From positions 1 to 61,970 of the IMG/VR virus record IMGVR_UViG_3300046529_000300: a DNA stretch of 61,970 bases; one strand, 5' to 3'. The notes under the pieces were generated by a model. The model made no database searches. It saw only the letters and a list, made by a program, of their open reading frames with translations, and was not told where the DNA came from. Origin of the DNA: a virus. Positions 1 to 61,970 of the stretch are shown here, in pieces; position 1 is the first letter of the stretch, and every line of letters starts with the position of its first letter. The position numbers were made by a program, and so were the translations under genes.

Positions 1-1410
1 ATGCGGGAGATCCTGAGCTATGAGGAGGTGAAGCGGTTCGGGGAGACTACCAGGAAGCTGGTTGCTGCGGCGAAGGGGATTGGGCTCCTGCCGGATTGGA
101 CGGCCAACAAGGATGGTGAGTTCAATGTCGGATTCTGGCGGGACTATCAGGGGCTGTTGGATGACTGTCCTCAGGCGTGGGAGGGACTCATCGATCACTA
201 CGGCCTCGACGAGGACGAGTGCCGAGTGGACTGCGCGAGGCGGGTGCTGGCGAGGAGTATTGAGCTGGCGAGGGAGACGTGTGACTTTGACGATATGTTG
301 GCGATGCCAGTTATAGCCGGGGTTCCATTTGACCAATACGATATCGTGCTGGTCGATGAAGCGCAGGATGTCAGTTCGATACAGATGGAAATGATATCGA
401 GGATGGTCAAACCGGGGGGCAGGGTCATCGCTTGTGGTGACGAAAATCAAGCATGCTACGGCTTCCGTGGCGCAGGCACGGACTCGATGGACATCTTCCA
501 GCGCAGGTTCCAGATGACCGAGCTCCCGCTGTCGGTGACCTATCGCTGTCCGAGGGCGGTCGTGCTGCACGCGCGGCGGTGGGTCAGGCAGATCGAGTGG
601 AGCGACACGGCGGGGGATGGGTATGTGGGGCTGGAGGGGACTGACTGGATCGGGCAGAGTGAGATTGCTTTGGGTGCTCCGCTGGATATGTCAGCAGGTA
701 AGCATGATGCTGAGGTGACTGATCTTAATAGCGGTCTTAAATATTCCGTTGATTGGACCACCACCACGGGGCGTCCCGGATATGCTGATCCAGTGATCGA
801 GGGAATCACCAAGTGGACCGGCATCCGCGACTTCCAGCCGGGCGACGCGGTGCTGTGCCGGCTGACCAGGCCGCTGGTGGCTGCGGCGTTCGCGATGATC
901 AGGAGCAGGATAGCCTGTCGCGTACTGGGAAGGGACATCGGGAAGGGCCTCACGGACATAATCAAAAAGGCCAAATTGCCGGAATCAGCCACCACGAGCG
1001 CCCTGGGCGATTGGATGGGAGCGTGGGCATACAAGCAGCGCGAACGCTTCAGGAGCAGGCAGGAATTATCAAAGCTGGGCATGCTGGACGATAAGTTGGC
1101 CACGATTGAGGTGTTCTGCGAAGAACTGGAGGCCAAGCGAGGAGAGGAGGCGACGATCGGGGAGCTGCTGAGGGATATTGAGTCGCTATTCGTGGACAAC
1201 GGAACGGTGGGACTGGTTACATTAAGTACAATTCATAAGTTCAAGGGTTCCGAGGCGGATCGCGTGTTCGTGCTGGATGCTGGAGAGACACTGCCATGTA
1301 AGTGGGCAAGGCAGGGCTGGGAATTGGAGCAAGAGGGCCATTTGGCTTATGTAGCAGCCACGCGGGCGAAACGCGAATTACGTTATATCACCACGAGTGA
1401 CCTGAGATAG
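1..1410 (+). CDS. UvrD/Rep-family DNA helicase, 5' end cut by window edge
   Basis: SF1A helicase that would unwind DNA by 3'-5' translocation driven by ATP. The visible motifs in order are II (VLVDEAQD, about residue 117), III (VIACGDENQACYGFRGA), IV (TYRCP), V (STIHKFKGSEADRVFVL) and VI (YVAATRAKREL). The Walker A motif that should precede DFDDML (about residue 96) is absent. The open frame begins at base 1, so the N-terminal ATP-binding part lies outside the window; the ATG at base 1 need not be the start. It is followed 33 bases later by a tiny membrane-protein gene. A replication or recombination role is inferred from the family. The family assignment is very secure. Confidence 0.93.
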   Translation: MREILSYEEVKRFGETTRKLVAAAKGIGLLPDWTANKDGEFNVGFWRDYQGLLDDCPQAWEGLIDHYGLDEDECRVDCARRVLARSIELARETCDFDDMLAMPVIAGVPFDQYDIVLVDEAQDVSSIQMEMISRMVKPGGRVIACGDENQACYGFRGAGTDSMDIFQRRFQMTELPLSVTYRCPRAVVLHARRWVRQIEWSDTAGDGYVGLEGTDWIGQSEIALGAPLDMSAGKHDAEVTDLNSGLKYSVDWTTTTGRPGYADPVIEGITKWTGIRDFQPGDAVLCRLTRPLVAAAFAMIRSRIACRVLGRDIGKGLTDIIKKAKLPESATTSALGDWMGAWAYKQRERFRSRQELSKLGMLDDKLATIEVFCEELEAKRGEEATIGELLRDIESLFVDNGTVGLVTLSTIHKFKGSEADRVFVLDAGETLPCKWARQGWELEQEGHLAYVAATRAKRELRYITTSDLR

Positions 1411-1443
1411 GCATAAATGCCCAATGAAAGGAGGTGATTTCCG

Positions 1444-1545
1444 ATGACGACTGATCAGATAGTTATTTACCTGGTGATTCTATTCTGGATGTTGATGATG
1501 CATGTGCATCCGGTGCTTGGAATGCCGGGGCACCTGCCGCGATGA
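1444..1545 (+). CDS. 33-residue single-span membrane peptide
   Basis: A very short frame, MTTDQIVIYLVILFWMLMMH..., with a hydrophobic stretch at residues 6-19 and a His/Pro-rich tail. The case for a real gene is the ribosome binding site: AAAGGAGGTGAT at 1427-1438 is a full-length match to the anti-Shine-Dalgarno sequence, with the GGAGG core 9 bases from ATG. It lies between the helicase stop and a hairpin. Function unknown; short hydrophobic phage peptides sometimes act on host membranes, but nothing here shows that. Confidence 0.6.
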   Translation: MTTDQIVIYLVILFWMLMMHVHPVLGMPGHLPR

Positions 1546-1558
1546 CTGAGTGTGGGAG

Positions 1559-1585
1559 GGAGAGCTGTGATGGCCGCAGCTCTCC
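1559..1585. terminator. Hairpin between convergent genes
   Basis: A perfect 9-bp inverted repeat GGAGAGCTG / CAGCTCTCC with a 9-base loop. It sits between the rightward helicase operon and the leftward Rep-like gene, where a bidirectional terminator would be expected. There is no U-tract on either side, so intrinsic termination is only a guess. Confidence 0.4.
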
Positions 1586-1634
1586 TGTGGGTGGTGATTC
1601 GCGGGTGTTAGATGTGGGTCGAGGGAGTGAATAT

Positions 1635-2783
1635 TCACTCTGGAGGACGTATTAAATCAGGAGCCCGCTTGATCCTGGCCAGCTCATTGCTCAATATCCT
1701 GCTGCCAACCGGCATTGGTTCACTAACAGCATCGAAAGGCTGGCTGCAACAGGAGCACGGGACGCCGGATTTGACCTGTGGTTTCTGTGGGATAGACTCA
1801 AGATCAGAATTATGTGTAGTGTCATCTACACATAATTCCTGCTGGGCCTCGGTCTCGGCTATCTCTATGACAGGAATGACCTCTTTGAGTTCCCCTCCGG
1901 GGCAGGTGAGGCTGGCGTTGTGTGCCCGGAACAGTTGCATGCGATAGAACAGGAGTTCCTGCTCCGTCCAGTCAGCAGACTCCTTCAAGGGCAGAGGTTT
2001 AACTAGGGAGTTGAATGCACTGCGGAAGGCCAGGTGTCTGCCGACCGTGACTGATACATGACAGCGGGACAGGATTCTCTTCCACGCATCGGTGGGAATG
2101 GTACTCGCGCCCATAGCATCGGAATCAGCAAGCAGGACTCGGATTACAAGGTCATTGCCTAAGTATCCAAGGCAGCTGACCCAGTAGGGATCTAGCTCTC
2201 CGTGGAAGCAGGTAGGGTTCTCGCGGGTTTCATTACGCACTAGGTTCTGCTTGGATATGTTTTTCATCCACTGGTCGATGATTCCGGATATCCGGGTTAT
2301 ACATTCCCCGGCATCATCGCGCGATCTCTGAGTGGAAGGGATTTTAATTTCCACTAATACATGCCGGGCCCCACGGTGATGGTTCATTACATGTTCGATA
2401 GCTGGAGACCAACGCTTGACGATCTCGCCAGCCTTGCGGTCCCGGCAGCAAGGGGAGAATCGGCAGTCACAGTAGCCAACTTCGAGCCGGGTGTTCGTGC
2501 AGGTTCCCTGGCTGTGATAGCGAATCTTGGCCATGCGTCCGCATTCTTCAATGCGCTTGGATTTCTTGTAGTGAGCCTCGCCGTGGGCTGCCATAGCGAT
2601 GGCTCCGGGATCGGTGAAGCTGTCAGGGTCGATGAAGCAATCTACTATCTTGTCCAGGCCAGGATCGTTGATGTCCGGCAACACGTCTGGCGGGCGGAAG
2701 GTGATAGGAGTGTTCAGGGATGGATCGTCGGGGGAGGGTAGAGGAGTTCTAAGCGAAGCAGAGGTGTTGCATGCGGTTTGCAT
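1635..2783 (-). CDS. Rolling-circle Rep-like protein without a visible HUH motif
   Basis: A 382-aa leftward gene in a rightward block. Residues about 95-120 (YCDCRFSPCCRDRKAGEIVKRW) resemble the cysteine-rich CRxRFCPxCxxxRA...W segment near the N terminus of plasmid Rep_1-type initiators. The later GNDLVIRVLLADSD aligns by position with the strand that carries the metal-binding HxH in that family, but both histidines are missing. I chose ATG 2783 because GGAG lies 8 bases upstream; a TTG start 42 bases earlier has no binding site. It could be an inactivated Rep, a repurposed DNA-binding protein, or unrelated. The family call is tentative. Confidence 0.4.
   Translation of the reverse strand: MQTACNTSASLRTPLPSPDDPSLNTPITFRPPDVLPDINDPGLDKIVDCFIDPDSFTDPGAIAMAAHGEAHYKKSKRIEECGRMAKIRYHSQGTCTNTRLEVGYCDCRFSPCCRDRKAGEIVKRWSPAIEHVMNHHRGARHVLVEIKIPSTQRSRDDAGECITRISGIIDQWMKNISKQNLVRNETRENPTCFHGELDPYWVSCLGYLGNDLVIRVLLADSDAMGASTIPTDAWKRILSRCHVSVTVGRHLAFRSAFNSLVKPLPLKESADWTEQELLFYRMQLFRAHNASLTCPGGELKEVIPVIEIAETEAQQELCVDDTTHNSDLESIPQKPQVKSGVPCSCCSQPFDAVSEPMPVGSRILSNELARIKRAPDLIRPPE
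1807..1838. repeat. Perfect 13-bp inverted repeat inside the Rep-like gene
   Basis: GAATTATGTGTAG and its exact reverse complement flank a 6-base loop (1820-1825). It lies within the coding sequence for the C-terminal third of the Rep-like protein. A stem this long and AT-rich within coding DNA is not expected from codon use. It could be a cruciform-forming origin or nick site, or a protein-binding site. Confidence 0.75.
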
Positions 2784-2838
2784 ACAGAGGTCTCCATTTT
2801 TAACTTCAGCGTCATATCGGGGCAACCGAAATACGCTG

Positions 2839-2868
2839 GGAGGATGACAGCCCGTGCCATCATCCTCC
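2839..2868. repeat. Inverted repeat upstream of the Rep-like gene
   Basis: GGAGGATGA / TCATCCTCC, 9-bp arms with a 12-base loop, in the leader of the leftward gene. It may be an operator or an attenuator-like leader hairpin. It has no U-tract. Confidence 0.45.
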
Positions 2869-2923
2869 TGAAGTAAATGGCTACCTCGTATCGTGTATAG
2901 GATTAGCTTACGAGTGGAGAGGT

Positions 2924-2991
2924 TGTCAATAGGAAAATTTTACCTAGGTATATTATTCTATTGACAGTGGATACTCCTAGGGTGGTAGACT
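2924..2991. promoter_or_regulatory. Divergent promoter region with mirrored TTGACA boxes
   Basis: This 173-base gap separates the leftward Rep-like gene from the rightward PP-loop gene. It holds TTGACA on the plus strand (2961-2966) and the same hexamer on the minus strand (plus-strand TGTCAA at 2924-2929), within a larger inverted repeat (TTGTCAATAG...CTATTGACAG). Rightward, TAGACT at 2986-2991 is a weak -10 with a long 19-bp spacer. It would start transcription close to the ATG at 2999, so that message may be leaderless. The leftward -10 is not clear. Confidence 0.45.
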
Positions 2992-2998
2992 CGGGATT

Positions 2999-3721
2999 AT
3001 GAGGCACATCGTAGCGTTATCAGGCGGATGGGATTCAACGGCTATGGCCTTGAAGTTGGCTGAGAAAGAACCACGAGATTATGAGTATGTTTGTACACCT
3101 ACAGGATTAGAGCTGCCAGATATGGAGGCTCATTGGGAAAAATTGGAGAGACTGCTCGGCAAGCCATTGCACAAGATTTCAGCGGAACAAACATTTCAAG
3201 GATTAGTTGTAGCTCAGCATGCCTTGCCAAACTGGCGAATGCGCTGGTGTACGCGGATGCTGAAAATTGAACCATTCGAAGGATACATTCTCAGTAACAC
3301 TCCCTGCACTATTTATATCGGCATACGGGCTGATGAGTTCCTTGATAGATCTGGCGTTGATTGGGAAAAACATATTGGGGTGACCCGCGACTATCCATTC
3401 GTACGTTGGGGCTGGGGAGTACAAACGGTTGTTGAGTATGTTCGTTGTCGTGATGCCGTTCCGCCAGAACGTACTGATTGCGATTGTTGCTTCTTTCAGA
3501 CGCTGTGGGAGTGGTATCAATTTTGGTTGAAATATCCCGAACGGTGGATGCAGCGAGAAGCTCTCGAAGACTATACCGGACATACGCTTCGTTCAAAGAG
3601 CCGCGATACCTGGCCAGCTGCTATGAAAGACTTGCGCGCTCGGTTTGAGGCTGGTGACATGCCAACTAAACGAGAAACTATGAAAGATAGAAAGGCCATG
3701 TGTTCTACATGTGCAAGATAA
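2999..3721 (+). CDS. PP-loop phosphoadenosine phosphosulfate reductase-like protein
   Basis: Member of the adenine nucleotide alpha-hydrolase/PAPS reductase superfamily. The PP-loop SGGWDST is at residues 8-14 and binds an ATP or PAPS pyrophosphate. Clustered cysteines follow at DCDCCFF (about 160) and CSTC at the C terminus. Phage copies have been linked to sulfur or phosphorothioate chemistry on nucleic acids, but the substrate cannot be read here. The gene is AT-richer than its neighbours, suggesting later acquisition. No good ribosome binding site precedes the ATG. The family is secure; the reaction is unknown. Confidence 0.8.
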   Translation: MRHIVALSGGWDSTAMALKLAEKEPRDYEYVCTPTGLELPDMEAHWEKLERLLGKPLHKISAEQTFQGLVVAQHALPNWRMRWCTRMLKIEPFEGYILSNTPCTIYIGIRADEFLDRSGVDWEKHIGVTRDYPFVRWGWGVQTVVEYVRCRDAVPPERTDCDCCFFQTLWEWYQFWLKYPERWMQREALEDYTGHTLRSKSRDTWPAAMKDLRARFEAGDMPTKRETMKDRKAMCSTCAR

Positions 3722-4227
3722 CCAGGATCACACCCCCGGAGGAACTCTCCCCCAGGATCATCGCTCGTGACTCGCCGAGGCGGTCGCAGGAGGATTCCGT
3801 GCGATCCGCTGTCCACGCCTCGGTGATCCGCTGGCGCGACCTCGTGCTGGCGGCGTGGGAGCTATCCGACACCGAGCAGTACACCGGGAGACTCCCCGAG
3901 GGCATGTCCAGCCAGCAGTTCTGGGCCAAGGTCACTCGCCAGGCGAAGGCGATGGGTGGCACGGTCGGGATCGTGGTCCGTGGCCGAAGCTGGTGGCTGT
4001 GGCCGGGGCGTCGCGGGGTCGCGTCTGGGAATGCGTCCCGGAGTCATCGCTGGAGCGGGATCTGGAAGCAGCTTCGCGCGGATGGAGCAGCGACGGTCGT
4101 GGGAGAGCTGTCCCAGCGGGAGAGGAAGTCCATCCGGGAGGTGGCTTCGCGGAAGGGGATTCGGGTGAGGTTCGCAGCGGAGGATGGAATGACGATTGTA
4201 CGGCGGGCTGAAGCTAACAAGACATAA
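3700..4227 (+). CDS. Basic hypothetical protein, 175 aa
   Basis: Not recognised. It begins inside the last codons of the PP-loop gene (ATG 3700, or in-frame ATG 3712). It is rich in Arg and Trp, with a central RWRDLVLAAWEL...QFWAKVTRQAKAMGG segment that may form helices and a basic C-terminal half (RERKSIREVASRKGIRVRF). This is compatible with nucleic-acid binding. It is GC-rich, unlike the preceding gene. Other open frames overlap on both strands, so the frame choice rests on operon spacing and composition. Confidence 0.5.
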   Translation: MFYMCKITRITPPEELSPRIIARDSPRRSQEDSVRSAVHASVIRWRDLVLAAWELSDTEQYTGRLPEGMSSQQFWAKVTRQAKAMGGTVGIVVRGRSWWLWPGRRGVASGNASRSHRWSGIWKQLRADGAATVVGELSQRERKSIREVASRKGIRVRFAAEDGMTIVRRAEANKT

Positions 4228-4261
4228 GTCCAAGCCTACTAAGAAATGGGGGAAGTGAACA

Positions 4262-4468
4262 ATGGCAAGCGATGAACTTGATTTGAAGGTCTATGGAATA
4301 GTTGTTGACTCAATGGAAAAACTGTCCACGCGAGAGCAGAAGATAGCAGCTTTACGGTGCTATTGCCGTGGTCTACAAGGCTTGCCTGTTATCGCAAGCG
4401 ATTATGCGATGCTTGAGGGCCATCCGCCAATAGAAATTCCTGAAGAGTTAATGCGAGGAGGTTTATGA
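4262..4468 (+). CDS. Small acidic hypothetical protein, 68 aa
   Basis: Begins at ATG 4262, preceded by GGGGGAAG about 8 bases upstream. No family is recognised; the sequence is mostly helical, without cysteines or a membrane segment. The stop overlaps the next gene's ATG by 4 bases, so it is probably translationally coupled to the nuclease that follows. Confidence 0.6.
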   Translation: MASDELDLKVYGIVVDSMEKLSTREQKIAALRCYCRGLQGLPVIASDYAMLEGHPPIEIPEELMRGGL

Positions 4469-6291
4469 CAATCAAGATTTACACTGATCGTTCGCGGATC
4501 GTCGAGCGCGAGAGATGCGATAGAAAACGCTGGCTGGTCTACCATGAATCCGGCACGGGCATCATCCCGAAGCGGACTCCGCTCGCGCTGGGAGTCGGAT
4601 CGGCGGTTCACGTCGGGCTGGCTTCGCTGCTGGTTCGAGCGCAGGAATTTATAACCGATTCTGAGCCTCTTAATCCTGATCTGAATTCAAAGCTATCTGG
4701 ATTCTCGTATGCATGGATGGACATAGAGGAGACTGCTGTCCGCGCGGCACTCGCCGACTTCTCCTCCCACGCGGCGGGACTGGAACTGGACGCCAACGAG
4801 AACGCGGGACTCCAGGGTCAGACCTCGGAAGCTAAGCAGCTGGCGGAGCAGATGATCGCGCAAGCCAGGGATCTCGGGATGGCGGAGAGTGACATCGCGG
4901 GGATCACTGCGGGAGTCGATCCAGCGGTTGCGAGGTCGGAGTTCGAGAGGTATTTGTTTGCCGAGCAGTCGGCGCTGGTGGAGGGGCTGGTCCGGGCGTA
5001 TGCGAGACGGAGGTTGTTGCCGTTGCTCTCGGAGTTCGAGGTGCTGGAGGTGGAGCGGGAGGGGGAGTGGAAGCTCGCGGAGTGGGGAGATTTGGGATTT
5101 GAATGTGAGGATTGCCACAGTACCCAGCGTAATAACAATGCTCGCTGCTTTGATTGTGGCGGTACATCTTTTATTGCCATATCTGACAACACAACTGAAC
5201 TTTACTTCATGTCCCGGCCCGATGCCCTGCTGCGCCATCGCCAGACGAATGAACTGTTCCTCCTGAGCTTCAAGACCACCGGGCAGTGGGACGTGCGCAA
5301 GGCGAAGGACATTGAGCATGACATGCAGGGGCTGAGCGAGGGAGTGGAGGTGGAGAAGCGGCTGGGGGAGTGGTGGCGGCTGCTGAAGCAACGAATCATG
5401 CCACAAGAGGGGAATCCTCCTGGGGATGCACCATCTCAGGCAATGTACGACTATTTATCATCACTATCCGGCCCGCCGCGAATCCACGCGATCCGCTACG
5501 AGTTCCTCCTGAAAGGCGAACGCTGGAAGGACAAGGAACTGTCGCAGCGGCTGGGAGTCGATGTGCGGAGCCAGAAGTCCCACCTCGTGTATCAGTACGT
5601 CGCCACGAGCACACCGAAGAAAGGCGACGGGGGATACTCGGTTGGAGACGTGGCGTGGAGCTGGGACTTCTACCGTCCCGAGGACGATAAGGACTCTAAG
5701 TTGGCCTGGCAGAACTGGAAGTCGCGGGCGGTGTTCTTTGAATCGAAGTGGGAAAGTAATGCCATCAAGAAATGGATTGACCAGCTGGACCAGTCGGAAC
5801 TCTTGATGTCCGGGGAGGATTCCACCATCGGATTGCAACCGCGAGTACTGGGATGGAAGTCCCCGGCGCAGGCGATGGGAGTGACGAAGGACCATCCACT
5901 GGACAAGGTGTTCACTGTGATGGGAGCGGATGGTCGGCCTACGCAGGCGATTACCATCTACCGAAATGATGATGATCTCCGCGACTGGATCGACACGGTG
6001 GCCCACGAGGAGCAGGAGACGGCGCAGCAGGTGGCCGAGGTGAACGCCGCTGGTGACCCCGGAGAGCGGAGGCATCTGCTGAATATCTACTTCCCCAAGC
6101 GGAGGTCATCGTGTCAGTACCCCAGTGAATGTCCCTACGCGCGGGAGAAGACCGGCGTGTGCTTCGCCGGCGCGGAGATGCAGGCGGCGCCGCTGGAGGT
6201 GGGTGGGGGCGAGTATGTTCGGCGCACTCCGAATCACCCGGCTGAAAATCAATCGCTGGTGCCATCCCCAGCCCCGCCCCACCACGGGTAG
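4465..6291 (+). CDS. PD-(D/E)XK (RecB/Cas4-like) nuclease with Fe-S cysteines
   Basis: A 608-aa nuclease of the RecB/AddB/Cas4 type. Visible: RERCDRKRW with Cys18; GxxxHxxL near residue 50 (VGSAVHVGL); a two-CxxC zinc-ribbon insertion (CEDC...CFDC, about 213-230); the catalytic strand SRPDALLRH...LLSFKTT (Asp about 252, Lys about 270); and a C-terminal CQYPSEC...C triplet (about 550-566). One N-terminal plus three C-terminal cysteines is the usual layout of a 4Fe-4S cluster in these nucleases. It probably processes DNA ends during recombination or replication, with the P-loop ATPase and helicases downstream. The zinc-ribbon insertion is uncommon. Confidence 0.85.
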   Translation: MTIKIYTDRSRIVERERCDRKRWLVYHESGTGIIPKRTPLALGVGSAVHVGLASLLVRAQEFITDSEPLNPDLNSKLSGFSYAWMDIEETAVRAALADFSSHAAGLELDANENAGLQGQTSEAKQLAEQMIAQARDLGMAESDIAGITAGVDPAVARSEFERYLFAEQSALVEGLVRAYARRRLLPLLSEFEVLEVEREGEWKLAEWGDLGFECEDCHSTQRNNNARCFDCGGTSFIAISDNTTELYFMSRPDALLRHRQTNELFLLSFKTTGQWDVRKAKDIEHDMQGLSEGVEVEKRLGEWWRLLKQRIMPQEGNPPGDAPSQAMYDYLSSLSGPPRIHAIRYEFLLKGERWKDKELSQRLGVDVRSQKSHLVYQYVATSTPKKGDGGYSVGDVAWSWDFYRPEDDKDSKLAWQNWKSRAVFFESKWESNAIKKWIDQLDQSELLMSGEDSTIGLQPRVLGWKSPAQAMGVTKDHPLDKVFTVMGADGRPTQAITIYRNDDDLRDWIDTVAHEEQETAQQVAEVNAAGDPGERRHLLNIYFPKRRSSCQYPSECPYAREKTGVCFAGAEMQAAPLEVGGGEYVRRTPNHPAENQSLVPSPAPPHHG

Positions 6292-6363
6292 TGGATGGAA
6301 AATAAGTAGATTATTTTTACGATTTCGCTTGCAAATTATTTTTACAGGGCCTACACTTTTCCC

Positions 6364-6392
6364 TTGACACGCTGTACAGCATACTGTACAGT
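6364..6392 (+). promoter_or_regulatory. Sigma-70-like promoter
   Basis: A perfect -35 TTGACA (6364-6369), a 17-bp spacer and TACAGT (6387-6392, 4 of 6 matches). It would start transcription near 6400, just before the zinc-ribbon gene at 6404. It is the clearest promoter in the rightward block and would re-initiate transcription after the nuclease gene. Confidence 0.7.
6372..6391. promoter_or_regulatory. Tandem-palindrome operator candidate inside the promoter
   Basis: CTGTACAG-CATA-CTGTACAG: two copies of a self-complementary 8-mer 4 bases apart, filling the spacer and overlapping the -10. A dimeric repressor bound here would block RNA polymerase. The outer CTGT...ACAG resembles SOS boxes, but the 12-base gap does not match the usual 8. 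Confidence 0.6.
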
Positions 6393-6403
6393 TTGGAGCG
6401 TGA

Positions 6404-6568
6404 ATGAAACTCCCGACATACAAATGCAAGCGGTGCAGCCACAAGTGGCACCCCCGGAAGCCGGGAAAACCACTGCGGTGCGCCCGCTGCACAAGCCCCT
6501 ATTGGAACACGGCCCCCAAGAACCAGAAGAATGGCGTCCTGTCCCCGGCTTTGAATCGCTGTACATAG
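6404..6568 (+). CDS. 54-aa zinc-ribbon protein
   Basis: Begins MKLPTYKCKRCSHKW and continues to LRCARCTSPYW, giving two CxxC knuckles (C8/C11, C26/C29) and an aromatic tail. This is a common small phage zinc-ribbon layout of unknown role. It starts 4 bases after the predicted transcription start, so its message would have almost no leader. Its last 14 codons overlap, in another frame, the start of the HNH endonuclease core, which suggests that the endonuclease gene inserted here. Confidence 0.6.
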   Translation: MKLPTYKCKRCSHKWHPRKPGKPLRCARCTSPYWNTAPKNQKNGVLSPALNRCT

Positions 6569-7050
6569 CCAGCAGCCTCGGTAGGGTTGCTAGGATGATA
6601 GGGCATCGTAGTGCAAGAAGGTACTGGGCTGTATCTTTGCCTCGAAAGGTGGAAGGTCATGGATGCTCTCTAGGTTCTCAGGACAAGGTAAAACGCTGGG
6701 GTGATAGACCAGGATTTAGAGTTTACATTCATCACATCATTGCTTTGGCATTTATAGGGCCTCCCACAAAGGATAAGCCCATTATTAATCATATAGACGG
6801 AAACACAGATAATAACAGGCCATCAAATTTGGAGTGGTGCGATCAACGCCATAATGTGAGACATGCTGTTGCTTTTTTGAAGCCTAAACGAAGGCGTGGA
6901 AGAAATCTCACAAATGAGGAAATCATGTGGATAAAGGAACAGCACAAGGCCGGAAGAAGCATGAACTCAATAGCTAAGGAGATGAATATGCATTCCACTT
7001 CCGTTAGCTACTGGGTGAGAATGAATAGACTAGGAGTACGTAATGGCTAA
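6424..7050 (+). CDS. NUMOD4/HNH homing endonuclease
   Basis: NUMOD4 core (EEWRPVPGFESLYIASSLGRV) from base 6526; an HNH_3 core HHIIALAFIGPP...NHIDGNTDNNRPSNLEW; then a C-terminal helix-turn-helix (NEEIMWIKEQHKAGRSMNSIAKEM) for DNA recognition. The start is uncertain: in-frame ATG 6424, GTG 6433 or TTG 6502 are possible, and none has a good binding site. The second half is clearly AT-richer than the flanks, typical of a mobile homing gene. The stop overlaps the next ATG by 8 bases. The family is very secure. Confidence 0.85.
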   Translation: MQAVQPQVAPPEAGKTTAVRPLHKPLLEHGPQEPEEWRPVPGFESLYIASSLGRVARMIGHRSARRYWAVSLPRKVEGHGCSLGSQDKVKRWGDRPGFRVYIHHIIALAFIGPPTKDKPIINHIDGNTDNNRPSNLEWCDQRHNVRHAVAFLKPKRRRGRNLTNEEIMWIKEQHKAGRSMNSIAKEMNMHSTSVSYWVRMNRLGVRNG

Positions 7051-8095
7051 GTCTATATGTTTATATGCTGCCACCGGAGCGTTCAAGACCTCCCAAATTA
7101 AGTTTTTCGCCCGCCGCATCGCCGCTGTGACCGGCAAGGCCACGCTCCTGCTCTCCACCGACGGCGGCGGCTGGGCGCCGTGTGAGCCGGAGGTGCTGGC
7201 GGGGATGATTATCCCGTGGCGCATGGAAACCGCCTACACTCCGCTCAGTTTGATTCGTAAGGTGTCGCAGGGCTACTGGCCGAAGAATGTGGATCAGATC
7301 AATGAGGCCATAGCGCAGGGGTTCGCAACTGGGAATTTGGATTTGGAAAACTCCAGCATGGTGCCGATAGACTGGCGGGAGATTGGTGGAATAGCCTACG
7401 AGGGTCTGACCTCGGGTGGCCAGGTGATTATGAGATACCTCCCCGACAAGGGACAGGCCGTCGGCGGCGAGAACCGCAATAGCAGCAACATGAGCTTCCA
7501 GCAGGGTGTGGTGGTGAATGGAATGGCCACGGTTGAGACCTTCGGCAGTTCGACTCGGGGTGACTTTGGCTTTGCCCAAAATACGCTATACAGCCTGGTG
7601 AACAACTTCAACTCCCTCCCGTGCCACGCGGTGATGTACACGGCCTTGGAGTCGAAGACCGAGGACGATGACCGGAGCACGATCTACGGGCCGGCTCTCC
7701 CCGGAAAGAAAGCCACCGCGCAGTGCGGTAGCTGGTTCGGCGATCTGATCCATGGGCAGGACTATGCGGTGCCTCGGGTCACCAAGGTGGCTGATCCGAC
7801 CGACTCGGCGAAGCAGGTCGATCAGACGGTGATGGACGTGCAGGTGAGGATGTTTTACAGAAAGCATCCCGATCCGAGCACAGGGATCATGTTCCCGGCG
7901 AAGCCGAGGTGTGCGCCGGAGAAGATTGCGGAACTCGAAAAACAATTTCCCGGAGGATTTTTCTCTCCCACGACGGAGGCCGGACTCGATTTGTACATGG
8001 AAGCCGTGGATCGGCTGGCGGCTGATGCGAGTAAGAGTGAGGCACTCGCGGGGTGGAGAGATCGCGCGGACAAGCTACTCGGCAGGAGCAGATAA
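7043..8095 (+). CDS. AAA_24/Sak4-like P-loop ATPase
   Basis: Begins MAKSICLYAATGAFKTSQ, a degenerate Walker A that lacks the second glycine. Later LPCHAVMYTALESKTEDDD...YGPALPGKKATAQ matches the 'vifTa.e...gp.lpGk' layout of phage AAA_24/Sak4 RecA-like ATPases. Such proteins work as single-strand annealing recombinases or replication accessories, usually beside a nuclease and a single-strand-binding protein, which fits the flanking genes. The family call is moderate because the P-loop is atypical. Confidence 0.55.
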   Translation: MAKSICLYAATGAFKTSQIKFFARRIAAVTGKATLLLSTDGGGWAPCEPEVLAGMIIPWRMETAYTPLSLIRKVSQGYWPKNVDQINEAIAQGFATGNLDLENSSMVPIDWREIGGIAYEGLTSGGQVIMRYLPDKGQAVGGENRNSSNMSFQQGVVVNGMATVETFGSSTRGDFGFAQNTLYSLVNNFNSLPCHAVMYTALESKTEDDDRSTIYGPALPGKKATAQCGSWFGDLIHGQDYAVPRVTKVADPTDSAKQVDQTVMDVQVRMFYRKHPDPSTGIMFPAKPRCAPEKIAELEKQFPGGFFSPTTEAGLDLYMEAVDRLAADASKSEALAGWRDRADKLLGRSR

Positions 8096-8099
8096 TCCA

Positions 8100-8375
8100 A
8101 TGGCCTACGATTACAAAACTCAGCGTGCAGAGATATTCACCGAGACAGGTCAGGTGACATTTCTAAAAGTGCGTGATCGAGCGCATCATCTGCTCAAGGA
8201 AGCTGGAGCCTTTCGTCTCAGCGAAGTGCTCAGGGGCGTGACAGGAGACAGCTGGACGCAGATGGCCTGCGTTGACCGCCTTGTGGAATTAGGAGAAGTA
8301 GTAGAACTTACTCGCGATAACGGTTGCTGGGGACAGTATCGCGTGTTCACTACGCCCCAGACGCATAATCGCTAA
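8100..8375 (+). CDS. 91-aa winged-helix-like hypothetical protein
   Basis: MAYDYKTQRAEIFTETGQ... ending in GCWGQYRVF. The central segment LKVRDRAHHLLKEAGAFRLSEVLRGVTGDSWTQMACVDRLVELGEVVEL reads as helix-helix-helix-strand, resembling a winged helix, so DNA binding is plausible. ATG 8100 is 5 bases after the ATPase stop. No named family is recognised. Confidence 0.55.
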   Translation: MAYDYKTQRAEIFTETGQVTFLKVRDRAHHLLKEAGAFRLSEVLRGVTGDSWTQMACVDRLVELGEVVELTRDNGCWGQYRVFTTPQTHNR

Positions 8376-8398
8376 AATTTAATCAACGAGGAGAAATC

Positions 8399-9268
8399 AT
8401 GACAGATCCATTCGCAACCGGAGGCACTGCACCAGCAACAGGAGCATCGCCCTTCGGAACCACCACACAGCAGCAGCAACCCATCAACGGAGCAGCCAAC
8501 GGCGCTGCCTCCCTCGACCAGCCGTCGCAGCACGTCCCCGAGCCGCTGCCGGACATCAACGATCCATCTCTCACCTCCGAATCCCTCACCGCGCGCGAGG
8601 GAGACGCGTTCGCGAGTCCACCACCGCCGCCGGACGGAATCTACCGCGTGAAGCTCAAACTGCGCGGAGTGAAGGTCGAGGACGTAGGCGGAGCCGACAT
8701 CACGCAGTACCTGGCCGGCGGGGACATCGCTCCGTGGGTGCCGGGAGTGGCGAAGGACCGCGGCGGGAACGTCACCGGGAGCTTCGCCAAGACCATCATG
8801 GACGTTCAGATTGCGGATGTACGATTCCCGGAGTACGAGGGCACGTTCCTCCAGGTGCCGTTCAAATGGATGGACACGCGCACGTCGCAGAAAGGGCTCA
8901 GTAAGATTGGTACGATCCTGTCCCTCGCGGGCAAGCGTCCCGATGGCCAGCCGTGGATCGTCACGGGCCAGACCTACTCGCAGAAGACCATGATGGAGAT
9001 TTTTCTGAAGTTCCTGGCGGGGGAGCCGGAGATCCTGGCGCGGAGCGAGTGGTCGGTCAGCTGCGATGTCTGCGGTCAGGCGGCGAAGGCTGCTGGTGGC
9101 AGTTATCCGAAATCCGTGGACGGGATGCAGAAGTTCCCGCCGCTGCCGGGGAAGCCGGGGCAGTACTCGCCGGACTACTGGTGCCCGGTCAATCGCGCGC
9201 ATGGCACCACGCGGGCGAGGGCGATGGCGGTGCAGTATTACGCCTTGGATCATAAGCATACGAAGTAG
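8399..9268 (+). CDS. 289-aa hypothetical protein, possible ssDNA-binding role
   Basis: A good GAGGAG precedes ATG 8399. The N terminus (1-75) is a low-complexity Gln/Ala/Pro linker. A likely beta-rich domain follows (GIYRVKLKLRGVKVEDV...TIMDVQIADVRFPEYEGTFLQVPFKW), with C-terminal cysteines CDVCG...WCP that could bind zinc. Position between a recombination ATPase and small replication genes suggests a single-strand DNA-binding protein, but no OB-fold signature is certain. This is a contextual guess. Confidence 0.5.
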   Translation: MTDPFATGGTAPATGASPFGTTTQQQQPINGAANGAASLDQPSQHVPEPLPDINDPSLTSESLTAREGDAFASPPPPPDGIYRVKLKLRGVKVEDVGGADITQYLAGGDIAPWVPGVAKDRGGNVTGSFAKTIMDVQIADVRFPEYEGTFLQVPFKWMDTRTSQKGLSKIGTILSLAGKRPDGQPWIVTGQTYSQKTMMEIFLKFLAGEPEILARSEWSVSCDVCGQAAKAAGGSYPKSVDGMQKFPPLPGKPGQYSPDYWCPVNRAHGTTRARAMAVQYYALDHKHTK

Positions 9269-9750
9269 CAGTTCCTGCGGCGGCGTGGATGGACACGCTC
9301 CCAAGTGTGAGGGTAGAGAGGGTTACTACCGAGTATCTGAAACGTCCGCGATGAATGCACCCGGATTAAAGCGAACGGCATTCGCAAACGCGGCGTAATC
9401 GGTTCGGCACACTGTCTCTGCGAGGCCGGGCGGTAGGGGTACGGAACTGCGCCTCACTGCTGATGGTTCCAATAGTGGGTATCAAGTCCCACCCGCAGGA
9501 GAAGAATCCCCAGCCGCTCACCCCTGCTCTGGCGAGGCGGCTGGGAGTCTCCGGTCTGAGCACCCTACATTGCTGGTGCTCAATACTGGGACAACGGAGG
9601 GAACCACCGCCGGACGGCAATCCGCACCCCCGGCGGTGTCTCTCTGGCTATCTAGGGCGATAGCGATGGCTGAGGTGACCTAGGCTGAGTGGCCATATTG
9701 TTATATGTAGTATGTAGTTAGTAATTATAGATATAAAGGTAATCGTAACC
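9269..9750. other. 482-base region without a convincing gene
   Basis: GC-rich at first, then AT-rich from about 9690. A 66-codon rightward frame (9463-9663) and frames on the other strand exist, but none has a ribosome binding site or protein-like composition. It holds a strong hairpin (9605-9638) and a tRNA-T-arm-like stretch near 9474-9493 that does not extend to a tRNA. The AT-rich 9690-9745 stretch could carry a promoter for the gene at 9751, but no clear -35/-10 pair is seen. Confidence 0.5.
9605..9638. terminator. GC-rich hairpin, possible terminator
   Basis: CACCGCCGG / CCGGCGGTG, a perfect 9-bp stem with a 16-base loop, downstream of the recombination genes. The following bases (TCTCTCTGG) are only weakly pyrimidine-rich, so intrinsic termination is uncertain. 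Confidence 0.4.
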
Positions 9751-10194
9751 ATGAGAGATTTTATTAACTTGGCTAGGGCGTTTCGTGAGACTGCAATCGT
9801 AGATGATGACTTCCCGCGCATGGCCTTCCGCTTCGATAGTATGCTGAGATACTATTCAGAAAAACTGCCTAAGATTGTGTGCTTGTGCGGTTCAACTCGC
9901 TTCTGGAGAGAGTTTCAGGAAGCCAGTCTTCGCGAAACCTTGGCGGGAAACATCATTCTGTCTATCGGAGCAGCGCGATGCGACGATCAAGACGATAAAT
10001 CCTTTGGTGGATATGTTCCGGTGGATGAATTCGACAAGGTGAAAATGGCCCTCGATGAGCTGCACAAGCGCAAGATTGACCTTTGCGACGAAGTATTGGT
10101 GCTCAACGTAGGTGGCTATGTGGGGGATTCCACCAAGAGTGAAATTGCTTACGCCGTAGCCAATGAAAAACCAGTGCGTTATTTGGAATCTTAA
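9751..10194 (+). CDS. Nucleoside 2-deoxyribosyltransferase-like protein
   Basis: 147 aa. VCLCGSTRFW (about 43-52), an acidic segment (RCDDQDD) and the C-terminal CDEVLVLNVGGYVGDSTKSEIAYA match the Rossmann-like deoxyribosyltransferase superfamily (including DUF4406), with GST as phosphate-binding loop and D-x-STxSE as the catalytic region. Such enzymes exchange or hydrolyse nucleobases on deoxyribonucleosides; phage copies often belong to nucleotide-pool or modified-base pathways. The substrate cannot be read. Confidence 0.6.
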   Translation: MRDFINLARAFRETAIVDDDFPRMAFRFDSMLRYYSEKLPKIVCLCGSTRFWREFQEASLRETLAGNIILSIGAARCDDQDDKSFGGYVPVDEFDKVKMALDELHKRKIDLCDEVLVLNVGGYVGDSTKSEIAYAVANEKPVRYLES

Positions 10195-10219
10195 ATTATT
10201 AAAGGGAGAACCAACCACA

Positions 10220-10615
10220 ATGGAAATCGACATCGCAACGCTCTTGGAGAACCATCGCAGGCACATGCTCACGGTAGTGAACGAGCAGGAGTACGACAAC
10301 GAGGACGAACTTGCGGCCTCGCGGTTCGCGGTCATGTCCGCGCACGATCGGGCGACCACGAAGGCGTTGCTGGATCTGTATCGCACGTCGCAGGGTACGG
10401 GCCAGCCTGCAACTGCCACAAACACGGTAGCCATCGCGACCGCCTCCCGTAAGGTCAAGGCCGGATCGAAGAAGGCCAGGGATCGTGCGATCAAAGCGGG
10501 GGAGACCCGGCGCAGGAACCTCATCGCCAAGACACAACAGTCGGGAGGATTGACTCCCATCGCTGGTGGGCCAATCGTGGATGATTCCGCGAATCGGGAA
10601 GGCGGTGCGGCGTGA
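10220..10615 (+). CDS. Basic hypothetical protein, 131 aa
   Basis: ATG 10220 follows AAAGGGAG 12 bases upstream. The N-terminal half is acidic and helical; residues about 75-105 are strongly basic (ASRKVKAGSKKARDRAIKAGETRRRN), suggesting nucleic-acid or protein contacts. No family recognised. Its stop overlaps the GTG of the next gene by 4 bases. Confidence 0.55.
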   Translation: MEIDIATLLENHRRHMLTVVNEQEYDNEDELAASRFAVMSAHDRATTKALLDLYRTSQGTGQPATATNTVAIATASRKVKAGSKKARDRAIKAGETRRRNLIAKTQQSGGLTPIAGGPIVDDSANREGGAA

Positions 10616-10794
10616 GCCAGCACGTATTCACTCCCCGTCAGCGGGAGCTTCTACTGGAGGCCGTGGAGCGTCAGCAGCGGTTCGAGAACACCGAGCTGCT
10701 GAACGGCTCTCCCCGAATCGCTATCCGTCAGGACTTGGCCCAGATGCGAGAGACCCTCCTGCGGGCTTCCGAGGTAATTGTAGAAACCATCTGA
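10612..10794 (+). CDS. 60-aa helical hypothetical protein
   Basis: GTG start overlapping the preceding stop. The sequence (TPRQRELLLEAVERQQRFEN...QDLAQMRETLLRA) should form two amphipathic helices. No family is recognised and no cysteines or membrane span are present. Confidence 0.5.
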   Translation: MSQHVFTPRQRELLLEAVERQQRFENTELLNGSPRIAIRQDLAQMRETLLRASEVIVETI

Positions 10795-10807
10795 GAGGTG
10801 GAATCCA

Positions 10808-11155
10808 TTGCCCCGGCGACCACGGCTCCAGCACGACGGCATGGGATATCACATCACCCCGAAGGGATATCCCAGGTTCAACAACTGCGGCAGGATGCGG
10901 GGGATGTATATCCATCGTTACGAAGCCGCGAAGATGCTGGGCAGGCCGTTGCGCAAGGACGAGGAAGTCCATCATGGCAGGGGTGGGAAAATGGATTTCT
11001 CGCATGCGAATCTGACCGTGATGGGAAATGCCGAACACCATTGGGTGAGCGCACGACAGGCATTCTGGATGCGGGTTCTGGACAAGCGGATGGAGAAGGA
11101 TTTCTATGACGTGGTAGAGCAGTTGGAACGCGATGGCGTGAGGATTGGACTATGA
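10808..11155 (+). CDS. HNH_3-type endonuclease, 115 aa
   Basis: TTG start after GAGAGGTGG. YIHRYEAAKMLGRPL followed by EEVHHGRGGKMDFSHANLTVM is the HNH_3 layout (H...VHH..G...D.s..NL). It is short, without NUMOD or AP2 recognition modules. It could be a mobile endonuclease or a domesticated phage HNH. The last bases overlap the next ATG. Confidence 0.7.
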   Translation: MPRRPRLQHDGMGYHITPKGYPRFNNCGRMRGMYIHRYEAAKMLGRPLRKDEEVHHGRGGKMDFSHANLTVMGNAEHHWVSARQAFWMRVLDKRMEKDFYDVVEQLERDGVRIGL

Positions 11156-12495
11156 ACGATCGTGATATAGATGAAGAACTCTCTGAGGAACAGGTAGTCA
11201 GGGAACTCCCTCCACCACCCTGTCGCTTCACAACCGGCGTGGCAGGCAGTGGAAAAACTCATAACGCCGTCGCAGCCGTGGCCGCTGATCCCTCGCACGG
11301 GGTGCTCAGTTCCACTACCGGAATAAGTGCAGTCAATCTAGGCGCGATCACGATCAATAGCCTTCTTAAATACTCCGACCTCGCCGTGATGCGCGATCAC
11401 TTCCTCACCGGGGCGCTGCAACGCGCGATCCATCCACTGGCCAAGCAGTTCCGCTGGCTCATCATCGACGAGGTGTCGATGTTCTCCGCCGACGCGATGG
11501 ACATTCTCTACCGCGCGGTGGAGGAGGCGAACCGCTACGCGGATGTGGTGACACCGATGGGGATTCACCTCATCGGAGACTTCTGCCAGCTCCCGCCGGT
11601 GAAAGCGCCGTGGGTATTCACCGCGGGGTGCTGGGATCGCTTCCGAGAGAACACTGAAACCCTGACCAAGGTCTGGCGCCAGGACGGAGGGAGGTTCCTG
11701 GACGCGCTGAATCTCGTGCGCCAGGGGGAGGGAAACGCAGCGGTGGAAGTCCTCACGGCAGCAGGGGCCGTGTTCCACTCCGCACTCGACACCGAGTTCG
11801 AGGGAACCACCATCCTCCCGCGGAACGATCAGGTGTCGCGCTACAACGCCCTCGCGCTGGACCGCGTGCCCGGAGGGAAGTTCAAGGTTGTCTCCCGTCG
11901 CTGGGGCCAGCAACGCTCGGAGTGGGGGCAGTCCGCGCGGACGAAGGAGTGGGGTGTGCCGCCGGAGGTGGAGCTGAAGCGGGGATGTTATGTGATGCTG
12001 CTGGCCAATGCTCCAGATTTTGAATATGTGAACGGGGACTGTGGCTATGTATCCGAATATAGCCAGAAGGAAAATTATCTTCTCATTGAACTGGTGCGGA
12101 CTGGTCGTGAAATAACCCTGAGTCCGCTGGTCCGAGGAGTCGAGTCCTCCGACCGTCCCGCCGGCTGGAACAGCACAGTCAAGGTCCCAGCCTCCGAGGA
12201 CGACGGCGGCTGGCGACCGCAGCCGCACTACCGCGCGCGGGTGAAGCGGTGGGTGACCGGGCAGGTGGAGTATCTACCGTTGCGCCTGGCCTACGCGACT
12301 ACGGTGCATAAATCGCAGAGTCTGACCTTGGATCGCGTTCAATGCGATATAAGAAACGCCTTCTTTGGCCAGCCGGCAATGACCTACGTCGCGATGTCGC
12401 GCTGCCGGTCGCTCCAGGGATTGCGAATCGTAGGTCAAGCAGAAGTGTTCGCGAAGCACTGCCGGTTCGATGAACGTGTACGGGAGTGGTTATGA
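11152..12495 (+). CDS. PIF1/RecD-like SF1B helicase
   Basis: 5'-3' DNA helicase. Walker A GVAGSGKTHNA (about 28-38), motif Ia TTGISAVNL, Walker B WLIIDEVSM (about 104-112), motif III LIGDFCQLPPV, motif IV KVWRQD, motifs V/VI ATTVHKSQSLTLDRVQ...YVAMSRCRSLQGLRIVG. The order and spacing fit Dda/PIF1 enzymes. Length 447 aa is normal. It probably acts at the replication fork with the UDG-PolA fusion. Confidence 0.92.
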   Translation: MNDRDIDEELSEEQVVRELPPPPCRFTTGVAGSGKTHNAVAAVAADPSHGVLSSTTGISAVNLGAITINSLLKYSDLAVMRDHFLTGALQRAIHPLAKQFRWLIIDEVSMFSADAMDILYRAVEEANRYADVVTPMGIHLIGDFCQLPPVKAPWVFTAGCWDRFRENTETLTKVWRQDGGRFLDALNLVRQGEGNAAVEVLTAAGAVFHSALDTEFEGTTILPRNDQVSRYNALALDRVPGGKFKVVSRRWGQQRSEWGQSARTKEWGVPPEVELKRGCYVMLLANAPDFEYVNGDCGYVSEYSQKENYLLIELVRTGREITLSPLVRGVESSDRPAGWNSTVKVPASEDDGGWRPQPHYRARVKRWVTGQVEYLPLRLAYATTVHKSQSLTLDRVQCDIRNAFFGQPAMTYVAMSRCRSLQGLRIVGQAEVFAKHCRFDERVREWL

Positions 12496-12863
12496 GCGGC
12501 GAGAGCGTAAGACAGAGAGCGCGGGACACGGATTTGAATAAAGCCTTAACCGCACTTTCGACGGAACTGAAGATGCTGCCTGACTTCTGCAATGAACGCG
12601 AGATGAAATTGTGGTGGGCATTGGCAGATGAACTGGTGAAAAGCGAATCCGAATCCTCTCTGGCCCGGAAGCAGGCCCGGAAGCAGGAGAGAGAGGAATG
12701 CGCGAAGCTGGTTTGCCGGGAATGTGAGTTAGGGACGTTGCCTGTAGTGTTGAGCGACGAATTGGGCGAATGGGTACATCGCAGTAGTTCATGGAAGCCA
12801 CTAGAGAGAGTTCAATGCCATGCTTACGCTATCCACGAGCGCGGAAGGAAGGTTGAGGGATGA
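12492..12863 (+). CDS. 123-aa hypothetical protein with paired cysteines
   Basis: ATG 12492 overlaps the helicase stop (ATGA). Helical, charged, with a central KQARKQEREECAKLVCRECE segment containing CxxxxCxxC, possibly zinc-binding. Its stop overlaps the methyltransferase start. No family recognised. Confidence 0.5.
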   Translation: MSGESVRQRARDTDLNKALTALSTELKMLPDFCNEREMKLWWALADELVKSESESSLARKQARKQEREECAKLVCRECELGTLPVVLSDELGEWVHRSSSWKPLERVQCHAYAIHERGRKVEG

Positions 12864-13273
12864 GCAGATTTTGGCTGTTTCCTCGTGATCTGTACCAGCA
12901 GCTAGACGAAGAATTTCATTTCGATTTCGATCCTTGCCCATGTCCGCGACCGGAAGGATACAACAGCCTTTTAGTTCCCTGGGGCAGCAGCAATTTCGTC
13001 AATCCACCTTTTCGGCGGCATGACGGAGTAGATGGCTCAGGTCCTACAGCGTTTGTCCGCAAAGCGATTGCCGAGGCCAAGGAAGGTAAGACATCGGTGC
13101 TGGTCCTTCCGATGCAGTCTTATGTAAACCTGCTGCTGGAAAACGGAGCGGAATTGAGTTCATTGGGCCGAGTGAAATGGGTAAGCGCAGATACAGGCGA
13201 ACCAATGCCCGGACCATCGCCAATATGCAAATTTGTTTTACGTGGGCGGGGGCGGCGACTCACTGAAAGGTAG
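12860..13273 (+). CDS. Phage Dam-type DNA N6-adenine methyltransferase
   Basis: 137 aa. FHFDFDPCPCPRP then SNFVNPPF matches the phage Dam family, in which F-D-x-D-P binds AdoMet and NPPY/F is the catalytic loop; LVLPMQSYVNLLL fits the following strand-helix. The N-terminal part before the motif is short, but family members are often 130-180 aa. It would methylate adenines in phage DNA, a common protection against host restriction. The target site is unknown. Confidence 0.75.
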   Translation: MSRFWLFPRDLYQQLDEEFHFDFDPCPCPRPEGYNSLLVPWGSSNFVNPPFRRHDGVDGSGPTAFVRKAIAEAKEGKTSVLVLPMQSYVNLLLENGAELSSLGRVKWVSADTGEPMPGPSPICKFVLRGRGRRLTER

Positions 13274-13283
13274 GGCGGAATAA

Positions 13284-14159
13284 ATGGCGATACTTGTTGC
13301 GCTTATCGGATTGGGGCTGTTCTGGGGAGGCTATTGGCTTGGCTGGAATGATCGGAAGTGGAAGGCCATAGAGGATGAGAATTTCCGCAAGCTAGATGTC
13401 ATTTTGGAAAAACTGGGTGGCGAAGAAGGCCATCTGATCCATCACACAGGCAAGGGATTTAAGGGCGCACATGAATTTAAGCCCGTTGCGGCCCCTTCCG
13501 TTTCCAGGGAGCCAGCCAAGAAGCTGAAAATCGACATGTCGGACGGCTGCGGAGACACGCACCACTTAGAGATACCTATTCCAGAAGGCATGAGCATTCC
13601 GGTTTCAAGAGAGACGAACGCGCCCCAATGTAAAAAGCATCCGCTAGGCAAGCTCCCTGAAGGTAAAGGGCTCTGGGAAGTGTGTCATGTAGGCTGTGAA
13701 TATCCGCATGGCGACTGTAGCTGCTATTGTGGGATAAATTGTGAGCCTTCTGTGACGAGCGCGACCGCACGTTGCATAGAACATAACTTTGATGCTCTGG
13801 GAAGATGTGTACGTCAAGGATGTAATGCAATGACGAAAGATGCCCGAGAACGAATGAAACTTACTGATCCCGTAGGTGAAGCGTTCAATTACCACGGAGT
13901 TCCCGAGGCCGCGCCCCTTTCCGGGGAAGGCGGGGAGCGCAATGCTTCGTATTTGTACTCATTCTATGTCTGGCCAAACGAAACAAGGAAGGATATTCCC
14001 AAAGAAGTTTTCGATTTATTCAAGAACCTGAATTCGCGTCTTGAATACAGTTTCCTGCCTATTGAGTTTGTGCGATGGCGCATGGAAGTAGAGGCGTTTG
14101 GCCTAACGCTGCGGGAAATTACAAGAGTTCCTGACTGTAAACCGGAGGTCATTCTATGA
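13284..14159 (+). CDS. Membrane-anchored Cys-rich hypothetical protein
   Basis: 291 aa with an N-terminal membrane span (ILVALIGLGLFWGGYWLG, 3-20) and then a soluble region. The middle is rich in cysteine and histidine (CKKHPLGKL...CHVGCEYPHGDCSCYCG, then CIEHNFDALGRCVRQGC), suggesting metal binding. Two GC-rich Ala/Pro/Ser segments interrupt it (about 13488-13520 and 13905-13938). The stop overlaps the next ATG. No family recognised. Confidence 0.55.
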   Translation: MAILVALIGLGLFWGGYWLGWNDRKWKAIEDENFRKLDVILEKLGGEEGHLIHHTGKGFKGAHEFKPVAAPSVSREPAKKLKIDMSDGCGDTHHLEIPIPEGMSIPVSRETNAPQCKKHPLGKLPEGKGLWEVCHVGCEYPHGDCSCYCGINCEPSVTSATARCIEHNFDALGRCVRQGCNAMTKDARERMKLTDPVGEAFNYHGVPEAAPLSGEGGERNASYLYSFYVWPNETRKDIPKEVFDLFKNLNSRLEYSFLPIEFVRWRMEVEAFGLTLREITRVPDCKPEVIL

Positions 14160-15460
14160 ATGATAGAACCGTGGCCGCTCAGGGGCAGAAGGATGCGCCG
14201 GGGGACAAGCTACGCGAAATCGACATTAGCAACTTGCAGTTCTATGCTCGAATGGCCGATAGATTTGACTGGCACACTGACATCATTCACAAAAGCGTAA
14301 TCATTCAGACATTGAATGAGATTGCAGGACGGTTGCGCGTGGGCGGCTCTCCAGCCCGGAAAGTGACACTGAAAGACGTTCGTAAATGGATTGAGGATCG
14401 TGGCGAGTTTCAGCCGTTTGATCCGAATGCTACCTATGCGGTTGGCGGCTCGCAGTTGATGACGATGTTGGAGTCGTTTGGCAATTGGCCAGCCCGGAGC
14501 GTGGAGGGGCGGGATATATCTAAATGGCTTGAGGATCACATACCAGAACCATTCGTGGAGGAAATTAAAAGATCACCTGCTCGATGGCAGTCTGTAGTTG
14601 ATGCTTTTGCGGCCCTTCCCGGCTCCCTGCCAAGCCCCGCGCCGCCGCAATCAGACAATTTTTACGCGGAAGAATGCTCAAGTAAGGCAATCGAATTGTT
14701 AGCAGTGCTTGAGAATGGCGATTGCGAAGAAGGCCAAGCCGCCGTTTTTGAGATGCGGAAATTGCTGCCCACCCTCGACAAATACATCAAGTGGGAAGTT
14801 GAGGATGCAGTTGCAAAAGTTTCCGGCCCCTCCCTGCCAAGCGAAGGGACGCGGACCCCGGACTCAGCAACTTTTGGAACCATGACGTGTAATCCGCAAT
14901 CTGAACCGCTAATTGAACCTGATGAACCTGTACGAATGATATTCAAGGCGGGCGCAGCCTCTCCCGCCGAAGGGCCGACACCGCAACTGTACGTTATCAG
15001 CGTAACTGGCGATGGTGGGCAGACAACGGTTGTCGAAGAAAGCCAGCTTAAACAGGCGTTGCATGAAGCCTATTGTTCCTGCGGAAAGCAATGGGACAAG
15101 TGCGAGGATGAAGTGGTAAAACTCACTCTCGCCAAAACGGACGCTGAAGAGCAATGGACACGTCACTACCCCGATTATAAGCGTCATATTTGGACAGATC
15201 ACGGCGAGGATTACACGGTTCAAGTGATGCGCGTTTCTTATGTTGCGGGAAAAATCCGGGCATCCGGGCCGAAGCCACGCTGCCCAAAATGCCAGAGTCT
15301 CAAAATAAATCGTGTTTATGCGTTCGATGGAGCTGCTTCGAGCATGAAAGATGTAACTGAGTTCTGCGTGTGTCGTAACTGTAATCATGATGGCGCACTG
15401 GCCGCATTCTTCACCCCATCAGCCGGGGAGCCGCAACCGCACGGAAAGGAAACGAAATGA
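14156..15460 (+). CDS. 434-aa hypothetical protein with C-terminal zinc ribbon
   Basis: Coupled to the previous gene by ATGA. Helical N-terminal part (1-140), GC-rich Pro/Ser linkers (bases about 14608-14646, 14821-14863, 14951-14985), CSCGKQWDKCEDE near the middle, and CPKCQSLKI...FCVCRNCNHDG at the C terminus, a plausible zinc ribbon. No family recognised. The modular look suggests small domains joined by recombination. Confidence 0.5.
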   Translation: MNDRTVAAQGQKDAPGDKLREIDISNLQFYARMADRFDWHTDIIHKSVIIQTLNEIAGRLRVGGSPARKVTLKDVRKWIEDRGEFQPFDPNATYAVGGSQLMTMLESFGNWPARSVEGRDISKWLEDHIPEPFVEEIKRSPARWQSVVDAFAALPGSLPSPAPPQSDNFYAEECSSKAIELLAVLENGDCEEGQAAVFEMRKLLPTLDKYIKWEVEDAVAKVSGPSLPSEGTRTPDSATFGTMTCNPQSEPLIEPDEPVRMIFKAGAASPAEGPTPQLYVISVTGDGGQTTVVEESQLKQALHEAYCSCGKQWDKCEDEVVKLTLAKTDAEEQWTRHYPDYKRHIWTDHGEDYTVQVMRVSYVAGKIRASGPKPRCPKCQSLKINRVYAFDGAASSMKDVTEFCVCRNCNHDGALAAFFTPSAGEPQPHGKETK

Positions 15461-15654
15461 AACTGGATTGGTGGCATTTGCATGTTTATATCGAATGGGA
15501 GCCAATCTCTTTGCGGAAAGCAGCTCAGGCGCAGGCCGGTCTACTCCACGCGGTAAAACTTGTGCGCCAAAGAAGGCCCAATTGGTCGCTTAAAGAGGCA
15601 GTGGACTATTGCAAATCAATCGGGGCGGGGCAGTCTAAGGAGACGGAGAGATGA
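15457..15654 (+). CDS. 65-aa hypothetical protein
   Basis: MKLDWWHLHVYIEWEPISL then helices ending in KEAVDYCKSIGAGQ. It overlaps both neighbours by 4 bases (ATGA), so it is surely part of the operon. GGAAAGGAAACG before ATG can serve as binding site. No function assigned. Confidence 0.6.
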   Translation: MKLDWWHLHVYIEWEPISLRKAAQAQAGLLHAVKLVRQRRPNWSLKEAVDYCKSIGAGQSKETER

Positions 15655-16058
15655 GCAATCGAACACTAGTTGAATTGAATCATGATTATTGCCCGACTGG
15701 ATCAGGATTTAAAGATAGCGATCTAATAAAATGGGCGACCGCATTTGTGCGGTACATGCAATCGGGCGAAAAGAATTACCTACCGAAAGGCGTGACGTTC
15801 AAACACATGCGCCATCACAGCGAACCGGAACCCGTGGCCGGCGCGGCTGATGTAGAGAAGCTAGCAAGAGAGATCGCGGGCGGCGTGGACAAGCTAGTTT
15901 TTACCTGGATTAAGGAAATTTTCCCAGAGCAAGTGGCCGAAAGTAAAGGGCGGCAACAGTTCGTTGATTTAGTAAATCAGATTTGCGTTGGCGTGCTGCG
16001 CCGTTCTCTCCAGCCTCCCCCTGCTCCCGCCGTGCCAGGAGAGGACTCGACTAAGTGA
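15651..16058 (+). CDS. 135-aa hypothetical protein
   Basis: Overlaps the preceding stop by 4 bases and the start of the UDG-PolA gene by 4. Two segments: an N-terminal FKDSDLIKWATAFVRYMQSGE helix pair and a C-terminal helical part (VEKLAREIAGGVDKLVFTWIKEIFPEQ), joined by a GC-rich Pro/Glu linker and ending in a Pro-rich tail. No family recognised. Confidence 0.5.
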   Translation: MSNRTLVELNHDYCPTGSGFKDSDLIKWATAFVRYMQSGEKNYLPKGVTFKHMRHHSEPEPVAGAADVEKLAREIAGGVDKLVFTWIKEIFPEQVAESKGRQQFVDLVNQICVGVLRRSLQPPPAPAVPGEDSTK

Positions 16059-19000
16059 GATCCAAGCCTCAAATTTGTGCTTCGTGTTCCTGCCGTGACC
16101 ATGGGAACGACTTCTCCGCCGTCGAAGGCACGGGCACGAATGGAGTTCTATTCGTTGGCGAAGGCAGCGGGGAACACGAGCAGCGGGACCAGCTACCGTT
16201 CCGTCCCTATGCGCCCAGCGGCGCCGTGCTGGAGCGTTGTCTCCGGAGGATGGCCCTTGACCGGAAGCAGTTCGCGATCACCAACGTTCTACGTTGCTTT
16301 CCTGGGGATGTTGTGGTGGAAGCGACCAACGTACTCAATGCCTTCCGTAGGTGGTATGGGGGAGAACTCATCTGGGTATATACGAACGAAGGCATCCTCT
16401 CCGGTACCCCAAATCACCCTACATTGACCCACCGTGGCTGGGTTCCTCTTGGCCTTATCCAGCAGGGAGACTATCTTGTCCGCAGCTCCATCCCTGAGAG
16501 GATGACCGGCAGTAATCCACACATAGACTGGGATTCTATTCGCCTTGATCACACCTTTAATTTTTTCTCTAACTACGCGAGACGCCGTAGGGTTGTTGGC
16601 GGCAACATGGACTTCCACGGCGATGGGCGCGAGTCCGAGGTCGATATTATAAGCGTCCAAGGGCTCTTGGGGAATGAAGACTATGCCGCGTCGCTTGAGC
16701 ATGTTTCCGAGTTCTCGCTCGAAGCGTCCTACCTGAAAGGAAGTATTGCGCAAGGCTTGAGCACGTGCTTGGGCGGCGCGGAGAGCCTGTTCCGCAGGAA
16801 CCTTTCTACCCCTGACAGCATTGTGTGCAGCTTCGGTAAGAGCGCGTCGTCCGTAGGGTCCAGCTCGCTTGAGCCTGACGCGCATAGCCTCACTACGGCC
16901 TCTCAGTTTTACACCAATACCCAAGAGCCGGTTGCCAGCGGTCTGTGGGCTGATGCCGAATTGTATCGCGAGGCCCTCCAATCCCTCTCCAGCGAGGTAT
17001 CTCTCTGCAAGGTTAGTCAGATCAAACGGAGGAACTTTTCGGGGCATGTATATAATCTCCACACAACAAGTGAATTATATACTGCAAATGGATTCATAGT
17101 ACATAATTGCCGGCCACGGAAGAACTGGCTGGAGGGCGCACCGTGGGAATACTCCGCGATCCGCCAGTGCAGGCCGAATCTGGACGCGGCCATTGCGATG
17201 TACAAGCCGCGGTGCATCGTCGCGCTGGGTGGAGTAGCACTTCGCGAGCTGACCGGAGAGGCTGGAGAGTCGCGGGGGATCACGCATCTGGCGGGATATG
17301 TGATGCCACTAGCGGGGGGCAACGCACTTGGTGAGAGATATCGACAGGAAGCAAGGGAGACCTTGCAGAGGGAGGTGCAACATGACTCTGAAGTATCAGG
17401 AGCCCACGCGATGTCGGCCAGCACAGGCTCAACCGCAATTCCCGTGCTGGCCGACTTCCATCCCTCCTATCTCCGCCGTGGCAAGGCCAGCTATCAGGGA
17501 GTATTCTCCCGCATCATCCAGCGCGCGCTGGGGATCGCATCCGGTCGCGACAGATCCTACGCCTGGGGCATCGACCCAGACGACTCTGCGACGTGGAACA
17601 CTCCAGCCGGGAGGCTGAACTACTGGACGCATCCGACGACCGACCAGGCGAGGTCGGTGCTGCGGTTCTTGCAGGAGAATCCGGGGCTGCCGATCGCGAA
17701 GGACATTGAGACCTCCGAGAGCAGCTCCCTCGACGAGGACGCGAGAGAGGGATTCTCCGACACTGAGGTAAGACTGTTCCAGCTCAGTTATCAGCCTGGA
17801 ACCGGGATCGCTATCCCCTACACGGGGGAGTTCAAGGCAGTGGTGAGGGAGATGTTGCACCTCAGGAACCCATTCTACGGCCACAACTGGGATAACTTCG
17901 ATCACAAGGTATTGCGTGCGTGTGCTGCACGAGAGGGATGGAAATATGCTCCGTCTGTTAGAGTGTTTGATACTCTTGACATGTTTCATCACTGGCAGCC
18001 TGACCTGCCTGCTCATTTGCAGTTTTGTTCCTCATTCATTAATTTCCCCTTTCCATGGAAGCACCTTGCGAATACTAATATTGAGTTCTATGGTATTTGC
18101 GATGTTGATGCCGACTTACGACTTGGTACATTTCTTGAGAAAGCACTCAAGAAAGACAACCTCTGGGGCGAGGGTGACTCGTACTCTCTGACCACCGGCT
18201 ACACCGGGCAGGAGCGGGAAGTCCGGCCCGTGTTAGCAGCGATGGAGGACCGGGGGGTGCCGATTGACGATGCTCGGCGGCTGGAACTCAATGACGAATT
18301 CGAGAAAGCACAGTTGGAACTGGGAGAGGAATTAGACAGGAGGTTTCCCGATGAATGTCGTAGTTTACATCCGAAAGAAGGATATAAGAAGGTTCCCAAA
18401 GACTGTGATGGTCTTGTACTTCTTGGGTTCGATATTGCTTCTGTGGATGACGGGGGGGATCCTGTGGCCAAGCGTGTGGATCGTTGGGTTCGTCGCGAGT
18501 GTTTCGCTCCTAACTCCTCGCAGCAGCTCCTCCGATACATGAAAATCAAGGGCCATCGCGTCCCCAAGTCCAAGATCGAAGACGAAGACGGCAATCAGAA
18601 AGACACCACCGCTGCGAAGGAACTCCAGCGCCTGGCGGTCAAGACCGATGACGATTTCTACCTGAAGGTGATCGAGTACCGCGGGCTGACCAAACTCCGT
18701 GGCACCTACGTGGACGGGTTCCGTCCGGGTGCAGATGGTCGCGTCCACACCACCTTCACCTTCCAGACGGCGATTGCTCAGCTCTCGGCGAGGAACCCGA
18801 ATACGACGAATTTCCCTAAGTTGAAGCCCACTCCGAAGCTGGCCAAGGCACTCCGCGGCATGATCTGCGCGGACGATGGGCATGTCATCGCGGAGGTGGA
18901 TTTCAAGTCCTGCCATGTGATCACGCTGGGGCTGCTGGCTGGGGACGCTAATTATACGCGGCTAGGGAGATTAGATATTCATAGTGCGGTGGCCGGGCAC

Positions 19001-19840
19001 TTCCTCGGCCACTGGGACCTCAATCAGATAATCAAGGAGACGGACGATGAACTCATGCAAAGGTTTAGATGGCTCAAGAGTGATGCGGAGAGGAAGCGGG
19101 TCAGAGATGATCAAGCTAAGCACGGAATCCTTGGCATTGGAAATGGCCTTCGCGCCAAGGGACTCTACGAGCGTTATATGGAAAGTTTCCCTTCCCGCCA
19201 ATGTCCAGCTTGTGACAATGGTAAGGTACATGGTATCCGCGGACTGAAGAATTGTCCGACGTGTAAGGGCACTGCTAAACAGAGCGGCCTCCAGATAGCT
19301 GAAGCCGTGCTGGCCACCTGCGAACAACTCTTCCCGCGCGTGTTCGAGTACCAGGAACTCCAGCGCAAGGAAGCCCACGAGACGCAGCGACTCCGCACCC
19401 CGTTCGGCCATCTGCGGAGATTCTATGAGGTCTATCGCTGGGACGGTCGCAAGGGCTGCTGGAGTCACGGCGATCAAGCCGAGGAGGCAGTAGCGTATCG
19501 CCTGGCGAACACCGCGCACGCGCACATGCGGGAGGTGATGAAAGATTTGGCTAAGTTGGGACTAGATGCTAAGTACAATCTTTTCAATATGGTGCATGAT
19601 TCCCTCATGGCAATGCCGAGGGAAGACATGCTGGCCGATTTCGTCCGCGAGGTGATCCCGGTGATGACCGCTCCATCGAAGGTGATGCCGGGACTATGGC
19701 TGGGCGTGGAGGCCAGCTACGGCAGGCGATGGAATTCGATGAAGGATTTGGAAATCCCGCTGGAGATGTTGACACCCCCGACTACAATGGCCACAGCAGC
19801 AACTCTGGAGACGCCTTGCCCTGCAAGCATGAGCACGTAA
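16055..19840 (+). CDS. Uracil-DNA glycosylase/PolA fusion precursor containing an intein
   Basis: 1261-aa precursor; 990 aa after splicing. Residues 1-80 and 352-490 form a family-4-type uracil-DNA glycosylase: CxxC at C8/C11, GEGSGEHE (36-42), TNVLR-CRPRKNW across the intein, C372, and HPSYLRRG. Next a DEDDy exonuclease: DIET (D550/E552), GHNWDNFDHK, YGICDVDADLRL. Then a family A polymerase: motif A EVDFKS (D949), motif B with K1022 and Leu at the 762-equivalent, motif C MVHDSL (D1182). CPAC/CPTC cysteines (1050-1070) form a zinc-ribbon insertion between motifs B and C. It would replicate phage DNA and remove or sense uracil. It is the last gene of the replication operon. Confidence 0.93.
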   Translation: MRSKPQICASCSCRDHGNDFSAVEGTGTNGVLFVGEGSGEHEQRDQLPFRPYAPSGAVLERCLRRMALDRKQFAITNVLRCFPGDVVVEATNVLNAFRRWYGGELIWVYTNEGILSGTPNHPTLTHRGWVPLGLIQQGDYLVRSSIPERMTGSNPHIDWDSIRLDHTFNFFSNYARRRRVVGGNMDFHGDGRESEVDIISVQGLLGNEDYAASLEHVSEFSLEASYLKGSIAQGLSTCLGGAESLFRRNLSTPDSIVCSFGKSASSVGSSSLEPDAHSLTTASQFYTNTQEPVASGLWADAELYREALQSLSSEVSLCKVSQIKRRNFSGHVYNLHTTSELYTANGFIVHNCRPRKNWLEGAPWEYSAIRQCRPNLDAAIAMYKPRCIVALGGVALRELTGEAGESRGITHLAGYVMPLAGGNALGERYRQEARETLQREVQHDSEVSGAHAMSASTGSTAIPVLADFHPSYLRRGKASYQGVFSRIIQRALGIASGRDRSYAWGIDPDDSATWNTPAGRLNYWTHPTTDQARSVLRFLQENPGLPIAKDIETSESSSLDEDAREGFSDTEVRLFQLSYQPGTGIAIPYTGEFKAVVREMLHLRNPFYGHNWDNFDHKVLRACAAREGWKYAPSVRVFDTLDMFHHWQPDLPAHLQFCSSFINFPFPWKHLANTNIEFYGICDVDADLRLGTFLEKALKKDNLWGEGDSYSLTTGYTGQEREVRPVLAAMEDRGVPIDDARRLELNDEFEKAQLELGEELDRRFPDECRSLHPKEGYKKVPKDCDGLVLLGFDIASVDDGGDPVAKRVDRWVRRECFAPNSSQQLLRYMKIKGHRVPKSKIEDEDGNQKDTTAAKELQRLAVKTDDDFYLKVIEYRGLTKLRGTYVDGFRPGADGRVHTTFTFQTAIAQLSARNPNTTNFPKLKPTPKLAKALRGMICADDGHVIAEVDFKSCHVITLGLLAGDANYTRLGRLDIHSAVAGHFLGHWDLNQIIKETDDELMQRFRWLKSDAERKRVRDDQAKHGILGIGNGLRAKGLYERYMESFPSRQCPACDNGKVHGIRGLKNCPTCKGTAKQSGLQIAEAVLATCEQLFPRVFEYQELQRKEAHETQRLRTPFGHLRRFYEVYRWDGRKGCWSHGDQAEEAVAYRLANTAHAHMREVMKDLAKLGLDAKYNLFNMVHDSLMAMPREDMLADFVREVIPVMTAPSKVMPGLWLGVEASYGRRWNSMKDLEIPLEMLTPPTTMATAATLETPCPASMST
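16289..17047 (-). CDS. Vsr/EDxHD-like homing endonuclease, antisense within the intein
   Basis: 252 aa. N-terminal helix-turn-helix (NLAERYLAGEGLEGLAIQFGISPQTAGNRL, given in part; residues 12-41), a basic linker, then a restriction-endonuclease-like core: FERELGNMLKRRGIVF (Glu110/112), YNIDLGLAPIAVEVHV (Asp136, Glu145, His147) and KANRIPVYVWI. This is the Vsr/DUF559-like fold used by EDxHD homing endonucleases. ATG 17047 has GGAG 9 bases upstream, and TATAAT lies at 17079-17074. The gene covers the intein almost exactly, its stop falling 6 bases into the extein. Codons are in register with the sense frame, so each strand must avoid TTA, CTA and TCA. Confidence 0.75.
   Translation of the reverse strand: MPRKVPPFDLTNLAERYLAGEGLEGLAIQFGISPQTAGNRLLGIGVKLRGRSEAMRVRLKRAGPYGRRALTEAAHNAVRGRKVPAEQALRAAQARAQALRNTSFQVGRFERELGNMLKRRGIVFIPQEPLDAYNIDLGLAPIAVEVHVAANNPTASRVVREKIKGVIKANRIPVYVWITAGHPLRDGAADKIVSLLDKAKRNPATVGQCRVIWGTGEDAFVRIYPDEFSPIPPTEGIEYVGRFHHNIPRKAT
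16295..17107 (+). other. Intein in the glycosylase domain (271 aa)
   Basis: Residues 81-351 of the fusion. Block A is CFPGDVVVEA; block B GTPNHPTLT; blocks F/G GHVYNLHT...NGFIVHN, followed by Cys352. Cys1, the block B His, the terminal HN and the Cys+1 are all present, so class 1 splicing should work. Ligation gives NVLR-CRPRKNW, matching the conserved CRP motif of family 4 glycosylases. Between blocks B and F the sense frame is Ser-rich without LAGLIDADG or HNH; that stretch is the antisense of the endonuclease gene. Confidence 0.92.
17074..17079 (-). promoter_or_regulatory. Consensus -10 box for the antisense endonuclease
   Basis: TATAAT on the minus strand, 27 bases before the endonuclease ATG. 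The hexamer 17 bases further upstream (GTACTA) matches the -35 consensus poorly. Transcription would begin near 17067, leaving a leader of about 20 bases that contains the GGAG binding site. It lies inside DNA encoding the intein's C-terminal splicing blocks. Confidence 0.5.
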
Positions 19841-19980
19841 CCTGGCCGCAGTCCGGCTGGCAAAGATGCCTCGATTGCGCAGCACGGCGGGAGTACTTAG
19901 ACATCGGGGTCGAACCTGGGAGATGGATCACTGAACCGGAGGTAGTGCATGGATCTGATAACGCAACTGAAGCGGGATGA
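19729..19980 (+). CDS. Small zinc-binding hypothetical protein
   Basis: C-terminal CKHEHVTWPQSGWQRCLDC resembles small phage proteins with a CxHxHVTWP...CLxC zinc knuckle. The start is uncertain: ATG 19729 is used here (ATG 19696 also possible), both deep inside the end of the polymerase gene and without a strong binding site. The last 32 bases overlap the lysozyme start. Function unknown. Confidence 0.5.
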   Translation: MEFDEGFGNPAGDVDTPDYNGHSSNSGDALPCKHEHVTWPQSGWQRCLDCAARREYLDIGVEPGRWITEPEVVHGSDNATEAG

Positions 19981-20377
19981 ACGGCTGAGGCTGAAGCCTT
20001 ATAACGACACGGTTGGCAAGCTCACGATTGGATATGGTCGTGATCTTGAAGACGATGGCATAAGTCCTGCGGAAGCAGATGTCATGTTGGAAGATGATAT
20101 TGCCATCGTGAGGGCAGACTTGGACAAGTATCTCCCTTGGGCACGGCAACTGGACGACGCTCGCTATGGAGTGCTGATGAACATGGCATTCAACATGGGG
20201 ATTGGAGACGCCACTAAGGGAACCGGATTGATGGGATTCAAGCATACGCTGGCGATGGTTCAGACGGGAGACTACAACGGCGCAGCGGCTGCGATGCTGC
20301 AATCCAAATGGGCGGGACAGGTAGGCGCACGGGCGACGCGACTGGCCACGCAGATGCGCACAGGAGAATGGCAATGA
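19949..20377 (+). CDS. GH24 phage lysozyme (endolysin)
   Basis: 142 aa. The T4-lysozyme-type catalytic triad is exact: Glu11 (KRDE), Asp20 (PYND) and Thr26 (GKLT), followed by IGYGRDL. NMAFNMGIG and the C-terminal RATRLATQMRTGEW fit the family. It cleaves the MurNAc-GlcNAc bond of peptidoglycan. There is no signal peptide, so a holin should release it; candidates are the next gene or the two-span protein at 42689. GGAGGTAGTGC precedes the ATG. Confidence 0.95.
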   Translation: MDLITQLKRDERLRLKPYNDTVGKLTIGYGRDLEDDGISPAEADVMLEDDIAIVRADLDKYLPWARQLDDARYGVLMNMAFNMGIGDATKGTGLMGFKHTLAMVQTGDYNGAAAAMLQSKWAGQVGARATRLATQMRTGEWQ

Positions 20378-20649
20378 CCCCTGCCACCCGCGGCTTCCTC
20401 GTCGCCGTGGCCAAGAACGCTATCAACGCAGTGATCACCAACGCCGCGCTGATCACTGCGATCCACGACCAGTTCAACCTCTCGACGGCGAACGGCTGGA
20501 TTCACATCGCCAAGCTCACCGGGAGCGTGATCCTGGCGCGGGAGATTGTCGTCTGGGGGCCGAAGGTGTTGGCCTGGTCACAGTCCTCGGACAGTACGGA
20601 AGTTCCTAATGACAAATCGAATGACAAATCGAAGGAGATGAAAGCATGA
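20374..20649 (+). CDS. 91-aa lysis-region hypothetical protein
   Basis: ATG 20374 overlaps the lysozyme stop. MTPATRGFLVAVAKNAINAVITNAALITAIHDQFN has a moderately hydrophobic helix, and a second follows (WIHIAKLTGSVILAREIVVWG); the tail is polar and Lys-rich. Position between lysozyme and lipoprotein suggests a holin or antiholin, but neither helix is convincingly membrane-spanning. Confidence 0.5.
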   Translation: MTPATRGFLVAVAKNAINAVITNAALITAIHDQFNLSTANGWIHIAKLTGSVILAREIVVWGPKVLAWSQSSDSTEVPNDKSNDKSKEMKA

Positions 20650-21134
20650 TTCAACGCAAGCACATACTGACCCTGATGCTGCTGCTGGTGGGCCTAGCCG
20701 GACTGGCCACCAGCTGCTATCACACAACCACGAGTCCTACTACTCCACCGCCGAGTCCAGCAGTGGTCACAGCTGCCACCCTGCTGGACGCATCGAACAC
20801 CTGCGTCACGATTGAAGACTCGCTCACCGCGGCCAACCATGCCATCGACCAGCTGAAGGCGACTGACCCGGAGTACTATGCCAAACTCGATCCGCTGATC
20901 AAGAAGATATCCAGGGCCAACACGGTCGCGGCGGAGAAGATCAAACTGGCCAAGGATACCGGGGCGACGGATTGGAAACCTGCCCTATTGGCAGTCGCGG
21001 CATCGGTGAATATCTCAGACCTCACCGCCGGCGGAATCAAGAACCCTACGTCACAGACGATTGCCACAGCGGCACTGGCATCACTCGTGGCGATCCTCAA
21101 CACGATTAACCAGAACTTCGGAGGTGTGAAATGA
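20646..21134 (+). CDS. Lipoprotein, possible outer-membrane spanin subunit
   Basis: 162 aa. Signal peptide ILTLMLLLVGLAGLATSC with a lipobox-like end (cleavage before Cys24), then a Thr/Ser/Pro-rich linker and a helical domain. An acylated cysteine after a Pro/Ser/Thr linker next to a lysozyme is typical of Gram-negative phage o-spanins, though this one is long. No i-spanin is embedded. The lipoprotein call is good; the spanin role is inferred. Confidence 0.6.
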   Translation: MIQRKHILTLMLLLVGLAGLATSCYHTTTSPTTPPPSPAVVTAATLLDASNTCVTIEDSLTAANHAIDQLKATDPEYYAKLDPLIKKISRANTVAAEKIKLAKDTGATDWKPALLAVAASVNISDLTAGGIKNPTSQTIATAALASLVAILNTINQNFGGVK

Positions 21135-21334
21135 ACGAGGCCCTTGTTATCGCTCTGATTCAGCTGGGAGCGCAGTTCACTCCTGTGGTGGTGAAGGACG
21201 TTGCAGCTCTGATACATGGAAATCCCAAGACGGCGGGAGAGTCCGACGCGGATTACATCGCACGGCTGGGCCGGCAGATCGACCAGAACACTGCGAACGT
21301 GGAAGCGCAGGACGCGGAGATTCAGAAGCCGTAG
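21131..21334 (+). CDS. 67-aa hypothetical protein
   Basis: Coupled by ATGA to the lipoprotein gene. MNEALVIALIQLGAQFTPVVVKDVAALIHG is mildly hydrophobic; the rest (RLGRQIDQNTANVEAQDAEIQK) is a likely coiled coil. It could be a lysis accessory. No family recognised. Confidence 0.5.
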   Translation: MNEALVIALIQLGAQFTPVVVKDVAALIHGNPKTAGESDADYIARLGRQIDQNTANVEAQDAEIQKP

Positions 21335-21400
21335 TCGCGGTACATGGGGCTGGCGCAGGCTGGCCCCGGCAGTTCACTGAAGGGTAGAGAGGGATTAATT

Positions 21401-21640
21401 ATGGGAGTTGGAGTAGGACAACCAATCAGTAGATATCAAAGTAATGATACGAATACCGAGCCAGATATGATTGGCAACACATTGGAAGCCCAGGACGGTC
21501 ATCTTTACTTCTCCACGCGTGCCGGGAGGCATCCCATCCGCGTGATGGCCACCACCAAGACCATCCGCGTGGGCTGCACCACGCTCACCCGTGAGGCTTG
21601 GGAACTCCTGAAGCGCAAGGTGGATGGAGAACGTCAATGA
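21401..21640 (+). CDS. 79-aa hypothetical protein
   Basis: ATG 21401 follows AGAGGG. LEAQDGHLYFSTRAGRHPIRVMATTKTIRVGCTTLTREAWELLKRKV reads as beta strands then a helix. Its stop overlaps the glycosyltransferase ATG, so it leads the glycan operon. Function unknown. Confidence 0.5.
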   Translation: MGVGVGQPISRYQSNDTNTEPDMIGNTLEAQDGHLYFSTRAGRHPIRVMATTKTIRVGCTTLTREAWELLKRKVDGERQ

Positions 21641-22845
21641 ACAACCGACCGATACCGATCCTGATCCTCGGCGACTCCCCCGACATGGCAGGAGGGCTCT
21701 CGCGCATCACCCGCGACATCGCTGGACAGCTCTCGCGTAATCCCAGGTTCCGAGTAGCCACGCTCGGACGCGGCGCCGTGGGCTCGCTCCGCCTGCCGTT
21801 CATGCAATATTGCATACGCAACCTGCCGGGTAACATGTGGGGCGAGGCTGACCTCCCCAAGGTGTGGCAAGACTTCGCCGGGAAGGAGCGCGGAATCATG
21901 TTCACCATCTGGGACCCGACGCGCACGCTCTGGCTATCACACCCGGAACTCCTGCGAGATACCTTCCCCGAGACGGCGCAGTTCATTCACGAGGGCCACT
22001 TCGATCTCTGGGGATATGTGACGCTCGACGCGACTGGGCCCAGCGATAAGGTCTCGGCCATCGTCGCGGATTCACTCCGCGGATACCGGAGACTGCTGGC
22101 CTATACGAAATGGGCGGAGGGCGTGATCCGGCGGTCGCTGGGGGACGAAGCCTGCAACCAGCGGAACCTGACGTGGCTCCCGCATGGACTCGATCTTCCG
22201 CGCTGGCCGATGCGGGATCGCGACGCCGCGAAGGCGAGGCTATATCCGTTCCTGCATGAGGGACAGAAGCTGGTCGGAGCTATTGGGACGAATCAACCGA
22301 GGAAGGACTGGGGGCTGGTGGCGAGTGTGTGCCAGCAGCTCAGTGCGAGGAACAGGGAGTTGAAATTCTGGTGGCACACCGACCTCCTGGAGCGGAGCTG
22401 GTCGATCCCCGCGTTGTTGCATGACTTCGGGCTGGCTGGGGTGACACAGGTGACGCTGGAACTGTCGCAGGAGGAGCTGTCGTGGCGATACACAGCGAGC
22501 GACCTGACGCTACACCCCGGACTGGGAGAGGGATTCGGGTATCCGATCTTCGAGTCGCTGGCGAGTGGGACGCCGGTGCTGCACGGCGCATATGGTGGTG
22601 GTTATGACGTGCTGCTTCAGACCAATCACGACGAAGACGTAGGCATGCCTCAGCCTGTAGGTTGGAGACTAGAGGGCCTGCATAATCAGGTCAGGCCAGT
22701 ATTTGATCCCACTGACTGGGCACATAAAGCCGAACTTGTGCTGGGGTTTGATGTTAGCCATGATAGCGTGCGTGCCAGCATCGCGCATCTCTCGTGGGAC
22801 GGTCTCTGGCCGATGTTCGAGCGGTGGTTCGAGGAGGGACTGTGA
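21637..22845 (+). CDS. GT4-type (GT-B fold) glycosyltransferase
   Basis: 402 aa. Starts NRPIPILILGDSPDMAGGLSR (given in part), a GT-B N-terminal strand and loop. The donor-binding C-terminal domain shows AIGTNQPRKDW (about 210) and LTLHPGLGEGFGYPIFESLASGTPVL (about 290-315), the GEGFGxxxxE signature of family 4. It would transfer a sugar from a nucleotide donor; acceptor unknown. First gene of an 11-gene overlapping cluster. Confidence 0.88.
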   Translation: MNNRPIPILILGDSPDMAGGLSRITRDIAGQLSRNPRFRVATLGRGAVGSLRLPFMQYCIRNLPGNMWGEADLPKVWQDFAGKERGIMFTIWDPTRTLWLSHPELLRDTFPETAQFIHEGHFDLWGYVTLDATGPSDKVSAIVADSLRGYRRLLAYTKWAEGVIRRSLGDEACNQRNLTWLPHGLDLPRWPMRDRDAAKARLYPFLHEGQKLVGAIGTNQPRKDWGLVASVCQQLSARNRELKFWWHTDLLERSWSIPALLHDFGLAGVTQVTLELSQEELSWRYTASDLTLHPGLGEGFGYPIFESLASGTPVLHGAYGGGYDVLLQTNHDEDVGMPQPVGWRLEGLHNQVRPVFDPTDWAHKAELVLGFDVSHDSVRASIAHLSWDGLWPMFERWFEEGL

Positions 22846-23594
22846 CGACTCCACGACTGGCGATTACGACTGCGGTGCTGGAACAACCTAATGGTGGTCA
22901 CGGTGATTTGGTTTGCCGCTGTATTGAATCATGGTCAAGTACTCACATGGGAGAATATGAATGTGTAATTAGATATAACACTCCCGACGACAACCTCGGA
23001 GTGACCGGCTCCCTCCAGTGGCTCTACGAACACACCACCGCTCCGGTGATTGCATTCCTGCACTCTGACTTGGAAATCTTCGAGCCGGGCTGGGACGCTC
23101 GTGTGCTGAAGGAGTTCGACGACCCCAAAGTAGGACTTGTGGGATTCGGAGGAGGACTACAACATGGATCGACTGATATCTATAAAATCCCTTATGCTCT
23201 GGGCCAGCTTGCTCGGTTTGACTATCGCTCTAATACTACTGATGCTGAACAGCATGGAGAGCGGTTTGTGGAATCATGTGAGGTGGCTGTACTTGATGGC
23301 TTCGCTCTCATTCTCCGGCGTGAGTTACTGGATCGCGTTGGCGGATGGCCAGTTAAGGAGCTACCGTTCCATTGCTATGACTACTGGGCAGCAATCGCCA
23401 CCCACAAGCTCGGCTACTCTGTGCGCCTCGTTGGGATTAAGTGCCAACATTGGGGCGGGAGTACCAGTACAACCCCCGAAGCCCAAGCCTACTGGGAACG
23501 TAGTCTGAACAAGACAGACGCACAAATTCACGAGGAATCTCATCGCTTTATGTATGACTATGCGAGAGGTTATCTACCTTGGAGGATAAAATGA
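22842..23594 (+). CDS. GT2-like (GT-A fold) glycosyltransferase
   Basis: 250 aa from GTG 22842, overlapping the preceding stop. AITTAVLEQPNGGHGDLVCRC, then PVIAFLHSDLEIFEPGWD with a DxD-like SDLEI, and a later GFALILRRELLDRVGGW, the layout of family 2 transferases. Its C-terminal HWGGSTSTTPEAQAYW is also typical. Substrates unknown. Confidence 0.78.
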   Translation: MTTPRLAITTAVLEQPNGGHGDLVCRCIESWSSTHMGEYECVIRYNTPDDNLGVTGSLQWLYEHTTAPVIAFLHSDLEIFEPGWDARVLKEFDDPKVGLVGFGGGLQHGSTDIYKIPYALGQLARFDYRSNTTDAEQHGERFVESCEVAVLDGFALILRRELLDRVGGWPVKELPFHCYDYWAAIATHKLGYSVRLVGIKCQHWGGSTSTTPEAQAYWERSLNKTDAQIHEESHRFMYDYARGYLPWRIK

Positions 23595-24526
23595 GAATCC
23601 TAATAACTGGCCACGCTGGAATGATCGGCAGCGAGCTCTGCCATCAGCTCTCAGCTCTCGGTCATGAACTCCTAGGCTGCGATGACCTCTCGCACGACTG
23701 CGTGGAGGTGGGGTCACTCCCAGTGAAGCAGAACATCCTCTGCTCCGTGGAGCAGCTCCCGCTGTTCGAGACCATGTTGCACCCGCTCGATCTGATCATC
23801 CACTGTGCCTCGCCCATCGGTCATGCGATGCTGACTCCCGCTGCGGAGATCGCATGGAAGATAATCTCCGGGACGCAAGCGGTGCTCGATCTGGCATTGC
23901 GGACCGGAGCGAGACTCATCACCTTCAGCAGCAGCGAAGTCCTGTCCTACCGCGGCGAGACCGACATCCGCGCGCAGTACTCCCTGGGGAAGCTGACCTC
24001 CGAGGCGATGGCGCTCGGGCATCCCTCCGTGGATGCGAAGGTGATCCGGCCCTACAACGTGACCGGGAGGCTCCAGCGTGCGGACGGAGGGTTCGTGATG
24101 GCCAGGTTCCGGGACGCAGCACTGAAGGGGGAACCTCTGACAGTGTTCGGGAGTGGGGAGCAGAAGCGGTGCTTCCTGCATGTGACGGATTTCGCGAGGT
24201 TCGTCTGCCTGCTGGTGGAGTGGTGGCCGGAGCATAAGGTGTGGAGCGTATTTAATCCAACGAATCAAACAACAATCAATGATCTTGTTGTGATGTTTAA
24301 GAATGCTGCTGGTATCAGCCTCAACTCTCCTACATCTTATTGGCAGGATGGAGCTACTGTACTTAATAACCCCGACTGGCGTGATACCCCCGAACGCCAG
24401 ATCCATTCGCTCTGGTTTGACGACTGTACGTCATTGGGATGGAAACCAAAAGTATCTCTAGAGGAGATCGTGAAGGATCATCTCAATGTAGGAGTCCCCA
24501 CAGCCAAGGTAATCTCCCATGATTAA
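23591..24526 (+). CDS. NAD-dependent nucleotide-sugar epimerase/dehydratase
   Basis: 311 aa extended SDR. MRILITGHAGMIGSELCHQL holds the GxxGxxG NAD-binding loop; FSSSEV and YSLGK (YxxxK) are catalytic; VIRPYNVTGR and VFGSGEQKRCFLHVTDFAR match sugar-nucleotide enzymes such as UDP-glucuronate decarboxylase and epimerases. ATG 23591 has a strong GGAGGATAAA. It would make the activated sugar used by neighbouring transferases. Confidence 0.9.
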   Translation: MRILITGHAGMIGSELCHQLSALGHELLGCDDLSHDCVEVGSLPVKQNILCSVEQLPLFETMLHPLDLIIHCASPIGHAMLTPAAEIAWKIISGTQAVLDLALRTGARLITFSSSEVLSYRGETDIRAQYSLGKLTSEAMALGHPSVDAKVIRPYNVTGRLQRADGGFVMARFRDAALKGEPLTVFGSGEQKRCFLHVTDFARFVCLLVEWWPEHKVWSVFNPTNQTTINDLVVMFKNAAGISLNSPTSYWQDGATVLNNPDWRDTPERQIHSLWFDDCTSLGWKPKVSLEEIVKDHLNVGVPTAKVISHD

Positions 24527-25229
24527 TATCATTATGCTTGTTCACAATAAAACATATAAACGTTTCCAATTAACTATACAAGCATTAGATTCCTTGATTG
24601 CACATACCAGTGCTCATTATCGCTTGTTGATTATAGATGACTATTCCAGTGGTGAAACTGCCGATATGTTAGATGAATATGCTGACATATATAGTAAAAA
24701 AATACATATAGCTCATAGTCGAATCACTAAGCTAGGACCAGGATTAGCACGTAATATCGGAATCAAGAAGGCAGATCAGTGGGGCAGAGGGGATGCATTG
24801 TACTTATGTGATAACGATTGTTATTTCCTGCCGGGGTGGGATGAACGATTATTAATCGCCTTTGAAGCTGCCAAGAGTGTTGGATTCATGGCTGTTGGTG
24901 GATATTGTCATCCTTTTCAGCAACGTGGTAAGAGCTATGGCACGACACATATCGGCGTCATACGTGAGCTTGAAGCCCTTGGCCTATTGAGCTGGCTAAT
25001 GGACTGGAGCACGTGGGATCAGTTTGGCCCATTCGATTCGGCAGTGAAGGTGAATGGTTCCGAGGACTGGGCGATGTGCCAGAAGATTCGCAAGGCTGGC
25101 GGCAGGGTGGGAGTATTGGAACCAGCAGTAGTAATAAATTGTGGAATAACAAGCAGTGACAATAGCTTATGTCCTGGTGCTAAACACTTATATGATCAGG
25201 ATATTCCAGCTGGTGTAATACTAAAATAA
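24519..25229 (+). CDS. GT2 glycosyltransferase, AT-rich
   Basis: 236 aa. INIIMLVHNKTYKRFQLTIQALDSL (given in part), LLIIDDYSSGETADML, LGPGLARNIGIKKA and ALYLCDNDCYFLPGWD (DxD) form a clear family 2 signature; GSEDWAMCQKIRKAGG is the typical ED motif. Its base composition is far more AT-rich than the genes on both sides, so it was probably acquired separately. It overlaps the epimerase by 8 bases. Confidence 0.9.
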   Translation: MINIIMLVHNKTYKRFQLTIQALDSLIAHTSAHYRLLIIDDYSSGETADMLDEYADIYSKKIHIAHSRITKLGPGLARNIGIKKADQWGRGDALYLCDNDCYFLPGWDERLLIAFEAAKSVGFMAVGGYCHPFQQRGKSYGTTHIGVIRELEALGLLSWLMDWSTWDQFGPFDSAVKVNGSEDWAMCQKIRKAGGRVGVLEPAVVINCGITSSDNSLCPGAKHLYDQDIPAGVILK

Positions 25230-25231
25230 AT

Positions 25232-26542
25232 ATGGCACACATACTTCTAATCAATCCATCCTCACCCTTCCTCGTGGACGCGAAGACATTCCCTCCGCTG
25301 GGGTTGCTCTATCTCGCCGCCGCGCTGGAATCGGCAGGTCACACCGCCCGCGTCATCGACCTCGCGTTCGACGCTCCACTCTCCGGTCACTCACCCGATG
25401 TGATCGGCATCATGTGCCTCACTCCGCACTTCCCGCAAATGTCCAGCTTGATACATGAGTTGCGATCCACTTATCCATCCGTTCCCATCGCCGTCGGCGG
25501 GCCGCATTTCTCAACCGTCCCTGCCGACGGCGGTCGCGTCGGGGCAGATGTGGTATGCGTGGGTGATGGTGAAGAGGTGATCGTACAGATAGCAAATGGT
25601 GATTGGACAAAGGGCGACATATTGAAAAGCCCTGGAGGTATTTTAGATGTTGATCGCGTTCCCATCCCAGCAAGACATCTGCTACCTATTGCGTCTTACG
25701 ATTACAAAATTGCGGGACTCAAGGCAACCACGATTATGTCGCAGAGAGGATGTCCTTATTCGTGCAGTTTCTGTGCTCATTTCGAGGGATATACTCGTAT
25801 CCGGTTGCGTTCTATTGACAATGTTATCACCGAAGTCAGACAGCTCAAGTCCCAAGGCTATGGCGGGATAATGATTTTTGATGACGAAGTGAACATAGTA
25901 AGAAAAAGAACCATGGCTCTGGCTGAGGCCTTGAAGCCTGAGGGGATCAAATGGCGCGCTTTCGTTAAGGCCAATCTATTCGATGACGAACAAGCAAAGG
26001 CATTTGCTGAGTCTGGCTGTTGGGAGCTATGCACAGGAGTAGAGGCGGGAGATGATCGCATATTGAAGACGATCCAGAAGAAGGCTACTGTGGCTGACAA
26101 CACACGCACTGTCCAGCTCTGCAAGAAGTATGGGATTCGCGTGAAGGCCTTCTGCCAGATAGGACATCCCGGAGAGTCGATGGAGAGCATCATGGCCTTG
26201 AAGAACTGGCTTATCGCCAATGCTCCGTCGGAGCTGAACATTTCTCTACACACCCCATATTTAGGCACTCCCGTGATGGAACACCCCGAACGCTACGATA
26301 TTAAATTCGACACTGAGGATTACTCCAAGTCAGAATACTTCTACCGGGGCAAACCCGGAGAATACCAGGGGCATGTGAGTACGTCTCATTTGTCTTCCGA
26401 ACAGCTTATAAAGCTGCGCTTTGAGGTTGAGCGTGATGTACGTGAAGCTCTTGGTCTGCCACCTCAGGGCGATCCAGCGACATGGAATACACCAACCCCC
26501 CGCACGCGAGATGTTTATGTGGAGGCTGAATGCCGAGGTTAG
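25232..26542 (+). CDS. Radical SAM enzyme with B12-binding-fold N terminus
   Basis: 436 aa. N-terminal Rossmann-like domain (MAHILLINPSSPF, PPLGLLYLAAALESAGH, DVIGIMCLTPHF, AVGGPHF) of the cobalamin-binding class, without the DxHxxG histidine. The radical SAM core has QRGCPYSCSFCAH (Cx3Cx2C for 4Fe-4S), then IMIFDDEVN and LCTGVEAGDDRILK. Enzymes of this class methylate or rearrange unreactive carbons in sugars, lipids or antibiotics. In a glycan cluster, sugar modification is plausible. Confidence 0.88.
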   Translation: MAHILLINPSSPFLVDAKTFPPLGLLYLAAALESAGHTARVIDLAFDAPLSGHSPDVIGIMCLTPHFPQMSSLIHELRSTYPSVPIAVGGPHFSTVPADGGRVGADVVCVGDGEEVIVQIANGDWTKGDILKSPGGILDVDRVPIPARHLLPIASYDYKIAGLKATTIMSQRGCPYSCSFCAHFEGYTRIRLRSIDNVITEVRQLKSQGYGGIMIFDDEVNIVRKRTMALAEALKPEGIKWRAFVKANLFDDEQAKAFAESGCWELCTGVEAGDDRILKTIQKKATVADNTRTVQLCKKYGIRVKAFCQIGHPGESMESIMALKNWLIANAPSELNISLHTPYLGTPVMEHPERYDIKFDTEDYSKSEYFYRGKPGEYQGHVSTSHLSSEQLIKLRFEVERDVREALGLPPQGDPATWNTPTPRTRDVYVEAECRG

Positions 26543-27204
26543 TCGTACGGTGGCAGATCGGCCCGTTCGGTGAGATGAGCTGGCGTGCCTTGCGTCTCAG
26601 CGTTCGCCTGATGCAACGGCTGGAACCGAACGCGGATTTCATAGTCGTCCATCAGGGAACTCCGAAGGTAGGCATCGACGGCGTGATGTGGTGCCCGCAG
26701 GGGAATCTCTATTCACACGGGAGATTCGAGCGGCCATTCGCGGGGCTGTATGATGGGTCACAGCATGAAGCGACCATCGAGAACGATCACATCATGTGGG
26801 CGCTGCCGGATGGCTGGACGCGCTGGCTGTCCCGCGACGATGCCACCCTCGCATGGATCGTGGACTGGGACTACTACGGCAACTACGCCGACCGCGTGGG
26901 AGATTTCCGCGCCTGTCCGGGGATGTATGGGCTGCCTCCGGGAGTGGTGATGCCAGCTCCGCCGATTGAGGAACGTGGAGATGATCAAGCTGAACAAGGG
27001 TTCGTTGCAGCGTGGCTGCGCGAGCATCCTCCGCATGAGATCGTCACCCACGACGAGGTAAGCGCATACATGCCGAACCACGACATCCTCCGGCACACAC
27101 ATTCGAAGCTGGGGACGCATGGCGTTCACCTGCCGGGATTGAATCGCGGGTGGTCGCGTGGCGCCGAGGAACTCATCGTTGAACTAGAGAGGAAATACCT
27201 ATGA
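26530..27204 (+). CDS. Glycosyltransferase-like hypothetical protein
   Basis: 224 aa, overlapping the radical SAM gene by 13 bases. It has a strand-turn layout (LVVRWQIGPFG, ADFIVVHQG), an ATIENDHIMWALPDGW segment that could hold a DxD-like donor site, and a C-terminal part with GTHGVHLPGLNRGW. No firm family, but context and pattern suggest a GT-A enzyme of unknown substrate. Confidence 0.5.
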   Translation: MPRLVVRWQIGPFGEMSWRALRLSVRLMQRLEPNADFIVVHQGTPKVGIDGVMWCPQGNLYSHGRFERPFAGLYDGSQHEATIENDHIMWALPDGWTRWLSRDDATLAWIVDWDYYGNYADRVGDFRACPGMYGLPPGVVMPAPPIEERGDDQAEQGFVAAWLREHPPHEIVTHDEVSAYMPNHDILRHTHSKLGTHGVHLPGLNRGWSRGAEELIVELERKYL

Positions 27205-27764
27205 CCCATCCAAGCGTAGAACACTTCACTCGGGCTATGGAATTCAAAGGCCTCGCACCGTGTCCGCAGGATTCGCGGTGGGAGATTCCCACGGACTCCG
27301 ACATCTGCACGGAGGTCGAGACATTGCAACTGCTGTTCGGGTTCGTCAGGACGCTGAAGCCGAGGGTGGTGGTCGAGACTGGGTGCAACGTCGGCTGCGC
27401 GTCGCAGGTGATCTGCATGGCACTGGAAGCCAACGGCGGGGAGGGACGACTATGGACTTGTGATACCGAAGCTCCTAACGTGGCTGTTACGCAGCGTCGT
27501 CTCTTGGCGCGGGGACACACTAAGCTCATGGATGGATTGGCGTTGGTACAGGACGTGGGAACTCTTGCCGATCTCTACTGGATCGACAGCTCCGACTCCT
27601 CCCGCATGGCTGAACTCCACTGGATACGCGACCACGGCAAGCGTGGGGCGGTCGTCCTCACCCACGACACCAACCTCATCGGCCACGTCACAGAGGTTCA
27701 TCGCACCCTGCCGAACTGGGTGCTGCTGCCGGGGCCGCGGGGATTGGGGATTGCTACGCTATGA
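27201..27764 (+). CDS. SAM-dependent methyltransferase (class I)
   Basis: 187 aa. PRVVVETGCNVGCASQVICMAL is motif I (ETGxxxG), RLWTCDTEAP motif II, LADLYWIDSS and AVVLTHDTN the later strands; similar to methyltransferase_24/cephalosporin hydroxylase-like enzymes. It would methylate a sugar or related small group. Overlaps its neighbours by 4 bases. Confidence 0.8.
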   Translation: MTHPSVEHFTRAMEFKGLAPCPQDSRWEIPTDSDICTEVETLQLLFGFVRTLKPRVVVETGCNVGCASQVICMALEANGGEGRLWTCDTEAPNVAVTQRRLLARGHTKLMDGLALVQDVGTLADLYWIDSSDSSRMAELHWIRDHGKRGAVVLTHDTNLIGHVTEVHRTLPNWVLLPGPRGLGIATL

Positions 27765-27970
27765 AATTTTTCAATATTACTGGGTCATTTCCAGATCCGA
27801 CCGCTAATTGGCCAACGCCATTACGCTCTTGGTGGTATAGGAACTCCAAAGGTAGAAATGCTACTTGGTACTGGCGCATCTGGTGGTGGATGGGGTATCA
27901 CGGGTTATATCAGATTAATTGGGACTGGAAGAACTGGTTGGTCGAGATACGGAGCTATCGAGCCTTATGA
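27761..27970 (+). CDS. Tryptophan-rich 69-aa protein
   Basis: Eleven tryptophans in 69 residues, including WWYRN and WYWRIWWWMGYHG. It overlaps both neighbours (ATGA at each end), which supports real translation. No membrane segment is clean because of interspersed Arg and Asn. Its frame is AT-rich. It could be a glycan- or membrane-interface-binding peptide, or a remnant of a longer gene. Confidence 0.5.
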   Translation: MKFFNITGSFPDPTANWPTPLRSWWYRNSKGRNATWYWRIWWWMGYHGLYQINWDWKNWLVEIRSYRAL

Positions 27971-28836
27971 AAGTCTGCTTCCTCAATCGTAATCCCACCA
28001 CGCATCCCGGCGGAGATCTCATCATGCTGGAATGTCTGATGAACGCACTCAGGAGGATCGGTGTCGAGTGCTGGAATCTCTACGGCGAATGGTCGCCGGA
28101 GTCCCTGCACGAGTACGACGTGGTTCATATTCAACACTGCAATCTCACATGGTCGAAAGACAACTGGTGGAAGACCCTCGCCTCGCGCCGGCCTTACGTC
28201 GTGCTCCCGATCTTCTATCCCACCGGCGCACTGGGGATGAGCTACTCCGAGATGCGAACGATGTTCGAGAACGCTTCAGCAGTGGTGCCGCTGAGTTTCG
28301 CCGAAGCACGGGAGATCAGGACGCTGACTGGATACGCTGGCCCGTTCCATGTGATCCCGCACGGCACGGAGGAGCGGTTCGATTGGCCTAACGATAGAAA
28401 TCCTAAACTTAATCCATACGTGATGTGTGCGAACGCTCGCGGCGACAAGGGTGAATCACTAGTCGAGAAAGTCTGCCAGCGTTTGGGCCTGCCGTTCCGC
28501 TATGTGAGAGATATCCCGCACGAGAAATTGCATCTCGTGTATCGACAGGCGAATGTGTTCGTGCATTCCTCCCCGGATGACCGCATGTCGCTTACCGTGG
28601 GCGAGGCCTTGTGCAGCGGGTGCAGAGTCATCTCCAGTTCCCGCGACCGAGGCAACGAGTGGTTTCCCTATATTAAGACTTGGGACCCGGATGATGAGTC
28701 GGGATTATATGAAGATATTCATGATGCCTGGAACTCTCCCGAGTGGAACTGGCGTCCGAACGAAACCGCGCGCACGATGACCTGGGAGAAGGCCGCGCTA
28801 GCGTGGAAGCGTGTGTATGAAGGAGCGATTCGATGA
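27967..28836 (+). CDS. GT4-type glycosyltransferase
   Basis: 289 aa. MKVCFLNRNPTTHPGGDLIM, HEYDVVHIQHC, FHVIPHGTEERFDW, YRQANVFVHSSPDDRMSLTVGEALCSGCRVI: the GT-B donor domain with the family 4 E...E-type motif. Shorter than usual (about 350) but complete. It probably adds one sugar of the glycan made by this cluster. Confidence 0.86.
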   Translation: MKVCFLNRNPTTHPGGDLIMLECLMNALRRIGVECWNLYGEWSPESLHEYDVVHIQHCNLTWSKDNWWKTLASRRPYVVLPIFYPTGALGMSYSEMRTMFENASAVVPLSFAEAREIRTLTGYAGPFHVIPHGTEERFDWPNDRNPKLNPYVMCANARGDKGESLVEKVCQRLGLPFRYVRDIPHEKLHLVYRQANVFVHSSPDDRMSLTVGEALCSGCRVISSSRDRGNEWFPYIKTWDPDDESGLYEDIHDAWNSPEWNWRPNETARTMTWEKAALAWKRVYEGAIR

Positions 28837-29330
28837 TTGCGCTTAATATCGGCAGTGGTCAGCGGCCATTCAAACATCCATTTGTCAACATCGACCCACA
28901 GGAGCGGTGGAACCCCGACGTGGTGGCCGATGGAGCCCATCTGCCCTACGACGATGCTAGCATCGACCTGGTTGTGTATTCCCACGTCTGGGAGCACGAG
29001 GGTTGCGGCGAGGCCCTCGCCCTCCAGCGCGAGGCATTCCGGGTGCTCAAGCCGGGGGGATCGCTGATCACCGCCGTGCCGGACACTCGCGCCTTGGCAC
29101 AGGCGTGGCTTGTGGGAAAGCTGGACACGGTTACCTACATGATCTCAGTCTATGGAGCGTTCATGGGACATGACCGGGACCGCCATCGCTGGGGATTCAC
29201 AAAGGAAACCTTGGAGATGGAACTGGCGGATTGTCCATGGCGTGAGGTAAAGATGTTTGACTGGCGGAAGGTTGAGGGAATGGACTTGGCGCGGGATTTC
29301 TGGATTCTGGCGATGGAGGCGGTGCGATGA
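28833..29330 (+). CDS. SAM methyltransferase (Methyltransf_11-like)
   Basis: 165 aa. ALNIGSGQRP (motif I), FVNIDPQ, ASIDLVVYSHVWEH, and FRVLKPGGSLITAVPD are canonical class I motifs. Often found next to sugar transferases, where it caps a sugar or acts on an acyl group. Coupled by 4-base overlaps on both sides. Confidence 0.88.
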   Translation: MIALNIGSGQRPFKHPFVNIDPQERWNPDVVADGAHLPYDDASIDLVVYSHVWEHEGCGEALALQREAFRVLKPGGSLITAVPDTRALAQAWLVGKLDTVTYMISVYGAFMGHDRDRHRWGFTKETLEMELADCPWREVKMFDWRKVEGMDLARDFWILAMEAVR

Positions 29331-30097
29331 CTCAACCAAGCTGGATTGTGATGCCTATTTATAATCAACTGGCGTTGACGCGGGACGCCATTGCCAGCTG
29401 TCTCGCGCAGGACATCCCCGGCGGGGTGCGCGTCCTCTGTGTAATCGACCGCGGCGACGATGGCGTGGCACAGTGGCTCCGGTCACAGGGGAAGGCCGTG
29501 CAGGTGGTGGAAGCTCCCGGCTGCGGTGTGTCGAAGGCGTGGAACCTCGCACTGGGACATGTATTCGATGCCCTCGGCGGGGAACACGCGTTGGTGGCGA
29601 ACTCGGACGTGAAGCTGCGTCCAGATACGTACAGGAGGCTTGTCGATGATGGAGGAAAGTTTGTCACTTGCGTGGGTACGTCAAGCGGGGCGAAGTTCCC
29701 CGGCGGAGATCCTGACCCTAAGCGAGTACGGCCTCACCCTGATTTCTCATGCTTCCTACTCCGTAGAGACTGCTGGCGAGAAGTCGGAACCTTCGATGAC
29801 AGAATGCGAATTTACTGCTCGGATGGAGACTATCACTTACGAATGCATCATCAAGGCATTTGTGCGTACTGCCTTGACCTGCCCTTTTGGCACTACGCCT
29901 CAGGGTCGTTGAAACAGACCGACCCGGATGACCGGGAGCGAATACTGAAGATCGCGGGACAAGACAGGGAAGTGTTCCATAACAAATGGAGATTCGAGAT
30001 GGGTGGGACAGAATATTACGCAGCGTTCGCGCATAAAGAAGAGGCCCCGTTGCCGGAGCCCCTGTTGGAAGAAAATACATTCGAGGCTGAGCCCTGA
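29327..30097 (+). CDS. GT2 glycosyltransferase, last gene of rightward block
   Basis: 256 aa. SWIVMPIYNQLALTRDAIASCL, VLCVIDRGDDG, CGVSKAWNLALGHV, ALVANSDVKLRPD (DxD-like SDV) and CFLLRRDCWREVGTFDDRMRI form a standard family 2 set. Its end faces the late block: a leftward stop codon lies 1 base beyond, with no clear terminator between. Confidence 0.88.
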   Translation: MTQPSWIVMPIYNQLALTRDAIASCLAQDIPGGVRVLCVIDRGDDGVAQWLRSQGKAVQVVEAPGCGVSKAWNLALGHVFDALGGEHALVANSDVKLRPDTYRRLVDDGGKFVTCVGTSSGAKFPGGDPDPKRVRPHPDFSCFLLRRDCWREVGTFDDRMRIYCSDGDYHLRMHHQGICAYCLDLPFWHYASGSLKQTDPDDRERILKIAGQDREVFHNKWRFEMGGTEYYAAFAHKEEAPLPEPLLEENTFEAEP

Positions 30098-30211
30098 CTA
30101 CTTGTGTTCCTCTTCCGGCTCATCTTCCGGCTTGGGCTTCGGCTTCTGCCAGTCTTGCGGTGGCTTCTGTGGCGGTGGCGGAATCTCGTCCAGTTTGTAT
30201 CGTTGCAGCAT
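30098..30211 (-). CDS. 37-aa Pro/Lys/Glu-rich peptide
   Basis: MLQRYKLDEIPPPPQKPPQDW then a KPKPKPEDEPEEE tail. AAGGAGAG lies 7 bases before ATG. It is the last leftward gene, overlapping the end of the preceding one. Extended, charged sequence; function unknown. Confidence 0.55.
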   Translation of the reverse strand: MLQRYKLDEIPPPPQKPPQDWQKPKPKPEDEPEEEHK

Positions 30212-30560
30212 CGCTTCTCTCCTTGTGGGGTTGTACGAATCCTACCCCGTAAACCTGTTTGCATCCATATTTCTGCTCATATTTAATGTCGATCACATCT
30301 GCTGGCATCTTGAGCGGGTGGCAGAACTCAAAGTCTCGCTGGCGATCATACCCCGGAATCGTCATCCAATATTGCCGTTCGCTTACCCGTGAGTTCACTG
30401 CTACGCCTTCGTAGGTGAAAACATTGGTTGCTAACTGGTGGTCACGGCTTCCGTACCCGATTCCCACTCCCGCGAGGAGGGTCGCGGTTAGTATCACCAT
30501 CATGGTCGCGATGTACACCGTTCTTTTTCCCCTCGGCTGGACTTCCGGCATCATGATCAT
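30120..30560 (-). CDS. Single-span membrane protein, about 146 aa
   Basis: From ATG 30560: MIMMPEVQPRGKRTVYIATM, membrane span about 14-36, then a soluble domain (VSERQYWMTIPGYDRQRDFEF, YEQKYGCKQVYGVGF). The frame is open further upstream (to 30731), but that part overlaps gene 30442-30735 in another frame and looks like a shadow. No binding site precedes ATG, so translation may be coupled. Lysis accessory or virion membrane protein is possible. Confidence 0.5.
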   Translation of the reverse strand: MIMMPEVQPRGKRTVYIATMMVILTATLLAGVGIGYGSRDHQLATNVFTYEGVAVNSRVSERQYWMTIPGYDRQRDFEFCHPLKMPADVIDIKYEQKYGCKQVYGVGFVQPHKERSDAATIQTGRDSATATEATARLAEAEAQAGR

Positions 30561-30735
30561 GAGAGGAGTGGTGAGTGGCTTGAATAGTTGCGGCCACTCT
30601 TCTTTCGTGCTCTCTACGACGGCGTCGCTCAGAATCCATGCGCAGCTTGACATAACCAAGAGCGAGGGCAACCAGTAGCTTAGTAATGCCGTCAATGATG
30701 TCCCTGACAGTAAGTGAAGATAAAACATCATGCAT
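30442..30735 (-). CDS. 97-aa holin-like or membrane-associated protein
   Basis: MHDVLSSLTVRDIIDGITKL then LVALALGYVKLRM, one possible span, followed by a very basic stretch (SERRRRREHERR) and a polar His/Asp-rich tail. GGAAGG is 8 bases before ATG. One span plus positive tail recalls class III or pinholin-like proteins, but this is only a shape argument. Confidence 0.5.
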   Translation of the reverse strand: MHDVLSSLTVRDIIDGITKLLVALALGYVKLRMDSERRRRREHERRVAATIQATHHSSHDHDAGSPAEGKKNGVHRDHDGDTNRDPPRGSGNRVRKP

Positions 30736-30789
30736 CGCCTTCCCTTTCGGCCACTATCAATTTCCGTCTAAATTTTGTTACTCCGGGAG

Positions 30790-33066
30790 TCATTCCGGCC
30801 CGACTGGTCGGCGGATTGTCTTGCGTCCCCCGGGGCCGACCAGCCGCTGGATCTTCGAGTCCGCTTCCGCTGGCGTGAGCACTCCTTGCTTTACTAATAA
30901 CATCAGAGCAGTGGCCTGTGCTCGTGGTGACGCGGAGGTTGTGCCCCCCGGAGCAGTCGGTGGAGTTACCCTCCGCAGCGTAGGCAGTGGTCGTGCCTGC
31001 ATTCGCTGAGTCAGCGTCTGGCGCATCGTCGGAGTCACGGGAGTCACTGGCGGTGGCGCGGCCTTGGCTGCGTGGTCAATCTTGAGTGCCTGCGCACGCT
31101 GGAGGACTATGGACGGGGAGGCGTCGGCTCCGAGTTCCGCGCGGGCCTGCGTGTAGAAGGCATTCTCCGAGGCGACGTGCTCGGGGGTGATCTGTCCAGC
31201 GGTTGTAACTGGTGCGACTGGAGCCCGCACACCAGAAGTCTTCATAAATGACTGTGGCGTGGTAGTTACGTTAGTTCCAGGATTATTCTCTTGAAATCTC
31301 CTCTGAGCTTCTAAAGCTGCGGTAGTGGGAGCAACCGGCGATTGCACCTGCTCACCAATCGCAGCCTTCGCCACCTTATGCGCGTCCACCCTCGCGGTTG
31401 CAGATTGTGTAGCTCCGGTCTTCGCAGCGGTCACTTGATCCGCGATCCCCTGCGGTGTGCCCATCTTCCCGCCACGGGAGAATGTCTGCGAGGTGTCCGG
31501 TGCCGTCGGTGGAGGCGTCCCAGGCCCTCCTCGCGTGAGTTCATCGACAGGGGATTCGCCACCAGGGAGTGGGCCGGATGGACTGCCTTCGATCTGCGGA
31601 GCAGTGGGTGGTTGTACCTGTTCATAGCTGGGGAGATCACTCGCCTGTCCCATTCCCGCGAACATCTTGCTGAGCCGATTATTCAACACGTCAATCGGCT
31701 TCGGCCCGATCAGCTCACGTATCCCTGCGTGCTTCACTCCTCTGGGGGATGGGTATGTGTTCGCTACCTTCTCGCGCACGCCCTTGCTGACAGCCTCGCC
31801 CTGCGCGCCGGATGCGCGATTGTATTCCTTGGTGAGAGAGGACTTCGCCTCGATGAGAGATCCCTCGCGCTGCTTCAGTGACCGGATGTATTCAGGATCA
31901 AGACCACTAAGCCTGCCGACCGTGTTGTATTCAATATCCCGCGCCGCGTTGGTTGCCGCCTTCTGCGCCTTGGTCTCAATGTCTGACATGATCTGCGCGG
32001 TCGTCCCGCGCTGCTCGAAGGCGTTGAGCTGATTGTTCATGCGGACACGGAACTGGTTCACCTGGTCGAGCGGTGCCGGCTGATCGAACTTCTGTGCGGT
32101 ACGCTCCAGTGTCCGTGCGACCTTCGGCTCATTGGCGAGGAGCTCCGGCGTGATCGCATCGCGGTAGACCTGCGCGATTGGTGCCTGGTCCACGAGGACG
32201 GAATTGTACGGCTTGCGAATGTCGTTGAACTCATTCTGTGTGTCGCGGACGGCCTGCTCGGCGACGCGGAGGGTGGCTTGTCCTGCTTCGCGGCCCTTGA
32301 GCGTAGATGGATCGACCTTCATCCGAACGGCGGTCTCGCGGAGCGTGGGCAGCGCAGCGGAGGCTGTCTCGTGAGGGTCTACCGTCCCGCCTCGGTCTTC
32401 GATCAGTCCGGTGAGGGCTTCAACATGTTCCGGCTGTACCATTGCGGCTGGTAGCTTGCCCTGCGGTAACATGTGACTAGCCGCAATCGGAGCCAGCAGT
32501 GCAGCCGTGGTTCCAATACCTCCAGATACATCGCCACTACCGAATTGTTCTCCCGCCTTGGATGGCAGTTCTCCCATCACTGGAGCTGTGAGCGTTGCGC
32601 CGGCATGGCCGACCTGACCGATGGTATGTGCCACCGCTCCGGGAATGTCTCCTCGCTGGGCGGCTTCGAGCGATTGCTTACCTTCTTCTGAACCCTTCTG
32701 AAACTCATGTCTGACAGCAGTAGCTGCGGACTTAACGGCATCGACCGGATGCGGAGTCGTCGCCGCAAAGGCTTCTTGAATAGGGTTCATCCCTTGTGTT
32801 TGTTCCTGCGCGGATTTGTAGTTAGCCACGTTATAGCCGAATGCACTCAGAAAGTTCTTGCCCGCGTTCAGCACGGAATCCAAGGTGAACGGTGCACCAG
32901 CAGGATGTTCGGAGGGGGGAGCAGCCTGCGGAGCGGGAGTCGATCCTATCGGCTTGAGTATCGCACCAGGAGGCAAGCCCTCGACCAACTGCTTCGGCAG
33001 GGGCTTGAGTATCGCCCCCGGTGGGAGTCCTTCGATCTGATCTGGAACCTGCGCGGTGGTACTCAT
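30790..33066 (-). CDS. Large internal/ejected virion protein candidate, 758 aa
   Basis: Ala/Pro/Gln-rich with helical stretches. The N terminus carries two copies of EGLPPGAILKP (residues about 12-22 and 29-39). Middle helices (EHVASENAFYTQARAEL is near the C-terminal third) and Pro-rich linkers follow, with no cysteines. Position after the tail genes and size fit internal core or ejection proteins of short-tailed phages. No enzyme motif is visible. Confidence 0.6.
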   Translation of the reverse strand: MSTTAQVPDQIEGLPPGAILKPLPKQLVEGLPPGAILKPIGSTPAPQAAPPSEHPAGAPFTLDSVLNAGKNFLSAFGYNVANYKSAQEQTQGMNPIQEAFAATTPHPVDAVKSAATAVRHEFQKGSEEGKQSLEAAQRGDIPGAVAHTIGQVGHAGATLTAPVMGELPSKAGEQFGSGDVSGGIGTTAALLAPIAASHMLPQGKLPAAMVQPEHVEALTGLIEDRGGTVDPHETASAALPTLRETAVRMKVDPSTLKGREAGQATLRVAEQAVRDTQNEFNDIRKPYNSVLVDQAPIAQVYRDAITPELLANEPKVARTLERTAQKFDQPAPLDQVNQFRVRMNNQLNAFEQRGTTAQIMSDIETKAQKAATNAARDIEYNTVGRLSGLDPEYIRSLKQREGSLIEAKSSLTKEYNRASGAQGEAVSKGVREKVANTYPSPRGVKHAGIRELIGPKPIDVLNNRLSKMFAGMGQASDLPSYEQVQPPTAPQIEGSPSGPLPGGESPVDELTRGGPGTPPPTAPDTSQTFSRGGKMGTPQGIADQVTAAKTGATQSATARVDAHKVAKAAIGEQVQSPVAPTTAALEAQRRFQENNPGTNVTTTPQSFMKTSGVRAPVAPVTTAGQITPEHVASENAFYTQARAELGADASPSIVLQRAQALKIDHAAKAAPPPVTPVTPTMRQTLTQRMQARPLPTLRRVTPPTAPGGTTSASPRAQATALMLLVKQGVLTPAEADSKIQRLVGPGGRKTIRRPVGPE

Positions 33067-34724
33067 TTTTCCTTGCCCAGCGGCACGAATTTATTATTGA
33101 TGGCATGACCGATGAGCGTCTTGCCATCGGCGGCATAGACCTCGTGTGAAGCTCCCTCGGGAGGGCCAGCATCGGCAGGCTTGGCTTCAAACCTACGTAA
33201 ATAGGTAGGAGGTTCCTCCTCCTTCGTTCCCTTGAAACTCTCGCGCCAGTTGTCCGCCGCCGAGCCAGCAGTCTTCGTGGTCTCGGTGCGGATCACATTC
33301 ATCAGGTCCTGTCGCTGGTCAGGAGGAAGCACTCCCTCCGTGGCGGTGTTGTACCAGCGGGAGAAGCGGTCGCCATAGGAGCCTGCCTTCAGCTCCTGTT
33401 CCAGTTCGGTGTTGGGGAGCCGCACGGTGCCAGGGTTCATCGCCCGCACGGCGCGCACGATCAGCGCGAGGTCTTGCCGCGGCGTGAACACTCCACCCTT
33501 CATGTAGTCTTCCGAAGCGTCCAGCACATCCACCATCGGACGGGCCTTCTTCGCAGCGTCCACCGCCTGGCCGTAGACGAGCTTCCTGCGTCCGGCCTCC
33601 TCGTGCTGGTCGGCGAGTTCTTGTGCGCGCTGGGCCTTGGCTTCGTCGCGGGTGTCTTGCGCATCCTGCTGGGTCTTGTACTCTGCCTTCGCCTGATCCA
33701 GCACGGCCTTGGCCTGCGGATTCGCGGCCACCTGCTCGGGGGTGAGCATGCCTCCGGTTGCGACATCGGTGATCCCGATTGGCCCTCCCGGCCCCATCTT
33801 CGGCTCGAAGCCAGATTTCGTCCCCGGCTTGGGAGTAGTGTTTTCCGCGATAGTCTTCCCGTGCTCGTCTACCAGCTTCCCGCCGGGAGCGACCTCGTGT
33901 AGCGACGCCTTGGGGAACTCCCCGTGCTGGGCGTAGTGCGCAAGGTCTTCGTCACTTCTGCCGGGGAATTGTGACCGCAGCTTCGCCATCTGGTTGGCGG
34001 AATCCACCGTCGCGAACTTGGCTCGATCCTCGGGAGTCAGAACGTGCAATCCACCCTGGCTGATCTGCTGCGGCGGCATCGGGTTCTGAATCTGCGCCTG
34101 TGGCTGTGCCGGGAGAGTCAACGAGGACGTTGGCGCGACGGCGTTGAGATTTGGAATGCTACCGTCTGGAACCAGAGTCGGCCTGCCACGGGAGTCCATC
34201 GGACCCACGGTGGAATTAGGAACATCCGCTGGGCCTGGGTCGCCGGGACGCACACTGGAGATCGGCATCGGGCCGGAGTAGCCGGGAACTGAACTCGGCC
34301 CCACGGGAGGGGTGATGTTCCCGAGAGCATTCACCGTGGAGTCGGGAGCGCGGCCCGTGTCTCCGGACGGTGCAGGAGGAGTCTGACCTCCCGGCCCAAC
34401 CGGAGGAGTAAGAGTCATCGCCGGGATTGGAGCTGGCTGCATTGTGCGCGTCGGCCCGGCGGGAGTGGACACCGGCGGCAGTTCGTTCAGATCCACCTTT
34501 GGGAGCTTCCCTCCCGGCTTGGCGTTGATGATCTCCTGCATCTTGCCGAGTGCCCATTGCTGGTGTTCAGCGGGGATGTTCGGGGAGCTGGCGAGGTGGC
34601 CGAGGTATTGCAACATCTGCGATTGCTGGCCTTTGGATTGTTCCAAGGCCTCATGAGCAGCGCGAGTTTTCTCCTCGGTGTAACCGTGGACAAGTCCGGC
34701 GAGGAGTGATGCGGTGCTGCTCAC
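33063..34724 (-). CDS. Internal virion protein candidate, 553 aa
   Basis: Helical N terminus (EEKTRAAHEALEQSKGQQSQM), a long Pro/Gly/Thr linker (about 85-235), a helical KAEYKTQQDAQDTRDEAKAQ segment, and a folded C-terminal part (GGVFTPRQDLALIVRAVRAM). It overlaps both neighbours by 4 bases. Composition matches phage ejection proteins; no enzyme motif seen. Confidence 0.6.
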   Translation of the reverse strand: MSSTASLLAGLVHGYTEEKTRAAHEALEQSKGQQSQMLQYLGHLASSPNIPAEHQQWALGKMQEIINAKPGGKLPKVDLNELPPVSTPAGPTRTMQPAPIPAMTLTPPVGPGGQTPPAPSGDTGRAPDSTVNALGNITPPVGPSSVPGYSGPMPISSVRPGDPGPADVPNSTVGPMDSRGRPTLVPDGSIPNLNAVAPTSSLTLPAQPQAQIQNPMPPQQISQGGLHVLTPEDRAKFATVDSANQMAKLRSQFPGRSDEDLAHYAQHGEFPKASLHEVAPGGKLVDEHGKTIAENTTPKPGTKSGFEPKMGPGGPIGITDVATGGMLTPEQVAANPQAKAVLDQAKAEYKTQQDAQDTRDEAKAQRAQELADQHEEAGRRKLVYGQAVDAAKKARPMVDVLDASEDYMKGGVFTPRQDLALIVRAVRAMNPGTVRLPNTELEQELKAGSYGDRFSRWYNTATEGVLPPDQRQDLMNVIRTETTKTAGSAADNWRESFKGTKEEEPPTYLRRFEAKPADAGPPEGASHEVYAADGKTLIGHAINNKFVPLGKEK

Positions 34725-35350
34725 AGGGATATACTCCCGTAGTCAGGAGTGGGATAGTTAGGCGTACCGCCTCCCTTGCCACCCCCGCCTCCTTTGCCGC
34801 TGCCTCCACGATGCTTGGCACCAGCGGCGATACTTCCAAGTCCGGAGCCGATGGTTCCCTTGGACTGGCCGAGTTGTTCCTGCTGATGGGTGTCGAACTT
34901 GAGACCGCTGCCGACGTTCGGTGCGCTGGCGCCCATCGGTGCTGCCGCGAGCTGCCCTAGCGCGGATGCTGCTCCGGGCTGCACTCCAGCGTAGAGCCTT
35001 GCAAGATTGTTATACGATCCCTGTGAAGCCTGCGCCTGGGCCGCGTTCGCCTCGCCGCCTTGCGGAAGCGTGGCTGCCATCTGCCGGGATTGCCCCTGCT
35101 GCTGACTCTTGAGCAGGTCGCTGGTCGGCCCGACGGCCTGCGCCATCTGCGTGGGATCACCGGAGAGGAGCTTGGTAAAATAGTCCGCTGCCGGCTGCCA
35201 TGCGCTCAGGCCTTTATCGGCCAGGGTGGATTGCAGTTGGAACTGACGGTTAGCTGCGTCCTTGGCTTGGTTGGCCCCCTTCTTGCCGCCAGCAGCGGAG
35301 GCTCCCGCGCCAGCGATGGCAGGGATGGCGAGGGCTACTGCTGGAGGCAT
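34721..35350 (-). CDS. Small internal virion protein candidate, 209 aa
   Basis: MPPAVALAIPAIAGAGASAAGG, a glycine/alanine hydrophobic start, then Gln/Ala-rich helices and a Gly/Lys-rich tail (SGKGGGGGKGGGTPNYPTP). Similar start-helix-glycine proteins occur as the smallest of three ejection proteins in podoviruses. Its start overlaps the HNH gene stop by 1 base, showing that the HNH gene sits precisely at a gene junction. Confidence 0.6.
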   Translation of the reverse strand: MPPAVALAIPAIAGAGASAAGGKKGANQAKDAANRQFQLQSTLADKGLSAWQPAADYFTKLLSGDPTQMAQAVGPTSDLLKSQQQGQSRQMAATLPQGGEANAAQAQASQGSYNNLARLYAGVQPGAASALGQLAAAPMGASAPNVGSGLKFDTHQQEQLGQSKGTIGSGLGSIAAGAKHRGGSGKGGGGGKGGGTPNYPTPDYGSISL

Positions 35351-35883
35351 TATGGACGCTCCTCGAACGTGCCATTATCAATCTTGGCACGCACTATGGC
35401 TGCATCTAGTCCAGCCTCCTCAATCGTGAGGAAGCCATTACGTTCGTAGGTTTTATCTCCATACTCCACCCGAGAGCGATATCTTCCATAGCGACCATAT
35501 CGCGATACGCCACGATATCCGGAAGTATTGGATACTCCAATGCGAGTTCTGTTCCATGAGTTTCCAGATGATGTAGTCACTCGAATGTTATATTGCCTAT
35601 TATTCAACCCATTCCCATCTCGATGGTCTACGCTCATATTGTCAGGCGCATCGGCAAGTAAGCGATGCATCTGAACTTTAGTTCCATTAATAGGGCGAGT
35701 ACCTGACACGGCATAAGGAGTATGGGGATTGGAAGTTATATTAAGGCACCAGCGACGCCCCAACACACGTTCCAAATCGGGTATATCAATCAGACATTCA
35801 TATCGCTGTCCCAAACAATCAATAAAAAGACAAATGTGATCTCCCCGCACCTCATAGTCATTATCTTTTTGCGGTCGGCCCAT
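35350..35883 (-). CDS. HNH/AP2-like homing endonuclease
   Basis: 177 aa. VQMHRLLADAPDNMSVDHRDGNGLNNRQYNIRV (given in part) is the HNH_3 core; SGYRGVSRYGRYGRYRSRVEYGDKTYERNGFLTIEEAGLDAA resembles an AP2 DNA-binding domain. AT-richer than the virion genes around it, so a mobile insertion at the junction of a GNAT-like gene and a virion gene. Confidence 0.9.
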   Translation of the reverse strand: MGRPQKDNDYEVRGDHICLFIDCLGQRYECLIDIPDLERVLGRRWCLNITSNPHTPYAVSGTRPINGTKVQMHRLLADAPDNMSVDHRDGNGLNNRQYNIRVTTSSGNSWNRTRIGVSNTSGYRGVSRYGRYGRYRSRVEYGDKTYERNGFLTIEEAGLDAAIVRAKIDNGTFEERP

Positions 35884-35885
35884 TC

Positions 35886-36536
35886 TTATTTTCTCTCCTC
35901 AAATTGTTGCCGGGTAATCCGCCATATGATAGCGTCTGATGGTTCTCCCCCATACTGCTGGCAGTTCGGCAATGCACCTACCTTTGTCCAGCCCAAACGC
36001 TGAATAAAACGATTTGCCAAGATGTTAGTCTCAGCAATTATCCCAACGGCAATATCCAGTTTGTCAGGCATTTCCTCGAACCAATAACGGAGAATACGTT
36101 CACCTGCTTCAAGTGAAGTACGATGATCCCAATACTGACGGATGAAGATGAATCCCGCATGGCCGAGGCGCGACGGTCCGAACTGAATAGGTTCCCATGT
36201 GGCGATGCCCACGAGTCCAGCCACCTCGTCGGTCTTCTTGTCCTTCAGCACGACCAGCAGGACTTGAGTGGTGTCCGAGCTCATCATCCTGACGAACATC
36301 GGGTAGCTGCGGTCGGTAGCATCCACGTTCGGGTAGTACAGCCGCAAGAGATCGTCCTCGCGCAGCTTGTCGTAGAGCCAAAATAGCCAGTGGCGGCAGC
36401 GGTCGTCGAAGTAGGCGTTGTAAGGGATGACATCGACATAGGTGCCTCCATCGTAGTCGATCTGGGCAATGGGAGTTGGCGGTGTAGGTTTCGACTTCGG
36501 CGAAGCGGGTTCAACCAGCGATGCGAGAGTGCTCAT
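35886..36536 (-). CDS. GNAT-family acetyltransferase-like protein
   Basis: 216 aa. LRLYYPNVDATDRSYPMFVRM, VLLVVLKDKKTDEVAGLVGIATWE and AGERILRYWFEEMPDKLDIAVGIIAETNILANRFIQRLGW: the N-acetyltransferase strand order, including the acceptor N-R-F...GW end. The Q/RxxGxG/A acetyl-CoA loop is weak (LEAGERIL). AAGGTG precedes ATG 36536. In a virion cluster it may modify a structural protein, or be a virion component with this fold. Confidence 0.65.
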   Translation of the reverse strand: MSTLASLVEPASPKSKPTPPTPIAQIDYDGGTYVDVIPYNAYFDDRCRHWLFWLYDKLREDDLLRLYYPNVDATDRSYPMFVRMMSSDTTQVLLVVLKDKKTDEVAGLVGIATWEPIQFGPSRLGHAGFIFIRQYWDHRTSLEAGERILRYWFEEMPDKLDIAVGIIAETNILANRFIQRLGWTKVGALPNCQQYGGEPSDAIIWRITRQQFEERK

Positions 36537-36579
36537 GCCAGACACCTTAGCGCAACCGCCTGAGGTGAGGCAAGGATCA

Positions 36580-37134
36580 TCACTGGAGTGTCCCCCGTAC
36601 GCTCCAGCGGACGGTCACCGCCGTGGTAGCCGCAATGGGAGTATTATTCCCCGCGGCAGTGGGCATCCATACGTAGATGTCGATGCACCCCGGCTGCTGT
36701 GAGGTCGTGGCACTCACCCAGAAGTTATGCGCCGTAGCTCCGTTGTCGATCACGGCGGTCACCTGCGCGACGGTAAGCAGTCCCGTGGGAATACTGAGTA
36801 ACTTCCCTGTGACCACCGACTTCCCAAACTGTGTGCAGGCAATCATGTTCTCCAGTTGCGAGTCGTTCTGATATGCCTGCTGTATCGCCCGGTCAAGCGT
36901 GCGTGACGCCTGCGGGGCGGTAGCGGGATTGCTCAGGAGAGCATGGACATTCAGAAAAGATTCCGGACGCCAGCGCGTCTGGAGGGCTTTCACGGGGGAG
37001 TTAGGCTGGGCTGCGGAGACAGCCGCTGGGGGCGCGGGGCCGGATGGAATTCCTCCCGTGGCGGGACTGCCGGTGACTCCGCCTCTGGAGCCGTCCTCTT
37101 CGCCGCCGGTGAGATCAGGTACGTTGACTGCCAT
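36580..37134 (-). CDS. Virion-associated hypothetical protein, 184 aa
   Basis: Pro/Gly-rich N terminus, then TRWRPESFLNVHALLSNPAT, and a beta-rich C-terminal half (FWVSATTSQQPGCIDIYVWMPTAAG). The composition resembles tail or fibre-attachment proteins. No family recognised; placed directly downstream of the 968-aa tail protein. Confidence 0.5.
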   Translation of the reverse strand: MAVNVPDLTGGEEDGSRGGVTGSPATGGIPSGPAPPAAVSAAQPNSPVKALQTRWRPESFLNVHALLSNPATAPQASRTLDRAIQQAYQNDSQLENMIACTQFGKSVVTGKLLSIPTGLLTVAQVTAVIDNGATAHNFWVSATTSQQPGCIDIYVWMPTAAGNNTPIAATTAVTVRWSVRGTLQ

Positions 37135-37138
37135 TGGG

Positions 37139-40045
37139 CTATCTGCCTCCCAGGAGTTCGCTGGCGAGCATCTCTGGTGCCTGCGTGGACTCGGCTCCGA
37201 ATGGCTTCACGACTGCGTAGCCGAGCTGTGTCACCCAGGGTTTCGTTCGGACTTCGAGGTCGGATTCATAAAGTCGGAACCCTTGAGTGGGATCGCTGGA
37301 GTCGAGGGAATACCTCACGAGTTTAAATTTATTCGCGTGCATCGGGACGTAGATCTTCTGTCGCAATCCAGCGGTCGAGGCCAGCGTGTAGGTCTGGACA
37401 GTCACGCCATCGAGGGTCAACGTGAGAGTGACCGTCGCCGTCGAGCGGATCGCGATATTCATGTCGCGGAGGTGCTGCCAGCCGATCAGGCCGTGAGATG
37501 TCTCGCGGGCCTCCCAGTGGGTCACCGACGCGGGCTCGCTCCTCCAGAGAGTGTCGTACTGATAGAGCACAGGATTGATCGCCGCGTTCTTCGAGAAAGT
37601 GATCTGGAACTCGATGTTGAACCCGAACACGTCGGACAGCGACAGCGGAACCTGCTGGCGGCCAGTCCCGGTGACTGTTAGTGCGGCCCCGGTGATCACC
37701 TCTCCGTTCAGCAGCGGAGTGATCGTGACTGGCTTGGCGACAGTAGCCCCGCCCGGGTCGATATCGAACAGGACGTTGCCATACTCTTTGAGGTTCAGCG
37801 GCATGCCCTGGTCGTCGGCCCCGGTGCGGAGGGTGACGGTGATGTCCGGCGCGGTGGCTTGCAGAACGTCTCCGGTTCCGGACTGCGTGCTGTAGAGCGC
37901 ACCGGATGCATCTCCCAGCAGGAGACTGGACTGTGTACCTTCCTCGCTGTAGACAGTTGTGATATTCACCGGATACTTCGCTGCCCGCCAACGCTTCTTG
38001 TTCTGGTCGTACACCAGCATGTTGAGCTGGCCCTCGGTGATTCCGCGATAGATGAAGTAGAGTTCATCGTTGTGCATGCGCAGGCGGAGGTCTTCGATGC
38101 GTTCGAGGTCAACTGAGTCGTAGCCTTCGATGGATCTGCCCAGAGGGTTATCCAGCGTCGGGAACAGTGGCTTGATATCGTTCTCAACGAGAGAGGTTTC
38201 CTCTCCGCCTGTGGTGACGTAAACACCGTCTTTCGCCACAAAATAGATCATCCGGGCCGTGGCACAGAGTCCCCACGGCGATGCCAGTCCCCGTGAGCAG
38301 GGAGTCTGGAACGGCGTGACGGTAGTGCCTCCCAGCAGCATCGGAGCCAGCTCGAACATCCGCTCCTTCGAGAACGCGAACACGCGGGTGTTGAACACGC
38401 AGCCGTTCTGCATCGGATCAGAGGGAGAGCTAACGTCCACCCACTGCCCGACACCCCACTGGTCGGCGTTGCCGGGGTTGGAGAAATACACCGCGTCGGG
38501 ACGGTCGGGATCGCCACAGCCGAACAGCCGCGAGGGATTGAAGCCCGGCCCCCAGACGTAAGGCAGCGGACGCTGGATGGTGTAAACGCTATTCACGGGA
38601 GGGTCGTTGCCGAAGTTGACGAAATCTCCAAGGCTAGCATCGGGGATGTTATCGGTAATCTGTAGCGCGTTCGCCACAGAGGCTCCGCAGGTTCCGATGA
38701 CCAGGCTGGCGACGGTAAACTGGCCAACGAACGCCCATGATGCGGTGACCGAGCCGCCCCGGCGGTAGAGGCGGATAGCGTCCACTTGAGGGTCACTCGG
38801 GCCGGTTACGCAGACCAGTGCTTGCTGATTGGTCAGCGCGAGAGTAGTGACCGCGCTTCCCGCCGGGAATGCCTGGATGGCAATGCTATTGATCTGCATG
38901 ACGATAGTGGCGTTGCCACCGCCGCCGGTGAGCAGACTGGAGAGATTGAAGTTACCTCCGATATCGCGGATACGCCGGGCAGTGACGTTTTGCGGGACGG
39001 TAGTATTGCCCACGCTGAAGACCGCCGCCCGGACTTGAATACGGGTCGGGTCTTGCCCGACGGGAATCTGAATGATGAACCCGGTCGATACTCCAGTGAA
39101 GTCAGCGGAGATGTTCGCATCGAATGCCAGCTTCCATGTCGTGCCGCCGTCGAGCGATAGGTATATAACTCCATAGACACAGCCTCCAGTGGTGCCTTGT
39201 ACCACGGTGAAACTGACGTTGATGCGCAGATAGAAAGCCTGGAATAACGATGGCCCTCCGAAGGTGAAACCAGTGAACAGGACGGACTGACGGCCCTCGG
39301 CGGCTGACGCAGAGGACAATGTAGCGGTCGTGTTAGTTACTCCCGTGCCCGCTGATCCGCCAAAGCTGGGATCTGGACTAGTGGCCGTGGTGGGAGTATC
39401 GAAGAACAACGTCCCGCTGAACGCTGGCGGTGAGGGATTGCTCTCCGTCAGCGTGGTTGTGTTTACGTAGGTGTATACCCAGTCGTATGCTGGGCCTCCG
39501 GTGTTATTGAGCAGTCCAGCGGCCCCAGCGGTGGCGACGGCCTGTCCGAAGATCGTTCCCAGCAAGGTGAGTGGAGGCTTAATACCTAGGGATTGATAAT
39601 AGCCTGTGCCCGAGCCTCCACGATACTTGTGCATGCTGGAACGGTCGGCGACGACCTGCCATGCGGCAGTGTCGTTGGCATAGTGAAACGCAGGGAGCGA
39701 TAGAGGGTCGCCGGTCAGTCCAGTATCACGGAGCGTGGCTACGGAGCCGGAGGGCAGGACGTAGGTCTGTAGTGTTGTGTCGATTCCCGCGATTCGGTCG
39801 CCTACGCCACTGATGGAGGGCTGGTTCAGTCGCGTGAGGGAGTGGACGCCACTGCCGGGAGTGGTGGTGTTGGCCACGGTGACGATCCACTTCAGCCCAG
39901 CCCGGCCTTCGAGACGGCCTTCGATGATCGGGGTCGCGTTGGTCAGGCGGGAATATTGATTCGGTGGGACAAGATCAACGGGGACACGGAGCTGGAGTCC
40001 GGCATCGCTGAACTTTTTCGGATCGTGATTGTAGATATCAGCCAT
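37139..40045 (-). CDS. Large tail/nozzle-like structural protein, 968 aa
   Basis: Beta-rich throughout. VYFSNPGNADQWGVGQWVDV, VFAFSKERMFELAP, MIYFVAKDGVYVTTGGEE and WRAAKYPVNI are blade-like repeats seen in phage tail-nozzle or stabilisation proteins (P22 gp10- and T7 gp12-like). Its size and place beside connector proteins support a tail tube or nozzle. It overlaps the connector gene by 8 bases. Confidence 0.65.
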   Translation of the reverse strand: MADIYNHDPKKFSDAGLQLRVPVDLVPPNQYSRLTNATPIIEGRLEGRAGLKWIVTVANTTTPGSGVHSLTRLNQPSISGVGDRIAGIDTTLQTYVLPSGSVATLRDTGLTGDPLSLPAFHYANDTAAWQVVADRSSMHKYRGGSGTGYYQSLGIKPPLTLLGTIFGQAVATAGAAGLLNNTGGPAYDWVYTYVNTTTLTESNPSPPAFSGTLFFDTPTTATSPDPSFGGSAGTGVTNTTATLSSASAAEGRQSVLFTGFTFGGPSLFQAFYLRINVSFTVVQGTTGGCVYGVIYLSLDGGTTWKLAFDANISADFTGVSTGFIIQIPVGQDPTRIQVRAAVFSVGNTTVPQNVTARRIRDIGGNFNLSSLLTGGGGNATIVMQINSIAIQAFPAGSAVTTLALTNQQALVCVTGPSDPQVDAIRLYRRGGSVTASWAFVGQFTVASLVIGTCGASVANALQITDNIPDASLGDFVNFGNDPPVNSVYTIQRPLPYVWGPGFNPSRLFGCGDPDRPDAVYFSNPGNADQWGVGQWVDVSSPSDPMQNGCVFNTRVFAFSKERMFELAPMLLGGTTVTPFQTPCSRGLASPWGLCATARMIYFVAKDGVYVTTGGEETSLVENDIKPLFPTLDNPLGRSIEGYDSVDLERIEDLRLRMHNDELYFIYRGITEGQLNMLVYDQNKKRWRAAKYPVNITTVYSEEGTQSSLLLGDASGALYSTQSGTGDVLQATAPDITVTLRTGADDQGMPLNLKEYGNVLFDIDPGGATVAKPVTITPLLNGEVITGAALTVTGTGRQQVPLSLSDVFGFNIEFQITFSKNAAINPVLYQYDTLWRSEPASVTHWEARETSHGLIGWQHLRDMNIAIRSTATVTLTLTLDGVTVQTYTLASTAGLRQKIYVPMHANKFKLVRYSLDSSDPTQGFRLYESDLEVRTKPWVTQLGYAVVKPFGAESTQAPEMLASELLGGR

Positions 40046-40754
40046 TCGCCTGCGCTCCCGTGTTGTCGTCGGCTCCGAGGATCAGGGCGTTCACCATCTC
40101 CACGCAGAGGGCATAGCGTTTCTCGCAGTAGTCCGCGCGCTCCGGGTCGATGCCTTCGCCTTCGGAACTTAATAATTCTCCCATCGTGCCATAGAGAATC
40201 GCTGACTCAGCCTCGTCGGGAACCATCAGCGCGACTCCCGCGCCAGTCAGTGTCGGCGGCTGCGGGACGTAGGCGAGGCCGATAGTCCCTGCCTGCGATG
40301 GCGCCCTCGCGAGATCGAACTCCAGCGTCGGGAGGTTTGAGCCTTCGTTGAAGTACCGCGGCTGGGCGGCTGAGTTCTGCTCCCAGTCGGAGGTGCCGCG
40401 GTCGAGCTGGTAGGAATCGGTAGAGATCAGGGATTTCGCCTTGCTGCCTGCGGGCTGTGCCTGCCAGGTCATCCGTCGCGTGTGGATGTGATCAGCAGGG
40501 AGGGAGTAGCGATTCTGACCGGGAACGCTGCCCTGCGTGGCGCGGAGCATCACCGGAGCGCAATCGCGCAGGAACCGCTGCTGGATCAGGTTGGCGTTGT
40601 CCAGCATCTCGGAGATGGAAAACTGCGTGGTCATCAGGGAGGTTCCGGTTGCGTCGGCGTCTCCGTTCTCCAGCAGCGCATAGGTCATGCGCTTGAGGAG
40701 TTCGAGGTCAGTCACGTTCCCAGCGGGCTTCGTATCCAAGATCGTCCATGCCAT
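40038..40754 (-). CDS. Head-tail connector/adaptor-like protein A
   Basis: 238 aa. Helical N terminus with ISEMLDNANLIQQRFLRDCAPVM, a beta middle (PGQNRYSLPADHIHTRRMTW), and a C-terminal helical part (DEAESAILYGTMGELLSSEGE). This helix-beta-helix layout is typical of gp4/gp11-type adaptors between portal and nozzle. Similar to the next gene in plan but not closely in sequence. Confidence 0.55.
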   Translation of the reverse strand: MAWTILDTKPAGNVTDLELLKRMTYALLENGDADATGTSLMTTQFSISEMLDNANLIQQRFLRDCAPVMLRATQGSVPGQNRYSLPADHIHTRRMTWQAQPAGSKAKSLISTDSYQLDRGTSDWEQNSAAQPRYFNEGSNLPTLEFDLARAPSQAGTIGLAYVPQPPTLTGAGVALMVPDEAESAILYGTMGELLSSEGEGIDPERADYCEKRYALCVEMVNALILGADDNTGAQANG

Positions 40755-40758
40755 CGCG

Positions 40759-41472
40759 CTACCTCGCTCCCATGGCTTCGCTGGCGATCTTCAGCGGTCG
40801 CTGCTGACGGCCCTTGTCGAGGCCCAGCCAGCGGCGGTAGGCGGCGCAGCGTTTCAGGATCGCGTTGCGTTCTCCCGCGCCTTCGAGGAACTGCTTGAAC
40901 GACTCCATCGAGTTTTTGAACTCCAGTCCACCTTCTTTGAACGCAGCGATGTGCTGGCACAGATCAAGCAGTCCATTCATGTCTTCCTGTCCAACGTCGA
41001 GGGTCGATGCATCATTGACCAGGATCGGGGTGACCGCGATTCCATCCAGCGCCAGGGAGTTGGCTCCCGCTGCGTCAGCCGGCCAGATGGCTAGTTTATT
41101 CAGCGCGCCGATGATGAAGTACTTCGGTCGCGTGGGGATGTCTCCTCCATCTGTCGTCTTCTCGGATTCCCAGCCGGAGCGTCCGAAGTCCATGCTGTAG
41201 AGAGATGCGGATCGCATGGGGAAGCCGTTGAAGCTGACTCGCATGTTGGAAGTGATGATCCCCGGAGTGGTGTACCAGACGGTAGCGGCGGTGGTGGGGA
41301 GGATGGCGCGGGTCTTCCAGTAGCCGGTCAGGAGGTTATAGAAGCGGAGGGACTCATTAATTATGAAATTGATTTCGGTATCGCGCCAAAAGGAAGATGC
41401 AAGTCCCCCGCTGCCGAGCTGGTTGCGTACTAGTGCTCGGAACTGCGCGCGCGTTACTGAGGTATAGGGCAT
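40759..41472 (-). CDS. Head-tail connector/adaptor-like protein B
   Basis: 237 aa. MPYTSVTRAQFRALVRNQLG, EINFIINESLRFYNLLTGYW, then beta strands and a C-terminal helix bundle ending FLEGAGERNAILKRC. Same three-part plan as connector A and the 318-aa protein at 45758. Likely part of the neck ring. Confidence 0.55.
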   Translation of the reverse strand: MPYTSVTRAQFRALVRNQLGSGGLASSFWRDTEINFIINESLRFYNLLTGYWKTRAILPTTAATVWYTTPGIITSNMRVSFNGFPMRSASLYSMDFGRSGWESEKTTDGGDIPTRPKYFIIGALNKLAIWPADAAGANSLALDGIAVTPILVNDASTLDVGQEDMNGLLDLCQHIAAFKEGGLEFKNSMESFKQFLEGAGERNAILKRCAAYRRWLGLDKGRQQRPLKIASEAMGAR

Positions 41473-41940
41473 CTATGTCTGAACCTCTCGCTGCTTGATC
41501 TCCAAGTCACGTAGGCTGGCATCGTACAAGGCTTGCGCCGAGGACACAGCATCGCGGAGAGCAATGTCCTCGGGGCGTGACTGCTGGACCATCTTGGCCA
41601 GCGTGAGGGTGAATAGCTGGGAATCCGCTAGCTTCTGCATCATGGCAGTCTTCTGAGCGTTCACGATGATATGCGTAGCGTCTACCTTATTCTGAAGGGT
41701 TCCAAAAGCTTGCTTCTCATCCAGCCGATGAGTAGCGACCTCCTCCTTGGAGGTATTCAGCTCGGTCTTTACATCAACCACAGCTGAGGCTACTTTTCTT
41801 GCTTCTGTAGCCACCTGCGCGGTTCCCGTGGCCAGCCGCTTGTCGCGGAAGTATCCCATGACCAAGCCGACAGTCACGGCCACGGCGGTGACCATGTTCA
41901 TGTAGGTGTTGAACGGATTGGCAGTGTCAGCCCCGGTCAT
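41473..41940 (-). CDS. Membrane-anchored coiled-coil protein, 155 aa
   Basis: From ATG 41940, overlapping the previous stop. A membrane span (MNMVTAVAVTVGLVMGYF) then a long coiled coil (VATEARKVASAVVDVKTELN... and later DLEIKQREVQ). One N-terminal span followed by periplasmic coiled coil is how an i-spanin looks; with the lipoprotein at 20646 it could form a pair, although the genes are far apart. A virion role is equally possible. Confidence 0.5.
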   Translation of the reverse strand: MTGADTANPFNTYMNMVTAVAVTVGLVMGYFRDKRLATGTAQVATEARKVASAVVDVKTELNTSKEEVATHRLDEKQAFGTLQNKVDATHIIVNAQKTAMMQKLADSQLFTLTLAKMVQQSRPEDIALRDAVSSAQALYDASLRDLEIKQREVQT

Positions 41941-42665
41941 ACTCCCCGCACGTTCCAGTTGCGCAGCTGAATACTGCACGCACGCCCGTCGCCAAGCGAG
42001 TCGATCTGCACGGCGTTGTGGAGGTAGTTAACCGATTGCGACCACTTGAGTATCTTCGCGTGCGGGAGATTCACGGGATAGTTCACTCCGTCGATGGTGA
42101 TGGAGTCGTGCGTGGTCATTCCAGTCTCGCGGTCGATCTGGAAGTATGCCTGTACGGAGACGAATACTCCAGCCTTCGGAGCGGGGGCAGGAATCGACGG
42201 GATCGGCACCCATTTGTTCTTCGGAGCAGTCTGGTCGAACAGTCTCCACGCCGGAGGGCCGTCCACGTTCGACCATTTGTACTGCCAGGCCATGTTGTAC
42301 GTCCAGCCGGATTCGCATAGTTCGATCTCAAACTCCCGTGCGTTGCCGTTCAGGTCAAGCGCGGAGAGTGAGAAGTCCAGTTCCCAACAGGCAAGGGAGA
42401 GGCGCGGCGGCGTGCGGGTAATGGTGTTGTACATGTAGAGGTTATCCCACGGCTTGCTAGGCGGACGTTTCGCTGGATTGAAAGCTAGCAACGCAGGAGC
42501 CAGAGTGGTTCCCGGCTTCCAGACAGACTTCCCATGCGGCAAGACATTCGGCCCACCAGAGTCCGCCCCACCACCATCTATCATCACCGGTACTTGTTCG
42601 AGGGATGTCCACTGGGAGAAGGGAATGGTTCCGTCGAGTAGTCCACGGGTCGCTTGGTCGATCAT
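41937..42665 (-). CDS. Virion-associated hypothetical protein, possible lectin fold
   Basis: 242 aa. Beta-rich with aromatic residues: LSLACWELDFSLSALDLNGN, FEIELCESGWTYNMAWQYKW, VFVSVQAYFQIDRETGMTTH, DSITIDGVNYPVN. The Trp/Tyr-rich beta pattern suggests a jelly-roll carbohydrate-binding protein, perhaps a fibre or tailspike accessory. No firm family. Confidence 0.5.
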   Translation of the reverse strand: MIDQATRGLLDGTIPFSQWTSLEQVPVMIDGGGADSGGPNVLPHGKSVWKPGTTLAPALLAFNPAKRPPSKPWDNLYMYNTITRTPPRLSLACWELDFSLSALDLNGNAREFEIELCESGWTYNMAWQYKWSNVDGPPAWRLFDQTAPKNKWVPIPSIPAPAPKAGVFVSVQAYFQIDRETGMTTHDSITIDGVNYPVNLPHAKILKWSQSVNYLHNAVQIDSLGDGRACSIQLRNWNVRGV

Positions 42666-42688
42666 GATGGATCTCCTTTAGTTAACAC

Positions 42689-42859
42689 TTACCCTTTGAT
42701 GACGAATCCAAACACACGCCAGCCCAGCAGGAATATCAATATTCCCAGTAGCAGATGGCCACCGAAGGGCCGCCAATTTCCCGGAGCAGGCTGGTACATC
42801 CAGCCACCGAATAATATCCAGATGATGAAAAGGAACCAGAACAACATGCTGATTGGCAT
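42689..42859 (-). CDS. 56-aa two-span membrane protein, holin candidate
   Basis: MPISMLFWFLFIIWILFGGW (span 1, about 4-20), a short Pro/Gly loop, and HLLLGILIFLLGWRVFGFV (span 2, about 36-53). GGAGGTGAT directly precedes the ATG, a near-perfect binding site. Two spans in 56 residues fits a class II holin. It lies in the late tailspike-tail region and could release the lysozyme made from 19949. Confidence 0.6.
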   Translation of the reverse strand: MPISMLFWFLFIIWILFGGWMYQPAPGNWRPFGGHLLLGILIFLLGWRVFGFVIKG

Positions 42860-42877
42860 TTAGATCACCTCCGAAGA

Positions 42878-43048
42878 TTATTGTGATACAACCTTACCGT
42901 TCGCTTTATGCTCCGTACTATCCTGTAGTGGAGTCTCGGCCAGCCGTTTTTCCAATTCTGCAATTTTAGTCTGCAAGCCTTGGATCACGCCATTCTTCTG
43001 GTCACACTGTTGCAACAGGAATGTTATTATCTGTTCGCGCTCGTGCAT
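42878..43048 (-). CDS. 56-aa coiled-coil protein
   Basis: MHEREQIITFLLQQCDQKNG then GLQTKIAELEKRLAE, a single amphipathic helix with heptads. AAGGAGC precedes ATG. The start lies inside the end of the zinc protein gene. Function unknown; small coiled coils next to holins sometimes regulate lysis. Confidence 0.55.
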   Translation of the reverse strand: MHEREQIITFLLQQCDQKNGVIQGLQTKIAELEKRLAETPLQDSTEHKANGKVVSQ

Positions 43049-43268
43049 CTAATGCTCCTTGTTGCGTTTCTATGTAGTCGGACTGGCCCTGGTAGCCCGG
43101 CTCCAGCTTTCGCTTGATTGCGGCCTTCAGGCGCTTTGGCCAGTTGCCGTTGCACTCATCACATATCCAAGCATCGCAAAGGCCGCAATACCCGCACGAC
43201 TTCGGCGTGCAGTCAAAGTCCACCAGCCTACATACGTCACAGGGCCGAGTTTGTCTGGTCGTAATCAT
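43002..43268 (-). CDS. Cys-rich zinc-binding protein, 88 aa
   Basis: PCDVCRLVDFDC...CGYCGLCDAWICDECNGNW holds four CxxC pairs, typical of a double zinc knuckle. AGGGAG precedes ATG 43268. It lies directly after the tailspike gene, overlapping the coiled-coil gene by 47 bases. Function unknown. Confidence 0.55.
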   Translation of the reverse strand: MITTRQTRPCDVCRLVDFDCTPKSCGYCGLCDAWICDECNGNWPKRLKAAIKRKLEPGYQGQSDYIETQQGALDARARTDNNIPVATV

Positions 43269-45512
43269 CTAGCTCCCTATGCACACATAACGGATCACAT
43301 CCGTTCCTGTTCCCGTGATAGTAAATGCGCTCCCCGAAGTCTGTGATACGCGGCAGGCCGCAATGGCCGAGTCATCCTCACAAACACAGGTATAGCTAGT
43401 GGCGTTGGTGAATACGGCTGATCCCACAAGTGTTACAGCACAGTTCGTGCCTAGAGTGCAGGTATCCTGAACGACATGCGTATTAACCTGCTGCGTCCCA
43501 GCTGCATTGTAGGTAGTGGGAGTAGTAGAAAGATTAGCCACTGGAGTAGTGCTGGTAATAACAAGTGGTGCCGTGCCCGTTGCCAGCGAACTAGTTATTT
43601 TTCGCGTGGTGCTGAATCCATTCGTGGTATCAAAGTTGAATGGCGTGGTGCTGAAGGCATCAAAAGTGATGGCTATATTTGAACCGGAACCGCTGCCATT
43701 GTTCCGGCGAATGGTCATGTTTCCGTCTGACCCAAGGCGGATATTGCCGGAAGTAGCGGAACTGTTGGAGATAACATCACCAACTCCAGCATTGGAAATT
43801 ATTGCTGGACCAGCGGTAATAAATGTTTTGGCCCTCAGGCCGTCTACCAACGTTGTCCCTTGAGCCGCGCCTGCTAGATTATCAAGTACTTGATAGGAAA
43901 GCTGGCCGCTGTTAACAGGTGGATTAATGGATATGCCACTGAAATTAGAAAGAACAGTATTTGCTGTGGCCGTGAGAGCATTGACTGTACATCCAGCGCA
44001 GGTAAATCCAGGATTGCCAGAAATTCCCACAAAGTCTAATGCCAGAGTATCAAGAATTTCTACTCCAAGGAATTCAACATTGATGCTCTGGGCATTGGCT
44101 GTGACCAGCCCAGTCACATCGACATGGCCATTACCGCCCGTAGGGAGACACGCTCCTGCCTCCCAGTTAAAGTGAACCGCGTTATTCAGACTCATGCAGC
44201 CTGTGGTGGTTTGGAAGCTGTTAAAATTGCGAAGAACGATGTCGCGGCAACCCGGCGACCCTGCCGTTGTGATGTTGGTGCAATCAACCCGCAAGCCCCA
44301 GTTCCATGTACCATCGCCTGAAATACGTACATCCTGAATTGGTCCGCCACCAGCTCGCTGCGTGGTGCTTGTACCTGTGTACTTGATAGCCGTTCCACCA
44401 GTCTTGCCTAGACCTTTCCAAATCGAGCACCCCTGAATACCTGAATTACCGGGCGACGTGGAACCCGTAAATGAGATAAATGCATTCGTTGGAGTCGCTT
44501 CAGTGTAATTTGCGGTAAGTTGGGCTGAATCTACTCCGGTTGGATTCCATTGAACAGGATCATAGCTGCAACGAATTACGACCTCACATCCGATTGCGTT
44601 TGGAGCAGAGTTGAAAAGATAGTTTCCTCCAGCGGTAATCGGAAAGTAAACCGTGTGTGCTTGATTACTGGCACAGAGAGTGGTCATCATCGAATTGAAC
44701 GCAGCTGTGTTGTCTGTGGCTCCGTCCCCCAGAAGCCCGTACTGAGTCACGTCAGCCCAAGGAACAGGCCCCTTAATGAGGACGTTCGCCCCAAAGGTGG
44801 CGTTGCCTGTATGTGAAGACGTTCCCGTTACCCCTAGCGTTCCCCCTACCGAGACGTTGCCTATGGTAATAAGACTGTTTGAAATGACACTCCCCAGCCC
44901 CGATGTCCATACCCGCCAGTTAACCCCATCGAACTTAAAGGTCACATCGGTAGCTGCTCCCGCTGTTGCAAATATAGCGGGCGGCAACAGAAACGATCCC
45001 GGCCATGCAAAGGTGCGGCCTCCCGTACCATCCTGAATGATCGTCATAATCAGGACTGATCCAGCGACAGGGTTCGGGAACGTTGGCGTAGTGACGTTCC
45101 CAGTAAGCGTGATCTGGAACCAATCAGCCTGTGAGAGGTCAAACGCCGGAGATGCTGCGAATGGAATCGTCACTGGAGCAGATATCGTGGTCAAGGAGAG
45201 GTCGTTGACTAGCACGTCCCCGGCCAGCGTAAATGGGGCAGCGATCCCCGTGCCAGAGAGCTGAATGTCCACGCGAGTCCCATTCACGGCATAGAAGAAC
45301 CCACTGCCGGTGGAGTCTGCCGTGAATGGATTGGACTTAGGCGTCGGAGGAAAAAGATTGTCCCCGAAGATCGTAGCGAGATTAGTGGTGCCAGTAGCAA
45401 ATACAGAAACCGTACAGGAGGGGAATGATCCCTCCACCAGCGTGGTGGAGGACACGCCTCCTGTAACCACTCGCGTGTTGCCCTGCATCGCGAAGATCGT
45501 GATCCGCTGCAT
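43269..45512 (-). CDS. Pectate-lyase-fold tailspike
   Basis: 747 aa. Residues about 255-290 (VPWADVTQYGLLGDGATDNT) are the classic start of a right-handed beta-helix (pectate lyase 3 family): D..YGa.GDG.tDdT.A. Before it lies a beta-rich adaptor domain; after it come repeated short strands rich in Asn, Thr and Gly, and a C-terminal CxxxxCAV and CVCEDDSAIAACRV region. It probably binds and cuts host polysaccharide. Confidence 0.8.
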   Translation of the reverse strand: MQRITIFAMQGNTRVVTGGVSSTTLVEGSFPSCTVSVFATGTTNLATIFGDNLFPPTPKSNPFTADSTGSGFFYAVNGTRVDIQLSGTGIAAPFTLAGDVLVNDLSLTTISAPVTIPFAASPAFDLSQADWFQITLTGNVTTPTFPNPVAGSVLIMTIIQDGTGGRTFAWPGSFLLPPAIFATAGAATDVTFKFDGVNWRVWTSGLGSVISNSLITIGNVSVGGTLGVTGTSSHTGNATFGANVLIKGPVPWADVTQYGLLGDGATDNTAAFNSMMTTLCASNQAHTVYFPITAGGNYLFNSAPNAIGCEVVIRCSYDPVQWNPTGVDSAQLTANYTEATPTNAFISFTGSTSPGNSGIQGCSIWKGLGKTGGTAIKYTGTSTTQRAGGGPIQDVRISGDGTWNWGLRVDCTNITTAGSPGCRDIVLRNFNSFQTTTGCMSLNNAVHFNWEAGACLPTGGNGHVDVTGLVTANAQSINVEFLGVEILDTLALDFVGISGNPGFTCAGCTVNALTATANTVLSNFSGISINPPVNSGQLSYQVLDNLAGAAQGTTLVDGLRAKTFITAGPAIISNAGVGDVISNSSATSGNIRLGSDGNMTIRRNNGSGSGSNIAITFDAFSTTPFNFDTTNGFSTTRKITSSLATGTAPLVITSTTPVANLSTTPTTYNAAGTQQVNTHVVQDTCTLGTNCAVTLVGSAVFTNATSYTCVCEDDSAIAACRVSQTSGSAFTITGTGTDVIRYVCIGS

Positions 45513-45550
45513 TCAGACTTGCCTCGCTATCGTGGTGGATGGTTAGTGGG

Positions 45551-45742
45551 TTATTTCCCGCCGCTGCGTGCCGGCAATCCCGCTGCCTGGTCAAGTGTGA
45601 CTTCAGGTATGGAATTTGGGCCAGAAGTGCGCGCTGGTACTGGAACTGTGGTCATCTTTCCGTCAGTCGTCACGTTGCCTGAAGGCTCGCAGGACGGCTT
45701 CATTCCGTAATTGGATACCCCAGTCTTAATAATGCTGCTCAT
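45551..45742 (-). CDS. 63-aa hypothetical protein
   Basis: MSSIIKTGVSNYGMKPSCEPSGNV begins the protein (given in part here: residues 1-20 cover the first strand-like stretch). AAAGGAG precedes ATG. Polar and Pro/Thr-rich, no motif. Its place between connector and tailspike suggests a small structural accessory. Confidence 0.5.
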   Translation of the reverse strand: MSSIIKTGVSNYGMKPSCEPSGNVTTDGKMTTVPVPARTSGPNSIPEVTLDQAAGLPARSGGK

Positions 45743-45757
45743 GATAATTCTCCTTTG

Positions 45758-46714
45758 TTAAATAGCATGGAGTTGCAAAAAACTACTGTTGATTGGAAAT
45801 GGGTAGGGACAAAAAGCTAATCCAGTTTGTTGTCCATAGGTAACATCTCTGCAATACACCTCATCGTCCTGGACTTCCAGCTGCCGCACGGCTTTATCGT
45901 ATCGCTCGGAGTGTGACATCGCAAGGTTCACGTTGAAATATGGATTGCGGTGTTCCGCGTCAGGTCCCGGCCAGCGCGCCAGCTGGGCGAGTCCACCTTC
46001 GAGGATCGTGTTGCCGGGGATGAACCTCGGGAGTTCGCCATTCGCATCGTTGAGATCGGGGAACCGTCTCTCGTACATGAATGGAATCACGTAGGCTGCC
46101 TGCTGATGCGGCCATACCTCGAACCTCGGCAGCGCGGGAGTGATCGTCGCGCCTCCGAACAGGGTGTTGGTGTAGTCGTAGTCCGCGACCACATAGGGAG
46201 TTCCCTGCGATGCGCGTTGCGCGTCGTAGGTGTTGAGTTCTGCCTGACCGACGGTCGTCCACAGCGACCAGCTGAAGTTCGGATCGTAGATCGTGGTGAA
46301 CGCATGGAAGTCCGTCGGAGGGATCTGGTACGCGATGTAGATTTTGTATCCCTGCGTGGACGCGGACGCAGCTCCCCACGGCTGGTCCAGCGTGAGGGAG
46401 GTCGTGCTGTTCACCGCCGTGATTGTGTAGATCGGAGTCAGGGTGGACGTGCGGAACTGCATGCCGATCATCGACGCGAGGAAGTTAGTGCCCACTCCGG
46501 TGACTGAGTTGTTATTATTCGTGACCGTGACCGTGCCAGCGGTCGCCGCAGCGGGGAAGATGAACTGCGACTGCGCGATTGACCACGACCACTTGCGACG
46601 CTCGATGATATCGCGGAAGGAATAGTTGATGAACTGTTCCGCGAGTTGCCCTCCTGCCAGGGGACACCTGAGCAGGAGGGAGTTCACAATACTGTCATAG
46701 GTATCGAGAGCCAA
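45758..46714 (-). CDS. Head-tail connector/adaptor-like protein C
   Basis: 318 aa. INYSFRDIIERRKWSWSIAQ near the start, a beta insertion (GTVTVTNNNNSVTGVGTNFL, STLTPIYTITAVNSTTSLTL) that resembles small phage beta sandwiches, and a C-terminal helical region. Connector plan again. The beta insertion distinguishes it from connectors A and B. Confidence 0.55.
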   Translation of the reverse strand: MALDTYDSIVNSLLLRCPLAGGQLAEQFINYSFRDIIERRKWSWSIAQSQFIFPAAATAGTVTVTNNNNSVTGVGTNFLASMIGMQFRTSTLTPIYTITAVNSTTSLTLDQPWGAASASTQGYKIYIAYQIPPTDFHAFTTIYDPNFSWSLWTTVGQAELNTYDAQRASQGTPYVVADYDYTNTLFGGATITPALPRFEVWPHQQAAYVIPFMYERRFPDLNDANGELPRFIPGNTILEGGLAQLARWPGPDAEHRNPYFNVNLAMSHSERYDKAVRQLEVQDDEVYCRDVTYGQQTGLAFCPYPFPINSSFLQLHAI

Positions 46715-46726
46715 GCGGACTCCTCC

Positions 46727-46969
46727 CTAGACGCCTACGACTGAGACTTCCGTCGGGTTGGATGCCGCCGAGAGAAACGTCACTACGTTGCCCGAGAAGG
46801 TCACGCCATTGACGATTGCCGTCGCTGGCGTGGTCTGCACCGAGTCGATGAGCTTGACTCCCGGCACTGTCCAAGTGTCGCCGGAGTTGGCGACAGTTAC
46901 CTTGGCATTGATCATCCGCTTGCTGCCGATAACGGAGCTGCGGGAGCGGACTACGACTACTGCTGCCAT
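46727..46969 (-). CDS. 80-aa beta-rich structural protein
   Basis: MAAVVVVRSRSSVIGSKRMI then VANSGDTWTVPGVKLIDSVQ. AAGGAGG before ATG 46969 fixes the start. All-beta, similar in character to small capsid decoration or tail-completion proteins. No family recognised. Confidence 0.5.
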   Translation of the reverse strand: MAAVVVVRSRSSVIGSKRMINAKVTVANSGDTWTVPGVKLIDSVQTTPATAIVNGVTFSGNVVTFLSAASNPTEVSVVGV

Positions 46970-46982
46970 GTTGCCTCCTTGG

Positions 46983-47585
46983 TTATGGGATTCCGGGGAT
47001 GTCGAGATCGACCGGAGCGACCGTGACAGTAGTTGCCGCCGTGGTGAACTGGCCGAGCGGCGTGACCACCGGGGCCGTGGACGCGGTTGCAATGAGTCCT
47101 GCGGCAGTGGTGGTGACCGTGCCTGCGATCAGCTTGTCGCCCACGGCTGGAGAGCCGGACGCAATCTTCACCGTAGGACAGTTGCCCTTCTGCTGTACCC
47201 AGATGTAGGGGGCCAGGCCGACGTTCGCGGTGAGTGCCGTCTGTGGAGTGACCAGGACGCCTGCGACCTCGTTCCGCCAGCCGTGCGTGGTCTGGCCACC
47301 GATGGCTTGGAGCGTGTCGTTGGTCACGAGGTATTTGGACTTGTCCTTCCAGAAGACGAGTTCACCGGTCGTGGGAGCACCGACGCTGGTGGCTGCCGTG
47401 GCACCGGAGTCGAGCTGCACCTTTTGGTATTCCTTGGTTCCGACTCCAGTCTGCGTGAGTTCCACGCGACCGCCGAGTTCTCCGATGTGAATGCCCACGC
47501 CGGACGATGTGGATGATTCGGCCACCGCTTCGATGTTCGCGAACGGCCCGATGTACGGCGATTGAATTACGCGGATATTTGCCAT
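46983..47585 (-). CDS. Head decoration-like protein, 200 aa
   Basis: MANIRVIQSPYIGPFANIEA, then Thr/Ala/Val-rich beta segments (GVLVTPQTALTANVGLAPYI, GDKLIAGTVTTTAAGLIATA). It follows the major capsid gene directly, where decoration proteins usually lie. The call is inferred from position and composition. Confidence 0.5.
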   Translation of the reverse strand: MANIRVIQSPYIGPFANIEAVAESSTSSGVGIHIGELGGRVELTQTGVGTKEYQKVQLDSGATAATSVGAPTTGELVFWKDKSKYLVTNDTLQAIGGQTTHGWRNEVAGVLVTPQTALTANVGLAPYIWVQQKGNCPTVKIASGSPAVGDKLIAGTVTTTAAGLIATASTAPVVTPLGQFTTAATTVTVAPVDLDIPGIP

Positions 47586-47648
47586 GTGTTGCCTCCTCGC
47601 GTGTTTACTGCCCCGCCGGGCATCAGTGCTGCCTTGGGAGGCAGGGGA

Positions 47649-48752
47649 TCAACCTGTAATATTGAAAAGCTGTTTGTGATACCTCGGATGCCCGGTCAGG
47701 TTCCCAGCGAACAGGACTTGCCCGACCAGCGATGTGTTGAGCTGGTGAGGCTTGAACCCGGTGAAGCCGAAGCCGAACTCGGGATCAGTGGACACGTAGA
47801 AGTTCAGGAATGGTTCGCGCGCCTGAATCCAGAACAGGGTCTCACCTGTGATCGTCGGATAGGCCACTACTGCGCCGTTGGTTGTCTGTGTGAGAAAGTC
47901 CACGGCTTGGAGGTTCGCATCGGTGCCTGCGGTGCCAATGCCATCGGCAGTCGCGGAACCACCAGCACCAGTGCCAGGACAATAGCGAGACTTGATCAGC
48001 GTGGCGGAATTGAACTTCAGTCCGTTGAAGCCGATGGCCGGGTCCTGCGTGTCGTTGAAACGCTGCTGCGTCTGGAACTTCTCCTTGACGTAGGAATATC
48101 CAGTTACAGTCGTCACTCCAAGATTGGCCTCGATGTTGCCGTAGGAGGTGTTGCCGTAGGACTCTTCAAGGACGTTGTACTCGATGGTGCCGTTGACGTT
48201 GATTGGAACCGATTTCAAGGCATTGAGTGTTTGCCCACCACGAGTTATGCCACCGTAGGTCGGGTAGGTGGCACCGTCGAAGCCTGCGGTAGTGCCGTCA
48301 TTGCAGATTTCCGCGAGGCCGTTCAAGTTGGCAATGGAGGTGCCTTGACCATTGAGATACTGCCCGATGGCCAAGTCTGCGCCCATGGTCATGTAAGCGG
48401 TGGTCATGCGGGAGTCCACGAGCTTGAAGGCTGCTAGTTCGCCCCGGTTGAAGACCTGGATGTCCTCTTTCGCAAGGGTAACGCCGATCTCGAAGGTCTT
48501 GGGGATGATCTGGAAGCCCTGCTCGACCTGGCGTTCGGAACCGTCGAAGGTCTTGCCTTTTTGGTAGCCGCCTCCGATGAGTCCCCTATAAATGAAATTT
48601 TCCTGTATCAAACTTCCACCGTCCCAGTCCTGACGGAGGTTCAGCTTCAGGTATGCGAGGAGCGGATCGTTCTGAAATACGTTGTCTACGAGCTTGGGGT
48701 TGTCCCGAATGTAGCGTCGGGTACTGAGATTAATCTGATCGAGTTCTGCCAC
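47649..48752 (-). CDS. Major capsid protein
   Basis: 367 aa. Downstream of a scaffold-like gene; begins MAELDQINLSTRRYIRDNPK, with VFQNDPLLAYLKLNLRQDWD, an E-loop-like QENFIYRGLIGGGYQKG, ADLAIGQYLNGQG, and a C-terminal EFGFGFTGFKPHQLNTSLVG. Order and size fit a HK97-fold capsid protein. Highest-copy virion protein expected. Confidence 0.8.
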   Translation of the reverse strand: MAELDQINLSTRRYIRDNPKLVDNVFQNDPLLAYLKLNLRQDWDGGSLIQENFIYRGLIGGGYQKGKTFDGSERQVEQGFQIIPKTFEIGVTLAKEDIQVFNRGELAAFKLVDSRMTTAYMTMGADLAIGQYLNGQGTSIANLNGLAEICNDGTTAGFDGATYPTYGGITRGGQTLNALKSVPINVNGTIEYNVLEESYGNTSYGNIEANLGVTTVTGYSYVKEKFQTQQRFNDTQDPAIGFNGLKFNSATLIKSRYCPGTGAGGSATADGIGTAGTDANLQAVDFLTQTTNGAVVAYPTITGETLFWIQAREPFLNFYVSTDPEFGFGFTGFKPHQLNTSLVGQVLFAGNLTGHPRYHKQLFNITG

Positions 48753-48800
48753 GGTAGTTCACCGGGGTGGTACCAGGACAACAGAGGCGCGGCTATTGCC

Positions 48801-49574
48801 TTACGCTGCTCCGCCACCCTTCGGCTGTGCGGACTCCCGCCAGCCTTTTATAAACGAGTCCTTCGGCCCTTCCTTGACCTCTCCGGCTTTGCGGAGATTG
48901 GCCATGAACGGCGAACTGCGCTCTGGGTCGCTCACGGTGGAGGCTGCGATCTTCGAACGTCCCTCGATCTCGCCTTCCTCGCGGGCCTTCTTCAGCGCGG
49001 CCTCATTTGCCGCCTTGGAACGCTCGTCGTCCTTCGGCTTGCGATACTCCTGATAGGCTTTCTCCGCACTGAGTCCCTGCTCCGTGGCGATCTTCTCAAT
49101 CGCATCGAAATCAGGAACTTCGTTGAAGTCCTTCAGGTGTGTCGCCGTGATCTTGCTGGCGATTTTTACGAGTCCGATGGTCTGGGCCTCGCTCTTGCCA
49201 AGGCGTTCGTTCAGGACTTTCTCGTCGATGGCGCCAGTGACTGCTGCCTTGACCGCCTTGGGATCGTTAGGATCACCACCGCCGGGGAGTTCTCCGAACT
49301 TCTCCACGTAGGACTGCACCTTCGCCTGCGCCTGTTCGACTGCGGTCTTGTTGTTGGCGAAGATCTTCAGGTTCTCCTCATAGACCCGCTGGGCCTCGGA
49401 GGTTGCCTTGGTCGCTCGACCGTTCGCGCTCTCGATGTCGGAGAACACGTTCTGCACCTTCGCCTTCACCTTGTCGTTGTTGAAGATGGCTTCCAGCTGT
49501 TTCTTTTGGTCAGCATCGGAGATGCCAGCTGCGTCCATCAGTTCTTGTGTGAATTCTGCTGCGTTCTTTGCCAC
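48801..49574 (-). CDS. Scaffolding protein
   Basis: 257 aa, highly charged and helical, with heptads (NGRATKATSEAQRVYEENLK; ERSKAANEAALKKAREEGEI). It ends in a flexible Lys/Gly tail (GWRESAQPKGGGAA). Directly upstream of the capsid gene, the standard position of phage scaffold proteins, which line the procapsid and leave before packaging. Confidence 0.75.
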   Translation of the reverse strand: MAKNAAEFTQELMDAAGISDADQKKQLEAIFNNDKVKAKVQNVFSDIESANGRATKATSEAQRVYEENLKIFANNKTAVEQAQAKVQSYVEKFGELPGGGDPNDPKAVKAAVTGAIDEKVLNERLGKSEAQTIGLVKIASKITATHLKDFNEVPDFDAIEKIATEQGLSAEKAYQEYRKPKDDERSKAANEAALKKAREEGEIEGRSKIAASTVSDPERSSPFMANLRKAGEVKEGPKDSFIKGWRESAQPKGGGAA

Positions 49575-49657
49575 GGTCTATCCTCCATGTCGCGTCTCCA
49601 GTCCCAAGCGCGGGTAGCGGTCGGAAGTGAGCTCAGCAAGGCTGAGGGGTTGGATGG

Positions 49658-50005
49658 TTAAGGTGTGTTGCCCTGCGCCGGGCCTGCGAGCATTCCCATC
49701 AGGTTTGGCTGGGGCTGGGATGGTTGTGATTGTCCACCGCCTGCGCCGAACAGGATCTGCCCGGCCTGTGGTTTCACGTCGTTGATGAACTTGGATACGA
49801 TGCCAGAGAGTTCCGGCTTGATCTTCGCCGCTGCCTGGAGGGCTTGCTCCGCCTCCATCAGGTGTTGTGTCACCAGCTGAAGCGACTGATCCGCGCCGTT
49901 CGACTGATCTCCGACCAGACCTTGCATCGGGGAGGTCGGAGGCGCACCCGGCTGGCCGATGGTAGCTGGCTGCGGGGGTGGGCCGTTCAGTGGAGACGTT
50001 GCCAT
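49658..50005 (-). CDS. Pro/Gln-rich capsid-region protein, 115 aa
   Basis: MATSPLNGPPPQPATIGQPG, a helical centre (QLVTQHLMEAEQALQAAAKI) and a Pro/Gln tail. Between small basic proteins and the scaffold. Possibly a minor head protein; no family recognised. Confidence 0.5.
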   Translation of the reverse strand: MATSPLNGPPPQPATIGQPGAPPTSPMQGLVGDQSNGADQSLQLVTQHLMEAEQALQAAAKIKPELSGIVSKFINDVKPQAGQILFGAGGGQSQPSQPQPNLMGMLAGPAQGNTP

Positions 50006-50014
50006 TGAGAAAGG

Positions 50015-50143
50015 TTACCCAGCCTTCTTGCTGCCGAGGGCTTTGACGTTCGAGCCGGTTGCGATCATGCCGCCGGCCTTGGAGAGGCCTTTGCCACCCA
50101 TTGCGCCGCCGGACTTGCCGAATTTCTTGCCTTTGCCTGCCAT
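50015..50143 (-). CDS. 42-aa Gly/Lys-rich basic peptide
   Basis: MAGKGKKFGKSGGAMGGKGL, then a similar Gly/Lys tail. AGGAGGATAGC precedes the ATG. It is one of three adjacent basic proteins (42, 54 and 59 aa), which could bind packaged DNA or join assembly. Confidence 0.6.
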   Translation of the reverse strand: MAGKGKKFGKSGGAMGGKGLSKAGGMIATGSNVKALGSKKAG

Positions 50144-50147
50144 GTTG

Positions 50148-50312
50148 CTATCCTCCTGATTTACGAGCTTTCGATAACATGATTGCGACGCGCTGCTTGT
50201 TCGCGTCAGCCTTGCCGAACTTGCGAGCTGTCTTCGCCAGTTGCTTGGGCGGGTTTACTTTCATCTCGTGCCCAGCGGCTTCGATTGCGGATTTAGGTGG
50301 ATACTTAGCCAT
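50148..50312 (-). CDS. 54-aa basic protein, DUF6496-like
   Basis: MAKYPPKSAIEAAGHEMKVN, then KFGKADANKQRVAIMLSKAR, matching the 'K..kqaiAIaLSkAr' pattern seen in small phage proteins near capsid genes. Start overlaps the stop of the preceding 50-aa gene. Function unknown. Confidence 0.6.
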   Translation of the reverse strand: MAKYPPKSAIEAAGHEMKVNPPKQLAKTARKFGKADANKQRVAIMLSKARKSGG

Positions 50313-50457
50313 CGAATGCCTTACCACTCTGAAGCAGAAATATTACCGGCCAAATATAAATCTTGCATATTTCTTCGGGTGTCTTCTTCCAGTCAGCCTC
50401 GCTGATCTGCACCGACATGCTTTCCTTGTCTACAGAAATAACAAGAAGTTTAGCCAC
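50305..50457 (-). CDS. 50-aa hypothetical protein
   Basis: GTG 50457 lies within the end of the upstream basic-protein gene, and the TAA within the start of the downstream one, an overlap typical of coupled phage genes. VAKLLVISVDKESMSVQISE then IYIWPVIFLLQSG, a short hydrophobic end. Function unknown. Confidence 0.45.
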   Translation of the reverse strand: MAKLLVISVDKESMSVQISEADWKKTPEEICKIYIWPVIFLLQSGKAFDG

Positions 50458-50629
50458 CCTTGCGCTCTTTCGCGACGGTCTTCATGGCCTTCGCGAACTC
50501 TGCTTTCTTGGCCATCGCTCCGCCCTTTTTTAATCCAGCTTTGATCTTCGAGTCCGTGGCCTTGCCGAAGCTGCCGACGGTACCGCGCTTTTCCATCGAC
50601 GCTCGCGCTTTGTTAATGAAGTCAGCCAT
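50450..50629 (-). CDS. 59-aa Lys-rich basic protein
   Basis: MADFINKARASMEKRGTVGS then KIKAGLKKGGAMAKKAEFAK. GGGAG 9 bases before ATG 50629. It resembles the other two basic peptides in composition. Possible DNA-condensing or scaffold-associated role. Confidence 0.55.
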   Translation of the reverse strand: MADFINKARASMEKRGTVGSFGKATDSKIKAGLKKGGAMAKKAEFAKAMKTVAKERKGG

Positions 50630-50695
50630 CGTGCATACTCCCGCTGCCAAGAGAACACCACACCGGAGCGAGGAGTGTCAATCATCGGTTCATAT

Positions 50696-51025
50696 TCAGG
50701 AGAAAAACACTCCAGAGAACGTAGTTGCCGCTACCGGCAGCATGTTCAGGTCTGCAAGGTTGATCAACCACGGACCGGAAGCGTCTCCGAGCACGAGTTC
50801 CGCTGGAGCGTTGTTCAATGCGGTCAGGCGCGCTGGGGCCAGTTTTAGGCCGATACCTAAAGGTGCATTCGTAGCGTCGCTGAGTATCGAGCCATTGAGA
50901 TTGCCCTTTACCCCGGCTGCCCAGGGATTGAGATGGACTTCATTCGTAGGTATGCGGGAGGTGGCTGCGGCGGCGGACGGCCCCGATGGGGTGAGTGCAA
51001 CGTCGAATTCGTGAAAGCTGGGCAT
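50696..51025 (-). CDS. Structural hypothetical protein, 109 aa
   Basis: AAGGAGACTTGCCT before ATG 51025. Mostly beta, with an Ala/Leu/Asn-rich end (ARLTALNNAPAELVLGDASG). Similar in style to the next protein; together they may be head or tail decoration proteins. No family recognised. Confidence 0.5.
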   Translation of the reverse strand: MPSFHEFDVALTPSGPSAAAATSRIPTNEVHLNPWAAGVKGNLNGSILSDATNAPLGIGLKLAPARLTALNNAPAELVLGDASGPWLINLADLNMLPVAATTFSGVFFS

Positions 51026-51042
51026 AGGCAAGTCTCCTTAGA

Positions 51043-51372
51043 CTATGCGATCCAGAGGAACGTGACTACCGCGCCTCCCGTGGACGAGACGACGAACACC
51101 TCTGCCAGATTGATGATCGGCTGAGCAGCGGTCGTGCCGAAGACTGGAGTGTGTGGAGCGTTCTGCGCGGCTCCGACGGCATTCACGGGAGAACACTGGA
51201 GGCCGGTCGTGGCAGTCACGGCGGATGACCCCACGCTGAACGCGGCATTGCCTTGAATGAACAGTTGCCGCGCCATCGTGCGAACGGCGGCGATGCCAGA
51301 GAGTCCAGAGGCGAGGGAGAGCGGGGCGTTCGCGTTGGTGAGGGTGACGGTGCCGATGTGGATGGATGCCAT
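51043..51372 (-). CDS. Structural hypothetical protein, 109 aa
   Basis: MASIHIGTVTLTNANAPLSL; an all-beta-looking protein ending GGAVVTFLWIA. Same length as its neighbour, and both carry short Ala/Asn/Leu repeats, so they may be distant paralogs. Lies just before an HNH gene. Confidence 0.5.
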   Translation of the reverse strand: MASIHIGTVTLTNANAPLSLASGLSGIAAVRTMARQLFIQGNAAFSVGSSAVTATTGLQCSPVNAVGAAQNAPHTPVFGTTAAQPIINLAEVFVVSSTGGAVVTFLWIA

Positions 51373-51377
51373 GGGGA

Positions 51378-52073
51378 TTATGTCTCCTTCGTCTGCCAGA
51401 CGGGGCGGGGAATCCAGCGTTTCGTACCTTTACGTGTGTTGCAAGTACCGCAGCAAGGAACTGAGTTGGATGCCCAATCAGCACCACCAGCAAATATAGG
51501 TTTTACATGATCACGTTGGACTGTGTACAGATCAAGTTCCTTGTGACAATAGGCACATGTCCACCCATAGTATTCAATTCGGGCACGCCATTGCTCGGCA
51601 AGGCAAAACCCCACTAACTTAGTACGGCGTCGCGCAGCCGTAATACGTGACCACAAACGCGCCTTCTCAGGATGAGCCTTGGCATAGGCCTGTACCTTGG
51701 CTTTGCACATTTCAGCATTGCGCCGATAGTAATCGCGATGCATGGCTTTGCGCTTCTCATGCAGCTCCTTCGAGGCCTTTATACGATCATGCTTAGCTTT
51801 CCACCATGCACGACATTTATTTGGATTAGCTTGATGGTATCTTCGAGTACTCGCAGCAATGGCCTCAGCGTTTTCAGCCGCATATTTTTTCTTGTAGGAT
51901 TTTACTCGATCAGGATGACGTTCCCGATATCGCGACACCTTGGCCCTGCACTTGTCCCTGTTGGCTGCAACCCACACCTTACCGCGTTCCTTCTTTTTAG
52001 CTCGCTGTTCTGGATGAGTACGCATGTACTCACGCTGATAAGCTAACCGAGCGGCAGGGTCTTTAAGAGGCAC
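51378..52073 (-). CDS. HNH endonuclease, Cys-type
   Basis: 231 aa. An Arg/Lys/Tyr-rich helical N terminus (REYMRTHPEQRAKKKERGKV, RDYYRRNAEMCKAKVQAYAK) likely grips DNA; C-terminal CAYCHKELDLYTVQRDHVKP...VPCCGTCNTRKG is an HNH core with zinc CxxC pairs. AT-richer than neighbours, between portal and structural genes: a mobile endonuclease. Confidence 0.9.
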   Translation of the reverse strand: MPLKDPAARLAYQREYMRTHPEQRAKKKERGKVWVAANRDKCRAKVSRYRERHPDRVKSYKKKYAAENAEAIAASTRRYHQANPNKCRAWWKAKHDRIKASKELHEKRKAMHRDYYRRNAEMCKAKVQAYAKAHPEKARLWSRITAARRRTKLVGFCLAEQWRARIEYYGWTCAYCHKELDLYTVQRDHVKPIFAGGADWASNSVPCCGTCNTRKGTKRWIPRPVWQTKET

Positions 52074-54041
52074 TTATTGGCTCTCTTTCATTACCATGCG
52101 CGGAGTGGACTCTCCAGAGCTTTTTCTTCCGGCAGGATTAACAGCCATGCCAACACCCATTTGTTGTTGCCATTGAAGTCTTTGAAGAATTCCAGTTGGC
52201 ATATTACCATCAATTCCTAAATTCGGAATATTTAGCTTCTCAAGAAGTGTGATTATATCTATGCAACCAGAGCGAGCTAGTTGCATATACATCATTTTTT
52301 CTTGGGCTCCAGCGGAGTTCAACAGACTTCCCGGCGCTATCTGATAGCTGAAATACCTGAAGAACTCCCTCGCGCGCTCAGCCCTCGGGGCAGGATCACC
52401 GTTCGGCATTGGCGAGATGACATCATGCGGGATCAGGTTCCCTGGATCGAAATCGAAGTCCTCGAAGGTCTGTCCCTGCGGCCCGAGGATGGCGATGCGT
52501 TGTGCACGAGTGTAGAACTGGAAGAAATTCATCAGCAGCATCATGGCGAACTCGCTCATGAATGCCTCGATCACCAGCGAGCGGAGACGGTTGATCGCTC
52601 CCTCGGCGGCGATGATGGCCTCCAGAGTGTCCATCTGCGGGAGCTGGTTCAGCTGCATGATGTCGGCGGCGGTGGTCGCTCCGGCGAGTTCTTTCTGGCC
52701 GGATTTTAATGCCTCAAAATACCACTGGCACCAAGTATCGAGCGCTGGCTCATGAATCATCTCGAATGGCTTGCCGTTGACAGGATTGCCCCGGAACTTC
52801 AGTCCCGGCATCTCGGGGTCGATCTTGGCGAAGCCTTTTTCTGAGATCGCGTTCTTGTCCGCCGCCATGCCCGGACGCTTGATACGGTCGAGGTGACGCG
52901 AGAACACCCGCATCACCTTCTGCATCTCCTTGTGCAGCGGGAGGAGATCCTTGAGCGGCGCCTTGCCCAGCCAGAGCCATGGCCACGGATCAAGGGTCAG
53001 CTTGGCCAGCGGGAACATGCCATGCCAGTAGATGGAGGTGTCATCGTAGATTCGAGCGGAGCGGGTGAAATTCACACACCGCTTACGAGGATAGAGCTTG
53101 CAGTCATCGTCCTTTGCTGCTTTGCCTGTGGATGGGATCAGTTCACCGACTGAGGGAACATAATAGCTCCAGTTGGTCATCTTTCCGCCGTGCAGGCCCA
53201 TCCACGTGCCCGAGCGCTGGGTGTTGATGGAATCGTCGTTGATGTACAGCGTGAAGAGATCCGCAGTCGGAATCTTCATCGGTCTGGCTTGCGTGCGTCC
53301 GCTGATCGAGGACAGGAGATTCTCCATGAACCCGGATTGCAGGCCGAGGGAGGACATTAGTCTGCCGTAGCGAGTGTTCTTGTTCAGCTGCGCGATGGAG
53401 CCTTCGCGGTCGGCACGGACTTCCGAGGCTGCGTCGCCGTACTTCGAGTGAATCCAGTTCACCGAGCGTTCCCGGCGGACCATCACTCCGGCGGCCTCCT
53501 GGATTGAGAGGAAGCTCCCCGGACGGATCGGGAGCACGTCGCGCGGGTCCTCGGGCAGCAGTTCCATGTCACCGCCCTGATAGCCGCCTCCGAAGCCGTT
53601 GTTGTAGGCGTCGTAGACCTGATGGGCATAACCCGTGCCCATCGGGAGGGCGAGCTTGATCACGTCAGCGAACCGGAGGGTGACATGCCGGCCCATCCAC
53701 CAGGACTGCGCGAGCTTGTTCGCTAGCTGGGCCTGGGCCTGGAACTTGGGATTGAACGTGCGGTAGTCCCAGAACGGTTTGATGTCACACTGCGAGGCCA
53801 CCATGTCGAGGGCTACCTTGCCGAAGTGGTTGTAAGTCACGCCTCCGAACACGCCTTGCGCGAGGTCGTTTTTCAGCTCTCCGTTGATGGCGTCGATGGA
53901 CTCCTCGAATTTGTCATAGCCCTCTTGGGAGTGTAGGAATGCGTCCGCCTCCTCGATGGCCAACTCGGCCCACTCCTTGAACTTCTTGAAGTCGGAGCCG
54001 GATTGCGGCGGTAGGGCGGAGGCGTGGGAGGGGCTGCTCAT
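52074..54041 (-). CDS. Portal protein
   Basis: 655 aa from ATG 54041 (overlaps the preceding stop). Helical N terminus, FGGVTYNHFGKVALDMVASQ, DIKPFWDYRTFNPKFQAQAQ, WPWLWLGKAPLKDLLPLHKE, and a C-terminal region with a long helix and a Gln/Met-rich end. Size, place between packaging and scaffold genes, and composition suit a podovirus-type portal (ring for DNA entry). Confidence 0.75.
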   Translation of the reverse strand: MSSPSHASALPPQSGSDFKKFKEWAELAIEEADAFLHSQEGYDKFEESIDAINGELKNDLAQGVFGGVTYNHFGKVALDMVASQCDIKPFWDYRTFNPKFQAQAQLANKLAQSWWMGRHVTLRFADVIKLALPMGTGYAHQVYDAYNNGFGGGYQGGDMELLPEDPRDVLPIRPGSFLSIQEAAGVMVRRERSVNWIHSKYGDAASEVRADREGSIAQLNKNTRYGRLMSSLGLQSGFMENLLSSISGRTQARPMKIPTADLFTLYINDDSINTQRSGTWMGLHGGKMTNWSYYVPSVGELIPSTGKAAKDDDCKLYPRKRCVNFTRSARIYDDTSIYWHGMFPLAKLTLDPWPWLWLGKAPLKDLLPLHKEMQKVMRVFSRHLDRIKRPGMAADKNAISEKGFAKIDPEMPGLKFRGNPVNGKPFEMIHEPALDTWCQWYFEALKSGQKELAGATTAADIMQLNQLPQMDTLEAIIAAEGAINRLRSLVIEAFMSEFAMMLLMNFFQFYTRAQRIAILGPQGQTFEDFDFDPGNLIPHDVISPMPNGDPAPRAERAREFFRYFSYQIAPGSLLNSAGAQEKMMYMQLARSGCIDIITLLEKLNIPNLGIDGNMPTGILQRLQWQQQMGVGMAVNPAGRKSSGESTPRMVMKESQ

Positions 54042-54298
54042 TTGTGTTGATAGTCTTTCTGGTAGGCGTAGAGGATCAGTTGGACGGCTTGGTCGAGAGA
54101 GTAGCAGTCGCGAGTTCCATAGTCGCAGGACAACCTCGGGCATCCCGGATGCGAGAGAATGATGGTTCCACGGGAGTCGCCGGACGGGTGATGCTCGAAG
54201 CGCATGCCCTGAGCGGTGAACTCAGCGGGCGCGGAGGGTGGAGGTTTCAGCGATGCGAGATTAAGTAGATCGGCGACTGCTTCCATCGCCGCTATCAT
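54038..54298 (-). CDS. 86-aa hypothetical protein
   Basis: MIAAMEAVADLLNLASLKPP, then GMRFEHHPSGDSRGTIILSH and a C-terminal helix (SLDQAVQLILYAYQKDYQHK). Coupled to the portal gene by ATGA. Two cysteines. Function unknown. Confidence 0.5.
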   Translation of the reverse strand: MIAAMEAVADLLNLASLKPPPSAPAEFTAQGMRFEHHPSGDSRGTIILSHPGCPRLSCDYGTRDCYSLDQAVQLILYAYQKDYQHK

Positions 54299-54738
54299 CG
54301 CACACGGAAGGGTAGCTCTGGCAAGGATTGAGTGTCAAAGCCGTTAGCGGTGCCTCGGTCGAACCATGCGATCTCGGAGCGGACGTTGGCGATTCTCTCG
54401 TGCGCTTCGACTTCGCGGAGGCTGCGCATCACGATTCGCTCGCAGCCTTCGGGAGTCGGCTTTGAGTTAATTGCTGGATAACTGAAAGTTCCGTCGGGTT
54501 TCTTGAATACGACTACCGCGTCCTTCTCATCCCACTCGGTGCGATTGCGAGTCGTGCGCTTCCACCAGTGCTGATCCATCTCGACTCCACAGGAGCAGAA
54601 TACGGTTTCGTTCTCGCGGCAGATGCGGTCGGTCTCGCGATTACAGACTGGGCAGTAGCAGACGACATTGCGGAGGCAATTATTAGAAGCATCCACTAAG
54701 TTACTTCTCCATTTGTAATGAAACCGTGCCACGAACAT
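54295..54738 (-). CDS. Zinc-ribbon hypothetical protein, 147 aa
   Basis: NVVCYCPVCNRETDRICREN and ENETVFCSCGVEMDQHWWKR hold CxC/CxxC and CxC pairs, probably one zinc ribbon. The remainder is charged. It overlaps its neighbours (4 and 43 bases). No family recognised; in packaging operons such proteins are often assembly accessories. Confidence 0.55.
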   Translation of the reverse strand: MFVARFHYKWRSNLVDASNNCLRNVVCYCPVCNRETDRICRENETVFCSCGVEMDQHWWKRTTRNRTEWDEKDAVVVFKKPDGTFSYPAINSKPTPEGCERIVMRSLREVEAHERIANVRSEIAWFDRGTANGFDTQSLPELPFRVR

Positions 54739-55037
54739 CCACCCTCTATTGCTATTGATGGAGTTGTCGTCAGGTTCGAAAAATCACTACCAGACACATT
54801 CCATCTCGTAGGCTTACCATCTTTATTGCGCGATCCCTGATGATCTGCTGTCCCGCGTCCACTAAACGTAACATCATTCATATGCGTTCCGACTGAGCCG
54901 CCGTTTTGTTGGAAGCATTTAGGACAAAGAAACCATAAGCCTTGGGCTTCGGCCAAGGATTGCACAGGGCATGTGTATTCATGGCCGTCCCTGCTCTCGT
55001 ATCGCATAAATCGAGGTTCCAACTCACTAAGTTTCAT
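54696..55037 (-). CDS. DUF6527-like zinc protein, 113 aa
   Basis: GLWFLCPKCFQQNGGSVGTH, WNVSGSDFSNLTTTPSI and GGCSWHGFITNGEV match the small phage proteins with a C-x-C...W.vSG...LTl.PSI..GCgWHGfi..G pattern. The two halves supply zinc ligands. Role unknown; frequent in phage and prophage regions. Confidence 0.6.
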   Translation of the reverse strand: MKLSELEPRFMRYESRDGHEYTCPVQSLAEAQGLWFLCPKCFQQNGGSVGTHMNDVTFSGRGTADHQGSRNKDGKPTRWNVSGSDFSNLTTTPSIAIEGGCSWHGFITNGEVT

Positions 55038-55043
55038 ATAGGC

Positions 55044-55271
55044 TCAATACTTGTGACTGATTCGCAGTCTCCCGTGCTTGGATTCCGTGGATATGGGAGA
55101 CTTACCCAGCCGCGAGGTGCCGTTGCGACCGCCCACGCGCTTGAGTCCAGCGGCCAGTCCCGGCGCGGAACGGAAGTCCATCACGGATTTGCCGGGGGAC
55201 TTGGGACTGCTGCCACCGACTTTGAAATTGATCGGGGATTTCGTCCCGGTGAATATGTCATCGCTCGCCAT
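55044..55271 (-). CDS. 75-aa hypothetical protein
   Basis: MASDDIFTGTKSPINFKVGG then KSPGKSVMDFRSAPG and a basic C terminus. Overlaps the 51-aa gene upstream. Polar and Ser/Gly/Lys-rich. No family recognised. Confidence 0.5.
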   Translation of the reverse strand: MASDDIFTGTKSPINFKVGGSSPKSPGKSVMDFRSAPGLAAGLKRVGGRNGTSRLGKSPISTESKHGRLRISHKY

Positions 55272-55413
55272 CACCAGACTCCTTCAGCTGCGCATCAAGC
55301 TGGGATATGGCCCGTTGGTAATTCTCCTCAGCCTTGGCCATAATTTCAGGATGGTTGAGATAATATTCCACTTCGGCCTTGGACAAGTCTCCATAAGTCT
55401 TGGGCTTGGCCAT
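55258..55413 (-). CDS. 51-aa hypothetical protein
   Basis: MAKPKTYGDLSKAEVEYYLN then KAEENYQRAISQLDAQLKES, two helices. The stop overlaps the next ATG and the start overlaps the preceding stop by 1 base. Function unknown. Confidence 0.55.
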   Translation of the reverse strand: MAKPKTYGDLSKAEVEYYLNHPEIMAKAEENYQRAISQLDAQLKESGDGER

Positions 55414-55610
55414 CACACGCCCTCTTTGCGCTTGTAGATCACGCGCTTCTCGTCAGCGGGGTATTCCACTATCTCCGCTGGCTCTGGGAAGTCATTGCCC
55501 ACGCGGTCATTGCCATTCCATGAGTCCTGGTCCATGGCGTCCTGTACGCGGCGGGAGAACTCTGGCGCCGTCTCCGGGCGGGAGTCCTCGGAGAATCTGT
55601 TTTTAGACAT
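55413..55610 (-). CDS. 65-aa hypothetical protein
   Basis: AAGGAGGCCGCTG before ATG 55610. MSKNRFSEDSRPETAPEFSR and a C-terminal EYPADEKRVIYKRKEGV; charged, no motif. Lies in a run of tightly overlapping small genes near the terminase. Confidence 0.5.
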   Translation of the reverse strand: MSKNRFSEDSRPETAPEFSRRVQDAMDQDSWNGNDRVGNDFPEPAEIVEYPADEKRVIYKRKEGV

Positions 55611-56202
55611 CAGCGGCCTCCTTCGTGTGACCATTCGATGCTACCACGGCGGGGACGGCTACCGCTCCCGTGCCCTGCGACTTCCGCCGCCACCATCCGC
55701 CTGTGTTCGACAAGGGAGGATTCATCCCCGCGAACTGCATCAGCGCGCGCACGATCTCGCGGTACATCACGTCGGAGTACTGCTCGCCACGGAACACGCG
55801 GGTCTTCAACCGCTGGATCAGCCGGGGGTCGAGCTCAAAGGCGAAGCCACTGACATCCACGACGGTGGAAGTCTCCAGACGCTGGAGTGCACCCTCCGCG
55901 TCCGCGACCGTATGGCCGATCAGGTTCGACAGCCGTTTCTTCTGGGCCTCGTTGAAGTAGATTCCCGAGCCGATGATGTCCCGGCAGCGCGAGAGCTGTT
56001 GCTGGAGGAGGTCTTCGACCGGGCGGTTGGTGGTTCGCGCGAGGTCGGAGTAAGAGTCGTAGAGGTGTTCCGGGAGATCGACCCGGCAGGTGACGATGCG
56101 AATGACGTTCGCGTGGACGTTCCCCGGCGCAGGGGATGTGGATGGGGACTGTTCCGTGCGCCGGGTCACGCGGGTCGCGGTTGTGTTGCTTCTGGCCGTC
56201 AT
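55603..56202 (-). CDS. Hypothetical protein, 199 aa
   Basis: N-terminal Thr/Ser/Arg-rich tail, then RIVTCRVDLPEHLYDSYSDL (beta-helix-like, a ribbon-helix-helix-type look), LQQQLSRCRDIIGSGIYFNE and VMYREIVRALMQFAGM. Could be a DNA-binding regulator or assembly protein. No firm family. Confidence 0.45.
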   Translation of the reverse strand: MTARSNTTATRVTRRTEQSPSTSPAPGNVHANVIRIVTCRVDLPEHLYDSYSDLARTTNRPVEDLLQQQLSRCRDIIGSGIYFNEAQKKRLSNLIGHTVADAEGALQRLETSTVVDVSGFAFELDPRLIQRLKTRVFRGEQYSDVMYREIVRALMQFAGMNPPLSNTGGWWRRKSQGTGAVAVPAVVASNGHTKEAADV

Positions 56203-56242
56203 TGGATGTAGTTTCCTCTCTTTATTAATATGATGTCAATCA

Positions 56243-57157
56243 CTATTCTTGAAGTTCCGCGAACCGTGACTCCCACGCGGCTGCCATGTCCTCGGCACTC
56301 ATGGCCGACAACTGCCACTCCGGCTCGGTGGTGTCCGTGCGCCTCGCAGGTTCCGTAGGCTCCGCTCCGATGATCCACTCGTTCGCGAACCAGAGTGCGA
56401 TCAGCGCAGCCACCACGCGGTCGTCGTTCAGGCCGGTCGTCCCCGAGCGTTGTGCCCTCGCGGTGAGCGAGAGAAAATTGTCCGGGCGGCAGGCCACCAT
56501 CTCCTCGACCAGATGCTTGGAGTTCAGGACGCAGTTCCTGCGTTTGATATGACCAGCGCCACGAATCCAGAGATCGCGCCGCGTGTGGGAGTTCGAAATC
56601 CATCCCCGCTTGCCAGTGTCCCGCTGAACGAGGTTCGAGCCTTCGACCAGCCATGGCGGGAAGCGTTCGTAGCCGAACTGGGAACTGAGCACGCGTTGAG
56701 TTAACCAGCCAGGACCGGGAGCGATTTCGATGGCCATCAGAGCCTGGCGTTCTTCGCTGGATCCGGGGAACATCCTGCCGATGAAGTTGCACACGTAGGC
56801 GAGGTCTTCGGCGTCCAGCGGCCCGGCCCACTCGGCGACCTGAACATCAGGGAGTTTCTTCGGGACTCGCGTCGTGCGGAGGTTTCCCTGGTCGTCTTTG
56901 GATTCGACTACCTCGTCGATCCAGCGTCCCCGGCGGAACACCTCCAGAGCTGCGTTGTCGTGTTTCTCTTCCTCGTCCGTGCGGACGGCCCGGTTCCAGC
57001 CGAGGATGCCCATCGTGGGGTCGCAGCCGACGATGTAGTCAGCCTGTTCCATGGGAGGTTCCCACACGAGAAGCTGACCGCGCGGATCGCGTTCATCATA
57101 CGAATCTACTTCCAGCCCCCAGCGTCCTACCTTATATGTTGTCAGCGTCGTGCTCAT
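56243..57157 (-). CDS. Terminase large subunit, nuclease domain (separate gene)
   Basis: 304 aa, RNase H-like nuclease half of TerL. ADYIVGCDPTMGILGW holds catalytic Asp46; MAIEIAPGPGWLTQRVL and LNDDRVVAALIALW supply the further acidic residues. It lacks the ATPase half, which is a separate gene at 58280-59506. The N terminus (about 38 residues before the first Asp) resembles the inter-domain linker. The halves would associate to cut and package DNA. Confidence 0.85.
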   Translation of the reverse strand: MSTTLTTYKVGRWGLEVDSYDERDPRGQLLVWEPPMEQADYIVGCDPTMGILGWNRAVRTDEEEKHDNAALEVFRRGRWIDEVVESKDDQGNLRTTRVPKKLPDVQVAEWAGPLDAEDLAYVCNFIGRMFPGSSEERQALMAIEIAPGPGWLTQRVLSSQFGYERFPPWLVEGSNLVQRDTGKRGWISNSHTRRDLWIRGAGHIKRRNCVLNSKHLVEEMVACRPDNFLSLTARAQRSGTTGLNDDRVVAALIALWFANEWIIGAEPTEPARRTDTTEPEWQLSAMSAEDMAAAWESRFAELQE

Positions 57158-57429
57158 GACTTGCGCCTGCGTTCTTCGATCCTCTGGAGCAGATAACCAG
57201 CTATTTCCTCATCGCTAGAGTCTTTCCATGGATTAGGTTCGGCAGCTTGACGGATTACCATGATTGCCGACTCAATCCACTCAGCGGCTTCCTTCCAACC
57301 CTTGCCAATACTTCCCGGAGTAGTAAGAAACTTCAGGGCATCGCCAATTCCCCCGCCAGCGGGAACAGCATCCACGCTCATCTTGTGGATGATCAACTTC
57401 TTAACGTTTGGCGTAATTAGCTTGCTCAT
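57154..57429 (-). CDS. 91-aa hypothetical protein between terminase halves
   Basis: MSKLITPNVKKLIIHKMSVD, GIGDALKFLTTPGSIGKGWK and SDEEIAGYLLQRIEERRRKS. Helical, basic at the C terminus. Overlaps the nuclease start by 4 bases, so it is co-translated with it. No family recognised. Confidence 0.5.
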   Translation of the reverse strand: MSKLITPNVKKLIIHKMSVDAVPAGGGIGDALKFLTTPGSIGKGWKEAAEWIESAIMVIRQAAEPNPWKDSSDEEIAGYLLQRIEERRRKS

Positions 57430-57593
57430 GCGATACTGCCCCTGTGATATTCACCCGCAACGACCGGGAGCTGTTGCAGCGCATCGAGCGACAGCAGCAG
57501 CGGTTGCTGCGCGAGTTGCATCGCGTCATCAGAGTTCTTCTTCATCCCAAATCGGCCCATACCATAGTAGATTCGATCACAGGAGAGATTGAC

Positions 57594-57914
57594 ATGGCAC
57601 AGACCAGCTTGAAGTCCCTGCCGGGGACTGACACACTCACGTTTCAGACTTTTGACAGCTCCACGCCGCCCGTGGACATCACCACGCGCTGCACGTTCAC
57701 AGTGACCAGCGATGGCGCGGCGGTTGCAGTGGGAGGAGTGACCGGAAACACAGCAGCGGTGACGTACGCAGCGGGAACCGCGAACCTCACGATTGCGACC
57801 AGCGATAGCGGAGGAGACAAGATCGCCGACGTGGTGCTGGCGTGTACGATTGCGGCTCCGACCATCGGGGAGACCACGGTCACGGCCAGCAACTCGGCGA
57901 CGGTTATCGGCTAG
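57594..57914 (+). CDS. Ig-like beta-sandwich protein, rightward in the late block
   Basis: 106 aa from ATG 57594, with AGGAGA 7 bases upstream. Beta-rich with regular strands (LTFQTFDSSTPPVDITTRCT, VAVGGVTGNTAAVTYAAGTA, SGGDKIADVVLACTI), similar to phage Ig-like domains that display on the virion. The open frame extends upstream to GTG 57444 with a helical RNDRELLQRIERQQQRLL segment, so a 156-aa form is possible. It is the only rightward gene in the late block, and it is followed by a strong terminator. Confidence 0.6.
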   Translation: MAQTSLKSLPGTDTLTFQTFDSSTPPVDITTRCTFTVTSDGAAVAVGGVTGNTAAVTYAAGTANLTIATSDSGGDKIADVVLACTIAAPTIGETTVTASNSATVIG

Positions 57915-57967
57915 CGGCGACGGTGATATACTAGCGGTGAAGTTGCTCAACTCTACCCTACTCCCTT

Positions 57968-57996
57968 GGCCAGTCATGATGACTGGCCGTTTTTTA
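57968..57996 (+). terminator. Rho-independent terminator
   Basis: GGCCAGTCA-TGA-TGACTGGCC, a perfect 9-bp stem with a 3-base loop, followed by GTTTTTTATT. It serves the rightward Ig-like gene, 53 bases beyond its stop. On the opposite strand there is no matching U-tract, so late leftward transcription could read through. Confidence 0.9.
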
Positions 57997-58020
57997 TTCA
58001 CAACTTACCTGTCTCGGTCC

Positions 58021-58245
58021 TCATGGGTGCTCCTCGGGGCCTTTCTCTTTCGCTGTTAATGGTCTAAGCTCAGATTCTGCATAGTCCCATATCCAGACAT
58101 CCCCATTATCTGCATCCCAAAACTCAAGCATGTAGCGCATAGCGTGATCACGGCCACGGATTACACGTCCATATTGTGGCCTGTCAGATCGATCATCCGA
58201 AAAGGCTACAACTTGTCCAACGCGAAATCGGGACTTCTGGCTCAT
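58021..58245 (-). CDS. 74-aa SH3-like hypothetical protein
   Basis: FRVGQVVAFSDDRSDRPQYG, RVIRGRDHAMRYMLEFWDAD and DVWIWDYAESELRPLT read as short strands of a small SH3-like barrel. GGAG is very near the ATG. It lies between the Ig-like gene's terminator and the TerL ATPase gene. Function unknown. Confidence 0.5.
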   Translation of the reverse strand: MSQKSRFRVGQVVAFSDDRSDRPQYGRVIRGRDHAMRYMLEFWDADNGDVWIWDYAESELRPLTAKEKGPEEHP

Positions 58246-58279
58246 CTCTCCTGCCTTTCTGTTGCGTGGCCATTCTCAA

Positions 58280-59506
58280 TCACATTCCCTCATTGATCTG
58301 ATACGCCCCACCCGGTGGCCGGGTTCGTATTCTGTAGTGGTCGATGGTCTCGAAGTCGAAGATCGAGTTCCCCGAGTGCTGGAACGACTCCTCCAGCGTC
58401 GCAGGATAATTCGTCAGGAAGAACGTCAGACTCCCCTTCTTGCGGTATTCTTCACGAGTGGTCTCCCACCAATACAACTGTTCCCGTGACAACTCCACCA
58501 CCCGCAAGAGATACTCCGGAGATGTCTCCCTCACCTTCTCCGCGTGCAGCAGTGAATGCGGATTCGGCACCCAGTCCTCGGGTGGTACCCTGCGATACTT
58601 GAACGGATTGATGTACCACGGCACGAAGACGACCTTCCAGCGTCCACGGGCAGAGCGATAATTCGCCAGGATAAACGGATGCCACCAGCCACCCTGGCCG
58701 GCTGGCGTGGATTCCAGGATGTGCATCGTGCGCCAGGACTGCGGGATCGCCGGGAAGTAGTCCAGCTCCATGAATCGATCGACTGCGATCTGATCGCCCT
58801 GCGCGAGTTCCGACATGTGGCCGATGAGGTATTGCTCTCCCGCGGCGAGCGAGGATTTCTGCGCGTAGTCTTGGTACAGGATGGAACTGTCCAGCTTCCC
58901 GAAGGTCAGGCGTTCGTTGATGATGTCGGGCTCGGAACGCTCTGGCCGTAGCCACCATGGCAGGTGGGTGTGCAGGCGTTCGTCACGCTGGTAGAGGGCG
59001 GTTCGCTTGTCGAGGTTCTCCGAGGCTGTGATGCCGAGGGTGTACGGCGCGGTGGTAGCACGATGCATCTTCAATAGCGCGGCGGCGATGGAGAGCCCTC
59101 CTTGGCGAACCTTCGGGTTCGCGATCAGCACACCGTCCTGAGGATCACCGCGGAGGTGCTGCTCATAGGACTTCTCCTCCAGCCTCGAGCAGGCATCGAA
59201 GATCAGCGACTGCGATGGCCACGCCGAGAACCGCATGATGTCACCGTCGCCGACCGCTGCGTCGGGGAGGAGCCATGCGTAGCGCGACCAGTAGTGGAAG
59301 TCGAGCGCGCAGAGGAGACGTTCGTTGCGGATGAAGTCGGATTCCTCGCGCTGGAGGGGGCGGAGCAGTCCACGGTCGGGGGAGTAGATAGTGTTGAGTC
59401 GTGCCTCGACCGCCCACGAGTAGTCCTCGTCGTAGCGGGAGAGCTGGATGCCCGTGCGGGACTCTAACGAAGATTGTTCCAGCTTCGTGACATCCGCGCT
59501 ATACAC
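58280..59506 (-). CDS. Terminase large subunit, ATPase domain (separate gene)
   Basis: 408 aa, packaging motor half. GVLIANPKVRQGGLSIAAAL is an unusual P-loop-like site; QYLIGHMSELAQGDQ is Walker-B-like; HILESTPAGQGGWWHPF is the coupling motif. Ends NSIFDFETIDHYRIRTRPPG, where intact TerL continues into the linker and nuclease. The frame then stops. The P-loop departs from consensus (no GKT). Confidence 0.8.
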   Translation of the reverse strand: MYSADVTKLEQSSLESRTGIQLSRYDEDYSWAVEARLNTIYSPDRGLLRPLQREESDFIRNERLLCALDFHYWSRYAWLLPDAAVGDGDIMRFSAWPSQSLIFDACSRLEEKSYEQHLRGDPQDGVLIANPKVRQGGLSIAAALLKMHRATTAPYTLGITASENLDKRTALYQRDERLHTHLPWWLRPERSEPDIINERLTFGKLDSSILYQDYAQKSSLAAGEQYLIGHMSELAQGDQIAVDRFMELDYFPAIPQSWRTMHILESTPAGQGGWWHPFILANYRSARGRWKVVFVPWYINPFKYRRVPPEDWVPNPHSLLHAEKVRETSPEYLLRVVELSREQLYWWETTREEYRKKGSLTFFLTNYPATLEESFQHSGNSIFDFETIDHYRIRTRPPGGAYQINEGM

Positions 59507-59774
59507 CGAACTCCTCTTCCTCTATCTCATCCTCGACTGACTCACCATGTTCCCGCCATCCTTGCAGCGTCTTCATCTCCTCGCGCAGCGTGTTCTCGTC
59601 GGTGTGATAGGTCACCGTCGGCTTCTCCCTGGGATTGGGATCGACCGCCGGCTGGGCCGCGCTGCCGAGGGCGATGCCGTGTTCGATCAGGAGCCAGCGT
59701 TCGAGGACCGTGGCGATGCGGTTAAGGAGCTTGTTCGTCTCTGAAAGCTGTGGATGTAATTCGATCAGTGCCAT
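59499..59774 (-). CDS. Hypothetical protein before TerL ATPase, 91 aa
   Basis: MALIELHPQLSETNKLLNRI, LERWLLIEHGIALGS and a strongly acidic end (GESVEDEIEEEEFGV). Overlaps the TerL ATPase start by 8 bases. It could be a terminase accessory. Confidence 0.5.
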   Translation of the reverse strand: MALIELHPQLSETNKLLNRIATVLERWLLIEHGIALGSAAQPAVDPNPREKPTVTYHTDENTLREEMKTLQGWREHGESVEDEIEEEEFGV

Positions 59775-59907
59775 TAGTCCCCCTCCACCATTCCAGCCAT
59801 CTTTGATATGCCGGGTCTCTATCCAGATATGCCAGAGTAGTTTTATTCATCTCATCCAGTAGTCTGTCGAGGGTCTGCCTCGATGGTTGTTCCGGCACTC
59901 GTGCCAT
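59722..59907 (-). CDS. 61-aa hypothetical protein
   Basis: MARVPEQPSRQTLDRLLDEM, NKTTLAYLDRDPAYQRWLEW: helical, Arg/Asp-rich. It overlaps both neighbours. Short length makes it uncertain. Confidence 0.4.
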   Translation of the reverse strand: MARVPEQPSRQTLDRLLDEMNKTTLAYLDRDPAYQRWLEWWRGTNGTDRITSTAFRDEQAP

Positions 59908-60481
59908 TCGACTGTTCCTTTCCCTTGCGCAGGTTGCGCAGCGTGTCCTCCAGCGACTCCCCAGTCGCGAGGATATTACTGCCCGGCGCCCAGATCGGAG
60001 CGCTGGCCTTGCCGGTGAGTTCCATCATCTCCAGGACCTGCTTCCTGGCGACGGGATCGCCGGACTGGGTGATCTTGCCAGAGCCTTCGCAGGGGATGCA
60101 GAGCTTGGTCTCGGTCGGGAGGGATTCGTCATCCTTCTTGATGTTGATCCTGCCGGTTCCCTCGCACGACGGGCAGGTCACGCTGCGGGATTCCGCGTCC
60201 TGCGCTACGTCATCCATCACCTTCGGCAGCCGCGACGCTACCGCCACGATCCCCTCCAGGCGCTTCATATCGCGATAGCACTCGACCACTCGCTTCGGCG
60301 AGACGCCGATGTCCTGCGCCAGTTTGAAGATGGTCATCCTGCGGGAGTCTCCGCTCGAGCGGAGTAGCTTCGCCAGCATGGCTTCGTCTTCGCCTCCGGT
60401 GAGTTCGAGGGCTGTGGCGAGTTCCAGCCGGGGGAGGACTTTGTTCAGGCGAGATATCTCGGCGGTCGGACGCTTGCCCAT
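59852..60481 (-). CDS. Small-terminase-like DNA-binding protein with DnaJ-type cysteines
   Basis: 209 aa from ATG 60481 (GAGAGG upstream). A helix-turn-helix segment (MTIFKLAQDIGVSPKRVVEC, about 50-69), then CPSCEGTGRI and CIPCEGSGKI (two CxxCxGxG motifs, typical of DnaJ zinc fingers). Position ahead of TerL and the HTH fit a small terminase that recognises packaging sites; the zinc finger is an unusual addition. Confidence 0.55.
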   Translation of the reverse strand: MGKRPTAEISRLNKVLPRLELATALELTGGEDEAMLAKLLRSSGDSRRMTIFKLAQDIGVSPKRVVECYRDMKRLEGIVAVASRLPKVMDDVAQDAESRSVTCPSCEGTGRINIKKDDESLPTETKLCIPCEGSGKITQSGDPVARKQVLEMMELTGKASAPIWAPGSNILATGESLEDTLRNLRKGKEQSNGTSAGTTIEADPRQTTG

Positions 60482-60662
60482 CAGCGATACCTCTCGTTTT
60501 GGTGGAGGGCAGGTACTCGCTGCGAATGCCCGAGGACAAAGCACAACCGTTGCTGCGTCAACCCTACCCCCTCCCCATCGCGCCGTGACGCGGTTCCATC
60601 CTGCCGAGCAGAACTACTCCCACGACTTACCGCAGTCGGCTTTGGGACTTGATATTGAATTA

Positions 60663-60872
60663 TCACCGCGAGTGCTCCTGCATGATCTTGGTTATCAGTC
60701 GGACGTAGATTCTCCGTGGTTGCGACCTGCCGGATTCCCAGCGTCCGACCGTGGACGGATCTGCGGATAGCAACCTGGCGAACTCCACCTGCGTCTTGTT
60801 GAGCTTCTGACGGAGGGAGATGATCTGGGCCGGACGGATCGGCCATCGCGATGTGTCCCGGAGCAGGGTCAT
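60663..60872 (-). CDS. XRE-family transcriptional regulator, 69 aa
   Basis: SLRQKLNKTQVEFARLLSAD and PSTVGRWESGRSQPRR form a clear XRE helix-turn-helix. GGGAGGAAAGCC precedes ATG 60872. Overlaps the 161-aa gene's stop by 4 bases. Likely binds an operator in the late promoter region or the palindrome at 6372; neither is proven. Confidence 0.8.
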   Translation of the reverse strand: MTLLRDTSRWPIRPAQIISLRQKLNKTQVEFARLLSADPSTVGRWESGRSQPRRIYVRLITKIMQEHSR

Positions 60873-61354
60873 TGAGGCTTTCCTCCCATGCCAAGCTGCC
60901 GTTGATTGCTGACCTCTTCCATGAACCTGTCGTACATGGTGACAGCCTCTCCGAGGCCGGAGTTGTTCATCGTGCAGTACGGCAGGAACACCTGCGCCAG
61001 CGTGGCCTGCTCCGCCTCGATCAATGCCATCTGCGCAGCCACCCAGTCCTTCACGATTCGCCACGCGATCCTGCGGGACTGATGACGGTTCTCAGGATTG
61101 CGCTCAAAGCGGGCCTTGGCCGTGCGGTCTTTGTACCCGGCCAGCAAAGCCTTAAACACGCCATCGAAGTTGCACGGCAGGCGAAACGGAACCGGCATAT
61201 CCTGAATCACCAGCATGAAGCTCACGCCAGAGGGACGACCAAGCTCGTCATATAGCACCTGAATCGTGCGCGCCCCCTTGGCAGCAAGGAGTCCCATGAT
61301 TTCTCCGACCGTCTTATCCTCGGCGATGGACGTGGTGTAATTCTTAATCGGCAT
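60869..61354 (-). CDS. 161-aa phage hypothetical protein
   Basis: MPIKNYTTSIAEDKTVGEIM, LAAKGARTIQVLYDELGRPS, FERNPENRHQSRRIAWRIVK. Strands followed by a long helical region. This type of protein is common in phage late or middle operons, but its role is unknown. First complete gene after the late promoter. Confidence 0.6.
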   Translation of the reverse strand: MPIKNYTTSIAEDKTVGEIMGLLAAKGARTIQVLYDELGRPSGVSFMLVIQDMPVPFRLPCNFDGVFKALLAGYKDRTAKARFERNPENRHQSRRIAWRIVKDWVAAQMALIEAEQATLAQVFLPYCTMNNSGLGEAVTMYDRFMEEVSNQRQLGMGGKPQ

Positions 61355-61374
61355 TTAAATCTCTCACAACGGTG

Positions 61375-61404
61375 ATAATCCCGCAATCGCCTAGGCAATG
61401 TCAA
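61375..61404 (-). promoter_or_regulatory. Leftward promoter candidate for the late block
   Basis: Minus strand: TTGACA (61404-61399), 18-bp spacer, GATTAT (61380-61375; 4 of 6 matches). Transcription would begin near 61368, 14 bases before the ATG at 61354. It could start the long late operon. Confidence 0.6.
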
Positions 61405-61677
61405 GGAGAATTATCATAGTAGTAAAGGTAAGAACCGGGAAATTTAAAATAAAATTTTTATAATTGAGTGTAACCAGCCGTCTTTGCAACGACCTACACG
61501 ACGTGACCCCTTCGGACAATGTGGCCTGGGTGGTAACCGCACTATTATTCATCGGATGGATGAATATGCAGGTGGAGCGTCGCAATGTAAGACGAGAGGG
61601 TCAGGGCTGGTCGTCGTGCTGTCTATCATGGCCAGCAGTATCGACACTAGGCGAACAATCCGCGATGTCAAGATTAA
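61405..61677. other. Region without a confident gene
   Basis: AT-rich at 61405-61465, then mixed. Short frames on both strands (for example 61464-61685 rightward) lack binding sites and overlap a better gene. It may hold further regulatory sites for the late promoter. Confidence 0.4.
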
Positions 61678-61968
61678 TCATCTGACAGCTGGTTTCAGGT
61701 CCTCATCATGTATCGGTCGCCAGCTCTGGTCACTCAGCCGGCGAGGTTTGGTCAGCCCAATGGGAACAGGAGCGAGATCCATCATTACATCTAGCGGCTT
61801 GCTCTTATGCTTAGCCAGACAAGGTGGTCTGAATGTCACTCCCACCTCCAGCTTACTCCGGCATCGTTTGCATTGAATCTCTATTGTCCTAGGATTCAAA
61901 TAACTCGCTTGCACTGTTCCACAATATGTGCAGCTCCAATCCAGCCGACCACGGAACGCGGCTATGGG
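61678..61968 (-). CDS. Zinc-ribbon protein, 5' end beyond window edge
   Basis: The frame is open from the right edge: FRGRLDWSCTYCGTVQASYL, then RTIEIQCKRCRSKLEVGVTF. Two CxxC pairs separated by about 23 residues make a zinc ribbon. The start lies outside the window or at GTG 61914 (which would lose the first CxxC). Function unknown. Confidence 0.55.
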   Translation of the reverse strand, partial: PIAAFRGRLDWSCTYCGTVQASYLNPRTIEIQCKRCRSKLEVGVTFRPPCLAKHKSKPLDVMMDLAPVPIGLTKPRRLSDQSWRPIHDEDLKPAVR

Positions 61969-61970
61969 AA

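Follow-up and report, generated by a model that had tools for sequence, protein, structure and literature searches.

We analysed a stretch of viral DNA of 61,970 bases (hereafter the window), the whole of a virus record that carries a fusion of uracil-DNA glycosylase (UDG) and family A DNA polymerase. An intein interrupts the fusion gene, and the opposite strand of that intein is occupied by a second open reading frame. The features of the locus are as follows.

16055 to 19840, plus strand: host gene, a family 4 type UDG fused to a family A DNA polymerase and interrupted by the intein (UDG E=9.9e-15, DNA_pol_A E=1.6e-22).
16295 to 17107, plus strand: class 1 intein of 271 aa that begins with Cys1, has TPNHPTLTHRG as block B, GHVYNL as block F and HN as block G, and is followed by the +1 Cys at 17108.
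16406 to 16438, plus strand: intein block B (TPNHPTLTHRG); A5, T38 and H41 are invariant in the alignment.
17042 to 17059, plus strand: intein block F (GHVYNL), in which the CAT codon for His reads as the nuclease ATG on the other strand.
16289 to 17047, minus strand: putative antisense homing endonuclease gene, 252 aa, with an ATG start and a TAG stop within the N-extein.
17057 to 17060, minus strand: GGAG resembling a Shine-Dalgarno site, upstream of the nuclease start codon; it overlaps the mirror of CTC, the Leu codon of block F, and is in the same place in most relatives.
16919 to 17020, minus strand: predicted N-terminal helix-turn-helix (HTH) DNA-binding domain of the nuclease (model helices 15-48; the family matches resolvase-type and other HTH domains).
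16808 to 16903, minus strand: conserved linker helix of the nuclease (RGRSEAM ... TEAAHNAVRG), from the family alignment and the model.
16382 to 16735, minus strand: Vsr/EDxHD-type nuclease domain with E115, D141, E150 and H152 (numbered from 17062).
16478 to 17017, minus strand: stretch selected on the antisense strand, with wobble at antisense position 3 (pooled from 20 pairs of relatives and projected on window coordinates).
About 16343 to 16477, no single strand: zone of mixed selection on both strands, where the C-terminal strand of the nuclease lies opposite block B (p3/p1 0.67-0.9).

The intein meets the criteria for class 1 (Cys1, a TxxH in block B, block F, His/Ser-Asn in block G and the +1 residue) and matches Pfam Intein_splicing (E=1.3e-7). 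AlphaFold predicted two well-formed ends (pLDDT about 75-95), both of which match inteins in the PDB, and a middle at about 28-44, with residues 123-223 below 50. Blocks B and F do not enclose an in-frame nuclease; the nuclease is antisense, the sense middle is predicted to be disordered, and its DFHGDG...VDII stretch is the mirror of the YNIDLGL...VAVEVH core of the nuclease. Homologues of the UDG-polymerase A fusion without an intein are present in other viral contigs. The PHROG profile phrog_15127 ('head protein', 602 positions) matches the intein at 244-392 and apparently includes an intein with the nuclease mirror. Elsewhere in the window, about 8.5 kb (21598-30097) encode glycosyltransferases, a sugar epimerase, a B12-binding radical SAM protein and methyltransferases, which is odd cargo for a phage. 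An Rfam search of the window gave no matches.

The antisense frame is open from GTG at 17062 or ATG at 17047 to TAG at 16291-16289, in exact codon register with the intein; the start conserved in the family is the ATG at 17047. For the window alone, an open antisense frame has a chance of about 10^-1.25 when the nuclease protein is taken as given and of 10^-2.4 when the sense protein is, and at the GC content of the window the open frame by itself is weak evidence. That the antisense gene is real is nevertheless certain, because homology and selection in its relatives both demonstrate it.

The AlphaFold model of the antisense protein was confident (pLDDT 86). Foldseek alone returned nothing below E=0.001 for this model (best 1vsr, 0.027), and the clear fold assignment came afterwards from VIA-align, in which the top structures were Vsr (1cw0, Z 10.5), I-Bth0305I (3r3p, Z 10.2) and 3hrl (Z 10.1). 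A profile search of solved structures found 3r3p (E=1.5e-7) and 3hrl (E=6.8e-7). Among 67 family members, 59 matched the Pfam family MTES_1575, 19 DUF559 and 2 Vsr, and many matched HTH families; the window nuclease by itself reached a score of only 0.037 against MTES_1575. E115, Y138, N139 and D141 are invariant in the family alignment and E150 is conserved in at least 90%, whereas the His two residues past E150 varies among members and is present in the window copy as H152; the final Asp of the catalytic motif has no assigned counterpart. The protein did not match LAGLIDADG and has the Vsr-type fold instead. HMMs, structure profiles and fold thus all point to a nuclease of the Vsr/EDxHD type, an assignment that we regard as very probable; the fold is predicted by a model and cleavage is inferred.

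This layout is not unique to the window but is widespread in phages. Using tblastn, we found 111 phage records at E<=1e-5, of which the best was Gordonia phage Vivi2 (38% identity, E=5e-31, 126 bits; the best score for the sense protein was 107 bits). Further matches came from phages of Salmonella, Escherichia, Pantoea, Pseudomonas, Klebsiella, Vibrio, Edwardsiella, Idiomarinaceae and Haemophilus, and nearly all of these relatives sit antisense within a minor capsid gene. Scanning viral contigs with nuclease peptides confirmed 137 loci, of which 80 were kept, and bacterial contigs gave 5. These scans are blind to orientation, and in 85 of 85 loci fetched in this way the nuclease was antisense in an open intein frame. 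Of 104 loci, several of them near-duplicates, 103 had an open mirror (sense) frame and 102 an open nuclease frame; L063 and L074, which lack a fully open nuclease frame, still have open frames of 238 and 241 aa. Of control windows of 220 codons elsewhere in the same loci, a fraction of 0.20-0.24 was antisense-open, and 35 of 86 loci had no open control window; the mirror frame was open in AT-rich genomes as well. The host genes were MuF-like in 33 of 64 cases, minor capsid 2 in 10, VG15 in 3 and UDG in 1, not counting the window. A second UDG gene with an antisense-nuclease intein (L100) apparently uses another Cys-Arg site, which lies a little beyond that of the window in the UDG domain. Nuclease relatives also occur in the plasmid records NZ_CP108975.1 (Streptomyces platensis) and NZ_LN890657.1 (Candidatus Promineifilum breve), one of them annotated 'phage minor head protein'. 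Salmonella phage GE_vB_HIL, in which both frames are broken, was left uncounted; its record is marked 'UNVERIFIED' and has apparent indel errors.

The translation signals of the nuclease lie within a splicing motif. On the opposite strand, the His codon of block F (GHVY) supplies its start, such that CAT reads as ATG and CAC as GTG; among 88 distinct loci, ATG occupied this position in 54 and GTG in 12, and most had a GGAGG, GAGG or GGAG site at the expected distance. Codon choice in block F is skewed accordingly: His was encoded by CAT in 29 of 36 cases (0.35 expected from the exteins) and Leu by CTC in 27 of 36 (0.27 expected). The binomial P of about 1e-8 is overstated because the loci are related. 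A sigma-70 scan near the nuclease gene found neither a promoter nor a terminator. An initial annotation of the window, made from sequence alone, had reported the complete class 1 intein at 16295-17107, the 252-aa antisense frame at 17047-16289 in exact register, an HTH with a Vsr/EDxHD-like core, for which it proposed an HMM search, and a GGAG site, which lies at 17060-17057; all of these held. The TATAAT promoter that it also reported did not, as the scan was empty, and its suggestion that the two strands are under separate control lacks support as regards the promoter and remains an inference.

To identify the strand on which selection acts, we compared changes by codon position in 20 pairs of relatives, some of which share a member and are hence not fully independent. 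In the nuclease region, changes per codon at sense positions 1, 2 and 3 were 0.364, 0.136 and 0.246, compared with 0.277, 0.231 and 0.432 in the exteins. Single-base codon changes were synonymous in the antisense frame for 64% and in the sense frame for 26% within the nuclease region; the corresponding values in the exteins were 16% and 70%. Position 1 changed more than position 3 in 19 of 20 pairs within the nuclease region, and position 3 more than position 1 in all 20 in the exteins. Projected on the window, sense selection lies outside 16343-17017, and the switch points map within the element. The nuclease gene contains no TTA, CTA or TCA codons, which keeps the sense frame open. These tests are decisive: the minus strand carries an ordinary gene flanked by plus-strand splicing segments, a result that belongs to the family and not to the window copy: no relative of that copy closer than 38% identity was found, and selection on it is therefore inferred from the family. 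From the codon-position tests and the predicted structure, we infer that the middle of the sense intein is an unstructured passenger and that its splicing ends are under sense selection.

We found intein-free alleles of the host gene (L110, 74% identical, L111 and L112) that are contiguous across the joint, as expected of a removable insertion. In the Acinetobacter phages IME285 (L020, 455-1348) and BUCT629 (L116, 2390-3283), a nuclease of the family is free-standing and lies tail to tail with a MuF-like gene that is intact and has no intein but retains the insertion motif (LPMC/KCRAKL). The mirror frame of this free-standing nuclease is broken by 12 stops, and the protein nests in a clade of antisense members (support 0.98); because of this nesting, an intein is its probable place of origin, from which it escaped. 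Homing by the nuclease, inferred in the absence of cleavage data, is supported by this free-standing relative next to a target without an intein and by the intein-free alleles of the window host gene. These results bear on the remaining claims of the initial annotation. Its proposal that both sequences constrain each other held only in the short zone at about 16343-16477; over most of the remaining overlap, the codon-substitution test shows constraint on the nuclease strand alone, with a sense frame that is merely open. The intein-free homologues of the fusion that it suggested searching for exist. It had named two outcomes that would refute it, an antisense protein without HMM or fold matches and relatives in which the sense middle is conserved but the antisense frame is broken, and neither occurred; relatives conserve the antisense frame and not the sense middle.

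The MuF gene of Gordonia phage Lennon (L117, 1508-4618) carries a different intein at the same MuF insertion site as the family, without the DFHGDG motif and without the family nuclease. The antisense strand of this intein, again in exact register, encodes a LAGLIDADG-like protein (AAYVAAFIDGEGTVTV). Using phmmer, we matched this protein to I-MsoI (3fd2) at 4e-4, and Pfam LAGLIDADG_3 gave a weak match (0.26). Its relatives include free-standing phage endonucleases, such as that of Cyanophage PP (E=5e-7), whose gene has 7 mirror stops; no other relative was found in the viral contigs searched. Between Lennon and Barsten (L120), the nuclease region has 45, 7 and 11 changes at sense positions 1, 2 and 3, with 38 of 44 silent in antisense, compared with 9, 6 and 44 in the exteins, 12, 6 and 22 in the N part of the intein and 6, 10 and 17 in its C part, and the switch in codon position is very sharp. 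As motif, homologues and selection agree, Lennon represents a second, unrelated nuclease in the same layout. Taking these results together, we think it likely that inteins took up an antisense homing endonuclease at least twice, from unrelated nucleases, giving a widespread class of mobile elements that use both strands, whose nuclease is a protein of its own with translation signals inside a splicing motif, and in which DFHGDG is merely the mirror of a nuclease active site.

We conclude that the element is very probably a mobile intein in which the gene for the homing endonuclease runs in the opposite direction to the splicing protein. Our data show coding, selection, fold, spread of the family and empty alleles, whereas antisense transcription, cleavage, homing and splicing are inferred. 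In this model, the host gene would be translated through the entire element, and a splicing domain built from the two intein ends would fold and excise itself, with the mirror of the nuclease gene riding along as an unstructured linker. Translation of a stand-alone HTH and EDxHD/Vsr nuclease would begin on the opposite strand, from the ribosome-binding site and the start codon that block F contains; this nuclease would cut intein-free alleles at the insertion site, and recombination would then copy the element in. Selection would preserve the nuclease protein and the splicing ends and would keep the sense frame open across the nuclease.

The antisense frame could instead be a non-coding by-product of sense intein conservation in GC-rich genomes. 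For the window alone, the chance of an open frame is not tiny, and about a fifth of control windows are antisense-open. However, wobble falls on the antisense strand, similarity is higher for the antisense protein, the predicted fold is confidently of the Vsr type, the free-standing relative has a mirror frame with 12 stops and the frame is open in AT-rich genomes too; the codon-position test refutes this explanation, which is all but excluded. We also consider it very unlikely that both strands are functional, with the sense middle (DFHGDG...VDVV) a real intein domain overprinted by the nuclease. DFHGDG is well conserved in sense and both strands are under constraint in the short zone that faces block B, but the motif mirrors the YNxD...VAVEVH core of the nuclease, the sense middle is predicted not to fold, sense position 3 there behaves as a normal antisense position 1, and the unrelated Lennon intein at the same site lacks both the motif and the family nuclease.

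A further possibility is that the protein is a real nuclease that serves defence or restriction, or is a regulatory HTH protein, and shelters in the intein without homing. The fold is common to Vsr and other non-homing nucleases, and homing is read without cleavage data. Against this, the family is located almost exclusively in inteins, its free-standing member adjoins an intein-free target gene, the homing enzyme I-Bth0305I is among the nearest folds and presence is sporadic with empty alleles, so that we hold this reading to be highly improbable. Less easily dismissed, although still unlikely, is that the family is as described but the window copy is unexpressed or inactive, a drifting remnant that is open by chance: it has no close relative for testing, a fair chance of staying open at the GC content of the window and no promoter in the sigma-70 scan. 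But this copy is full length, its E115, D141, E150, H152, start codon and GGAG are all intact, and its protein is predicted to fold confidently.

An inverted mobile intein of this kind would divide splicing and nuclease functions between two proteins encoded on the two strands of one DNA segment, at more than 100 phage and prophage loci. Many of these loci lie in a capsid gene of Salmonella, Escherichia, Klebsiella and Gordonia phages that are well studied, and whose annotations include the sense product but miss the nuclease gene. The family is a clean natural example of full-length antisense dual coding in which selection can be measured for each strand, and it bears on how inteins acquire nucleases. 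Many phage inteins supposed to be endonuclease-free or degenerate are probably mobile. The layout would also uncouple expression of the nuclease from that of the host gene, although expression is inferred.

Homing-competent inteins are understood as single polypeptides with splicing and nuclease domains. The initial annotation knew of no described case of an antisense intein nuclease, and we found no description in the open-access literature that we searched; this set is incomplete, and the layout could have been described in a subscription paper or a preprint. Where an intein has an embedded homing endonuclease, the enzyme is usually of the LAGLIDADG type; the TerL inteins of mycobacteriophages are an example of such inteins (PMC5050341). 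Like the window element, inteins of this kind have splicing blocks around a nuclease and occur sporadically in phage genes at conserved sites; their nuclease is in the same frame and polypeptide, whereas in the present family it is a separate protein encoded on the opposite strand in exact register. Homing enzymes of the EDxHD type were already known from I-Bth0305I (PDB 3r3p; PMC3943268), which resembles the present family in its nuclease fold and profile match and in having multiple domains with DNA-binding parts, but is the protein of a mobile intron. The Vsr, DUF559 and MTES_1575 nucleases (1cw0, 1vsr and 3hrl) have the fold and Pfam families in common with the antisense nuclease but are cellular repair or uncharacterized proteins outside inteins. 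The closest parallel in layout is provided by nuclear rDNA group I introns with antisense His-Cys homing endonuclease genes (PMC9548176, PMC2585584), in which a self-splicing element likewise carries a nuclease gene on the opposite strand. Those genes lie in non-coding ribozyme loops without dual protein coding, whereas in the present inteins both strands are coding and the host frame must stay open.
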